From Limisphaerales bacterium (GTDB lineage: Bacteria; Verrucomicrobiota; Verrucomicrobiia; Limisphaerales; UBA11358), in contig JANYFN010000305.1 of assembly GCA_025362675.1 (NCBI GenBank), positions 1 through 44,530 of the forward strand: 44,530 bases of DNA. The letters run 5' to 3'. The translations under genes and the position numbers were made by a program. Of this stretch, positions 1-44,530 are shown piece after piece. Each line of letters begins with the position of its first letter. The stretch's first letter is position 1. Under the pieces are notes generated by a model, which did not search any database, was not told the origin of the DNA, and saw only the letters and a list, made by a program, of their open reading frames with translations.

Positions 1-360
1 CGTCACACCAGATCCGCCCGCGATGCAGACGAGATGTTTATTCGGTTCGAGAACAGGAAGAAATTTTCCGACGGGCGGGATCACAAAAATCTTATCGCCG
101 GCCTTCGCCCAATCCACCATGCGCGTGCCCATCTTGCCATCGCGCTTGATGGTGACTTCGTAAAAGCCGCGATCTAGCGCGCAAGACGAAAGCGAATAGG
201 CGCGTTTGTAACTGGGCGTATCTGGCCAATAGAGAGTGATGAATTGACCGGTCTTGAAGTCGGGATTGTGACCATCGGGCCACTTAAGTTTGAGCGTCTT
301 GGTGTCGGGGAGTTCCATCGTCGCGGTTTCGACGATCATTTCAAGAATTTCTTTGGCCAT
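1..360 (-). CDS. FNR-like FAD/NAD(P)-binding oxidoreductase, N-terminal part
   Basis: This frame is open to the window edge, so it is missing from the ORF track; the first 120 residues are present and the C-terminus lies outside. It begins MAKEILEMIVETATMELPDT. Residues 53-59 (RAYSLSS) match the RxYS flavin-binding motif of ferredoxin-NADP reductase-type beta-barrels, and GGSGVT at 115-120 is the start of the NAD(P)-binding domain. Such modules pass electrons between NAD(P)H and an iron-sulfur or other partner, usually in the cytosol. The partner is outside the window, so the specific reaction cannot be named. It lies downstream of the parA-like gene with a 137-bp gap, so it may have its own promoter. 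Confidence 0.85.
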   Translation of the reverse strand, partial: MAKEILEMIVETATMELPDTKTLKLKWPDGHNPDFKTGQFITLYWPDTPSYKRAYSLSSCALDRGFYEVTIKRDGKMGTRMVDWAKAGDKIFVIPPVGKFLPVLEPNKHLVCIAGGSGVT

Positions 361-497
361 AATAAGTGAGTTGAGATTAATTAAATCAATTGACGGCGGC
401 AAGCAACGAAGCAAAGACCTTGCCGCTGCGCCGAATTCAGTTCGCGGGAAATTCTAGGCGGTTCGAGATACAAGACTTCCCTTTGTTTGTGCATCTA
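361..497. other. intergenic region between parA-like and FNR-like genes
   Basis: About 137 bp, AT-rich near the reductase start (ATTAATTAAATCAATTG on the plus strand). It probably carries the reductase promoter. I see no clear -35/-10 pair, strong hairpin or Shine-Dalgarno sequence. Confidence 0.3.
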
Positions 498-1280
498 TCA
501 ACCGTTCTTGGCGAGGCGCGCCATGACCTCTTGCGCTAGCAACTGATACGCCGCCGCACCGCTGCTGTATTTGTCGTAGTAAATAATCGGCTGCCCGTGG
601 CTCGGCGCTTCGGCCAAACGCGTGGTGCGCGGAATCAACGTTTCAAAAACTTTTTCGCCCAGCAAGCGGCGAACTTCTTCGACGACTTCATTGGAAAGTT
701 TCGTCCGCCCGTCAAACATCGTCATCGCGACGCCAAAAATTTCCAGACGCGGATTTACGCCCGCGCTCCGGAGCTGATCCAACACGCGGTTCATCATAGA
801 AATACCTTCGAGCGCGTAATACTCACATTGCAGGGGCACGAGAATTCCGTCGCACGCAGCAAAGGCGTTCAGTGATAAAATTCCCAGCGACGGCGGACAA
901 TCCAGTAACACGAGATCGAAACGGCCACTGTCGCGCACCGGCTGGAGCGCGAGCGCGACACGTTGCAAATGATTTTCCAGCCGGGCAAGTTCAAGATCGG
1001 CCGCGCATAAATCCACTTCGCTCGGAATCGCGGAAAGCCGTTCGTAAGCGGTCGGTTTTATTTTTTCGAGCAAGCTGCCTTCGCCTAACAAAACTTGATA
1101 AGCGCTGGCACCGTCGATTTTTTCGATCCCCACGCCACTGGTCGCGTTCGCTTGCGGATCAAGATCAAAGAGCAACACCCGCAGGCCATCGGCAGCCAGA
1201 CAGGCGGCAAGATTCACGGCGGTGGTCGTTTTACCGACTCCGCCTTTTTGATTGGCAACAGCAATGACTTTGGTTGGCAC
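498..1280 (-). CDS. ParA/Soj-family ATPase
   Basis: 260 residues, full length for a chromosomal ParA. The deviant Walker A motif KGGVGKTTT sits at residues 12-20, FDLDPQANATSG follows as the switch region, and LLDCPPSLG is the Walker B-like motif. ParA proteins are MinD-type ATPases that dimerise on DNA with ATP and position chromosome origins or other cargo with a ParB-type partner. No parB is visible next to it within the window; the next gene downstream is an unrelated reductase. A hairpin terminator separates it from the sigma/anti-sigma genes upstream, so it is probably transcribed separately. Cargo cannot be told from the sequence: chromosome partitioning is most likely, and an orphan ParA positioning another complex is the alternative. 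Confidence 0.93.
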   Translation of the reverse strand: MPTKVIAVANQKGGVGKTTTAVNLAACLAADGLRVLLFDLDPQANATSGVGIEKIDGASAYQVLLGEGSLLEKIKPTAYERLSAIPSEVDLCAADLELARLENHLQRVALALQPVRDSGRFDLVLLDCPPSLGILSLNAFAACDGILVPLQCEYYALEGISMMNRVLDQLRSAGVNPRLEIFGVAMTMFDGRTKLSNEVVEEVRRLLGEKVFETLIPRTTRLAEAPSHGQPIIYYDKYSSGAAAYQLLAQEVMARLAKNG

Positions 1281-1298
1281 TGACGAATTAAATGAAAA

Positions 1299-1328
1299 GC
1301 GCGGTGACGTTTCAAGCGTTCACCGCGC
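1299..1328 (-). terminator. rho-independent terminator after the anti-sigma gene
   Basis: Perfect 9-bp stem GCGCGGTGA/TCACCGCGC with a 12-nt loop, followed on the minus strand by TTTTCATTT. It lies between the anti-sigma stop (1356) and the parA start (1280) and should end the polyprenyl synthase-sigma-anti-sigma transcript. Confidence 0.75.
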
Positions 1329-1355
1329 AAAAGTTTTTCTAAAAATGAATTTTAA

Positions 1356-1844
1356 TCAATGGGCGAAGCTGGCGGGCTGTAGCAATGGGTTCTGCTGGCC
1401 GAACAGATTTGCCACCGGCTGCAAGCTGACCGGATTGGTGGAGACTTGAATTCCGCCGCCGCCATCCGCCAAAATCTGCGTATCGAGCGAGGCCATAGCC
1501 ATGCCCTGCGGCATTGGATTCTGCATATTGGCCGACAAGCTCAGAGTAGCGTTTTCCGCCTTTTCCGTGAGCACCACGCTCAACACCAGTAAGAGACACA
1601 GCCCGGTAGCAAAGCCAGCTATAACAGAAGGTTTCGCCTCAAACATGGCAATAAATCTGGCCAGCCAAGGGGCGTGGGATTGGAGGCGGTCGTAAGCGGG
1701 CCCGGAATGATCCGCCTCGGCGGCTTTAATTCGCGCCACCACTTTATCCGAAAAATTATTAAAATAACCCGGCGGCGGAATTTCATGCCGCTTGAGCTGG
1801 AGCAACTTTTTTAATTCGTCGAAATTTTGTTCGTTTTCTTTCAT
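1356..1844 (-). CDS. membrane-anchored anti-sigma-factor-like protein
   Basis: 162 residues from the ATG at 1844; the longer track ORF runs back into the sigma gene and is rejected. The start codon overlaps the sigma gene stop by one base (TAATG), the usual sign of translational coupling between an ECF sigma factor and its anti-sigma. Residues 1-70 are charged and cytosolic (KRHEIPPPGYFNNFSDKVVARI), residues 72-92 form one membrane helix, and the rest is an Ala/Asn/Gln/Met-rich external tail. It lacks the HxxxCxxC zinc anti-sigma motif, so the assignment rests on position and topology. I infer that it holds the adjacent sigma factor at the membrane until an envelope signal releases it. Confidence 0.7.
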   Translation of the reverse strand: MKENEQNFDELKKLLQLKRHEIPPPGYFNNFSDKVVARIKAAEADHSGPAYDRLQSHAPWLARFIAMFEAKPSVIAGFATGLCLLLVLSVVLTEKAENATLSLSANMQNPMPQGMAMASLDTQILADGGGGIQVSTNPVSLQPVANLFGQQNPLLQPASFAH

Positions 1845-2467
1845 TATGACTTGAGGTATTCGGCCAGATAACCCTGCAACTGCTGGCGCGCGTAAAACAA
1901 TCTTGATCGCACGGTGCCGACGTTGCATTCCATGATCTCGGCAATCTCTTCGTGCGACTGGCCTTGCACATCATGCAAAACCACAACTAGTCTGTGTGGT
2001 TCTGACAATTTGACCAGGGCTTCGTTCAATTTTTTTTGCAGTTCATTCAACCCCACTTCGCGGTTGGGGGTTTTGTGGGAAACCAGCGCCATCATGTCGG
2101 GATCATGCTCGGCGTTGAAGTCAATATCGTTCAGGCTCAAGTGGTATTTGTTCTTGCGCTGCTTGAGGAAATTGATGGTTTTGTTGACCGCTATCCGATA
2201 AAGCCAGGTGTAGAAAGTAGAACCACCTTTAAACGATTTCAGCGCGGAATATGCTTTTATAAAAGCCTCTTGCGCCAGGTCGTTAGCGTCCTCATGATTT
2301 GCAGTCATGTGGTAGATGGTGGAATAAATCCGCTGCTGGTAACGCCGAACCAGTTCATCGTAAGCGGGCAAATCGCCACGCCGAGCATGCTTTACCAAGT
2401 CGGCTTCTAACATTCCAGAAGGCGCGTTCGGGTCTGGGACGATTGCGGGTTCTGACATAGAAATCAT
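1844..2467 (-). CDS. ECF RNA polymerase sigma factor, RpoE-like
   Basis: 207 residues. Region 2 is clear at about 36-105 (DLAQEAFIKAYSALKSFKGG, then TFYTWLYRIAVNKTINFLKQ), and region 4 is at about 145-200 with the helix-turn-helix GQSHEEIAEIMECNVGTVRS. Sigma-70 family members of this size direct polymerase to a small regulon, usually envelope-stress genes. The start could be the ATG at 2467 or the in-frame ATG at 2458 (MSEPA); neither has a strong Shine-Dalgarno. The stop of the polyprenyl synthase gene is 2 bp upstream, so the two are co-transcribed, and the next gene is the probable anti-sigma. Linkage to an isoprenoid gene fits a cell-envelope role, but that is inference. Confidence 0.95.
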   Translation of the reverse strand: MISMSEPAIVPDPNAPSGMLEADLVKHARRGDLPAYDELVRRYQQRIYSTIYHMTANHEDANDLAQEAFIKAYSALKSFKGGSTFYTWLYRIAVNKTINFLKQRKNKYHLSLNDIDFNAEHDPDMMALVSHKTPNREVGLNELQKKLNEALVKLSEPHRLVVVLHDVQGQSHEEIAEIMECNVGTVRSRLFYARQQLQGYLAEYLKS

Positions 2468-2469
2468 GT

Positions 2470-3519
2470 CTATTCAACCGCCAAGGCGCTGGTTTGTTGC
2501 GCAATATAATCCGTCAAAGCCAGCAAGCCCATCCGTCCGGGGGACGCCGGTAACGAGCTTAAAGCTTGCCGCGCTTTTTCTAAATAATTCTCAATCACTT
2601 GCATTGATGGCTGAAATGTGGCGTATTTGCCCAGCAAAGCGTTCACCGCTGGCAGATTCTCCGGCTGCCAATTTTGAATCATATTTTCGAGATTGGCGCG
2701 TTCTTCCGGGTTCGCTTTTTCCCAGGCAAGCAAAAGTGGCCAAGTTAATTTTCCTTTCGCCAAATCGGTGCCCAACGATTTTCCAGCATCGGCTTCGGTG
2801 CCGAACAAGTCCACACAATCATCATAAACCTGATAAGCGGTGCCCACTGCCGCGCCAAATTCGCGCAAGGCGGCACGCTGCTCCACCGTCGCTCCGCTTA
2901 AAAATGCCGCGAGATCGCAGGATAGCGTAAATAGCTCGCCGGTTTTCATTTCGATCACTCGAAAATAATCGCGCCGGGCCGCCAGAAAATTCCGTCGCTG
3001 CTGCGTCTGCAAAATCTCACCGGAACAGACCGTATTGGTTGCGAGGGAAACCGCGCGGCAAACTTCGGTGGTTGGAAAATTGGAAGCCAGCTTTAAAGCC
3101 TGCGCGAAGAGACAGTCGCCAAATAAAACTGCAATTTCGTTCCCCCATTTGGCCGCAACGGTGGGGCTACCGCGGCGGATTTTCGCCTCGTCCATGACAT
3201 CATCGTGGACGAGCGTCGCCAAGTGCACCATCTCAATGATGACCGCCGCCGTGACGTGCGACTCATTTGGCTGGCCAAAACATCCAGCGACTAACGCCAC
3301 CAACGTCGGACGTAAATGTTTACCACTGCCGTTGAGCGCGTGCTCGGCGTAAGGCACTATTTGTGGATCGAATTCGCGCGCCTGCCGAATGAGTTGTTGG
3401 TTGACCGCATCAAGAAACGGCTCGGCGGGTTCCACGATTTTTTTCCAGGAACTCGCTAGGTCAACTTTAGAAGTAGGTCGGGCATCGGTGCTCAACACTT
3501 TGGTTTCAACAGCCAGCAT
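2470..3519 (-). CDS. polyprenyl diphosphate synthase (octaprenyl-type)
   Basis: 349 residues from the internal ATG at 3519 (MLAVETKVLSTD); the 392-residue track version would overlap the divergent response regulator start and adds sequence unlike the family. Both Asp-rich motifs of trans-isoprenyl diphosphate synthases are present: VHDDVMDE with RRGSPT behind it, and YDDCVD followed by GKSLGTDLAKGKLTWP. The enzyme condenses isopentenyl diphosphate onto an allylic primer to make the long prenyl tail of respiratory quinones. Chain length cannot be read with certainty, but the IspB-like size and motif spacing suggest a medium or long chain. It heads the operon that continues into the sigma and anti-sigma genes. 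Confidence 0.93.
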   Translation of the reverse strand: MLAVETKVLSTDARPTSKVDLASSWKKIVEPAEPFLDAVNQQLIRQAREFDPQIVPYAEHALNGSGKHLRPTLVALVAGCFGQPNESHVTAAVIIEMVHLATLVHDDVMDEAKIRRGSPTVAAKWGNEIAVLFGDCLFAQALKLASNFPTTEVCRAVSLATNTVCSGEILQTQQRRNFLAARRDYFRVIEMKTGELFTLSCDLAAFLSGATVEQRAALREFGAAVGTAYQVYDDCVDLFGTEADAGKSLGTDLAKGKLTWPLLLAWEKANPEERANLENMIQNWQPENLPAVNALLGKYATFQPSMQVIENYLEKARQALSSLPASPGRMGLLALTDYIAQQTSALAVE

Positions 3520-3640
3520 CAGGGCAAGATTACTTTCGCACCGCAGTCGAGTCAAACCCGATATGGTTCCACCAGTCGCGGCGGATTGCGCTGGACATTT
3601 GGATTTGTGGAATTGTAATTGAACTGCGGACCAAATAAAT
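3520..3640. promoter_or_regulatory. divergent promoter region, polyprenyl synthase / response regulator
   Basis: About 120 bp separate the two divergent starts, so promoters for both transcripts should lie here. The plus side ends GGACCAAATAAATATG with little Shine-Dalgarno sequence. No strong palindrome stands out. Confidence 0.45.
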
Positions 3641-4318
3641 ATGCGCATCCTACTTGCCGAAGACGAACGAAAGGTCGCGGAACATCTCCGCGTCGGGTTG
3701 GTGGCGGAAGGCTATGCCGTGGATGTGGCGGGCGATGGGGATGAGGCTCTGTGGCTGGCAGAATCAAACACCTACGACGCGATGCTGCTGGACATCACCA
3801 TGCCGCACAAAGACGGCATCACGGTGGTGCGGTTACTGCGACGAAAAAAAATCCTGACCCCGGTAATTTTTATTACCGCGCGGGATGACGTGGAAAACAA
3901 GGTGCGCGGATTGGATGCCGGCGGCGATGATTATCTGACGAAACCGTTTTCCATCGTCGAACTATTAGCGCGATTACGGGCCGTGCTGAGGCGGCAGAGG
4001 CCCCAAGCGACCACGACTTTGCGCGTTGGAGATTTGGAGTTGGATTTAATATCGCACGCGGCGCAGCGAGGCGGAGTAGCGATTGAACTCACGCCGCGCG
4101 AGTTTGCTTTACTAGAATTTCTGATGAGCAATTCGCCTAAGCCGGTGGGCAAAACGGCGATTGTGGAACACGTGTGGGATCAGCATTTTGATTCTGAAAC
4201 CAACGTGGTGAATGTTTACATCAAAATGCTGCGACGGAAAATTGATCTGCCCGCGATGCCCCCGCTGATCCACACGGTGCGCGGCGTGGGCTTTGCCTTG
4301 CGCGAGGATGAACCATGA
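3641..4318 (+). CDS. OmpR-family response regulator
   Basis: 225 residues: receiver domain at 1-115 with acidic pair E7/D8, phosphoacceptor D51 (AMLLDITMP), T79 and K101 (LTKPF), then a winged-helix DNA-binding domain at about 127-222 (ELTPREFALLEFLMSNSPKP, later VNVYIKMLRRKID and HTVRGVGFAL). It belongs to the QseB/PmrA/CpxR-like group and is a phosphorylation-switched transcription factor. Its stop overlaps the kinase start (ATGA), so the pair is translationally coupled. The DUF3570-ApbE cluster begins 82 bp after the kinase and is the obvious candidate target, although that is inferred from position only. Confidence 0.95.
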   Translation: MRILLAEDERKVAEHLRVGLVAEGYAVDVAGDGDEALWLAESNTYDAMLLDITMPHKDGITVVRLLRRKKILTPVIFITARDDVENKVRGLDAGGDDYLTKPFSIVELLARLRAVLRRQRPQATTTLRVGDLELDLISHAAQRGGVAIELTPREFALLEFLMSNSPKPVGKTAIVEHVWDQHFDSETNVVNVYIKMLRRKIDLPAMPPLIHTVRGVGFALREDEP

Positions 4319-5367
4319 AGTCACTGCGGGCGCGACTCGCATTGTGGTTTGGCATCGGCTTCCTGCTGGTGGCGGCGGCTTTTATTTATTTGCTGCATCT
4401 TTCGCTGGACTCTCAACTCCTCGAAAAAGCCTGCAACAAAATCTATCCCGACCTGCCAAGCTGGGAGTTTCACAACAGCCTCTCGGAGGCGGAAGTGCAT
4501 CAGATTTCCGATGCGCTCATGCATGACGCGCTGTTACTGCTGGTGCCGCTCGCGATCATCGCGGTGGCCGGTGGCTACTGGCTGGCGCGCCAATCGTTGC
4601 GCCCCATCGCCAGCGTGAACCGGCAGTTGCAGGCGAAACATCCCGGCAATCTGGGCGAACCGATTTCGTTGCCGGAACTGGACAACGAATTTCGCGACCT
4701 GCTCCGGCAATTGAACGAACTACTCGCGCGGTTGGACGGATCGTTCTCGGAGATGAACAATTACGCGGCTAAAGTTGCACACGAGCTCCGCACGCCGCTC
4801 GCGATCATGCGCTTGAAAGTGGAACAGGCCGGCGAAAACATTGCGCCCGAACTCGCGGACGAGTTGGAAAGTGAATTGCACCGGCTCACCCACGTCGTGG
4901 ATCAATCCCTGCTCATCGCGCGCGCGGAGCAAGGCCGCCTCGCCGCTACCCGTTCCGTATTTAATTTTTCGGCGACCATCACTGAGATCGTCGCCGATTT
5001 TCAACTACTCGCCACGGAGCAAGGGCGTCATTTAACCTTGCTCGCGGATGACGATTGCTGGGTCGCCGCCGACCCGCGCCATGTGCGGCAGATCGCCCAC
5101 AACTTGCTGACCAATGCGCTCAAACATGGTGGTGGCGATTTCGCCGTCCGCGTCCAGCGGCACGCCCAAAAAGTCACGCTCGTGGTGGCCAACCGCGTGC
5201 ATGGTGTAAGCAGTGAAAAAAACACGCTCGGACTCGGCTTGCGCGTGGTCGCCGCCCTACTCCGGTTGGAACCGGATATGAAATTGCAACAACGGCGCGG
5301 AGTGGATTACCACCTTTCCCGCCTCCTCATGCCGACGGTGAACTTACCCGAATCATTTCAGATTTGA
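4315..5367 (+). CDS. sensor histidine kinase partner of the response regulator
   Basis: 350 residues. Membrane helices at about 8-29 and 70-92 flank a short external loop of only about 40 residues. Then come a linker, the dimerisation helix with H156 (AKVAHELRTPLAIMRLKVE) and an ATP-binding domain with the N box at 260-272 (NLLTNALKHGG) and the G box TLGLGLRVV at 304-312. The usual DxGxG G1 motif is not evident: the matching stretch reads LVVANRVHGVSSEKN. The small sensor loop suggests detection within the membrane, of a metal or small ligand, or through a partner, rather than by a folded PAS/Cache domain. It overlaps the regulator gene by 4 bp. Confidence 0.93.
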   Translation: MKSLRARLALWFGIGFLLVAAAFIYLLHLSLDSQLLEKACNKIYPDLPSWEFHNSLSEAEVHQISDALMHDALLLLVPLAIIAVAGGYWLARQSLRPIASVNRQLQAKHPGNLGEPISLPELDNEFRDLLRQLNELLARLDGSFSEMNNYAAKVAHELRTPLAIMRLKVEQAGENIAPELADELESELHRLTHVVDQSLLIARAEQGRLAATRSVFNFSATITEIVADFQLLATEQGRHLTLLADDDCWVAADPRHVRQIAHNLLTNALKHGGGDFAVRVQRHAQKVTLVVANRVHGVSSEKNTLGLGLRVVAALLRLEPDMKLQQRRGVDYHLSRLLMPTVNLPESFQI

Positions 5368-5379
5368 CGCACCGGTGCG
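5368..5379. promoter_or_regulatory. perfect palindrome upstream of the DUF3570-ApbE cluster
   Basis: CGCACCGGTGCG is a perfect 12-bp palindrome at the kinase stop, followed by TTAAAAAAATTTTAATCC. It could be an operator or part of a weak terminator. It lies in the 82-bp gap before the DUF3570 gene and so could separate expression of the regulator pair from the downstream cluster. Confidence 0.35.
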
Positions 5380-5449
5380 CAACTTAAAAAAATTTTAATC
5401 CGCCACACCCGAAGTTTTTAAGTCCCGCTGTTAGATTCCATTCCATCAG

Positions 5450-6631
5450 ATGATCTGGTTCCGTGACATGACCGCTAAAAAACAATCGCATATTTCAGTG
5501 TGCGCCACCGGAAACAACTTTTACCGTCGCTGGCAACGGTTCTTACCGCTCGGCCTAATGTTCAGCCTGCCGCAATTTCTGCGCGCTGAAAATCAGGTGG
5601 CCTATCGCTACGAATTTTACTCCGAGGACAACAACCGGATGCAGATCGAGACGCACTCGGTCTATTTCGAGCAAAAATTGCTGGATAACGTCACGGCCAA
5701 GGGCGATCTGGTTTATGACGGCATTTCCGGGGCGACACCGACGGGCACGCATGATGCCAAAGGCAAAGCCAGAACCACCAAATTAGAGGACCTCCGCCGC
5801 GCTGGTAACATTGGGTTGGAATGGCGTTTCGCCAACCATAAACTTTCCACGGGCTTCGCCTTCAGCAAGGAGCACGACTATTTATCCTACGGCGTGTCAT
5901 TGGCCGACGCGATTGAGTTCAACGAAAAAAATACCATTCTCCAAATAGGGGCCTCGCACAATTTAGATTCCGTTCGACACGCGGATAAAACGACGTGGTC
6001 GGGAAAAAATTCAACGGAGGCTATTGTCGGAATTTCTCAATTGCTCTCGCCCAAGGATGTTTTCAACGTCACCCTGACCTTTGGCAACGATTCGGGTTAT
6101 TTGAGTGATCCTTACCGCCTAGCTGAATATCATCCCAACGTTTTTCCGGCGGGGTTCAATATTGGCGTGCCGGAGCGCCGCCCCGCCCATCGCAACAAGG
6201 AAATCATGCTCACGTCACTGACGCATCATTTCAATTCGCTCGATGCCAGCCTCGAAGGCTCCTACCGTTTTTACCACGATTCCTATGGCGTTGACAGTCA
6301 CACGCTCGGCCTGACTTGGCATCAATGGCTCGGCAAACACTTGATCCTGGAGCCGGCGTTCCGTTTCAGTGAACAATCGGCAGCCTCCTTTTATACCACG
6401 ACATTTGCCGGGACATTTTCAACGAATCCGGGTGGCTATCATTCTGCCGATTACCGACTTTCCAATTTTTATTCTTTGGACTTCGGGTTGCAGGCGACCG
6501 TTATTCTCAATGACCATTTACGAGTCATCGGCGGCTACCATCGTTACGAGATGTATGGGTTAGATAGCACGACATCGGACATGTATCCGCAAGCAAACAT
6601 CTTTACCATTGGCCTCCAATTTTTATGGTGA
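5450..6631 (+). CDS. DUF3570 outer-membrane beta-barrel-like protein with DGISGAT motif
   Basis: 393 residues, recognised as DUF3570. A hydrophobic export segment lies near residues 31-46 (FLPLGLMFSLPQFLRA), and the start could also be the ATG at codon 7. The mature part is a run of alternating amphipathic strands ending in an aromatic residue (FTIGLQFLW), typical of an outer-membrane barrel. At residues 90-96 the sequence reads DGISGAT followed by PTG. DxxSGAT is the pattern in which ApbE enzymes attach FMN to Thr in NqrB/NqrC/RnfG-type proteins, and the next gene is apbE, overlapping by 7 bp. I infer that T96 may carry covalent FMN or that the motif marks an ApbE-linked family. Function is otherwise unknown. 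Confidence 0.85.
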   Translation: MIWFRDMTAKKQSHISVCATGNNFYRRWQRFLPLGLMFSLPQFLRAENQVAYRYEFYSEDNNRMQIETHSVYFEQKLLDNVTAKGDLVYDGISGATPTGTHDAKGKARTTKLEDLRRAGNIGLEWRFANHKLSTGFAFSKEHDYLSYGVSLADAIEFNEKNTILQIGASHNLDSVRHADKTTWSGKNSTEAIVGISQLLSPKDVFNVTLTFGNDSGYLSDPYRLAEYHPNVFPAGFNIGVPERRPAHRNKEIMLTSLTHHFNSLDASLEGSYRFYHDSYGVDSHTLGLTWHQWLGKHLILEPAFRFSEQSAASFYTTTFAGTFSTNPGGYHSADYRLSNFYSLDFGLQATVILNDHLRVIGGYHRYEMYGLDSTTSDMYPQANIFTIGLQFLW

Positions 6632-7623
6632 TGCCCAGTCCCAGCTCGGCGCAGGAAGCCATTGATCGCGTGCGCCAATCCGCGAACGCCACGGTGGATA
6701 AAACGTTGCACCGGCTGGAATTCCGCGCGATGAGCACGCTCTGCCACGTCAACTTTCATGGCGTCGCCGCCAGCATCGCCCGCGATTTTCAACGCGATGT
6801 CGTCGCGTGGGTTGGCCAGTTTGAGGGTCGCTACTCGCGATTTATTCCCGACAGCCTCATTGGGCGCATCAACGCCGCTGCCGGTGAACATTGGGTAGAA
6901 ACCGATCCCGACACCGACCGGCTGCTCGCACTCTGCCACGAATTGTATTTTTTCACGCGCGGCTCTTTTGATCCAACCGCGCTGCCGCTGATGAAATTGT
7001 GGAACTGGAAAATACAACCGCCCGCGTTGCCGAGCGACGAGTCTATCCGCGCCGCGCTCGAAATCGTCGGCTGGAAAAAAGTTCAACGGCGGCCCGGCGC
7101 AATTTTTCTACCGCAGCCTGGAATGGCACTTGATCTCGGCGGCATCGGTAAAGAATACGCCGTGGATTGTGTTATGAACCTAGCCGTGGAACGCGGCATC
7201 TCAAATATTCTGGTGGATTTTGGTCAGGATGTTCGCGTGCGCGGTCATGCACCCGACAAAAAATTTTGGTGGATCGGTTTGGATGACGCAGCACAACCCG
7301 GCAAATGCTGGGGAGGGGTCGCGCTGACCGATCATGCCGTGACCACCTCCGGCGACTACCTGCGGAACTTCGTCATCAATGGCCGGCGTTATGGGCACAT
7401 TATAGACCCGCGCAACGGCTACCCCGCGTTCAACGACTGTCGCGCCGCCTCAGTCATCGCCCCGAGTTGCACCATCGCCGGATTACTTTCCACCAGCATT
7501 TGCATTTTAGGCGCACGCGACGGCTTGCAACTCGTCGAGTTGCACCCCGGTGCAGCCTGTGCAATTTTGACCGGAACTACGAAACTTTATTCCAGCAAAT
7601 TTCATGAATATATTCCCGCTTAA
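6625..7623 (+). CDS. apbE: FAD:protein FMN transferase (ApbE family)
   Basis: 332 residues, starting inside the end of the DUF3570 gene. Family landmarks appear in order: SLIGRINAAAG at about 72-82, RGSFDPTALPLM, LDLGGIGKEYAVD (FAD-binding loop), TTSGDYLRNF and YGHIIDPRNGYPA (Mg/FMN-site region). ApbE hydrolyses FAD and transfers FMN onto a Thr or Ser of DxxSGAT-type target motifs. Two neighbours carry such motifs (DUF3570 and the Ig-domain protein). Most ApbE proteins are exported lipoproteins, but this one has no recognisable signal peptide or lipobox, and the track shows no earlier start in its frame. It may therefore act in the cytosol or use an unrecognised export route. Confidence 0.93.
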   Translation: MVMPSPSSAQEAIDRVRQSANATVDKTLHRLEFRAMSTLCHVNFHGVAASIARDFQRDVVAWVGQFEGRYSRFIPDSLIGRINAAAGEHWVETDPDTDRLLALCHELYFFTRGSFDPTALPLMKLWNWKIQPPALPSDESIRAALEIVGWKKVQRRPGAIFLPQPGMALDLGGIGKEYAVDCVMNLAVERGISNILVDFGQDVRVRGHAPDKKFWWIGLDDAAQPGKCWGGVALTDHAVTTSGDYLRNFVINGRRYGHIIDPRNGYPAFNDCRAASVIAPSCTIAGLLSTSICILGARDGLQLVELHPGAACAILTGTTKLYSSKFHEYIPA

Positions 7624-8098
7624 AAAAATTGTTTTAGCCACGATTCTCTCCGGGATTTTTTCCTGCGCGCATGCCGCGCTGAAAGTCGGTGACACCTTGC
7701 CTGATCTGGTGAGCTACAAGTTGGAAGGTAAATTACCCGACAGCTTGAAAGGAAAAATTGTGGTCGTAGATTTCTGGGCCTCGTGGTGTCTGCCCTGCGC
7801 GGAATCGTTTCCGGTGATGGACGAGCTGCAAAAAAAATACGGCGACCGCGTGGTCATTCTCGCTGTGAACGTGGACGAAAAAGCGGCGAAGATGGAAAAA
7901 TTTCTCACGAAGCATCCGGTCACCTTCACCGTCGTCCGCGATGGCTCGCAAAAACTCGTGGCGGCAGTTGAACCGGAAACCATGCCCACCTCATTTATTT
8001 TGGATGGCGAAGGCAAAGTGAAGTTTCTTCACAAAGGTTTTCACGGCGATGAAACGCGCCAGCAATACATCAGCGAAATAGATTCCCTCTTGAAATGA
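7604..8098 (+). CDS. TlpA-like exported thioredoxin
   Basis: 164 residues with a signal peptide at 1-24 (KKIVLATILSGIFSCAHA) and a thioredoxin fold whose active site is WASWCLPC (C62, C65). The cis-Pro region reads PETMPTSFILDG. It overlaps the apbE end by 20 bp and the next gene by 4 bp, so it is clearly part of the cluster. TlpA/ResA proteins reduce or isomerise exported thiols, often during cytochrome or cuproprotein assembly. The likely client here is the neighbouring DUF4266 lipoprotein, whose extreme C-terminus carries a Cys-Gly-Cys pair. That partnership is inference from linkage. Confidence 0.92.
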   Translation: MNIFPLKKIVLATILSGIFSCAHAALKVGDTLPDLVSYKLEGKLPDSLKGKIVVVDFWASWCLPCAESFPVMDELQKKYGDRVVILAVNVDEKAAKMEKFLTKHPVTFTVVRDGSQKLVAAVEPETMPTSFILDGEGKVKFLHKGFHGDETRQQYISEIDSLLK

Positions 8099-8319
8099 TT
8101 ATGAACCGCATCGCCTTGATTTTATTGGCCGTAATCACCTTGGCCATCACAAGTGGCTGCGTGAACGTCAAGCCGTGGCAACGTGAGCATCTGGCCGATT
8201 ATACGATGCAACCCGACCGCGACCCGCTCGGAACCGCGCAAGCTGAACACATCTGGTTCTCGCGTGAGGAGGCCAGCGGCGGCAGCGGCGTGGGCGGCGG
8301 CGGCTGCGGCTGCAATTAA
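8095..8319 (+). CDS. DUF4266 small lipoprotein ending in GGGGCGCN
   Basis: 74 residues from the overlapping ATG (ATGA with tlpA), or 72 from the second in-frame ATG at 8101. The lipobox ITSGC gives a mature lipoprotein of about 53 residues. The core VKPWQREHLADYTMQPDRDP is the DUF4266 signature, followed by FSREEASGGSG and a Gly-rich tail ending CGC-Asn. The tail looks built for metal, cofactor or thiol chemistry, which fits the neighbouring thioredoxin. DUF4266 is commonly found next to DUF3570, so the two are probably one functional unit at the outer membrane. The biochemical role is not known to me. Confidence 0.88.
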   Translation: MIMNRIALILLAVITLAITSGCVNVKPWQREHLADYTMQPDRDPLGTAQAEHIWFSREEASGGSGVGGGGCGCN

Positions 8320-8371
8320 AATTTTCAGTCACGTGAACCAACCAACCCTCAATACCAAACCTAAAACCATC

Positions 8372-9397
8372 ATGAAACGATTGGCCCAAATCCTTCCCAT
8401 TTTTCTCGCTGCGGCATTGCAGATCATGCCAATGGTCAGAAATTTTTTCCTCAGTCCCGCCGCAGGTTCGAGCTTCGCCTTCATTCTCCGTTGGGGCGTC
8501 GGCTCAGCGGCGGCCGTCGGGGCATATGATTCGTGTTCGGGAGCGACCAATTTTTTCGCCGGCCCAACGAACATGACCTTGAACATGAATACGCCTTATA
8601 CCACCAACTTGTTATTAACCGTCAAGACTTCCGGCGATGGCGGGGCGCTTTGCACCGTGTTAACCAATAGCACAGTGGCGGCCGTTCTTATATATCCCGC
8701 TACTACGACCAACGGTATGCCCGCAGGAATGAGTTTGAAGTTTTTTGATTTGAATACTGGCAGTTCCAGTTTTTCAAATGTTTACTGCCAAATTTACGGA
8801 ACTCCAACCAAGGCTGGCACCAATTTATTTCATCTGAATTTATTCTACCAAACTGGCACTGCCGCCGTGGATGGTGATTTTAGAATAGTTGTTCAGGCTG
8901 CCAGCGGTGGGGTTGCGCCGACGATTACCAATCAGCCGACGGGAACTTCGATAATAGCCGGTGGTAGCACCTCGTTTAGCGTTACTGCTGGTGGCACGAC
9001 TCCGCTGGCCTATCAGTGGCGATTAGCTAACACCAACCTGACCGGAAACACAGCGAGTGCATTAAGTCTCTCGCAAGTCCGTATGAGTCAGGCGGGAAAT
9101 TATACTGTGGTCATAACAAATTCCTTCGGATCCATCACCAGCTCCCCAGCGGCGCTCGTGGTCAATGCGCCAGCTTCACCGACCATTACTGCACCCACAA
9201 AAAACGGCGGCGGATTTCAATTCACCTTTGTTCCGGTCGTCGGTTTAACAAATACCGTTCAAGCCAATAGCGATCTGAGCGGTGGCGCGTGGAATATGTT
9301 CTCCAACGTCCCGCCGCCCGTCAGCGTCAGCCCAGTGACGGTCACGGATACTCTCGGCAGTTCCAATCGTTTCTATCGCGTGATGATTCAGCCTTAA
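8372..9397 (+). CDS. membrane-anchored Ig-domain protein with DSCSGAT motif
   Basis: 341 residues from the ATG at 8372 (MKRLAQILPIFLAAAL); the earlier track start lies inside the DUF4266 gene and translates to low-complexity Ala/Arg. Hydrophobic segments at about 5-20 and 33-51 are followed directly by DSCSGAT at 53-59, a second DxxSGAT match in this cluster. The middle is Ser/Thr/Asn-rich, and an Ig-like domain spans about 185-275 (AYQWRLANTNLTGN, then AGNYTVVITNSFGS). The C-terminal module NTVQANSDLSGGAWNMF...FYRVMIQP resembles the ends of other large exported proteins in this window. It sits 52 bp after DUF4266 in the same direction. I infer a surface or periplasmic partner of the ApbE system. 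Confidence 0.72.
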   Translation: MKRLAQILPIFLAAALQIMPMVRNFFLSPAAGSSFAFILRWGVGSAAAVGAYDSCSGATNFFAGPTNMTLNMNTPYTTNLLLTVKTSGDGGALCTVLTNSTVAAVLIYPATTTNGMPAGMSLKFFDLNTGSSSFSNVYCQIYGTPTKAGTNLFHLNLFYQTGTAAVDGDFRIVVQAASGGVAPTITNQPTGTSIIAGGSTSFSVTAGGTTPLAYQWRLANTNLTGNTASALSLSQVRMSQAGNYTVVITNSFGSITSSPAALVVNAPASPTITAPTKNGGGFQFTFVPVVGLTNTVQANSDLSGGAWNMFSNVPPPVSVSPVTVTDTLGSSNRFYRVMIQP

Positions 9398-9426
9398 ACG
9401 CGTATTCATTTTGACGGCACAGTTTT

Positions 9427-9454
9427 CGGCGTTGCGTCGGCGGGCGCAACGCCG
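9427..9454 (+). terminator. hairpin ending the ApbE cluster
   Basis: Perfect 10-bp stem CGGCGTTGCG/CGCAACGCCG with an 8-nt loop, followed by TTAAACTTT. It lies between the Ig-protein stop and the rph start. The T-run is weak, so termination is plausible but may be partial. Confidence 0.55.
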
Positions 9455-9468
9455 TTAAACTTTGCGCC

Positions 9469-10206
9469 ATGTCAGAAAATTTTCGCGCGGACGGACGCGC
9501 CCCAAATCAAATCCGTCCACTGCGTTTTCAAAACAACATCGCGCCTTATGCCGCCGGTTCCACGCTCATCGAATGGGGCAACACCCGCGTCATCTGCGGC
9601 GTGACCATCGAGGAAACAATCCCGCGTTGGATGAAGGACCAAAAAATCTCCGGCGGCTGGCTCACGGCGGAATACTCCATGCTCCCCTACTCCACTTTGG
9701 AACGTAAACCGCGCGATATCTCCAAGGGTAAACTGGACGGTCGTTCGTCCGAAATTCAACGGCTTATCGGCCGCTCGATTCGCGCGGCCGTGGATCTTGA
9801 AAAATTTGGCTCCCGCACCATTTGTATTGATTGCGATGTGTTGCAAGCGGATGGCGGCACGCGCACCGCAGCCATCACCGGCGCGTTTGTCGCCCTCTCG
9901 CTCGCGGTAAAAAAACTGATGGCTGAAAAGAAAATCACGGAAACGCCCATCCTCGCCGGGGTCGCCGCCGTGAGCGTCGGCATCGTCGCCGAAAAAGCGT
10001 TGCTCGACTTGTGTTACACCGAAGACGTGGCGGCGGCGGTGGATATGAATCTCGTGATGAATTCACGCGGCGAATTTATCGAGCTGCAAGGCTCGGGCGA
10101 AGAGGCAACTTTTACGGATACCCAGCTTGCCGAGTTGCTCGCGCTCGGCAAAATCGGCGTCGCTGATTTACTGGCCGCCCAACAAACCGCCATCGCCCAA
10201 GGATGA
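9469..10206 (+). CDS. rph: ribonuclease PH
   Basis: 245 residues, full length for RNase PH. It starts MSENFRADGRAPNQIRPLRF and shows DGRSSEIQRLIGRSIRAAVD and the phosphorolytic core DCDVLQADGGTRTAAITGAF. The enzyme removes 3' nucleotides from tRNA precursors with phosphate as attacking group and forms a hexameric ring in the cytosol. It begins a short plus-strand group with a histidine phosphatase gene immediately downstream. The start codon follows GCGCC with no clear Shine-Dalgarno. Confidence 0.96.
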   Translation: MSENFRADGRAPNQIRPLRFQNNIAPYAAGSTLIEWGNTRVICGVTIEETIPRWMKDQKISGGWLTAEYSMLPYSTLERKPRDISKGKLDGRSSEIQRLIGRSIRAAVDLEKFGSRTICIDCDVLQADGGTRTAAITGAFVALSLAVKKLMAEKKITETPILAGVAAVSVGIVAEKALLDLCYTEDVAAAVDMNLVMNSRGEFIELQGSGEEATFTDTQLAELLALGKIGVADLLAAQQTAIAQG

Positions 10207-10213
10207 TTTTATC

Positions 10214-10873
10214 GTGACAAAATCCAAAAAACTCTGGCATCACCATACCAAAAGACCCGCGACCCGGCTGCTACTTATCCGCCACGGTGAAGTGGAAACC
10301 CGCTACCAAAATAAATTTGGCGGCGTGATTGACATGAACCTCTCGGCAAATGGGAGAAAGCAGGCCAAGGTGCTCGCTGATTATCTGCGTGCCAAAACGA
10401 TTGATGCGATCTATGCCAGCCCGATGAAGCGCGTGCAGCAGACGCTCGCGCCCACATTAAAATTCAGCCATCAACAGCAAACTATTCTGCCCGGCCTGAA
10501 GGAAATTGATTTTGGCGACTGGACTGGGCTGGGCTGGAAAGACGTGGAAGCACGGTTCAAATTTCGTTCGCACGAATGGCTCGACCAGATTCATCGCCAC
10601 GGCTCCCCCAATGGTGAAAGCGGAAAAGTTTTTTCCGCGCGCGTAAAACCTTGCCTCGAACAAATTATGGCCGCCCATCCCGGAGAAAATGTGGCGATCT
10701 TCTGCCACGGCGGCGTCATCCGCATGATCTTGTCCGTGCTGCTGAAACTGCCGTTGCCGAAAACGAACCAGTTTGACGTCGAATACGCCAGCATCACGCA
10801 GTTAGCGCTGCATGAGCACATAAACGAGGTGGAACTGCTGAACTTCACTCCGTGGCGCGATCTGGTGGGGTGA
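10214..10873 (+). CDS. histidine phosphatase / phosphoglycerate mutase-like protein
   Basis: 219 residues from the GTG at 10214, 7 bp after rph and with CAAGGA upstream; the track start inside rph is rejected. The phosphohistidine motif LLIRHGEVE is near residue 20, R-containing YASPMKRVQQT follows, then KEIDFGDWTGLGWKD and the second catalytic His in IFCHGGVIRM. These are hallmarks of the GpmB/CobC/SixA branch. Members dephosphorylate small metabolites (alpha-ribazole phosphate, phosphosugars and others). The substrate is not evident from the sequence or from its neighbours. Confidence 0.9.
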   Translation: MTKSKKLWHHHTKRPATRLLLIRHGEVETRYQNKFGGVIDMNLSANGRKQAKVLADYLRAKTIDAIYASPMKRVQQTLAPTLKFSHQQQTILPGLKEIDFGDWTGLGWKDVEARFKFRSHEWLDQIHRHGSPNGESGKVFSARVKPCLEQIMAAHPGENVAIFCHGGVIRMILSVLLKLPLPKTNQFDVEYASITQLALHEHINEVELLNFTPWRDLVG

Positions 10874-10880
10874 AAAATTC

Positions 10881-10952
10881 AACCGCGAAATACACGAAAT
10901 ACGCGAAATAAAAACCAGAAATTTTGTTCGCGTATTTTGCCTATTCGCGGTT
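10881..10952. repeat. imperfect inverted repeat with internal ACGCGAAAT repeats
   Basis: Left arm AACCGCGAAATACACGAAAT then ACGCGAA; right arm TTCGCGTATTTTGCC then TATTCGCGGTT. Together they fold into a stem of about 26 bp with a 19-nt loop. The left arm is itself a run of CGCGAAATA-like units. It fills the gap between the phosphatase stop and prmA. I take it as a dispersed intergenic repeat that may also act as a terminator. Confidence 0.65.
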
Positions 10953-10965
10953 AACAATTCCGATT

Positions 10966-11883
10966 ATGAAAACGACTAAACCTCTCTGGCGCATCTCCGT
11001 CACCACTTCGCTCACAGCGGAGGATGCCGTAATGGAACTGCTCGGTTCAACGTTTGGCACAACCGCCTCGGCCTATTTCAATCTTGAGACTGGCGTGAGC
11101 ATTGTCTCGGTCTATCTGACCGGCAAAAAAGGGCTTTCGGCTGGAAAAAAAGCGGCAATTTTTTCCGGTCTGGAGCAGATGAAAAAATTTGGCCTTGATC
11201 CGCAACCAGGGGAAATTGAAGCCAAAAAAGTCAAACGCGAAGATTGGGCCGAGTCTTGGAAAAAACATTTTAAAGCAATGGAAATCGACAAGGCGTTGCT
11301 CGTAAAACCGAGCTGGATTAAAAAATCGCCCCGCAAAAATCAAGCGGTGGTGATCCTTGATCCGGGTTTGAGTTTCGGCACCGGACAACATGCTACAACG
11401 TCATTTTGCCTTTCGGAAATTGTCAGACTGCAAAAAAAAGAACAGTCAAAATCATTTTTGGACATCGGCACGGGTTCAGGAATCCTGGCTATTTCGGCAG
11501 CAAAACTCGGCTACCAGCCCGTCGAAGCGTTTGATTTTGATCCTGAATCTGTCCGCGTCGCCAAAGCGAATGCTGCGGTGAACGACGTTTCAAAAAAAAT
11601 AAAATTATCACGCGGTGACGTGACGAAGTTGCCACTTCGGGCACCGGAAAAATATGACCTTGTCTGTGCGAATCTCATTTCTAATCTGTTAGTGGCAGAA
11701 CGAAAGCGCATTGTAAATCGGGTAAAACCCGACGGCACGCTGGTGCTGGCCGGGATTTTGGCGGTGGAATTTGGCGAGGTGCAAGTCACGTTCGAATCTT
11801 TGGGTTGGAAACTGGTGGCCGACAAAGTTGAAAAAGAATGGCGTTCTGGTTCGTTTCAATTGGTGCGAAAAAATTCGCAATAA
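10966..11883 (+). CDS. prmA: ribosomal protein L11 methyltransferase
   Basis: 305 residues from the ATG at 10966 (MKTTKPLWRISVTTS); the longer track ORF begins inside the upstream repeat. It has an N-terminal L11-recognition domain, then VILDPGLSFGTGQHATTSFC and the SAM-binding motif FLDIGTGSGILAISAAKLG, followed by EAFDFDPESVRVAKANA and the post-motif DLVCANLISNLL. PrmA trimethylates ribosomal protein L11 in the cytosol. The gene is flanked by the inverted repeat upstream and the small ORF region downstream. Confidence 0.94.
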   Translation: MKTTKPLWRISVTTSLTAEDAVMELLGSTFGTTASAYFNLETGVSIVSVYLTGKKGLSAGKKAAIFSGLEQMKKFGLDPQPGEIEAKKVKREDWAESWKKHFKAMEIDKALLVKPSWIKKSPRKNQAVVILDPGLSFGTGQHATTSFCLSEIVRLQKKEQSKSFLDIGTGSGILAISAAKLGYQPVEAFDFDPESVRVAKANAAVNDVSKKIKLSRGDVTKLPLRAPEKYDLVCANLISNLLVAERKRIVNRVKPDGTLVLAGILAVEFGEVQVTFESLGWKLVADKVEKEWRSGSFQLVRKNSQ

Positions 11884-12009
11884 AAGTTTGAACAATCCAC
11901 TACCGGTGCGAGTCTCATTTACGTCTGTCAGCGGATTCCGAAACAGGCCCGAAGAGTTGGCATTGTTTAGGCTGTAGCTCTGGTGACAGTAAACGAAAGG
12001 CACAATGCT

Positions 12010-12174
12010 ATGATGAAAACTATGCAAGCCATCAGTGAAGCTATCCGTGATCCGAAACACCCGTTTCGTAAAACAGATCACCAACCAAAAAAATCGCTCA
12101 AAAATCGTTACGAGCGCAGAAAAATCAAAGAATACCTCCATCTCGGGGATTGGTTGTCCGAGGAAGCAGCGTAA
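12010..12174 (+). CDS. small basic protein, hypothetical
   Basis: 54 residues from the ATG at 12010 (63 from the GTG at 11983). The sequence is highly charged (KHPFRKTDHQPKKSLKNRYE, then RRKIKEYLHLGDWLSEEAA), with no membrane segment or known domain. It is followed by a hairpin shared with zur, consistent with a real transcript end. No strong ribosome binding site is visible. It could be a genuine small nucleic-acid-binding protein or a chance ORF. Confidence 0.4.
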   Translation: MMKTMQAISEAIRDPKHPFRKTDHQPKKSLKNRYERRKIKEYLHLGDWLSEEAA

Positions 12175-12212
12175 AATTACAGGACAACCATTCTTCTAAA
12201 ATGTCCTTAAAC

Positions 12213-12240
12213 CGCCGGTTGAACCTAAGTTCAACCGGCG
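12213..12240. terminator. bidirectional terminator between small ORF and zur
   Basis: Perfect 12-bp stem CGCCGGTTGAAC/GTTCAACCGGCG with a 4-nt loop CTAA. It lies between convergent genes and 12 bp past the zur stop, so it can serve both strands. The flanking T-runs are modest. Confidence 0.75.
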
Positions 12241-12252
12241 ATGTAAGAAAAA

Positions 12253-12714
12253 TCACCTCTGACAGTCCGGGCAGGTTCCAAAAAACTCCAGTTTGTGGGT
12301 CACATTTTTGTAGCCATTTTTTTGAGCAATTCTTTTTTGAATTTCGTCTGGAAAACATTCCGCAATTTCTACCACGCCGGAACAGTTGACGCAAACCAAG
12401 TGATGGTGGTGCCCATCATCTCCTTCGCCAACGAGTTCAAACCTCGCCGCCCCGTCATGGAAATGGTAGCGCTTGACCATTCCCATCGTCTCCAAGAGAT
12501 GCATTGACCGATAAACCGTGGCAAGGTCGCAATGGTCTTTTGGCAGTGCGGCTAAAATCTCCCGACTCGTGAGCGGATGCGGATGGGCATGGAGAATTTC
12601 CAGAATGGCCGCGCGCGGTCCAGTGATCTTTCGGGATTCGCGGCGGAGGCGTCCGGTGAGGTCGGACATTTTTTCGCGACGCGGTGGATGCTCGTGCCCG
12701 CAGACCTTTTTCAT
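12253..12714 (-). CDS. zur: Fur-family regulator, probably Zur
   Basis: 153 residues. The winged helix has DLATVYRSMHLLETMGMV as recognition helix, HHHHLVCVNC provides regulatory-site His and Cys108/Cys111, and CPDC (148/151) completes the structural zinc site. The family represses metal uptake genes when its metal is bound. The ATG overlaps the stop of the ZIP transporter gene by 4 bp, so regulator and transporter are co-expressed. Zur is favoured over Fur because its partner is a ZIP importer and the next operon carries cysteine-poor ribosomal proteins and a zinc-finger-less DksA. Metal identity is inferred. A palindrome before the ZIP gene is the likely autoregulatory operator. Confidence 0.85.
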   Translation of the reverse strand: MKKVCGHEHPPRREKMSDLTGRLRRESRKITGPRAAILEILHAHPHPLTSREILAALPKDHCDLATVYRSMHLLETMGMVKRYHFHDGAARFELVGEGDDGHHHHLVCVNCSGVVEIAECFPDEIQKRIAQKNGYKNVTHKLEFFGTCPDCQR

Positions 12715-13430
12715 GCTTCAAAAATTACGCTCGCAAGTCCCAAACCCAACCCCACTACGAGCGCGATAATTTTCGGTAAAGGAAACCGGTGGTGATCTTC
12801 GCTTTCAAACAAAATGGTCGTGGCAATGTGCATGAATATGCCAATGACGACGGCCATTAGATAACGCGAATAGATTGCCAACCCAGTATGCGTGCTGATG
12901 AACATTCCAATGGGAGCCATCGCCGCAAATAGGCCCAGACATGTGAGGGCTCCTGATTTCTTCATGCCGCTTTGCAATAGCATTCCCAGGAGCGCGATGG
13001 AAATCGGATAGTTATGAACAACGACGCTGATCAAAAGAAAGTGGCGCGCGTGGATGTTGACATGTTCCGGCGATTGCCCAAGGGCGAGCGCCTCGACAAA
13101 CGCGTGAATGCATAGTCCCGCCAAAATTCCAAAGGCCATGCGGCCATGAATCTCATGTGCGTGTCCGTGTTCAATCCCCATCGAAACGGCATCCAGCGCG
13201 AGCTGCAACATGAAGCCGGCCAAAATGAATCCGCCAATGATGAGCGGTTTAATTGCCATACCAGCCTCCGGCGCATATAAATCTGGCAATAGATGCATCA
13301 CCACCAAGGTGAAAAGATAGGCACCGATGAACGTATTCAGCAACTTGACCCGGCGGGCATCGGTGAGCTGCAAGCCAAAAACCGTGAGTGCTCCGAGCAC
13401 AATACTGGAAAGCAAAATGAGATAGTCCAT
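12711..13430 (-). CDS. ZIP-family metal (zinc) transporter
   Basis: 239 residues with about seven or eight membrane helices and His-rich loops (GIEHGHAHEIHGR). The conserved ZIP helix motif appears as IHAFVEALALG, and VVHNYPISIALLG matches the second metal-binding helix. ZIP proteins move Zn2+ or other divalent metals into the cytosol. The variable loop is short, so this is a compact bacterial form. It is translationally coupled to zur and preceded by a near-perfect palindrome 13 bp from its ATG, suggesting repression when zinc is plentiful. Confidence 0.86.
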   Translation of the reverse strand: MDYLILLSSIVLGALTVFGLQLTDARRVKLLNTFIGAYLFTLVVMHLLPDLYAPEAGMAIKPLIIGGFILAGFMLQLALDAVSMGIEHGHAHEIHGRMAFGILAGLCIHAFVEALALGQSPEHVNIHARHFLLISVVVHNYPISIALLGMLLQSGMKKSGALTCLGLFAAMAPIGMFISTHTGLAIYSRYLMAVVIGIFMHIATTILFESEDHHRFPLPKIIALVVGLGLGLASVIFEA

Positions 13431-13443
13431 GCCGGCGAATTCT

Positions 13444-13466
13444 TAATTGCAAATCGTTTGCATTTA
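13444..13466. promoter_or_regulatory. candidate Zur operator upstream of the ZIP-zur operon
   Basis: TAATTGCAAA-TCG-TTTGCATTTA is a 23-bp dyad matching at 9 of 10 arm positions, with perfect core TGCAAA/TTTGCA. It lies between the rpsR terminator and the ZIP start codon, as expected for a Fur-family operator. No second copy is visible upstream of the dksA-like gene. Confidence 0.6.
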
Positions 13467-13481
13467 CAAGGTATAAAAAAA

Positions 13482-13510
13482 GTCCGTTTTTGCACGGGGC
13501 AAAAACGGAC
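13482..13510 (-). terminator. strong rho-independent terminator after rpsR
   Basis: Perfect 12-bp stem GTCCGTTTTTGC/GCAAAAACGGAC with a 5-nt loop and TTTTTTT following on the minus strand. It ends the dksA-like/rpmG/rpsR transcript and insulates it from ZIP-zur. Confidence 0.9.
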
Positions 13511-13518
13511 GGTGAAAA

Positions 13519-13773
13519 TTATTTCATCAACAGCATCTGACGAGCGCGCTTGATCGCCGTGGTCATGCGGCGCTGATAGTGCGCGGGCAGACCCGTATAT
13601 TTGCGCGGCAGAATGCGGCCTTGATCCGTCACAAACTGCTTGAGCAGATTCGTGTTCTTGAAGTCCAGCGCATCGAGAGTGAAGTCAATTTTTGGCTTCG
13701 GGCGTGGAGTGCGGTTTTCGCGGACGCCTTTGCCGCGCTTGTCGGATTTTTCGGTGTTGGTCTTGCGTGGCAT
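13519..13773 (-). CDS. rpsR: 30S ribosomal protein S18, cysteine-free
   Basis: 84 residues. The C-terminal half KNTNLLKQFVTDQGRILPRK then YTGLPAHYQRRMTTAIKRAR is typical S18. The N-terminal extension is basic and contains no cysteine, so this is a zinc-independent form. S18 binds S6 and 16S rRNA in the small subunit platform. The usual rpsF-rpsR-rplI arrangement is absent; here it follows rpmG by 2 bp, next to a metal-uptake operon. Whether the genome holds a second S18 cannot be seen from here. Confidence 0.95.
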   Translation of the reverse strand: MPRKTNTEKSDKRGKGVRENRTPRPKPKIDFTLDALDFKNTNLLKQFVTDQGRILPRKYTGLPAHYQRRMTTAIKRARQMLLMK

Positions 13774-13775
13774 AA

Positions 13776-13943
13776 TTACTTGATCTCCTTGTGCAAGGTG
13801 TGGCGGCGCAGGGCGGGGTTATATTTCTTAACCTCCAGCTTTTCCAGTTGCAGCTTTTTGTTGCGGGATGTGGTGTAGCGCGAAGGGGATTTCCCCTCTT
13901 TGCGCGCCTCGGTGCATTCGATGGTGATGGTTTCGCGGGCCAT
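13776..13943 (-). CDS. rpmG: 50S ribosomal protein L33, zinc-ribbon-less form
   Basis: 55 residues, too short for the ORF track. It reads [20 protein letters not shown] then [20 protein letters not shown] and [15 protein letters not shown]. The YTTSRNKK and [10 protein letters not shown] blocks are diagnostic of L33. Only one cysteine remains, so it cannot form the CxxC...CxxC zinc ribbon. It lies 3 bp after the dksA-like gene and 2 bp before rpsR, so all three are co-transcribed. Confidence 0.94.
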
Positions 13944-13946
13944 AAA

Positions 13947-14552
13947 TTATTCTTTTTCTTTCGGAACTTTTGCTTCTTCGGGTTGATCTTCGTCGTCCGT
14001 TTCCACTTCCGGCACGCTGCCGGTCGCGTCGATCGAGCCAAGCGCACCGAGTCGGCGGGACTTAAGTGCCCCGTCTTTTTCCAACTGCGCCTGTGCCTCA
14101 ACCGTAAAACGCGTCCACGGAATCGCTTCTAGGCGCGCCTTAGGAATTTGTTTGGCAGTTAATTCGCAAACGCCATACGTTTTCCGCTCAATGCGTTTCA
14201 GCGCTTCTTCGATTTCAAAAACGGCGTCCTGGTCGGACGATAAAAGGCTCAAGGCAAAATCACGGTCAAAATTATCGGTGCCCGAATCTGCCATGTGCAG
14301 GCTGTAACCGGCGAGCTCCTGTGCGGATTCCTTGGCCAGTCCATTCATCTGCTTGACGAGTTGCTCCCGTAAATCTAAAAGATTCTGACAAAAACCATGC
14401 CACTCGGGCTTGACTTTTTTGAGGTCAAAACTGCTTCCTGATCTGCCAAGTTTAGTTGCTGGCCGACCAAGGATGGCAGCCGCCGTGGCGACGGATTGAT
14501 TTTTGCCACGCGGCGCTAATTTTTTATTCACAGCTTTGTTTTTCGCACTCAC
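13947..14552 (-). CDS. DksA/TraR-family protein with degenerate zinc finger
   Basis: 201 residues. A Lys/Ala-rich N-terminal extension precedes the coiled-coil region (about 50-125, including DSGTDNFDRDFALSLLSSDQ) and the globular end YGVCELTAKQIPKARLEAIP. Canonical DksA has four zinc cysteines; here only C129 remains, with Thr at 132, Thr at 150 and Ala at 153 (CELT...TVEA). Zinc-independent DksA2-type paralogues are known to substitute for DksA under zinc limitation in some bacteria. The C-terminal 40 residues are acidic. It heads the operon with rpmG and rpsR. DksA modulates RNA polymerase with ppGpp; that this copy still does so is inference. Confidence 0.85.
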   Translation of the reverse strand: MSAKNKAVNKKLAPRGKNQSVATAAAILGRPATKLGRSGSSFDLKKVKPEWHGFCQNLLDLREQLVKQMNGLAKESAQELAGYSLHMADSGTDNFDRDFALSLLSSDQDAVFEIEEALKRIERKTYGVCELTAKQIPKARLEAIPWTRFTVEAQAQLEKDGALKSRRLGALGSIDATGSVPEVETDDEDQPEEAKVPKEKE

Positions 14553-14570
14553 AATTAAAATCGGTTGAGG

Positions 14571-14586
14571 CCGGAATTCGTTCCGG
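14571..14586. terminator. CCGGAA-TTCG-TTCCGG hairpin upstream of the dksA-like gene
   Basis: Perfect 6-bp stem with a UUCG-type tetraloop (plus strand), 98 bp after the stop of the large oxidoreductase and 18 bp before the dksA-like start. The minus strand continues CCTCAACCGATTTTAATT. It could terminate the upstream operon or be a 5' leader structure of the dksA-like mRNA. Confidence 0.45.
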
Positions 14587-14683
14587 TCATTGATTCAAAG
14601 GGGCAGGAATCTAACAAAGCGTGACAAATAATCCACAAAAATCTTCCAATTTTTACGTTGGCTGGTCATTGGCCCAGATATCC

Positions 14684-17437
14684 TCAAAGCCGATTGGCGC
14701 GCAAACGGAAGAAAGCGCCAGTGTTTGTCGCCACTGGCAGCACAGCGCGCAAGGTATTCCATTGATTTGTGCCTTGATCCACCGTGCTCGCGAGTTGCAC
14801 ATAATTCGTCCCCGCGAACCAGTTTCTCAAATCCGGCGACCACTCGCCAATCAAAGTAACATCCGTAGCAGTTTTCGACTGCAGAAAACTGATCTGAAAA
14901 AAATCGTTGGTAACCGACGGCAAAAATGGATTCGCGTCCGCTGATTTGGGCGAATGCCCCAAACCGTATTCCAAAAGATTTGGCAGACCATCGTGATCTG
15001 CATCCGCTCCGTCGCCACTGACGAGCGTATTCGTTAGCTCAGACGAGTTAAAGTTTTGGCGCAGCCAGTTATTGATTGGTCGGTCATTTATAAAGGCAGA
15101 AGCACTGTTTAGGTTGGTCAGCCCGTAGTTGGCCGATGACGTCAACGTGACGGTTACGGTGACTTGATTCGTCGCAAGATTATTTCCCAGCGGTGAGATA
15201 ATCATATTCGTCGCCAAAGTTCCCGCCTGAATGGTGATACTGCCGGGCAATGCGGCGTAGTCCGTGCCAGGTGTCGCGGTGCCACTGACAGAATAGTTCA
15301 CCGTCAGCGGTGCAGTGAGAACACCATTGGGGCAAATGATGGTGAAGCGTGCCTTGTTGGTGCCGAATTCTCCGCCAATCGCGTCACTGGCAACAATCTG
15401 CACGAAGGGCAAGCTCGTCAACGGATTTGGCGCGATGTTGCCGAGCGGCATCCAGCGCACAGCGTTCGCAATGACATAGCCAGTCGTGCCTGCATTGCTG
15501 ATGGTCACACTGCTACTGGTGCCGATGTTGAAATAATTGCTGGAGGCGACCTTCACCCAGTTGGTGCAGTTGATTTGCTGATTGATGAAAACAACATTTG
15601 TGGCTGAATCACTCGCGACGCGCACCGGCGCGTTATTCGCACGATTGGGATCATAGACCCACCAGACATATACATCATAATAACCATTCGTAGTGATCGT
15701 CGGGTTGAAGCGCACGAATTTCGTTCCCTTGCCCGCGTTGCCATCATGCCAGTAAGGGCCATTCGGCAACGGCCAGCCACCGCTGTTTGCGCCGGTCGTC
15801 CACGCGCCGCCGACGGTGACTCCGGGGGTGGTGCTAACCGTCATGACGATGCCATTAGTGTCCACGCTTTGAACGCTGCCCCACTTCAGGATTTGTCCAT
15901 CCGCCAGCAATTGTGCCGCGAGCTTTTGATAATTCACCGATTGCACCGGCACGCTATCATCGATCGCGAACGCGGCCGCTGTGCCCGCACTTTGGCTGGT
16001 CATCATGAACACGGGTTCCATGCGCACAGAGGCGAAACCGACGTGGCTGGCTGACAGCGCAAAGGTGCAAAACAAATTCCGGCACTGACCGACTTTAGGA
16101 ACAATTGACCGATAGCTCACCGGATAAGGATACGGCACGGAAGTGCCGATGCTGCCCTCCCAGATCGCAACGCCATTCATAGCCAGATGCGCCGACGGAT
16201 GACAGTCGAGCGGGTAACTGGCGAGCGAAATCGAATCCGGCGCGGCACGCAAGCTCTGCGCGTCCTGCTGTTGCAACACATAATCGCTGACCATCCGCCG
16301 GGCTTCGCGGATATACATCGTGTAAGGCCAGCCACCATTGTCTTGGAATTCATCTTTCGCGTAGCCCCACGACTGCATGTTCGTCCGCACATTGATGGGA
16401 ACGTTAGTGCTGGTCCCGAGATAATAAAGCAGGCCGCTGATGTAATCCTTGTGCTGCTGGTAAATCAGTTGACGCCCCGCGTAGGTATTCGTCGGGTAAG
16501 TGTAATTGTAGCCAATAAAATCAGTGGAAACGTCCGCATAGGCGTTGATGTCGGTCTTGCCGTTGGGAATGATGGTTTGCACATCAATCAACCGGTTCAG
16601 CGGCACTGAGCCATTCGTCGCGACGTAGGCATTGATATAGCGATGCAGCAACTCGTAAGTCGCCTCGGAATAATTCGTGGGCGCGGTGATGGCGATTTGG
16701 TTCGTCAAATTCTGTGTCAGGCAAAGGCGAAAATTGTAAGTCTGCATCCGCTGATCCCCCGCGCCGGTGGTGCCGGGAGCGTTCGTCTGCAACAACGGCA
16801 ACAAACCGCTCGCGGGATTTCCCGGAATCACATAGGGGTCGCAGCGGTAAAAAACGCTGTTCACAAAAACACCCGCTAGCGATTCGCCATAAGTGCTGGA
16901 ACTTTCCCGCCCCCAGGTAAAACTGACGCCGGATTGCGCCATCAAATCGCCTTCGTAGGTGGCGTCAATGAATTGCTTCGCGCGGAAAACCGAGCCGTCA
17001 TTCATCGTGACTTGGGTGATGATCAAATTAGACATCGTGACTGAAGTGAGTTGCAAGTTCGTATAAACCGGCACGCCCACTTCGCTCAACATCTGTAAAA
17101 ATGTCTGTTCCGCGACGTGTGGCTCAAAATAATAAACTGGATTCGTCGAGCCATAAGCAGCTCCGACCCGCGAATAAAATTCGGCGGCGAGTCCGCCGAT
17201 AGAAGCCACGTTCCCTTTGTCGGTCACGCCGAGACCGCTCGCGGTCATGCCACCGACGTGATTGTTCACACAGATCAGCACCACGTTTTTTCCGAGCCGC
17301 GCTGCTGCGACCGCTGCGGTCACGCCACCGGAAGTGCCACCATACACGCAAACGTCGGTATCCACTGACACTGGCGCGGCAGCAGCAAAATGAACCACGC
17401 ACGTCAGCAGGTAAAAAAGTTGGGGAAAATATTTCAC
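14684..17437 (-). CDS. exported FAD-dependent oxidoreductase with golvesin and Calx-beta modules
   Basis: 917 residues. Signal peptide at about 1-20, then an FAD-binding oxidoreductase domain (YGGTSGGVTAAVAAARLGKN; GGMTASGLGVTD) to about residue 540. A golvesin/xanthan-lyase C-terminal-like beta-sandwich follows at about 560-670 (VFINQQINCTNWVKVASS; NAVRWMP), then a Calx-beta-like repeat (about 690-790, SGTATPGTDYAALPGSITI), a DADHDGLPNLLEYGLG calcium-type motif and the C-terminal module ending GAFFRLRANRL. It is the last gene of the five-gene minus operon, 6 bp after another FAD oxidoreductase. The substrate is unknown; an exported sugar- or polysaccharide-oxidising enzyme is the likeliest reading. 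Confidence 0.85.
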   Translation of the reverse strand: MKYFPQLFYLLTCVVHFAAAAPVSVDTDVCVYGGTSGGVTAAVAAARLGKNVVLICVNNHVGGMTASGLGVTDKGNVASIGGLAAEFYSRVGAAYGSTNPVYYFEPHVAEQTFLQMLSEVGVPVYTNLQLTSVTMSNLIITQVTMNDGSVFRAKQFIDATYEGDLMAQSGVSFTWGRESSSTYGESLAGVFVNSVFYRCDPYVIPGNPASGLLPLLQTNAPGTTGAGDQRMQTYNFRLCLTQNLTNQIAITAPTNYSEATYELLHRYINAYVATNGSVPLNRLIDVQTIIPNGKTDINAYADVSTDFIGYNYTYPTNTYAGRQLIYQQHKDYISGLLYYLGTSTNVPINVRTNMQSWGYAKDEFQDNGGWPYTMYIREARRMVSDYVLQQQDAQSLRAAPDSISLASYPLDCHPSAHLAMNGVAIWEGSIGTSVPYPYPVSYRSIVPKVGQCRNLFCTFALSASHVGFASVRMEPVFMMTSQSAGTAAAFAIDDSVPVQSVNYQKLAAQLLADGQILKWGSVQSVDTNGIVMTVSTTPGVTVGGAWTTGANSGGWPLPNGPYWHDGNAGKGTKFVRFNPTITTNGYYDVYVWWVYDPNRANNAPVRVASDSATNVVFINQQINCTNWVKVASSNYFNIGTSSSVTISNAGTTGYVIANAVRWMPLGNIAPNPLTSLPFVQIVASDAIGGEFGTNKARFTIICPNGVLTAPLTVNYSVSGTATPGTDYAALPGSITIQAGTLATNMIISPLGNNLATNQVTVTVTLTSSANYGLTNLNSASAFINDRPINNWLRQNFNSSELTNTLVSGDGADADHDGLPNLLEYGLGHSPKSADANPFLPSVTNDFFQISFLQSKTATDVTLIGEWSPDLRNWFAGTNYVQLASTVDQGTNQWNTLRAVLPVATNTGAFFRLRANRL

Positions 17438-17443
17438 AGAGAA

Positions 17444-19171
17444 TTATTTCATCGCTAAATCTTTAGGCCATTCCAGCCGCACGCCATCGTTGCGGAGCAG
17501 TTTTTGGAAGTCAGCGAGAACATCAGATTTCTTCAAAACTTCACGTGGCATTTTTTTGTGCGCGACGCAAAACGCCGCGAGTGTTCCGGCGGCTTCACCA
17601 ACATTCCATTCCACCGGATGCAGGCGATAACAACCATTCGTGAGATGCGTGACCCCGAGATTCTTGCTAGCAGCCAAAAGATTTTCCACACGACGCGGGA
17701 TAAGTGCCCCAAGCGGAATTTGAAACGGCAGTGTGCCGCCGAAGTTCGCGTGATCGCCGCGTGTCGTGATGTGCAGATCCATCGCGTAATGACCAATGCC
17801 GACGGAATCCGCAAACTGAACCGCGCGAACCTGTTCTTTTTTTAAACCCGTTTCCGCCATGCGCGCCGCTGTGGTGACGTGTTGTTCCAAAACGGTGAAA
17901 TCAGCTTTGAGGCGACGGCCTTCGCGGATGTAAGGATACTTCGCCAATCCGTCCGCAGTCCCCACCATATCGGGGCGCAAGCGCAAACCTTTCCAACCGG
18001 TCCCGCCATCCGGTCGCGGCGCCTCGGTCTGCAGCCAATAAAACAGGGAAAGACTCATCTGTTTCGCAGCGGCAATATGTTTCCTCGCCTCGGCGTCGCT
18101 GACATCACAAATCCGGCCGAAAGAATAATCATTCTGCGGCCAGTTCACGATGGTCATGTCTCCGCGATAAAAACCTGGCTGAAAATTATCGCGGTCGGCG
18201 ATGCGGCGATACGTAAAAAAGCCTGTGCGCGCCTCGGGATCGAAACCGATTTTCTTGGACGCACTCTCGTCAAAATTCAGAACGTGATAATTTTTCTGAG
18301 CGCTCGTGCTGAAAGTGAAATTGCGCCAATAATCATAATCGCGTGGCTTGTCCAGCGTATGATCTTCGCCCGGTAGATAATCCATGACGAAACACATCGT
18401 GAAGCCCTGCAAATTATCCGGCTCGGCCACGGCTTTGGCGTGCGACTCACCAGTCTCAGACTTGGCCTCTGCGCCAACCGCGTATTCCGTTTTCGTGAGC
18501 GGCAACAGGTCTCCCTGCTCGGTCGCATCACAAAAAAACGGGGCCCGCAAAATGGTTTCGTGACCAGAATCTAGATCCAAAATGGCGACAGCTTCCACGC
18601 GGTCGCCGGTGGTCGCGGCGGAAATCGCCTTGTGCCGCAAGCGGATTTTGATTTGTCCGTTGCCCAGAAACGGCGCGAGCATTTCATAGAGCGATGCCAG
18701 CGCCACGCGCGGTTCGCCACCGATCGCGGAGACCCAGCAATTGCCGGGATTGAATAATTTTTTTGCCCGCGCGGCGTCGGTCAGTGGATAATTTCGCCGG
18801 TAAAAATCACGGATGCCGGTGCGGAATTTTTGATAGCTCGCCGTAGCTCCAATCGTTTCGATCCACCTATTTTCATCTGGCGGCACGGCCTGCTGCGTCA
18901 CCTGCCCACCGATCCAATCGGTTTCCTCCGTCAGGATGACATTGAGACCATTCCGCGCGGCCGCCAGCGCTGAAGCGATGCCGCCCAAACCACCACCAAG
19001 GATGACGAGGTCGGTGGAGATTTCCGTCGCGCGTTTCTTTACGTGAGCGACGCTCCCTTGCGGCGTAGCGCAACCCGTGAGCACTGCGGGCGACGCGAGC
19101 ACTAGTGGTGCCGCCAGCCCGATACTTTTCAGGAAGTTGCGCCGGTCAAATTGGGCGTGGATATTTTTCAT
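17444..19171 (-). CDS. Tat-exported lipoprotein FAD-dependent oxidoreductase
   Basis: 575 residues. The twin-arginine motif DRRNFLKSIG at 9-18 is followed by a hydrophobic stretch and lipobox LTGC, so it is probably folded with FAD before export and then lipid-anchored. The dinucleotide-binding motif VILGGGLGGIASALAAARNG lies at about 55-75, with GGQVTQQAVPPDEN after it. It belongs to the same broad FAD_oxidored family as the next gene. It abuts the DUF5009 gene with no gap. It probably oxidises an exported substrate handled by this operon, such as a sugar or polyol; this is inference. Confidence 0.87.
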   Translation of the reverse strand: MKNIHAQFDRRNFLKSIGLAAPLVLASPAVLTGCATPQGSVAHVKKRATEISTDLVILGGGLGGIASALAAARNGLNVILTEETDWIGGQVTQQAVPPDENRWIETIGATASYQKFRTGIRDFYRRNYPLTDAARAKKLFNPGNCWVSAIGGEPRVALASLYEMLAPFLGNGQIKIRLRHKAISAATTGDRVEAVAILDLDSGHETILRAPFFCDATEQGDLLPLTKTEYAVGAEAKSETGESHAKAVAEPDNLQGFTMCFVMDYLPGEDHTLDKPRDYDYWRNFTFSTSAQKNYHVLNFDESASKKIGFDPEARTGFFTYRRIADRDNFQPGFYRGDMTIVNWPQNDYSFGRICDVSDAEARKHIAAAKQMSLSLFYWLQTEAPRPDGGTGWKGLRLRPDMVGTADGLAKYPYIREGRRLKADFTVLEQHVTTAARMAETGLKKEQVRAVQFADSVGIGHYAMDLHITTRGDHANFGGTLPFQIPLGALIPRRVENLLAASKNLGVTHLTNGCYRLHPVEWNVGEAAGTLAAFCVAHKKMPREVLKKSDVLADFQKLLRNDGVRLEWPKDLAMK

Positions 19172-20626
19172 TTAGGTTCGCCAGAAAACTTTCTTTCGGG
19201 TCAGCCAACTGACGGTGACGGCCATGAGTAACGTGATAATGGCTCCCTTCCAAAACCCGCGCCACGGCGTGGTCGCAAAGTGTGTCAGCATCACGTCCGC
19301 GCCGATGAGCGCGAGCACGGGCGTGATGAAATTATTGATGCCCGCATAAGCGATCATCGGGTTCTGGCCATTATCAATCAACAACCGCAACCGCCGCTTT
19401 TGATTCCATACATCAATCAAAATGCTGAAGGCGATGAGCATGCAAATCGCCAAACCGGACGTGACAAAATAATAGCTCAACGTCGGATGATCTTTCTTGA
19501 TGCCACCCTCCCACGGTTCAAAGACCAGACCGATAACGAGCCAGTAAGTTCCCCACTGAAACAGTTTTTTGAAAAGTTTTTCCGTTTCGTTAAGCGGATG
19601 GCGCAGCAGCAACCCGGCAAGCAAACACAATCCGAAATCCAACAAAGTAGTTTCCAGCAGCCACCGCGCTTTAAGGCCCACGAGGGTGACCAGCACGAGC
19701 GCAATCATCGTCACGAAGATCATCCCATAGTGGAAGAGCGACCAGTTTTTTACAGTGGACATTTTTTCCGGCGCTGTGTCGCGGCGAGTCCAACGCAGAA
19801 TTAAATCTCCGGCGATAGTGCCGGGGATGACAATGGAAAGGTATTGCATGTAGTAGAGCCGGAAAATCCACGAAGTCCACGGGCTATGCTCGGTGGCGCT
19901 CCACAGATCATGCACCCAGCCATCCGTGGGCACGGGTAGGTTTGACAGGCGGATGGCGAAAATAATTCCCAGCACACCGAGCCGCAGCAAAAGATTTTCG
20001 CGGGTGAACATCCAAACGAGCGAACCGAACACCGCCATATTCGTCAGCACAATGATGATGATGTCGCTGCGCGTGATATTGAAACCGGAGCCGTCGGGAT
20101 AAACGGTGAACACGCAAAAAAGAATCGCCGCGAGCCAACCCACGCTACGCGTGGAAATTTTAAGCGCGCGCGGCCAGGCTTCCGGCAAGCGGGTCAGGAT
20201 CGGAAATAAAATAAAAAAGCCCAGCAGTGCCAGCCACCACGTCGCCATCGTGGGATGATGATTCATCGTGTAGGGGCGAATGAGCTGCACGAACAACGCG
20301 AAGAATCCAAGCAGAAAGCCGCGTTCGGCTACGAACAAAAATAATTTCCACGGTGAGGTTTTATTTTCCATCCGCCGCGACAAAGCGAGGGGAAACGCCG
20401 CCCCCATCGCGAACAAAAAAAATGGGAACACCAAATCCACCCACGAAATGCCGGGCAAGGTTCCGACCCATTGAAAACTCGGCGGCGGTTCCTGCGCGTG
20501 ATACATCCATGCCGGAAGCGCATTTTCATCAAATGGCATCTGCCCGGAAAGCAGCATCGCCAGAATCGCCAACCCGCGCAGGGCGTCGAGCGCGAGCGCA
20601 CGATTCTGGCCGATGGCTGGATTCAC
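19172..20626 (-). CDS. DUF5009 multi-pass membrane protein, acyltransferase-like
   Basis: 484 residues with roughly ten membrane helices. The N-terminus RALALDALRGLAILAMLLSG and GISWVDLVFPFFLFAMGAAF are typical of the DUF5009/heparan-alpha-glucosaminide N-acetyltransferase-like superfamily, which includes proteins proposed to move acyl groups across the membrane onto amino sugars. The start overlaps the preceding isomerase-like gene by 4 bp. In this operon it could acylate or deacylate a sugar intermediate, or help import it. The activity is not proven for DUF5009 as far as I know. Confidence 0.83.
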   Translation of the reverse strand: MNPAIGQNRALALDALRGLAILAMLLSGQMPFDENALPAWMYHAQEPPPSFQWVGTLPGISWVDLVFPFFLFAMGAAFPLALSRRMENKTSPWKLFLFVAERGFLLGFFALFVQLIRPYTMNHHPTMATWWLALLGFFILFPILTRLPEAWPRALKISTRSVGWLAAILFCVFTVYPDGSGFNITRSDIIIIVLTNMAVFGSLVWMFTRENLLLRLGVLGIIFAIRLSNLPVPTDGWVHDLWSATEHSPWTSWIFRLYYMQYLSIVIPGTIAGDLILRWTRRDTAPEKMSTVKNWSLFHYGMIFVTMIALVLVTLVGLKARWLLETTLLDFGLCLLAGLLLRHPLNETEKLFKKLFQWGTYWLVIGLVFEPWEGGIKKDHPTLSYYFVTSGLAICMLIAFSILIDVWNQKRRLRLLIDNGQNPMIAYAGINNFITPVLALIGADVMLTHFATTPWRGFWKGAIITLLMAVTVSWLTRKKVFWRT

Positions 20627-21480
20627 ACTTTGCCGAGGTCTTTCAATTTTTCAAACGTGCGCCGGACGGTCTCAATCGGCTTGGCGCTCGTCTCGTGTTC
20701 CACGACATACCACTCGGTGTTGCCGCGATGCTCGCAAAATTCAAAGACGCCGGGCCAATTGATCTTGTCCTCGCCAATGATGGCGTCGGGGCCGCCGCCA
20801 TTCGGCTTGATGTGAATGGTGCGAACACGGCCCGGATATTTGTTGAGGATGACGACGGGGTCTTGTCCGCCGTCGCGGCAATTGCTCGTGTCGAGTTGCA
20901 TGATGACTTCCTTTTTCGTGTTGCCGAAAAATGTATCCCAAGCGGGTTCGCCTTCGATCAATTCAAAGTCGTGCTTGTGGGCGTGGTAGCCGGTGAACAA
21001 ACCGAGCGGCGCGAGTTTATCGGCCAGATCATTGAACATTTTCGCGTGGGCGAGCCATTCAGCGCGCGTCTTGCCGGTCATGTAAGGGCAGATGATAAAT
21101 TTGTTGCCGATGATCTGATTGAACTCAATCGTGGCGTCAATTTTGTCCGGCTGCAGATCGGCGAATTGCGTATGGGTGCCGCAGGTGACGAGACCGTTGT
21201 CATCAATCATCTGGCGGACTTCCTTCGCGGAAAGTCCCCAATAGCCAGCAAATTCAACACCTTTGTAGCCAATCTGCGCGACCTGTGCGACGGTGCCGTG
21301 AAAATCCGCCTTGCACTCGTTGCGCACGGAATACAGTTCGAGGCCGACGGAAATTTTCTTTTTTCGGGAAGAAAAAGGTTTGATGTTCGCGCAACCGGCC
21401 AGGCCCAGCGATGCGCCCGCGAGACCGAGCGCGGAGAGTTGGAGGAACTGACGACGAGGAAGTGTTTTGGTTTTGTTCAT
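20623..21480 (-). CDS. Tat-exported sugar phosphate isomerase/epimerase-like TIM barrel
   Basis: 285 residues from the ATG at 21480 (MNKTKTLPRRQFLQL); the longer track start adds nothing family-like. Tat motif LPRRQFLQLSALGLAG and lipobox LAGC indicate export and lipidation. The AP-endonuclease-2/xylose-isomerase-like barrel shows GLELYSVRNE, GYKGVEFAGYWG, GYHAHKHDFE, VIMQLDTSNC and TIHIKPNGG, with Glu/His/Asp ligands for a divalent metal. It lies 14 bp after the Gfo/Idh gene. Such pairs often act in inositol or keto-sugar catabolism; exported versions are frequent in Verrucomicrobiota and Planctomycetes. Confidence 0.88.
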   Translation of the reverse strand: MNKTKTLPRRQFLQLSALGLAGASLGLAGCANIKPFSSRKKKISVGLELYSVRNECKADFHGTVAQVAQIGYKGVEFAGYWGLSAKEVRQMIDDNGLVTCGTHTQFADLQPDKIDATIEFNQIIGNKFIICPYMTGKTRAEWLAHAKMFNDLADKLAPLGLFTGYHAHKHDFELIEGEPAWDTFFGNTKKEVIMQLDTSNCRDGGQDPVVILNKYPGRVRTIHIKPNGGGPDAIIGEDKINWPGVFEFCEHRGNTEWYVVEHETSAKPIETVRRTFEKLKDLGKV

Positions 21481-21494
21481 ATTCAAATTATTTT

Positions 21495-22817
21495 TTACCC
21501 ACGGCGCATATAAGGCAAGTGCCAAGGCTTACGATATTTCACGCTGACCATTTTATCAGCCTCGTGATCGCCGACAACTTTTTCGGCAACATCGTCCCAA
21601 ACCACTTTGCGACCAGTGCGATATGCGATGTTCCCCAAGTGCGCGAGCGTGGAAATGCGGTGGCCGATCTCAAGATTCAGCGCCGGCTGCTGGCGTGATT
21701 TGCAGCAATCGAGAAAATTACGAACGTGCGCCGGGCGCGGATCGCCCGAGCCTTTCTTTTTCTGTGATGGAATATTCGCTTTCTTCGGCTCGGTCACAAT
21801 TTCATACCCAGCGTCATTGAGGATAATGTTTCCTTCCGTGCCGTGCCATTCAATGCCCCAGGCACGATTGTTCAGACCATTGTTGATCCCGGCGCGATGC
21901 TCCCAGATCACCTGACAGCTTTTGTAATCGTAAACCGTCACGAGCGAATCAGGCGTTTCGGAATCATCATCCAAAATAAATTTTCCACCCGCCGCCGTCA
22001 CCGACTTCGGATTTTCCGGCGGCAACCCCATTGAAACCATGTTGAGCAGATGCACGCCCCAATCCGTCATCAAGCCGCCGGCGTAATCCCAGAACCAACG
22101 GAAATTGAAATGAAAACGATTCGGATTGAATTCATGAAACGGCGCCGGCCCCAACCACATATCATAATCCACACCGGCGGGAACCGGTCCGTTGGCGACG
22201 TGACCGATGCTCGGAAGCCAATCGAGAAACGCCCACGCTCGCGCGAGACTGACTTTCCCTAGTTTACCGGACTTGATGATCTCCGCTGCCTCGATGATGT
22301 GCGCCGCACTGCGCCATTGCGAGCCCATCTGCACGACGCGATTGTATTTTTTCGCGGCCTCCAGCATCGCACGACCTTCATCAATCGTTTTCGCCAACGG
22401 CTTCTCGACATAGATATCTTTGCCCGCCTGCGCGGCCATCACCATCGGCAACGCGTGCCAATGATCCGGCGTGGCGATCAACACCACATCCACATCTTTG
22501 CGATCGAGAACGTGCCGGAAATCTTTGACGGTGTCCGGTTTTTTACGGTTATTGTCTGCGCAGATTTCAATGCCCTTTGCAAGCCGCGCATCGTCAATAT
22601 CCGCGATCACCGCGCACTCAATTTCAGGATTGCCGAAAAAACATTTCAGGTCGCCCTGCCCCATGCCGCCGCAGCCAATGAGACCGAGGCGGATTTTGTC
22701 ATTTGCTCCCGGCTCGCCTGCGCGGGCGACCCGGATGAACGGCGATTGAAACGTGCCCGCGGCAATCGCGGCCAGTGCCGATTGACCGATGAATTTTCTA
22801 CGAGTGATTTCAGACAT
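21495..22817 (-). CDS. Tat-exported Gfo/Idh/MocA-family dehydrogenase
   Basis: 440 residues. Tat motif TRRKFIGQSALAAIAAG, then the Rossmann motif LGLIGCGGMGQGDLK and the family hallmark VEKPLAKTIDEG near residue 140. The C-terminal domain has WFWDYAGGLMTDWGVHLLNM, the usual substrate-side signature. These enzymes oxidise or reduce sugars and cyclitols with NAD(P), and exported ones are thought to keep a tightly bound cofactor. It is the first gene of the five-gene operon that continues through the isomerase, DUF5009 and two FAD oxidoreductases. Confidence 0.92.
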   Translation of the reverse strand: MSEITRRKFIGQSALAAIAAGTFQSPFIRVARAGEPGANDKIRLGLIGCGGMGQGDLKCFFGNPEIECAVIADIDDARLAKGIEICADNNRKKPDTVKDFRHVLDRKDVDVVLIATPDHWHALPMVMAAQAGKDIYVEKPLAKTIDEGRAMLEAAKKYNRVVQMGSQWRSAAHIIEAAEIIKSGKLGKVSLARAWAFLDWLPSIGHVANGPVPAGVDYDMWLGPAPFHEFNPNRFHFNFRWFWDYAGGLMTDWGVHLLNMVSMGLPPENPKSVTAAGGKFILDDDSETPDSLVTVYDYKSCQVIWEHRAGINNGLNNRAWGIEWHGTEGNIILNDAGYEIVTEPKKANIPSQKKKGSGDPRPAHVRNFLDCCKSRQQPALNLEIGHRISTLAHLGNIAYRTGRKVVWDDVAEKVVGDHEADKMVSVKYRKPWHLPYMRRG

Positions 22818-22880
22818 TTTAAAAATGTTCCCACCGCCAGAAACAGGCCGACGGCGGGATGCGTTCGTTGTTAGCTCAAT

Positions 22881-25800
22881 TTATTGGCTGACGACGCGAT
22901 AAAACTTCGCGGCTCCACTGGCGGAGTTATCCGTGTAGGAAGCTGTTGGATTTGACGTTGTCACCGGCGACCCCAAATTTGTCCAACCCGAGAGCAAGTT
23001 GGTGGTGGTTTGGACTCGATAACTGTGACCGACAAAGACGTTGTTCCAGTTGATGGTCACATTACCCGGCGCGTAGGCGATGCTAGTGATGGTCACGGCG
23101 GGTGCATTGGGCGCACCGTAAGTAAGGGCAGTTATGCCATTATTGATGTCCAACGCAAATCCGTAGCCAGCCCTGAGAGTGGCAACGGAATTCAACTGAA
23201 CGTTAAGATTGTTCGAGCCGAAGAATGCCTGATCTACCAGTGCGGGCGGATTGGAGTTGCCGCTCAAGAGGAGGAGCTGGAAGTCGTTCGGAGTATCGCT
23301 GAAATTTACGCCACCGAGGATGTTGGCGTTAGCGTCCACGCCGATGCCGCCAAAGGCCGACGGAACCAGTGATCCATTGAAGAAATCATAGACCACCGTG
23401 CCGGTCCAAGGCGTGGTGTTGGTGTTGAAGGACACAAGGCGGAGATCATAGCCGGGACTCTTGGTCCAAAACGTGTTGCCGACTCCGAATGCGATGCCCT
23501 GGCCACTGAAACCGAGCGGCACGCCAGAAACCGCAATGACGTTCGGAGTTAGATTACCAGAGGTATCGGATGTGAAGAGAACCACGTTAGTGCCATTCCA
23601 AGAACCGATCAAGACTTGAGCACTGCCGTCACTGACGTTGCCGCGCACGGTCATGGTATCGCCCCAGCGGTCACCGGAACCATTGCCAGGATCGCCGTTG
23701 ACATAACTCTGGGTGCTGGGGCCGTTGCCAACGGAAATGGGCGGATTCCACTCGGTGATCGAGTAAGTTCCCGAGCCGCCGACACCCGCCAAGTTTCCGG
23801 CAAAAAGATAGCCGTCATCGCTGATGCCAACCTGATCGAAGAACCAGCCGTTGTAGCCGGAAGTGGGCACACCGAGCACATTCATGTCGCCGAGATAGGC
23901 GCCATTGGTAGCATTCAAAACGTGCAGGTTGTTATGATCGGCCACCACGAGTTGCAGCGTGTTCGTATCAAAGGCCAGACCACGAGTTTGATAGGAGGTT
24001 CCATCTAGGAAACCCAAGCTACCGCCGCCAGGGATCGTCCAGAGTTGCGTGACCACCAAGCTGGTTGTAGGCAGCAAAACGGTAAGCAAGGCCGGCGGCG
24101 CGCTGGTGACGTATCCACCAACGTTATGCACAATCACCCGGTAGTAACCCGCCGACGCCAACTGAGGATAATTGAGCGTGTAGCTGCTCGCGGTAGCAGC
24201 GCTCAGATTGGCGAACGGTCCGTTGCTCGCGGTGCTGAACTGCCACTGGTAGTAAAGTGGCAGTGAGCCGGAAACGGTGACGTTGAAGGTGAGCGCCGAG
24301 TTATTAGTGTAGCTGCTCTGACTCGCTGGCGCGGTGGTCACTACCGGTGGCGTGGTGGGCGGCGTGGCATAGGTCAGTGCGATGATCCCATTGTTGCAAT
24401 CGAGCGCAAACAATTTGGGATACTTAATCGCAATGGCACCGACGGAATTTCCGTTGGCCTGATAGGTCGGGAAGAAGGATTGGTTGAACAGCACCGGGGC
24501 GTCGGAAGTGCCGGTGAGCTGGAATAGTTTCAAGTCATGCGGATTATCGCCCAGATCTAGTCCGGCGAGAATGTTGTTCGCCAGATCCGCCGAAATAGCC
24601 GTCATGTAGGTAGGCGTCTTAGCTGGATTCGGATAATCCAGCAGCACCCCGCCAACATTGTTCACGGGGTCAATGCCGATCACATAGAGATGGCTAAGAT
24701 TGTTTTTTGCATAAATCGTATTGCCCGCGCCGAAAGCGATTCCCAAACCGGCAAAACCAGCGGGCGCATTACTGATTCCGATGACTTGTCCGTTGAAGTT
24801 GATGCCGTCGGAAGTTGTCAGCAGCGCGATGTTAGTGCCGGCACGCGAGCCAAGAATAACTTGGGTATTGGCACCAGAACCGCGCACCGCCATCGTGTCA
24901 CCCCAACGGTCAACCGCGCCTAAAACTCCAGAAGTATCTTGGAACGCAACGGTGCTCGCGGCGTTGGTGACCGGCCCAGCCCAGCGATACAACGTGAAGC
25001 CGGCTCCGCCGGCAAGCACAAGATTGCCCGCATACACTGCATCGTCATCCGCAATGCCCACTTGGTCCAAAGCAAACGTTCCGCCCGTGACGCCGGACAT
25101 ACTTAAAGTGCCGATGTTGGTGCCGGTGGTGCCGTCTAAGATATAAAGTCCCGGACTTCTGCTGGCCACCACCACGCGATTGCTGTTGACGTCATAGGCG
25201 AGACCACGGTTGTCATCACCGGTAGTGAGATAACTGTAACCTGTCGCACCCGGAGCAATGCTCCAATTTTGGGTTACCACCGTGCTGGTAACTGGAATCA
25301 AAATAGCTACTTGCACCGGGGAACTAGTGACCGCGCCCACTATGTTGGTGATAAGGACCTCGTAGTAATTGGTGCCAGCGGTGATCGTCAAGGTATTCGT
25401 CGTGGCCCCCGGAATGTTCGTGAAAGTGCCGCTGGCGCTGTTGTTGACGCTGGCGAGCCATTGATATTTCAGCGGCGTGGTGCCGGTGGCGGAAACGGAT
25501 AATTTATTTGAAAGATAGGCCGTTGCACCAGCCGGCGCAGTGGTGATTGTCGGCGGCACCGGCGGAATATTGGTGATGGCAAAGCCAAACAGTGCGTTGC
25601 CCGTATTGTAAGCATAAATAACATTAGTATTGCCCGCACCGCCGAGCGCGGCCGCCCCAGTGGCATTGCCACCGTTGTAGCTCTGACTGGCATTAGTAGT
25701 GCAAAGGGCAGTCAAACCACCGGCGACATTTCCGCCGCTATAAAGTGAAATCGGCATGGAACTAACACCCACCCCAACAGCAGCCAGTAACCCACTGCCG

Positions 25801-26690
25801 TTGGGAGTGTAGCTAATCATGGTGGTGCCATTGAAGGCAGAGCCCAAAGTTGCCGAGGCCAGCAAGGTGCCACTAACAACCGTGGTCGAGGCGTAGTTCG
25901 CCGGAACTTTTAGCTGATAGACTGTGGAATCAGCGGAGGTCTTGGGCTTCACCAAAAAGGTGTTGTTAGTGTAGAAGCACAAACCAAAAATGTTGCCACT
26001 GGAAGCTGAAAAACTGGTGGCCGAGGCATCCACCACGGTATTGGTGAAGTTGACGCCGTTGGTTGTGAAGAAAAAAGCAAAGTAAGATTTCGCACCGACA
26101 CCTGCCACCAACAACGTATTCGCACCGGAGCCGGTGACCGCAAACGTGTCGCCGACGCGTCCACTGTTGTAAGTGCTAAAATTGGTCAAAGTATTGCCGA
26201 CGAATGCCACCGTTGGCGCCACCGTCCAAGTGGTCCAACGATAAACCTTGGTCGGACTGGCAGGGGAGCCGGAGGTGGAAAGATTGATACCATAAATGGC
26301 ACCGTCCGCCGCAACGCCGATTTGATCAATAATATAAGTGCCACCACTCACACCGGTCATGTTGAAATCGCCCAAGTAAGTTCCTAATTTACCATCAAAG
26401 GCGCTGATCTTGCCAGAGTTGAGCGCTACATAAACCAAATTGGAAAACGAGTCATAAGCCATGCCGCGCGGCCCGGTGGAACTGGATACCAGCGCGCCGC
26501 TGCTGCTGGCAGTGGCTGCCACTGGATAGTTCGGATAAGGCGCGAAGGAGTAGGTGAGTTGCGCCGCGGCCTGATGGCACAAGCCGGTTAGCAGTAAGGT
26601 GGCGGCGACGGTTAAACTCGCGGCTAATCGGCGGGCGAGCCGGTTCAGCACGGGACTAGTTTTGATATTTTGAGTTGTTTTCATGGGCAT
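22881..26690 (-). CDS. giant exported protein with three DUF4623-like repeats and Ig domains
   Basis: 1269 residues with a signal peptide (about 20-43, ASLTVAATLLLTGLCHQAAA). Three long repeats, each starting with VVTQ[NL]W-type or equivalent sequence and containing RG[LM]AYD, LDG..G..[IL]G and GG[TW]F..DQ[VI]G[IV]..DG stretches, begin at about residues 46, 475 and 880. They resemble DUF4623 and propeller-like surface proteins. Ig-like segments (PLKYQWLASVNNSASG; PLYYQWQFSTASNG) separate them. The C-terminus SYRVQTTTNLLSGWTNLG...AKFYRVVSQ matches the end module of other exported proteins here. Probably a cell-surface or secreted binding protein; the ligand is unknown. Confidence 0.8.
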   Translation of the reverse strand: MPMKTTQNIKTSPVLNRLARRLAASLTVAATLLLTGLCHQAAAQLTYSFAPYPNYPVAATASSSGALVSSSTGPRGMAYDSFSNLVYVALNSGKISAFDGKLGTYLGDFNMTGVSGGTYIIDQIGVAADGAIYGINLSTSGSPASPTKVYRWTTWTVAPTVAFVGNTLTNFSTYNSGRVGDTFAVTGSGANTLLVAGVGAKSYFAFFFTTNGVNFTNTVVDASATSFSASSGNIFGLCFYTNNTFLVKPKTSADSTVYQLKVPANYASTTVVSGTLLASATLGSAFNGTTMISYTPNGSGLLAAVGVGVSSMPISLYSGGNVAGGLTALCTTNASQSYNGGNATGAAALGGAGNTNVIYAYNTGNALFGFAITNIPPVPPTITTAPAGATAYLSNKLSVSATGTTPLKYQWLASVNNSASGTFTNIPGATTNTLTITAGTNYYEVLITNIVGAVTSSPVQVAILIPVTSTVVTQNWSIAPGATGYSYLTTGDDNRGLAYDVNSNRVVVASRSPGLYILDGTTGTNIGTLSMSGVTGGTFALDQVGIADDDAVYAGNLVLAGGAGFTLYRWAGPVTNAASTVAFQDTSGVLGAVDRWGDTMAVRGSGANTQVILGSRAGTNIALLTTSDGINFNGQVIGISNAPAGFAGLGIAFGAGNTIYAKNNLSHLYVIGIDPVNNVGGVLLDYPNPAKTPTYMTAISADLANNILAGLDLGDNPHDLKLFQLTGTSDAPVLFNQSFFPTYQANGNSVGAIAIKYPKLFALDCNNGIIALTYATPPTTPPVVTTAPASQSSYTNNSALTFNVTVSGSLPLYYQWQFSTASNGPFANLSAATASSYTLNYPQLASAGYYRVIVHNVGGYVTSAPPALLTVLLPTTSLVVTQLWTIPGGGSLGFLDGTSYQTRGLAFDTNTLQLVVADHNNLHVLNATNGAYLGDMNVLGVPTSGYNGWFFDQVGISDDGYLFAGNLAGVGGSGTYSITEWNPPISVGNGPSTQSYVNGDPGNGSGDRWGDTMTVRGNVSDGSAQVLIGSWNGTNVVLFTSDTSGNLTPNVIAVSGVPLGFSGQGIAFGVGNTFWTKSPGYDLRLVSFNTNTTPWTGTVVYDFFNGSLVPSAFGGIGVDANANILGGVNFSDTPNDFQLLLLSGNSNPPALVDQAFFGSNNLNVQLNSVATLRAGYGFALDINNGITALTYGAPNAPAVTITSIAYAPGNVTINWNNVFVGHSYRVQTTTNLLSGWTNLGSPVTTSNPTASYTDNSASGAAKFYRVVSQ

Positions 26691-26734
26691 CTAGGTTTTG
26701 GGTTGTTCAACGATTTTGTTGTTGGCTCTGGAAT

Positions 26735-27640
26735 TTAAAAGCCCTGAATGATGGGCATGGTGGCTTGAAGACGTTGTAAATCGGTATCCGTCGCCGTGCT
26801 GGGGGCGTTGTAGCCGGGACCAGGAACTTGGCCGGGCACATCTTTGATGGCGTTGCCCTGCGCGACGTAAGCGGACTTCCATTTCCAATACTCGGCATGG
26901 CCGTCGGCAAAACTAAACAGGCTGCCGTTGTTGTGCCGGCTGGTCGGGAGCTTGTAATACTTCGCTTGTCCGCCGGGATTGTAACAGGGAAATTCGTTGT
27001 TATCTATGCTGTTCGCGGAAGCCTCAATGAATACGGACGCATTCACGGGTGAAGGGTTTTGGATGCCGCCCAACTTGAAAAAACTTCCGTTGTCGGGCAT
27101 GGCATCCGCGTTGTCATCCTTCCAGTTCATGCCGCAACTGATGGAATAGCTGCGGTCGCGCTGAACTCCGGGCACTGAGCCATCCAGCGAGAAATCCGAC
27201 GGGCAATGATAGATGCTGGCGTTGTTGTTGTAAGCGAACAGACTGCCGTATTTGATGGCCCACGCATTTTGCATGGCCGCCGAGCTGAGCTCCAGCCGGG
27301 CGCTGCCGTTCCAATTGCCCACGCCCAGCTTGCTGCCGAAGGTGACCCACGCATACTGGCCGGCATTGCCGTTGCCGTTGCTGTGATTATTCACCAGGCG
27401 GTCGTTGGAATCATTGGCATACATCACCCACGCCAGATCGAGCTGCTTGCTGTCGTTGAGGCACTGCGTGGTCTTGGCGCGTTCCTTGGCGGCGCTGAGC
27501 GCGGGCAACAGCATCGCGGCGAGGATGGCAATAATGGCGATCACCACGAGCAATTCGATCAAGGTAAAACCCGCAGAAAATTTCGTGGCGGTAACGGACG
27601 ACTGATGAGGGGTTACTTTTTTAACGGTGTTGAATGGCAT
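26735..27640 (-). CDS. orphan type II pseudopilin-like protein
   Basis: 301 residues from the ATG at 27640 ([13 protein letters not shown]). The prepilin-peptidase site [11 protein letters not shown] is followed by the hydrophobic helix [20 protein letters not shown], then a globular domain with [20 protein letters not shown] and a C-terminal [13 protein letters not shown]. This DUF1559-like architecture is massively expanded in Verrucomicrobiota. No secretion-system core genes are nearby, so it depends on peptidase and assembly genes elsewhere. It follows the triple-repeat gene's promoter side by about 45 bp, so the two could share a transcript. Confidence 0.88.
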
Positions 27641-27779
27641 AAATTGCTGCACGCTGACAATCTTGCACCATTCCTTGCCCGCTAAAGCCAAAAGTTGTGA
27701 CTTCTATTGTAATTTTGTAACAGTTGGAATTCTGCCGCAGAATAGTTGCGCCGAGCAAATCCGCCGGTAAGCTGGGCCC

Positions 27780-28790
27780 ATGAACCCAAAAAAATTTGGC
27801 GCGTGTTTGTGTCTGTTGCTGGCCTGCGGCTGCGCAACGCCGAAAGCACTTCACCCCGCGCAAACCTGGCGCGGCGTGCATCTCTGGCTGGATCGTGAAT
27901 CGGTGGCGCAAGAACTCATCCGCACCTTGCCGGCCTTGGCCCAGACCGGCGCGAACACCGTGATCATCGAGGTGAATTATAGTTACGAATTTCGCGCGCA
28001 TCCCGAATTGCGGAAAAAGAATTTCATCACGCGCCGCACCGCGCACCAACTCGCCACCGTGGCTAGACAAAACGGCATCCGGCTGATTCCCGAATTCAAC
28101 TGCCTGGGCCACCAGTCTTTCGGCGGACGCGCGGAACCGCTGTTGAAAACGTATCCTCAATTCAACGAGACGCCCACGCAATCGCTCACGAACAAAAATA
28201 TCTATTGCCTCGAATGGTGTCCGCAGGCGCCGGGCTTGCACGAAATTATTTTTTCGCTCCTGGATGAGATCGCGGACGCGTTCGAAGCCGATGCGATTCA
28301 TGTCGGACTAGATGAGGTTTATCTGACCGGGGCGGAGGAGTGTCCACGCTGTCACGGAAAAAATCCGGCGGAACTTTTCGCCGCCGAGGTGCAGGCGTTG
28401 CACGCGCACATCGTGGCGAAAAAACATTGGGAGATGCTGATGTGGGCCGACCGCGTGATCGGGACAAAATTTCAAGGGGTTTCAAAATATGACACGGCGC
28501 GGAACGATTTGAGTGCGGCAGTGGATGTGATTCCGCAGGACATCGTGCTGTGCGACTGGCATTACGAATGGCGGCGCGAGTATCCATCCATCGCCTATCT
28601 CGCAGGCAAAGGCTTTCGCGTATGGCCAGCGGGTTTTCTGCCGCTGAAGGCAGCGCGACAACTAAGCGATTTTTCGCTCGCGCAGCGCGCCAATGTCATC
28701 GGCTACTTGGCAACCACATGGAACGAGACTGGGATGACCAATTCACCCAATTGGCCGCCGATCAAAGAAATTCTGCCGCAGTGGAAATGA
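27780..28790 (+). CDS. GH20-like glycoside hydrolase catalytic-domain lipoprotein
   Basis: 336 residues with lipobox LACGC near residue 18. The TIM-barrel sequence shows RGVHLWLDRESVAQELI, NGIRLIPEFNCLGHQSFGG and AIHVGLDEVYLTG (D178-E179), the Asp-Glu pair typical of family 20 beta-hexosaminidases. The family N-terminal GH20b domain is missing, so this is a short single-domain form. It stands alone on the plus strand between two minus-strand pseudopilin genes. A role in amino-sugar polymer degradation fits the nearby exported carbohydrate enzymes, but substrate specificity is unproven. Confidence 0.78.
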   Translation: MNPKKFGACLCLLLACGCATPKALHPAQTWRGVHLWLDRESVAQELIRTLPALAQTGANTVIIEVNYSYEFRAHPELRKKNFITRRTAHQLATVARQNGIRLIPEFNCLGHQSFGGRAEPLLKTYPQFNETPTQSLTNKNIYCLEWCPQAPGLHEIIFSLLDEIADAFEADAIHVGLDEVYLTGAEECPRCHGKNPAELFAAEVQALHAHIVAKKHWEMLMWADRVIGTKFQGVSKYDTARNDLSAAVDVIPQDIVLCDWHYEWRREYPSIAYLAGKGFRVWPAGFLPLKAARQLSDFSLAQRANVIGYLATTWNETGMTNSPNWPPIKEILPQWK

Positions 28791-28796
28791 GGGGTC

Positions 28797-29591
28797 TCAA
28801 TACAGCGGCGTGCTCACACTGCGGACGCTCCAATCAAAAAAAAGATAATTGCGCCGCCCTGGCAGTTTGCCGCTATGCACCGGCAGCGCGGGGACGTAGT
28901 TGTAATAAGTGGCGCCGGCGCCGGCACCGAGGCCGGGGCCAAGCAGATAATCCATGATCTGTTTGTCGCAATCGGTCATCGCCCAACTGTCCGAAGTCAG
29001 CCGAATAGCGGAGAGTTTTTGACACGGCTCGAACTGCCGGTTGGGATCGCGGCCGGTCAGATTCGCGTCCACCACCGGACGCCCAAACGGATAATAGACC
29101 GGTTGCTGGTTCGCCGGCGGATCGTTGTAAATGGTGCTTTGGGAGAAATAACTCACCGGGACTTTCAAAGGCTGAACGGGGACTTGCTGGGGCAGCTTCA
29201 GATTCTGCGCCGGGCAGACGGCCACAAAAGCTGTGAGTGTCAAAAACGGCTGCGGTGACTTGTAGCTCAAGTAACTGGCAATATACGCCGCCAACGCACC
29301 GTTGTATCGGCTATAAGCAGGCCCGCCGCTGTCCGTATAGGTTTGGAACATCCCCGTCCAGCACGGGCCGGGCAATTGTTCGGTGAAATCATTCACATAC
29401 ATCTGGATGGCCGTGCCCGTCTGCTTGAGGTTACTGGTGCAGTTGATCTGATAGGCCTTTTGTTTCGCCGCCGACAGCGCGGGCAACAGCATCGCCGCCA
29501 GGATCGCGATGATGGCGATGACCACGAGTAACTCAATTAACGTGAAGGCCAGCTTGGATTGATTCCATTTTTTGTAGCTATGGTCTTGCAT
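28797..29591 (-). CDS. orphan pseudopilin-like protein with Ala at the -1 cleavage position
   Basis: 264 residues. The N-terminus is [20 protein letters not shown] with the usual 20-residue hydrophobic helix, then [20 protein letters not shown] and a globular domain ending in a [15 protein letters not shown] strand. It is a second member of the family at 26735-27640. The residue before the predicted cut is Ala instead of Gly, which could slow or block prepilin-peptidase processing. It converges with the GH20-like gene and lies 12 bp after the stop side of the next exported-protein gene, so it is probably co-transcribed with it. Confidence 0.86.
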
Positions 29592-29603
29592 AAATTTATT
29601 ATT

Positions 29604-31811
29604 TTATTGGTGGGCACGATAAAAACCTGAACTCTGGTTCGTGGCCGAACTATCAGTGAAATTAACCGTTCCGTTGGTGTTCAACAGATTCGTCAGCGAT
29701 TGCCAAGAAATCAAATTGGTCGTGCGCTCAAGATAGACGCCGTAGCCGGGCGTGCTGCTCACCGTCAAGTTCACCCGCCCATCCACCTGGCTCGCGATTG
29801 ATTTCATAACCACAGGTGAGAGCGGACCGGCAAAAGAAAATCTCACCGCATCGGCAATGACAACGCCGTTGCTGGCCTGATTGCTGATTTGGGCAAAGCC
29901 GTTCGTGCCGGCACTGAACGGCCGCGCCGATGCGATCTGTAGCCAGAGCCCACCGTTGATCTGCTGATTGACCAAAACATTGGTGACGAAACCGAATCCG
30001 GAGATCTGCCAAGATGCGTTCGTCGCGCGATTGCTGCCGATCGAATGCCAGACAAAAATATCGTAGAGCCCGGCATTCGGAAAATTCGGTCGAAAAGTTG
30101 TCGTGGCGGTGACGGTGGCTGAGCTGTTGGCAAATCGGTAGTCTGAGTTAAATTCATCAGCCGCGCTCGTGCCGGTGGCCCAGCTGCCCGAATAACTGAC
30201 CGCAGGATTTGTGTTGTCCAAAATGATATCCGCAGCGGCATATACCAGCTTCAAGCCATCCACGATCGCGAGGTTGCCCGCGTCGGGAAAATTATCCAAG
30301 ACGCGCACGAAATTGTTGGTTCCAGCGGAAAAATTAAAAGTTCCGATGAACGACCAATCACCGGAATTCGTTTGCTGATTCACGAATACCGTGTTCGTGC
30401 CTACAGGTGTGCCGATCATAAAAGGCGTGGCGCTCGAGGCATTCGTAAGAAAGACATGCCATTGATACAACGCGTAGTTGCCGGGAATCAAAATGGTGGG
30501 CGTGAACTGCGCATAGGCCGCACCGGTCCCTTGTGGTTTAAAACAATAATTTGTGCCAAAAGAATTGGTATCCGTGCCGTTCGGACCGAACGCGCCATAA
30601 AAAGTAGGGCTGGTGGTGGTGGCTCCAAAAACTTTGACGGCATTCCACGCCCCAACGTAGCTGGCGCGCGCATCGTCGAGGACTAGGTTATTCACGACGT
30701 TGGAATAATTCCCGCTGCCGCCACTGGTGATGTTCGCCCACTGGTTTGTGCCAATCGTATCCGCGCGCCAATAATTGATGCCACGATAACCACCCGCCGT
30801 CTGCGCGTGCGGATCGGCGGCGGCATAATCGGTGAACTCCTCCACATCCACGTCGGAATAAACAACGCCCGCAGCGCTTTCGCAAATGATGCCACCACTG
30901 ACGACTTCGCCATAAACGTCCTGCAACGGAGTAATCGGTTTGATAGCGTTCGTCCAATTCACGGTAACGCCACCGATATTTGTTTGGGCCAATGAATAAA
31001 GGCTGTTTTGCCAGGTTGCCCAGTTCACATCCGACCAGTTGATCGCGGCGCTGGGAGAATTTTTTAGGCCCGAACTAGAGAAATGGTAAATTTGCGGCAT
31101 CACCGCGTCGCACCAAAAACCAAACTCCTTGTAAGGAAAAGTGCTATGCAGATAAATGATCGGGAAGGGTGCGTGGGCCAGAAATTTATTCGGCCAGTTG
31201 GAACGCACGGTGGCACAAAGCTGCCAGGCTTGCGCGGGACCGTTGGTGATCCATGGCTGATTTACACCGGTCTCCCACTCGGCTTCCGCGTCGAAAACAA
31301 ATCCGTCCGCGCCTTGGTTAAAAACATAGTCAGCCATGGCCACTTCGCCGACGATGTTTGACCCGGTGGAACGATTGTAACCGAAAACCAAAATACCGTT
31401 GGTGTGCGCCGTCTTGACGAGGTTGCTAGTCAGTTGCCCGCCGGTGGTGCAGTCGCCGAAAAGCTTGTCGCCGCTGGCGGATTTGATGATGCAGTAGCGC
31501 AGGCAAGTGGATTTATAAAACGCCATCAAGCTATTGATATTTGTCACCGCAGCAATGTGGCCCCCGAGTTTGTTGGTGGCGTCTTTCATCGAGTAAATCC
31601 AGATGCCTTTGCCGAGATTTTTCGGGTCGATGCCGCCGTCACGGATTTGCCCAAAACTCGATAATGCTAGCAGCATAATTATACTAACTAGCAGGTGGGT
31701 TCTTTTGCCGAGGGTGTAAATAAATTGCGTTAAAACACTACCTGCCCGGGTTGCCTCTGACTGGGAGAGAGAACGCCTCTGGAAGCATCGAAATTTAGAA
31801 AATAAGTTCAT
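29604..31811 (-). CDS. exported TIM-barrel-like protein with two golvesin-like domains
   Basis: 735 residues in the track ORF; an export helix at about 38-55 (HLLVSIIMLLALSSFGQ) suggests that a start closer to it is possible. Residues 60-350 look like a glycosidase-type barrel (GIWIYSMKDATNKLGGHIAA; GADGFVFDAEAEWE; CDAVMPQIYHFSSSG). Two golvesin-like beta-sandwiches follow, marked by VFVNQQTNSGDWSFIGTFNF and VLVNQQINGGLWLQIASARP. The C-terminal module YGVYLERTTNLISWQSLTNL ends SGFYRAHQ. No catalytic pair could be assigned with confidence. It is probably a secreted polysaccharide-active or polysaccharide-binding protein. Confidence 0.7.
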   Translation of the reverse strand: MNLFSKFRCFQRRSLSQSEATRAGSVLTQFIYTLGKRTHLLVSIIMLLALSSFGQIRDGGIDPKNLGKGIWIYSMKDATNKLGGHIAAVTNINSLMAFYKSTCLRYCIIKSASGDKLFGDCTTGGQLTSNLVKTAHTNGILVFGYNRSTGSNIVGEVAMADYVFNQGADGFVFDAEAEWETGVNQPWITNGPAQAWQLCATVRSNWPNKFLAHAPFPIIYLHSTFPYKEFGFWCDAVMPQIYHFSSSGLKNSPSAAINWSDVNWATWQNSLYSLAQTNIGGVTVNWTNAIKPITPLQDVYGEVVSGGIICESAAGVVYSDVDVEEFTDYAAADPHAQTAGGYRGINYWRADTIGTNQWANITSGGSGNYSNVVNNLVLDDARASYVGAWNAVKVFGATTTSPTFYGAFGPNGTDTNSFGTNYCFKPQGTGAAYAQFTPTILIPGNYALYQWHVFLTNASSATPFMIGTPVGTNTVFVNQQTNSGDWSFIGTFNFSAGTNNFVRVLDNFPDAGNLAIVDGLKLVYAAADIILDNTNPAVSYSGSWATGTSAADEFNSDYRFANSSATVTATTTFRPNFPNAGLYDIFVWHSIGSNRATNASWQISGFGFVTNVLVNQQINGGLWLQIASARPFSAGTNGFAQISNQASNGVVIADAVRFSFAGPLSPVVMKSIASQVDGRVNLTVSSTPGYGVYLERTTNLISWQSLTNLLNTNGTVNFTDSSATNQSSGFYRAHQ

Positions 31812-32002
31812 CGTTCAGGCCAATCGTTGAATTATTCAGATCGTAATCGTCCTGCTAAATTGCCGCGTGCGCATTCATCAGCCAGCGCAAATTATATCAT
31901 AGTTATGACAGAACCATACGAGCCAGCCGCTCACGGTAAATGAGGGAATGGCGAGTCGGAGGCAAGGCCGTTTGGTAGCGAGCCTGGAGCAAAACAATGA
32001 TT
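31812..32002. other. intergenic region, no gene seen
   Basis: About 190 bp between an MFS gene end and the start of the exported barrel protein. It contains the stretch GGCGAGTCGGAGGCAAGGCC beside TAGCGAGCCTGG, which looks like a dispersed intergenic repeat, and presumably the promoter of the upstream exported-protein gene. No RNA gene is evident. Confidence 0.35.
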
Positions 32003-33313
32003 TCAATGTTGGACATTAGCGGGGGCGGTGACTTTCGGCGGATTGAAAAATAAGGCAAGTGCGACCGCCGCCGCCAGGCCGCAAATCATCGGCACCAGAA
32101 ATAAACCGTGAAAATCCGTAAGGCCGTTATGCGTGAATATTTTCTGGCCAAGATAGGGACAGATAGTGTTCGCCAGCAGCGCGCCGACGCCAAGAATCAT
32201 CACGTTGAACAAGCCCTGCGCGCTCGCCCGCGCGTCCTTGGGAAAATACGCATCAGCAAAAATATAAACTGTCGCAAAAAAGAACGCGTAACAGATGCCG
32301 TGCAGGATTTGCACCGCGATGATGAGCCACGGATGTTGGGGGAAAAACGCATAGACCGCAAATCGCGCCGCATGGCCAAGGATGCCCACGATCATCGTCG
32401 TGCGCCAACCGAGTTTCGCTAGGGTCGTGCCGAGCACGAACATCGTCAGAATTTCCGCGATTTGCCCCACGCTCATCACGGGCATGATCCAGTTGCCGGG
32501 AATACCCACGCCGCCCGCCAACTTGTCCGCGCCCAGAAACATTCCCGTCCAGTTAAAATAACAATTATGGACGAAGGAATCCACTAGCGTGACCAGCCAC
32601 AACACCAGCACGAACGGATGTTTTAATAATTTCAACGCTTCGAGCCACGCCAGTTTTTCGGCTGCACCTTCGCCCGCTTTTTTCGGCGGCGTGTGCGGCA
32701 GCAGAAAACTGAACGCAGCCAGCGCGAGCGAGGCGAGGCCGGCTACGACAAACGTCCAAGCCGTTGCGGCTTTTAATTTATCTCCCGTCAATCCCGAGCC
32801 GAGCACCGCTCCCAGCCATTCCATAAAGCCGTGCGTATTCGCGGCGTGAACTTTATCCCAATCCACCAAAATAAACGTGAACGGCCATGCCGCCAGGATC
32901 CAGCCGATGGTCCCGCCCATGCGCACCAAGCCAAATTCTTTTTGCGAATCTTTCATGTGCGCGAACGCGATGGAGTTCACGATGGACATTGTCGGCACAA
33001 ATAACAGGCAGTGCACCAGCATCAAGCCGAAGAAGGGCCAAAATAATTTTGTGAAGGCGAGTCCGAGCATCGCCAGTCCGCCCACGAGGTGGCTGAAGGC
33101 CAAGAATTTTTCGGCCGCGAAATTGCGATCACAAAACTGGTTGCTGAAAAACATCCCGACGATGGCGGCGATGGGAAACGCGTTAAGAATCCAAGACTGT
33201 TCGCCGGGCGAAAAACCGAGGCTCGGAAGATAGCCGAAGATAAGCGGCAGCCACGCGCCCCAGATAAAAAATTCCAGAGCCATCATCACAAACAGTTTGA
33301 ATCGGTTAGTCAT
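32003..33313 (-). CDS. MFS transporter, nucleoside/H+ symporter-like
   Basis: 436 residues from the ATG at 33313 (MTNRFKLFVMMALEFF), with twelve predicted helices. FFIWGAWLPLIFGYLPSLGF at the start, NSIAFAHM, GLVRMGGTIGWILAAWPF and YIFADAYFPKDARASAQGLF resemble the NupG/XapB nucleoside symporter branch. In Verrucomicrobiota this branch is often next to sugar-catabolic genes and may carry other substrates. It lies 14 bp after the Gfo/Idh gene and closes a three-gene operon with the isomerase-like gene, so a sugar or cyclitol derivative is as plausible as a nucleoside. Confidence 0.88.
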   Translation of the reverse strand: MTNRFKLFVMMALEFFIWGAWLPLIFGYLPSLGFSPGEQSWILNAFPIAAIVGMFFSNQFCDRNFAAEKFLAFSHLVGGLAMLGLAFTKLFWPFFGLMLVHCLLFVPTMSIVNSIAFAHMKDSQKEFGLVRMGGTIGWILAAWPFTFILVDWDKVHAANTHGFMEWLGAVLGSGLTGDKLKAATAWTFVVAGLASLALAAFSFLLPHTPPKKAGEGAAEKLAWLEALKLLKHPFVLVLWLVTLVDSFVHNCYFNWTGMFLGADKLAGGVGIPGNWIMPVMSVGQIAEILTMFVLGTTLAKLGWRTTMIVGILGHAARFAVYAFFPQHPWLIIAVQILHGICYAFFFATVYIFADAYFPKDARASAQGLFNVMILGVGALLANTICPYLGQKIFTHNGLTDFHGLFLVPMICGLAAAVALALFFNPPKVTAPANVQH

Positions 33314-33327
33314 TTTAGTTTGTTTTC

Positions 33328-34338
33328 TTAAAGCCGCACCCGCGCTCCAGTGCGAACGGATTTCTCCTCCGCCTCGCAAATCTCCAACGCGGTCAATCCA
33401 GCTTCCGCCGAGACAACCGAAGTTTTTCTGCCACAGGACAGACAATCAATAAAATATTTCAATTCCGCAGCGTAACCATCGCCAGCGGCCAGTTTGACGA
33501 TGCGAGTTTTTTTACCGACTGCGGAAATCTGCATCGCCGCCGCGCCGCGCGCAAAATCAAAATCAAGCGTGGCCTGCTCGCAATGCAGGGTAAAGGCCAT
33601 GTTAAATCCCGTCGCCGCGAGCCAACTTCCTTCCGCGCAAACTACCGGGCCGCGCGGGAAAAAATATTGGGTCATGACGTGATCAATGTTGCCTTTACCA
33701 TCCTGAACACCAGTGGAAAAAACCGCTTCGGGCCGACCAAAGAGGAAGTTCACAAAATCGGTATCGTGGATGTGCAGGTCATACAATGCGCCGCCGGCGT
33801 GGACCCCATTCTGGCCCCAGGCGGGTTTGGCCGAAAGGCGACGAAAATTCGCCGCCAAAACTTGGCCGTAAGTTTTTTCCGACACGATTTTTTTTAGATC
33901 CGCCCAGCCCGGCCAGAAGCGCATGCACATGGCGGGCATCAGAATCTTTTTGGTCTTCGCCAGCGCGGACAAAACTTTTTTGGCGCCGGCAGAATTTTGG
34001 GCGAGCGGCTTCTCGCAGAGCACATGTTTACCAGCTTTTAAGGCCGCAATCGCTTGCTCGGGATGAAATGCCGTGGGCGAACAAATGTCCACCACATCCA
34101 CCCTCGGATCCCGCAGCAGCTCGGAAAAATCGCAGTAAGATTTTACGCCGGGACCCAGAACGAGGGCGGCGGTTTTTTGGATATTGCCGTTGACACCATT
34201 GACGAGGCCATTCCCAGACAAACGCGTCGGATCACACACCGCCACGATCCGGGCGCGCGACATTTTTTGATAGCAACGCAAGTGGGTCACGCCCATGAAC
34301 CCGAGACCGACGACGGCGACGTTGATTTTTTTAGGCAT
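33328..34338 (-). CDS. cytosolic Gfo/Idh/MocA-family dehydrogenase
   Basis: 336 residues with no signal peptide. The Rossmann start INVAVVGLGFMGVTHLRCYQ is followed by CSPTAFHPEQAIAALKAGKH and the hallmark VLCEKPLAQNSAGAKK. The C-terminal domain includes HAGGALYDLHIHDTDFVNFL. It is an NAD(P)-dependent sugar/cyclitol dehydrogenase of unknown substrate. The ATG overlaps the end of the isomerase-like gene by one base, so the two are coupled. Unlike the Tat-exported paralogue at 21495-22817, it should act in the cytosol on an imported compound. Confidence 0.92.
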   Translation of the reverse strand: MPKKINVAVVGLGFMGVTHLRCYQKMSRARIVAVCDPTRLSGNGLVNGVNGNIQKTAALVLGPGVKSYCDFSELLRDPRVDVVDICSPTAFHPEQAIAALKAGKHVLCEKPLAQNSAGAKKVLSALAKTKKILMPAMCMRFWPGWADLKKIVSEKTYGQVLAANFRRLSAKPAWGQNGVHAGGALYDLHIHDTDFVNFLFGRPEAVFSTGVQDGKGNIDHVMTQYFFPRGPVVCAEGSWLAATGFNMAFTLHCEQATLDFDFARGAAAMQISAVGKKTRIVKLAAGDGYAAELKYFIDCLSCGRKTSVVSAEAGLTALEICEAEEKSVRTGARVRL

Positions 34339-35171
34339 CAGAAAAAAGTTTTTTCAACGAGCGTGCGCGCGGTGCGAATGTCCGCGACGCGGGTGCTGCC
34401 GTATTCGCGTTCGATGCACAAATTCACATTGAAGATGACGTGTTTGAACGTGGAGAAAAATGCGCGCCAGTCCACCTCGCCGGTGCCGACGGGAACTTCC
34501 TGGCCCCACGTGCCTGGAATGGTGGTGCGCTTGGCATCCTTGATATGAACCTGGCGAATCCACGGCGCGAGAATGTGCAAAGCCTTCACCGGATCGCCCT
34601 TGTCATACATGATCATATTCGCGGGATCGAAATTCACCCCGATGTTCGGGTGGTTCAACTTGTGCAATAAATCGGCCAGCTCCCGCGCCGTCTCCTGCCC
34701 CGTCTCCAGGCCGAGCAAAATATTTTGCACCATGAAAATATCTGCCACCTGATCCAGCCGGGCGCACATCTTGGCGAACGTCGGATGCGCTTCATCCGCC
34801 GGCAAAAATCCGGCATGAAACGTCACCAACTTCAGCCCCATTTTTTTAGCGATGGCGGCGCAAGCGTGGAGATTTTTTAGATTCTGCTCCCACCGCGCAT
34901 CCGGCGCGATACCACCCGTGAGCCGGATGGATTCGAGCGTGGCGTAATCTTCTCCAATACAACCGACCATCCCCGAAACGATGGTGATGCCGTGCTCGCG
35001 GAAAATTTTTTCAGCATCGCCCCAAACTTTGGGCGATTCCCGCAACGGATCCAACGCGAGTTGCACGCGGCGGATGCCAGTGGCGTTTAATTTCTCAATC
35101 AAATCCTGCGGACTGGCGGGCTGTAATGACCAACTGCAAACTGCGATGCGTTCGTTGAGGGCGTGGTTCAT
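34338..35171 (-). CDS. sugar phosphate isomerase/epimerase-like TIM barrel, cytosolic
   Basis: 277 residues, no export signal. It starts MNHALNERIAVCSWSLQPAS and shows LVTFHAGFLPAD, LGLETGQETARELADLL, IGVNFDPANMIMYDKGDP and RQVHIKDAKRT, i.e. the metal-binding Glu/Asp/His/Glu set of xylose-isomerase-like barrels. It is the first gene of the operon with the Gfo/Idh dehydrogenase and MFS transporter and is divergent from an AraC regulator. This set looks like a complete import-and-oxidise module for one sugar-like compound. Confidence 0.9.
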   Translation of the reverse strand: MNHALNERIAVCSWSLQPASPQDLIEKLNATGIRRVQLALDPLRESPKVWGDAEKIFREHGITIVSGMVGCIGEDYATLESIRLTGGIAPDARWEQNLKNLHACAAIAKKMGLKLVTFHAGFLPADEAHPTFAKMCARLDQVADIFMVQNILLGLETGQETARELADLLHKLNHPNIGVNFDPANMIMYDKGDPVKALHILAPWIRQVHIKDAKRTTIPGTWGQEVPVGTGEVDWRAFFSTFKHVIFNVNLCIEREYGSTRVADIRTARTLVEKTFF

Positions 35172-35261
35172 GATTCAAAAATGAAAGCGCCCGCAGCATA
35201 GCGAGTTTGAAAAATCTGGCAAACCTGCGTTTTTAATTTTCGGGCGGACAAACATAATTTC

Positions 35262-35317
35262 ACCCATGTTTTTATTGGGTTTCCACTCGTTTCAAAAGCT
35301 AAATTATCTGGCTTTTG
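35262..35317. promoter_or_regulatory. inverted repeats between the sugar operon and araC-type gene
   Basis: Two dyads occur in the divergent gap: ACCCA-N9-TGGGT (35262-35280) and CAAAAGC-N11-GCTTTTG (35293-35317). The second sits 27 bp before the AraC start and is a candidate operator for that regulator. The gap (35172-35344) should contain both promoters. Confidence 0.4.
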
Positions 35318-35344
35318 TTCGGTTTTTGTAACATACAGTTGCGA

Positions 35345-36211
35345 ATGAATCGTCCGCTCAACCCCGAATGGTGGCCGTTGCGACTGTTACGCAGCCATCC
35401 CGTGCGCGAAGTCTTCGCGTGCGGACGGCAGATCAATCCGCCGTTGTTCGGACACGTCGTGAACTTTCCGCGGCTGGAAATTCCTCTGCACGGCATTTAC
35501 AAAAACCAGATCGAGCGCGGTGGAAAAATCTGTGAAGTCAGTCTGCGTCCCGGCACGGCACTTTTCGCCGGACCGAACTGTTGGAATCTGCCGGAGTGGC
35601 AACCGGGCCTCGAACTGCTCAGCGTCTTTTTTGGCCGCACGCAACTCGGCATCAGCCTGATTTCCGCCAGCTCAAAAAAATTCCCGAAGCTCGAGGCGAA
35701 AAAGTTTTCCCTCCCTTGCCCCGTCACCGGACCAATTCCGCACCTGCTCAACGCGCTGGATGAGTTAATGCAGACGGAAGACGACATCGCCGAGCCGCTC
35801 GCAGAATTGACCCGCGCCTTGATGCACTGCCTGGAAAATTTATTGCGGCAACCTGCCGCGCCCACGGCTGGCCGCGCGCAACTGTTGCTGGAAGACATCC
35901 GCGTTTTTTTGCAGAGCCACTATCAATACGAGATCACCCGCGACGCCGTGGCCACGCATTTCAACATCACGCCGAATCATCTTTCGCGGCTGTTCCAGAC
36001 GCATGGCAAAGTGACGTTCAATTCCTATCTCACGCAAATCCGCATCGAACGCGCGAAATATCTGCTGCGGAATTATAACCTCAAGCTCGACGACATCGCC
36101 GTGCGCTGCGGCTATCACGACACGCCGTATTTCTGCCACGTCTTCAAAAAAATCACCAAGACCACGCCGGTGGGCTACCGCTTGAAAATCCGCCACGCGC
36201 GAAAGCATTAG
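35345..36211 (+). CDS. AraC-family transcriptional regulator
   Basis: 288 residues from the ATG at 35345; the TTG start in the track lies in the promoter. The N-terminal half looks like a cupin-type ligand domain (PGTALFAGPNCWNLPEWQPG). Two helix-turn-helix units fill about 190-285: RDAVATHFNITPNHLSRLFQ and LDDIAVRCGYHDTPYFCHVF, with KKITKTTPVGYR closing. It is divergent from the isomerase-Gfo/Idh-MFS operon and is the natural candidate to control it in response to the transported sugar. That is inference from position. Confidence 0.92.
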   Translation: MNRPLNPEWWPLRLLRSHPVREVFACGRQINPPLFGHVVNFPRLEIPLHGIYKNQIERGGKICEVSLRPGTALFAGPNCWNLPEWQPGLELLSVFFGRTQLGISLISASSKKFPKLEAKKFSLPCPVTGPIPHLLNALDELMQTEDDIAEPLAELTRALMHCLENLLRQPAAPTAGRAQLLLEDIRVFLQSHYQYEITRDAVATHFNITPNHLSRLFQTHGKVTFNSYLTQIRIERAKYLLRNYNLKLDDIAVRCGYHDTPYFCHVFKKITKTTPVGYRLKIRHARKH

Positions 36212-36331
36212 GCACTTGGCGAAAGTGTTGGGTAAATTTTTGCGGGCACTCCCAGCAAGGTGCCGCCCTGATAAATTGTGGAATAATTTACTTCCACTGC
36301 GGACTGCTTGGGTGTCAAATCACTTGTGGCT

Positions 36332-37348
36332 ATGAAAAATATATTCATCGTGGTTTTGCTCGCAGTCGTGGTTGCGCTTGGTGTGTTCGCGCAGCGGCAA
36401 GCGGGTAAATCGACGCAAATCCTGACCGAATTGCAACAGGCCAAAACGGAACTCGCCACGGCGCAAAGTGAATTGAAGGCCAGCCGGGAGGCGATTGATA
36501 CGGCGGAGAGCGTGCAGCGTAATTCCAAAGCGCTCCAAGCAACGTTGGTGCAGACGTCGCAGTTTGCCAAGGAAAAGGAAAAACAGGCGCAGCAGTTGCA
36601 GGAAAAACTTTCGGCAGTAAAGACTAATTCCAGTAATCCGATGGCGGGGATGGCGAAGATGTTTAATGATCCGAAGATGCGCGATATGATCAGGACGCAG
36701 CAAAAAGCCGTGATGGGGCCGATGATCGAGAAACAATATGGGGCGTTGATGAAGTCGTTGAATTTGTCAGAGGAGCAAAGCACGGGCTTAAAAAAATTGC
36801 TGACGGATAAAATGCTCGCGGGGGCGGATGTCGGCATGTCCATGATGGATGACAGCCTCGACGCGAAAGCGCGCGAGGAGTTGACCAAAAAAGTGCAGGC
36901 AGATCAGGTGGCTTACGACGCCCAAATCAAGGAAATGCTCGGCGACAACTACCCGGCGTATCAGTCGTATGAGAAGTCGGTGCCAGACCGGATGGTTTTG
37001 AGCCAGTTCGGAGATCAATTATCCGGTAATCTGGCCATGTCGGACGGTCAGCAGCAGCAAATGATAACGGCTTTGACGGATGCGCGAACGGGTTACAAGT
37101 GGACGACTGATTTCAGCAACCAGAAGGACTTGGGCAACGGAGATCTCAAAACCATGTTCACGGAAGAAAAATTAAATCAGTTCACGGTCGAAAAAGAAAA
37201 GTTCGACCAACAATTTCTCAGTCAGGCGCAAACGATTTTGTCCGCCGAACAGTTAAAAGAATTTGAGGCGTTCCAGAAATCGCAGCGCGACTTACAGCTG
37301 ATGAGCTTGAAAATGGCGGCGCAAATGTTCGGATCAAAAAATCAATAA
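36332..37348 (+). CDS. exported coiled-coil protein with LTxxQ-like repeats, unknown
   Basis: 338 residues from the ATG at 36332. One hydrophobic segment at about 3-18 (signal peptide or anchor) is followed by a long coiled coil at 25-98 (LTELQQAKTELATAQSELKA) and a mostly helical domain rich in Met and Gln. Three short motifs, LNLSEEQ, LAMSDGQ and ILSAEQLKEFEAFQ, resemble the LTxxQ motifs of CpxP/Spy envelope chaperones. I do not recognise a named family. It follows the araC gene by about 120 bp in the same direction and may be independent. A periplasmic chaperone or stress sensor is a reasonable guess. Confidence 0.7.
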   Translation: MKNIFIVVLLAVVVALGVFAQRQAGKSTQILTELQQAKTELATAQSELKASREAIDTAESVQRNSKALQATLVQTSQFAKEKEKQAQQLQEKLSAVKTNSSNPMAGMAKMFNDPKMRDMIRTQQKAVMGPMIEKQYGALMKSLNLSEEQSTGLKKLLTDKMLAGADVGMSMMDDSLDAKAREELTKKVQADQVAYDAQIKEMLGDNYPAYQSYEKSVPDRMVLSQFGDQLSGNLAMSDGQQQQMITALTDARTGYKWTTDFSNQKDLGNGDLKTMFTEEKLNQFTVEKEKFDQQFLSQAQTILSAEQLKEFEAFQKSQRDLQLMSLKMAAQMFGSKNQ

Positions 37349-37689
37349 ACGCATAAGCTCCGGTAACTTCCGAGCATCGCCACCATCGTAAATTTGGCGC
37401 GTTAGCTGGGGCGGCGAGGTTCAATCTGAAACATCTCAAATGATATAAATTCAACATCGCCACTAATTGACGGCGACGAAAGTTTTTATTACTCTGAGTT
37501 AAATTAGTGAAACAAGAAAAACAATTCAACGGCCGCACACTTCAGGAAGTGTCGCGCGATCACCGCGCCGCTGGATTTTTTCAACGCCGGTCACGCGTTG
37601 ATTCGCAACTGCGTTAGGCACCAAAGAAATACAGTTTACCCAATAATAATCATCGCACTAAAACCCCTTAGGAATATCCCCTAGTAAAT
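37349..37689. other. 341-bp intergenic region upstream of the PUR-domain gene
   Basis: No convincing ORF. It contains the hairpin ACACTT-CAGG-AAGTGT at 37537-37552 and several near-palindromic stretches (TTCAACGCCGGTCACGCGTTG). The last 30 bp hold CCCCTTAGGAATATCCCC just before the start codon. This is long for a bacterial leader and could hold a regulatory 5' UTR or a small RNA. No known riboswitch class is recognised. Confidence 0.35.
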
Positions 37690-38025
37690 ATGAACTCCAA
37701 CAACCATCCCTCCGCCTACGGTTATCAACCCGACGGCCACGGTGACAACCGCAGCAACGAACGACCTTGGCAAGCGCCTCCAGAAGACACGCTCAAAACT
37801 GGCAGTGTCGAAGTTGAGCGCAAAACATTTATCCTCACCTTGAAGGAAAATCCGCGGGGCCGTTTCCTGCGGATCGTGGAGAGCAAAGGCGCTCACCGCG
37901 CCGCGATCATTATACCTTCCACCGGACTGAAGGAATTTCGTGATCTGCTCGCAGACATGATTGCGGAAGATGAGAAAGCTGCGAAGGCGGTCAAGCCGAC
38001 GCCACCGGAACCGCCGGTAGTTTAA
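37690..38025 (+). CDS. PUR-domain nucleic-acid-binding protein (DUF3276/PurA-like)
   Basis: 111 residues. A polar N-terminus (about 1-38) is followed by a single PUR repeat: VEVERKTFILTLKENPRGRF, LRIVESKGAHRAAIIIPSTG and LKEFRDLLADMI. This beta-beta-beta-beta-alpha fold binds single-stranded DNA or RNA; homologues include Borrelia BpuR and Bacteroidetes DUF3276 proteins. The C-terminus is Pro/Lys-rich. It has a long leader and a very strong terminator, so it is a monocistronic unit. A role in RNA or DNA binding regulation is likely; targets are unknown. Confidence 0.82.
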   Translation: MNSNNHPSAYGYQPDGHGDNRSNERPWQAPPEDTLKTGSVEVERKTFILTLKENPRGRFLRIVESKGAHRAAIIIPSTGLKEFRDLLADMIAEDEKAAKAVKPTPPEPPVV

Positions 38026-38070
38026 TCACTTCCGCACGCAACCCTTCTGCCTCCCGCAAGTTGCTTGGAG

Positions 38071-38142
38071 GCCACCGGGCGCTGATGATCAGATCTCGAA
38101 ACCTAGTTTCAAATCTGATCAAACAGCGCCCGGTGGCTTTTT
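38071..38142. terminator. exceptionally long compound hairpin terminator
   Basis: Three nested perfect stems: GCCACCGGGCGCTG/CAGCGCCCGGTGGC (14 bp), GATCAGAT/ATCTGATC (8 bp) and GAAAC/GTTTC (5 bp, loop CTA), followed on the plus strand by TTTTT. It lies between the convergent PUR and dehydrogenase genes. It surely ends the PUR transcript; the minus side lacks a long T-run right after the stem. Confidence 0.88.
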
Positions 38143-38148
38143 AGCCGG

Positions 38149-39531
38149 TCAGATTTTTTCCGCCAATTCTTCCGCCGGATACGTCCAGATTTCAGCGAGC
38201 GTCGGGTGATAATGCGGCATGACCGCCAGTTCCCCCACGGTCATGCGTTTGGCCATCGCCGCGACCACTTCGTGAATAAGTTCGCCCCCGCTCGGGCCCA
38301 CGCAGCTGCCGCCGATGATTTCGCCGGTCTGGGGATTCGCGAGCAGTTTCACCAAACCGTCCTTCGCCTCCATGATGAGCGATTTACCGTGATCGTTGAA
38401 CGGATAGCTCGCCGCGATAAAGGGAATCTTTTTTGCCACAGCTTCCTTTTCCGTCAAGCCAACCGTGGCCACTTGCGGTTCCGTGAACACAACGGAGATG
38501 AGCAAACGATAATCCATTTTGCGCGGCGTTCGTGGCTTCAAGATATTATGGATCGCCGTCTCGCCCTGCTGAATGGCGATGTGGACAATCTCATGCGGCC
38601 CGCAGCAATCGCCGGCCGCAAAGATGTGCGGCGCGCTGGTCTGCATTTTCTCATTCGTCACCACCCTGCCCGCCTCCGTTTTTACGCCCGCATTGTCCAG
38701 CGCGAGCGAACCCGTATTCGGCGTGCGCCCCAAAGCAAACAGAATTTCCTCGGCGGCGACCGTGTGGCGTTGGCCAGTTTGCTCAAACGAAATCGTTTTC
38801 AATTTCCCTTTGCGCCCCGCGTCCACCAGCTTCGTGCCGGTGAAGACCTGAATTCCTTCGCGCTGAAAAACAGTTTTAATCGTCGCGCCAGCATCCGCAT
38901 CAAATTCTTTCAGCAACTGTTCACTGCGCTGGATCAACGTCGTCTGCACGCCGAAACGCGCGAAGAATTGCGCGAACTCACACGCGATCGCGCCGCCGCC
39001 GAGAATGATCAGCGACTTGGGCAATCTCTGCAACGCCACCGCGTCATCGCTCGTGATGAAACCCGCGTCATTCAATTGGGGAAATGGCACCGGTGCCACG
39101 CGCGAACCAGTGGCGATGATGAAATATTTCGACGTCAGTTTTTTTCCATTGCTTAATTGCACCGTGTGCGCATCCAGAAAACGCGCGTTCGCGCGGATGA
39201 ATTTGAAGCGGCCATCGTTCAATTGTTTTACGCGAAAATCGGCGAAGTCTTTGATCTGCTCATCCTTTCGCGCCATCACTTTGGCGAAATCAAAGGAAAT
39301 TTTCCCGGCCCGCACGCCCCACGTCGCCGCGTGTTCCGCGAGATGTTTCACCTCCGCCGCGTAAAGCATCGCCTTCGTAGGCATACAACCGCGCAAGATG
39401 CAGAGGCCGCCGATTTCGCGACCGCCTTCGATCACAACGGTTTTCAACTTCGCCGCCGCCGCCGTCCGCGCCGCCGCGTAACCGCCGCTGCCCGCGCCAA
39501 TGACCGCGACCTCAAAATCAAAACGTTTCAT
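38149..39531 (-). CDS. dihydrolipoamide dehydrogenase-like flavoprotein disulfide reductase
   Basis: 460 residues from the ATG at 39531 (MKRFDFEVAVIG). The FAD motif VAVIGAGSGGYAAARTAAAA is followed by the redox disulfide GGLCILRGCMPTK (C44, C49). ILGGGAIACEFAQFFARFG is the NAD-binding motif, AAGDCCG the second FAD motif, and HYHPTLAEIWTYPAEE carries the C-terminal His-Glu. These are class I pyridine-nucleotide disulfide oxidoreductases, which include E3 of 2-oxoacid dehydrogenases, mercuric reductase and soluble transhydrogenase. The active-site spacing (CxxxxC) is standard. No E1/E2 genes are adjacent, so the exact partner is unknown. Confidence 0.9.
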   Translation of the reverse strand: MKRFDFEVAVIGAGSGGYAAARTAAAAKLKTVVIEGGREIGGLCILRGCMPTKAMLYAAEVKHLAEHAATWGVRAGKISFDFAKVMARKDEQIKDFADFRVKQLNDGRFKFIRANARFLDAHTVQLSNGKKLTSKYFIIATGSRVAPVPFPQLNDAGFITSDDAVALQRLPKSLIILGGGAIACEFAQFFARFGVQTTLIQRSEQLLKEFDADAGATIKTVFQREGIQVFTGTKLVDAGRKGKLKTISFEQTGQRHTVAAEEILFALGRTPNTGSLALDNAGVKTEAGRVVTNEKMQTSAPHIFAAGDCCGPHEIVHIAIQQGETAIHNILKPRTPRKMDYRLLISVVFTEPQVATVGLTEKEAVAKKIPFIAASYPFNDHGKSLIMEAKDGLVKLLANPQTGEIIGGSCVGPSGGELIHEVVAAMAKRMTVGELAVMPHYHPTLAEIWTYPAEELAEKI

Positions 39532-39705
39532 CCACTCAGAATGGGCGAGAACCGCCAAGCTGACAAGTTAGTTGCTAATTGGCATGGCCTTGGTTTCGTC
39601 CGTGTTCATATGTGCGATCCCTAGCCCACACAATCACACATCTTCTGTCCACACAACCGGGGCAAGGCCAGTTCCAGATATGTAAACGCTTGACTGGCCA
39701 GTCCA

Positions 39706-40311
39706 TTATTCTTTTATTACTTTCACTCGTAAGGTTGGTGAGGTTAAAACAGCAAAATGTTTGCTGTCTAAGAATTTGTGCCCGTCTATCATTGCACTGA
39801 AATCTGGCACATCGTTAGTCGCCGGGACGTAAATCCGATAACGAACCTCCATGTCATAAACTCCCTTGTTCGTGATTACGAACATTTCATCAGGCCGGAA
39901 AAATCTGCGAAAATCTGCCATGTCTTCACTAACAAATGTCCCGTTGGATTCTGGAACTTGCAGCCGGTTTTTTGGCAGGATAGTTGGCTTGCCCATCGTT
40001 AAGCCTTTCTCGGTTTTTTGAACAATATGACCTTTTGCGTCAGTTAATTTTAATTCAAAAGATTGATTAGAAGGAAAAAATCGAAACCATACATAATTGG
40101 TATCCGTCCCAATAAGTGCACGCGAAATCATACTATCTGAATTGAACTGGGTTGCGGAATGCCCGCCGGCAGTTGCGTCCGTTAAATACAATATAAGTTT
40201 TGGAGCCATGGTAACGTAATTAGTTTCAGAAATGTGGTTGGATACTGTCTCAGCTTGACTACTCAAGCTTGCCATCATGATTATGGTTAGCAGGCGGTTA
40301 ATAATTTTCAT
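39706..40311 (-). CDS. small exported protein, hypothetical
   Basis: 201 residues from the ATG at 40311 (MKIINRLLTIIMMASLSSQA), a clear signal peptide with the cut near A20. The mature part is beta-rich (YVWFRFFPSNQSFELKLTDA; GVYDMEVRYRIYVPATNDVP), with no cysteine and no recognised domain. It begins 19 bp after the end of the interrupted large ORF in the same direction, so the two were probably one operon. Base composition is more AT-rich than most of the window. Confidence 0.6.
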   Translation of the reverse strand: MKIINRLLTIIMMASLSSQAETVSNHISETNYVTMAPKLILYLTDATAGGHSATQFNSDSMISRALIGTDTNYVWFRFFPSNQSFELKLTDAKGHIVQKTEKGLTMGKPTILPKNRLQVPESNGTFVSEDMADFRRFFRPDEMFVITNKGVYDMEVRYRIYVPATNDVPDFSAMIDGHKFLDSKHFAVLTSPTLRVKVIKE

Positions 40312-40330
40312 AGTTTTATGGCTTTTAGTT

Positions 40331-43300
40331 TTAGTTGCCATGGAGGACATGGCGGACTCCATACCAGAATGGAAAACTGTCATCACTAATGGAAGCGCTG
40401 GCTGGTGGGAGATTGGTGTGTTCCACGCCGCTCCACGGACAAGCCTGCCCATCCATGTGCCAGCCATTAGTTGCTATGGTGATGTAGATATTATCACCGC
40501 CGCTCGGCTGAAACCGTAAATAGTCCTTAAAGTCTGCCAACATAGCTGGGCATGGCGGATAAACCGTCTGTGTGCTGGGAGAATCAAGAAATCGTGTTGC
40601 GTGTGTCGAAGCAACATTAGCAAAATATTGTTTGGGTCCGTCAGGCCCATCGGCTTCGCCATATATTTCCGAATTCCCATCCAAAAAATCATTGCCGGAC
40701 GTATCGTAGTTGCCGCCGTTGGCATTGATAAGCTGCGTTATCCCAAACAACCCGTCATACTTTGAATTTAATGTCACTCGCCAACTCAAGTTGGCTTGCA
40801 AGGTTGGATTATCCCAAGTGAAATAATTCAAAAGGTTTATAAAATTCGTAAATGTTGGCCGGTAGATGGTAAAATTTCCAATGCTCGCAATGCTGATATA
40901 TTATCCATTTGTGAAATGCAGGTTCATGTTGACTCCGACTTTGCCGTTACTTCCGTTGACAAACCAGCATGAAGTCGCATTCGTATTATACAGCAGCCCA
41001 TTGTTTACCTCATAAGAAGTCGGAGTTGGAGTTCCAAAAATTGGATGGCTTAGCAGTTTGTTCACAAACTTCTGCGGAAGCTGCCAGTTTCCCACCATAT
41101 CTACAATTTGCGACATGGGCAGATTCGTCAATGCAAACGTCACCTTTTGCCCCACGCACACTTCCGGGATGTCCGTTTCTAGATTGGCGTTCGTCAGGCT
41201 GGTGGTGAGGTTGATGTTCACCTTATATTTGGTCGGCACCACCGTCGCGGAATAGTGCTGAAAGTAACCTGCTATCACCGTGACATCTTCGTTGGCATTA
41301 TCGGGCAGCGTTCGCCAGACGATTCCATCCGCCCCAGGTCATATGTTCCCCACTTGCAGGTCAGTCATGATTATCGGTGTAATCTTGGAGTTGAGCCAAG
41401 GTAAGCCAAACGATGCGTCCTTTGGACTTGCTTCGTAGCTATTGGCATTGACCACCCGCAGGCTCAATAAATTACGGTTCCCGACTGTGGCTTTGCCGCC
41501 GGTGTATAGCTTCAAAGTCGTCCCAGCCGAAAGCCTGACTAAAAGTCGCGTGAAGCGATTACTGCTGTCGGGTGGCCGGTCATACCAAAAATTAGCGCTG
41601 CGTGCATAATAGTGGACCACGTTAACAATTCCGGGTCCCTGCGAAGATTTCGCCAAATCTTCTAAGGGTATTTTGGGAACGGAACGATGATATGGCGGGC
41701 CAGTAATGCCCAATGGATCCCAAATAAACGAATAGTTTGCGGTAGGAAGAGTTATGCCAGGATATGGGCTAAAGCGGACATCATCTTGGCCACGATAATT
41801 ATTCTGCCAATTATTGTTGGCATCTACGAACAAAGACGCGTTATAAGTAATGGTTTGATCGTTAAAAATCAAAGAACTAGGATCTAATTCTGTCGGACTG
41901 GTCATTGTAATTTGATGGACTATTTGATCGGCTTCGTGGTGACTCACAATAACCGTGGGTGCCCGTTCTACCGTGTATAAGGCTTGCGCTGCTGGTGTCT
42001 GCGCCTGTGGCGTAAAACTAGACTGTAGGGTAGCCGGTGTCGTGGACACATTGAAGGTAGCCGTGCCGGTGCCGTAAATGGGAACTTTGTAGGCACTCCA
42101 AGTCCCGTTCCCGTTGTTGGTGCCTTGGACACCATTCACAAAAACACTGGCCGTCGGATCGCTGATGCGGCCACTGACATTGCCCGTGGGCTTCCATAAA
42201 TCATCCCCCGTTGGCGCGGTGTCAATGGTTAAGGTCATGGTGCTGTCATTAACCGTAAAATTAGTCGTCGTCACGTTGCCAGCGGCATCTGTGGCTTGCA
42301 CGCTAATGTGGTTAATCCCGTTCAACGGCACGTTCTCAATCCAGAAATCTCCGTTGCGTTCGACCAGACCGGCAACCGTGTTAGTCGTGCCATCGCCATG
42401 AACCACCGTGGCCACAATGCTCCCGGTCTCATCGCTCATCGTCCCGCGCAGCGTGGCATTCGTTCCGCTTACCACCATCCCGTCTAACGGCCATAGCATT
42501 TGCACCACCGGCAGGTTGGTCGCAGCCGAGTAATCCAACCGCACTAGGAAATTGGTAATGACAGTGTTCCCAAAATTATCGGTGGCGCGTAAAGTAATCA
42601 GGTTGCTGACGGCCGCCAAGGGCACATCGTAGGCTTGAAAAAAGTTGGTCGTGAAATCCTGCCGATTGTAGTCATAGACTCGATCAGTCACCGAACAGGG
42701 CTAGTTCGTGTAAACTCCGGTGGCATTGCTAATATCGTAGGACAGACTGGCGAGCTGTTTCGTGGCGTAGCCTTGCAATTGCAAATACGGCTTGCGGACG
42801 GTATAGGTTCCATCGTTACCAGCGGGGTTGGTTAGGCTTAACGTCACCGGCACCCGGTCGAGAACAATACTGCAACTATGCCACGTTTCGGTTGCCTCTG
42901 GAGCCGGGCCTTTCAAACCGATGGCCACTGAATACGCGCCGTCGGTTGCCCCTAAAGCAACAATCAAATTCGTGCCAGTCAACGGTAGCCAGTTAGTTGA
43001 AGTCAACGGCGGCAAGTTCGTGGGATTGTAAGTGCTGACTGAATTGCTTTGCACCAAGATTGAAACGTAGGCCGGATCACCGACAGTGATGGCCAGTTGG
43101 ACGCTGGCTATTGGTGAGCTGACATAAAAATTGGTGGACGCAATGGAAAAGGCAATCACATTGGGATCGTTGGTCACGGTGGCGTTGCTGAAATTTGTAT
43201 AGTCCGTAAGCAGCGCGTTGCCACTGGCATCCAGTTCCGTGCCGATATGGTGGAGGTTTTCGAACCAATGCCACTCCCACCAATCGGGCAAAGAGTCACC

Positions 43301-43984
43301 ATCGCTATCTACGCCAGTCCAATCTTGCGCCCTTAAAAATAAATTAGGCCGGTCATAGGTTGGCACTGAAAAAGGCATCGCCACGCCGTTCGTCGGCTTC
43401 AAGTCGCGCTCCACATGCCAACCGCCCGGTAAATTCGTCGTGCTCCAAATGGCATAAACTTGATTCGTGGCGTGGTGCAGGTTCAAATACGCAAGGCCGT
43501 TAAACGCGTTGGTAATTTCCAACCAGAGCAAGCTGGTGTCAATCTGGTAGCTTGAATTACCCCCCAATACTTCCCCGGCGGCGGCGGGATCAAGCGAGGC
43601 GATCTTTGATCTGTGTTTCGTTGGGGCGTCGTAATTAAAACCTAAATCGTCGAGCAGATAGAAATCTTCCATGCGGCAAGCGCCTTCATGGTTGATGTTG
43701 CCGGGGAGTGGTGGCCATTCGGGATGTTGCAGCGAAAAATAACCGCCGAATTCATTCCAGCGGGGCAACTGCTCATAAGGAATCTGGGGGATGGCGGCCA
43801 GCACCTTGACAAAGTTATTTAAGTCCGTGTCGGAGAGTTTCCGCAATTCCGGCAAGTCGGTTACGGTCATCACCAGCGGGGACGCTTCTTCTTTCAGAAG
43901 CTCTCGCGCCGAGCTGGTGCGCGTGGTGGCCAATAATAGTAACGCCAAACTAAACCGCCCAATGATGTTTTTTGCTGAACTCAT
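40331..43984 (-). pseudogene. large exported protein gene interrupted by three in-frame stops
   Basis: Four track ORFs (42701-44020, 41339-42691, 40901-41278, 40331-40831) lie in one frame without any shift. The frame starts at the ATG at 43984 (MSSAKNIIGRFSLALLLLAT, signal peptide, with AAAGG upstream). It is cut by TAG at 42701-42703 (after GVYTN), TGA at 41339-41341 (after LQVGNI, before PGADG) and TAA at 40901-40903 (after HFTNG, before YISIAS). Rejoined it encodes 1214 residues. Parts include a DSDGDSLPDWWEW calcium-type motif, glucodextranase-B/Ig-like repeats (HGDGTTNTVAGLVERNGDFW) and a C-terminal block ending FPFWYGVRHVLHGN. Point nonsense mutations, readthrough or sequencing errors could explain the stops. 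Confidence 0.78.
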
Positions 43985-44054
43985 AATCCCTTTCCTTTTC
44001 CAATTTTCGCCCAACCTCATCCCGGAACTAAAGAGCGCGACTCAACGCGCCCTT

Positions 44055-44158
44055 CCTCGAGGCACCGCGAAGCGCCCATACAGATGACGCATCAAGCCGC
44101 GCCATCTGGCGCGCGCTTGAGCAATCTGTATGAGCTTGAAAATTCGCGGTTTTCGAGG
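44055..44158. repeat. large imperfect inverted repeat (possible cruciform or RNA hairpin)
   Basis: Nested arms pair in order: CCTCGA with TCGAGG, CCGCGAA with TTCGCGG, CATACAGAT with ATCTGTATG, CAAGC with GCTTG, and GCGCCA with TGGCGC at the tip. The whole element is 104 bp. There is no T-run, so it is not a simple terminator. Confidence 0.8.
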
Positions 44159-44164
44159 AAGCCC

Positions 44165-44180
44165 CGTAGCTAAAGCTACG
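44165..44180. repeat. hairpin CGTAGC-TAAA-GCTACG
   Basis: Perfect 6-bp stem with a TAAA loop, 7 bp after the large inverted repeat, so it probably belongs to the same dispersed element. Confidence 0.65.
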
Positions 44181-44211
44181 CAAATTTGTGGTTTTTGTTG
44201 TTTTTACATGA

Positions 44212-44227
44212 ATGTCCTGTTGGACAT
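44212..44227. repeat. hairpin ATGTCC-TGTT-GGACAT
   Basis: Perfect 6-bp stem with a TGTT loop between the large inverted repeat and the tandem array. It is too weak alone to call a terminator. Confidence 0.55.
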
Positions 44228-44297
44228 GAAGGTTCTGCGCCTTTCGCCAGACGTTGCCAAGATATATTTGCAATTTCTGCGAATTGAGCGTCTTTTC

Positions 44298-44530
44298 CCG
44301 CCGGATTTTTGTTTTTGCTTCCAAGGAAAAAGTTTTTTCCTATTAGCTTTTTGAAAATACCGGAGGTTTTTTCATTTTCCTTCTAGGAGAAAACTTTTTT
44401 CCTCCGGTTTTTTCTTTTTTCCTCCGGTATTTTCATTTTCCTTTTAGGGATTTTCTTTTTTCCTCCGGTTTTTTTGATTTCCTTTTAGGAAAAAACTTTT
44501 TTCCTATTAACAATTCGTTTTTTCCTCCGG
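44298..44530. repeat. degenerate tandem array with about 20.5-bp period, running off the window
   Basis: Twelve GC-containing cores in T-rich DNA start at 44298, 44321, 44339, 44360, 44379, 44401, 44421, 44440, 44462, 44481, 44503 and 44524. They are of two sorts: CCTCCGG/CCGGAGG/CCGCCGG and CCTTTTAGG/CCTATTAG/CCAAGG. Between them are T6-T7 tracts. Three near-perfect palindromes of the form AGGAAAAA-N-TTTTTTCCT lie at about 44324, 44386 and 44487. Confidence 0.75.

Follow-up and report, generated by a model that had tools for sequence, protein, structure and literature searches.

The closest described system is that of Meheust et al. (2021, eLife; PMC8238504). In that study, the DUF3570 protein of C. 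luteolum was flavinylated when co-expressed with its ApbE; it has two sites, and flavinylation was abolished only by mutating both. Both proteins were produced without signal peptides and DUF3570 was found mostly in the insoluble pellet, yet it was flavinylated. The article also describes the cluster of DUF3570, ApbE, thioredoxin, and DUF4266 genes, with DsbD proposed as electron source in some bacteria, as well as clusters lacking DsbD and a link of some clusters to iron uptake (PMC8238504). Among the passages retrieved from the article, none mentions a barrel, and the term outer membrane occurs once, in connection with siderophore transporters. Within the literature collection searched, no other article contained the word DUF3570.

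The window analyzed here, i.e., the whole stretch of 44,530 nucleotides, contains such a cluster (Table 1). The gene order DUF3570, ApbE, thioredoxin, and DUF4266 was found in most of the loci of 80 relatives, a few of which had no adjacent apbE.

Table 1. Features of the DUF3570 locus, in positions of the window.
Feature	Position	Strand	Evidence or remark
Response regulator, OmpR type	3641..4318	+	Pfam Response_reg and Trans_reg_C; upstream of DUF3570
Sensor histidine kinase	4315..5367	+	Pfam HisKA/HATPase/HAMP
DUF3570 protein (393 aa)	5450..6631	+	PF12094 E 6.7e-58; AlphaFold2; PDB fold matches
Flavinylation motif DGISGAT	5717..5737	+	Residues 90-96; FMN expected on Thr96, codon 5735-5737
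ApbE FAD:protein FMN transferase	6625..7623	+	PF02424 E 1.3e-68
Exported thioredoxin-like protein (ResA/TlpA type), WCLPC	7604..8098	+	Pfam Redoxin/Thioredoxin_8; NCBIfam ResA-like
DUF4266 small lipoprotein, lipobox ITSGC, C-terminal GGGGCGCN	8095..8319	+	PF14086 E 3.3e-21
Secreted or membrane-anchored Ig-domain protein, cluster-specific N-terminal domain	8372..9397	+	
Second strict motif DSCSGAT	8528..8548	+	Residues 53-59 of the Ig-domain protein

The original prediction had read DGISGAT, followed by P-T-G, as an NqrB/RnfG-type flavinylation pattern in a DUF3570 protein. Translation and coordinates were checked and were correct, as was the family assignment, the open reading frame scoring 196.9 bits against a PF12094 cut-off of 25. 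The window has 101 open reading frames of 90 aa or more, comprising 21,920 aa. Only two copies of the strict motif D-x-x-[ST]-G-A-[ST] were present among them, both within the ApbE cluster, and shuffling of the DUF3570 protein yielded it in 0.3% of shuffles. Because of this rarity, and because the acceptor and its flanks were conserved in 81 sequences (see below), DGISGAT is far beyond chance, and a chance origin was ruled out. Homology of the protein to NqrB/RnfG was likewise ruled out, as FMN_bind had no match in the DUF3570 protein and none in its genome; DUF3570 is therefore the only recognized ApbE substrate found there.

Relatives were fetched via a peptide pattern elsewhere in the DUF3570 protein, so that the motif was not a selection criterion. 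The 80 sequences obtained, nearly all labeled Verrucomicrobiota, made up 81 with that of the window. G94, P97, and G99, which form a G-x-x-P-x-G frame, were unchanged in all 81. The acceptor (position 96) was Thr in 77 and Ser in 4, position 95 was Ala in 79 and Ser in 2, and position 90 was Asp in 77 and Asn in 4. Position 93, the fourth of the motif, was variable (Ala 41, Thr 24, Ser 14, Val 2), and with Ala or Val at this position about half of the relatives deviate from the textbook motif. Loss of the Thr within the family, which the original prediction had itself named as evidence against a flavin at this site, was not observed, an acceptor Thr or Ser being present in 81 of 81.

The window DUF3570 thus has an [S/T]GA[S/T] motif with a conserved acceptor. 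Two conserved motifs, as published, were not found in it; it has a short hairpin with one site, and most relatives in its clade are likewise single-motif. In DUF3570 members of other classes in the phylum, the motif is followed by a long Pro-rich insert with a second, AGAT-type site; in some homologues the insert spans about 100 residues, with the second GAT inside the same hairpin. Divergent DUF3570 proteins in two loci (L022 and L023) had DYVSSAS at the motif position, in which Ser replaces Gly; the site may be a variant or may have been lost. The closest relative, locus L034, contains a second DUF3570-thioredoxin-DUF4266 set (10372-12363) with the motif DTISGAT and no ApbE beside it.

Since the next gene is apbE, the acceptor is conserved in 81 of 81 sequences, and flavinylation of a DUF3570 protein is reported in the earlier study (PMC8238504), DGISGAT very probably serves as a genuine ApbE flavinylation site. 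The original reading is partly supported, its ApbE-type motif and conserved Thr being borne out; the adjacent apbE and the published flavinylation of the family were not part of that reading, which was made from the sequence alone. That GATPxG is instead kept for barrel structure and is unmodified in the clade of the window would agree with the missing Ser/Thr at position 4 in half of the relatives and with the few loci that lack an adjacent apbE. However, of six genomes in which apbE does not adjoin DUF3570, five encoded the same unusual ApbE type at another place, and the sixth (G200) contained ApbE genes outside the set whose type was read; Ser was the only substitute for Thr; and the biochemical flavinylation of a family member (PMC8238504) also argues against this explanation, which we regard as highly improbable.

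Signal peptides were judged by hydropathy. The window ApbE, read from stop to stop, had no N-terminal hydrophobic segment and no signal peptide. Of about 74 cognate ApbEs, nearly all likewise lacked a signal peptide and began with a short segment that was Pro/Ala-rich or polar, as did the ApbE of a Vibrio cluster. Two of these genomes also encode further ApbEs, and those had hydrophobic export-type N-termini. The cognate enzymes shared two substitutions: Gly replaced the classical Asp of ADALST in 71 of 71 readable sequences (A-G-L-L-S-T in the window), and Glu replaced the Gly after the Lys of DLGxxxKG in 72 of 72 (K-E-Y-A-V-D in the window). The second ApbE of the same genome had the classical residues at both positions. 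The Asp of ADALST in classical ApbEs is a metal ligand in structural work, and our guess is that in DUF3570-type ApbEs the Glu takes over this role.

Because the cognate ApbEs lack signal peptides and carry this linked residue signature, the sequences suggest that DUF3570 may be flavinylated in the cytosol before export. Sec passes adducts of up to approximately 2.4 nm (PMC6028853). Alternatively, ApbE could be exported by an unrecognized route and be active on the periplasmic side, like the enzymes of Nqr/Rnf systems, in line with classical bacterial ApbEs, which are mostly secreted lipoproteins (PMC12052999). This is unlikely, given both the absence of a hydrophobic N-terminal segment across nearly all of these homologues, Vibrio included, and the precedent for a cytosolic ApbE in Klebsiella (PMC12052999).

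The AlphaFold2 model of DUF3570 (80 sequences; mean pLDDT 88.3) showed a closed antiparallel barrel of 16 main strands with short turns on one side, an aromatic C-terminal end, and a hydrophobic, signal peptide-like N-terminus, features of outer-membrane beta-barrels. The best PDB fold matches of the model were outer-membrane barrels, e.g., PgaA (4y25), although these were general matches only (TM-scores 0.47 and 0.59). The predicted outer-membrane barrel thus held in the model, which is of the 16-strand outer-membrane type. The motif lies within strand 81-101 (strand 3), which is paired with 107-127; the blocks that hold the motif have mean pLDDT 98 and 95. Judging from the strand order and from the contrast between short turns at one end of the barrel and longer loops at the opposite end, both termini would be periplasmic and the motif would lie in the outer half of strand 3. 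The lipid/lumen alternation of hydropathy along the strand groups Thr96 with K84, D86, and D90 on one face, which would be that of the lumen.

A motif buried in a transmembrane strand and unmodified had been set against flavinylation in the original prediction. The motif is indeed part of a predicted strand, but it occupies the long outer extension of this strand in a lumen-facing register and therefore does not correspond to a buried, unmodified site. The proposal of a flavin near the cell surface is consistent with the barrel model, where the motif falls in the predicted extracellular half. Residues on the loop side were more conserved than the turns (3.0 vs. 2.5 bits), a pattern that surface loops do not usually show and that would be expected of a barrel mouth acting as a working site.

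We consider it likely that ApbE covalently flavinylates an outer-membrane barrel at this motif, the barrel belonging to the published DUF3570/ApbE/thioredoxin/DUF4266 redox cluster. The barrel might also be flavinylated with its flavin facing the periplasm or in the lumen, serving periplasmic thiol or metal redox with no outward transfer. This is less likely than not: the signals of thioredoxin and DUF4266 indicate that both face the periplasm, the register of Thr96 is lumen-facing, and some clusters are linked to iron uptake in the earlier study (PMC8238504), whereas the motif occupies the half of strand 3 distal to the short turns, and such turns usually point into the periplasm, and the Pro-rich insert of some homologues, at about 100 residues, is hard to fit on the short-turn side.

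Returning to the flavinylated outer-membrane barrel, in the scheme that we infer for barrel orientation, place of flavinylation, path and direction of electrons, and acceptor, cytosolic ApbE would transfer FMN from FAD to Thr96 of the unfolded DUF3570 precursor, which would then be exported by Sec and assembled into the 16-strand barrel. The FMN would come to sit close to the extracellular mouth, where the hairpin of strands 3 and 4 faces the lumen. Electrons could pass from DsbD to the exported thioredoxin, the Cys-x-Cys tail of DUF4266, the FMN, and finally an acceptor at or outside the outer membrane, so that DUF3570 may serve extracellular electron transfer. Estimated roughly from strand length, the distance between the periplasmic thiols and a flavin near the outer mouth would be tens of Angstrom; direct transfer would therefore not occur unless DUF4266 reached into the barrel. 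The C-terminus of DUF4266 was GCGCN in 71 of 71 sequences read. DsbD was not in the window cluster; it was found elsewhere in the same genome, and inside the cluster both in sister locus L034 and in the Vibrio cluster, which came from a plasmid collection and consists of thioredoxin, DUF4266, DUF3570 with DTVSGASP, ApbE, and DsbD. A scan of viral contigs gave no relatives.

The OmpR-type regulator upstream possibly controls the cluster, and a homologous regulator/kinase pair lies upstream in L034. The best NCBIfam match of the histidine kinase was a heavy-metal sensor (cztS/silS/copS), below cut-off. Regulator/kinase pairs also follow the cluster in other loci without the Ig gene; in one of these (L060, 9151-12227) the genes after the cluster encode a response regulator, a secreted protein judged by eye to be cupredoxin-like, a histidine kinase, and a porin-like protein.

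The fifth gene of the cluster encodes the Ig-domain protein. In a second AlphaFold run, its N-terminus was predicted as two helices followed by the motif in a low-confidence linker. This N-terminal domain was found in about 54 loci, usually directly after DUF4266. In the aligned motif (n=58), Gly was present in 56, Ala in 58, and Thr or Ser in 56; at position 1, about a third of the sequences had Asp or Asn and most of the remainder His; Ala predominated at position 4. A second protein of the window's own genome (827 aa, secreted type), encoded away from the ApbE cluster (L135, contig C232, 3253-5736, - strand), shares this N-terminal domain and has the motif DAVSGAT. Among 195 genomes of the phylum, the domain occurred in 11 of 21 with DUF3570 and in 1 of 174 without it (Fisher p 1.4e-11, kinship ignored), the single match in a genome without DUF3570 being weak and stop-interrupted. 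As the domain is nearly confined to DUF3570 genomes, a generic secretion signal is an unlikely origin of this N-terminus. The domain was absent from all five loci whose DUF3570 has a second motif, which may be a simple lineage effect.

The Ig-domain protein, with the only other strict motif of the window and an N-terminal domain that co-occurs with DUF3570, is a candidate for a new ApbE substrate. A serious rival is that A/S-G-A|T in this protein is a signal-peptidase site and not a flavinylation site: position 1 is His, not Asp, in most Ig relatives, and Glu47, directly after the DUF3570 signal peptide, is also nearly invariant, so that invariance at +1 is not decisive for the Ig motif. A wider reading, which we regard as doubtful, would be an outer-envelope flavin system with the cytosolic ApbE subtype and two flavinylated surface proteins, the barrel and the Ig protein, for cytochrome-free electron export; the Ig protein would then carry FMN at the end of its cluster-specific N-terminal domain (at DSCSGAT, or DAVSGAT in the second protein).

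If these proposals are correct, Gram-negative bacteria could carry covalent flavin, and not only heme, on an outer-membrane pore, attached before export; the role of DUF3570 systems would become directly testable, and a new class of flavinylated surface proteins would be possible. The core finding, a flavinylated DUF3570 and its cluster, is known, while the variant features are new; barrel placement, a seemingly intracellular transferase, and a second possible flavin carrier nearby are the new leads. With the C. luteolum system of Meheust et al. (2021), the window shares the family, the neighbors (ApbE, thioredoxin-like, DUF4266, and sometimes DsbD), and the type of motif; it differs in having one site rather than two conserved ones, an ApbE without signal peptide, and an extra motif-bearing Ig-domain gene. 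NqrB, NqrC, and RnfG have the D-x-x-[ST]-G-A-[ST] motif and the FMN on Thr expected for it in common with the window DUF3570, but they are inner-membrane or periplasmic proteins, and the window DUF3570 has no FMN_bind domain. In Mtr-type porin-cytochrome conduits, a redox carrier is associated with an outer-membrane barrel. The DUF3570 barrel would be analogous in this respect, but its carrier would be a flavin bound covalently to the barrel, not a heme chain, and the window cluster contains no cytochrome. Finally, the window ApbE resembles the cytosolic ApbE of Klebsiella in lacking a signal peptide (PMC12052999); the fumarate reductase modified there stays in the cytosol, whereas DUF3570 would be exported after modification.
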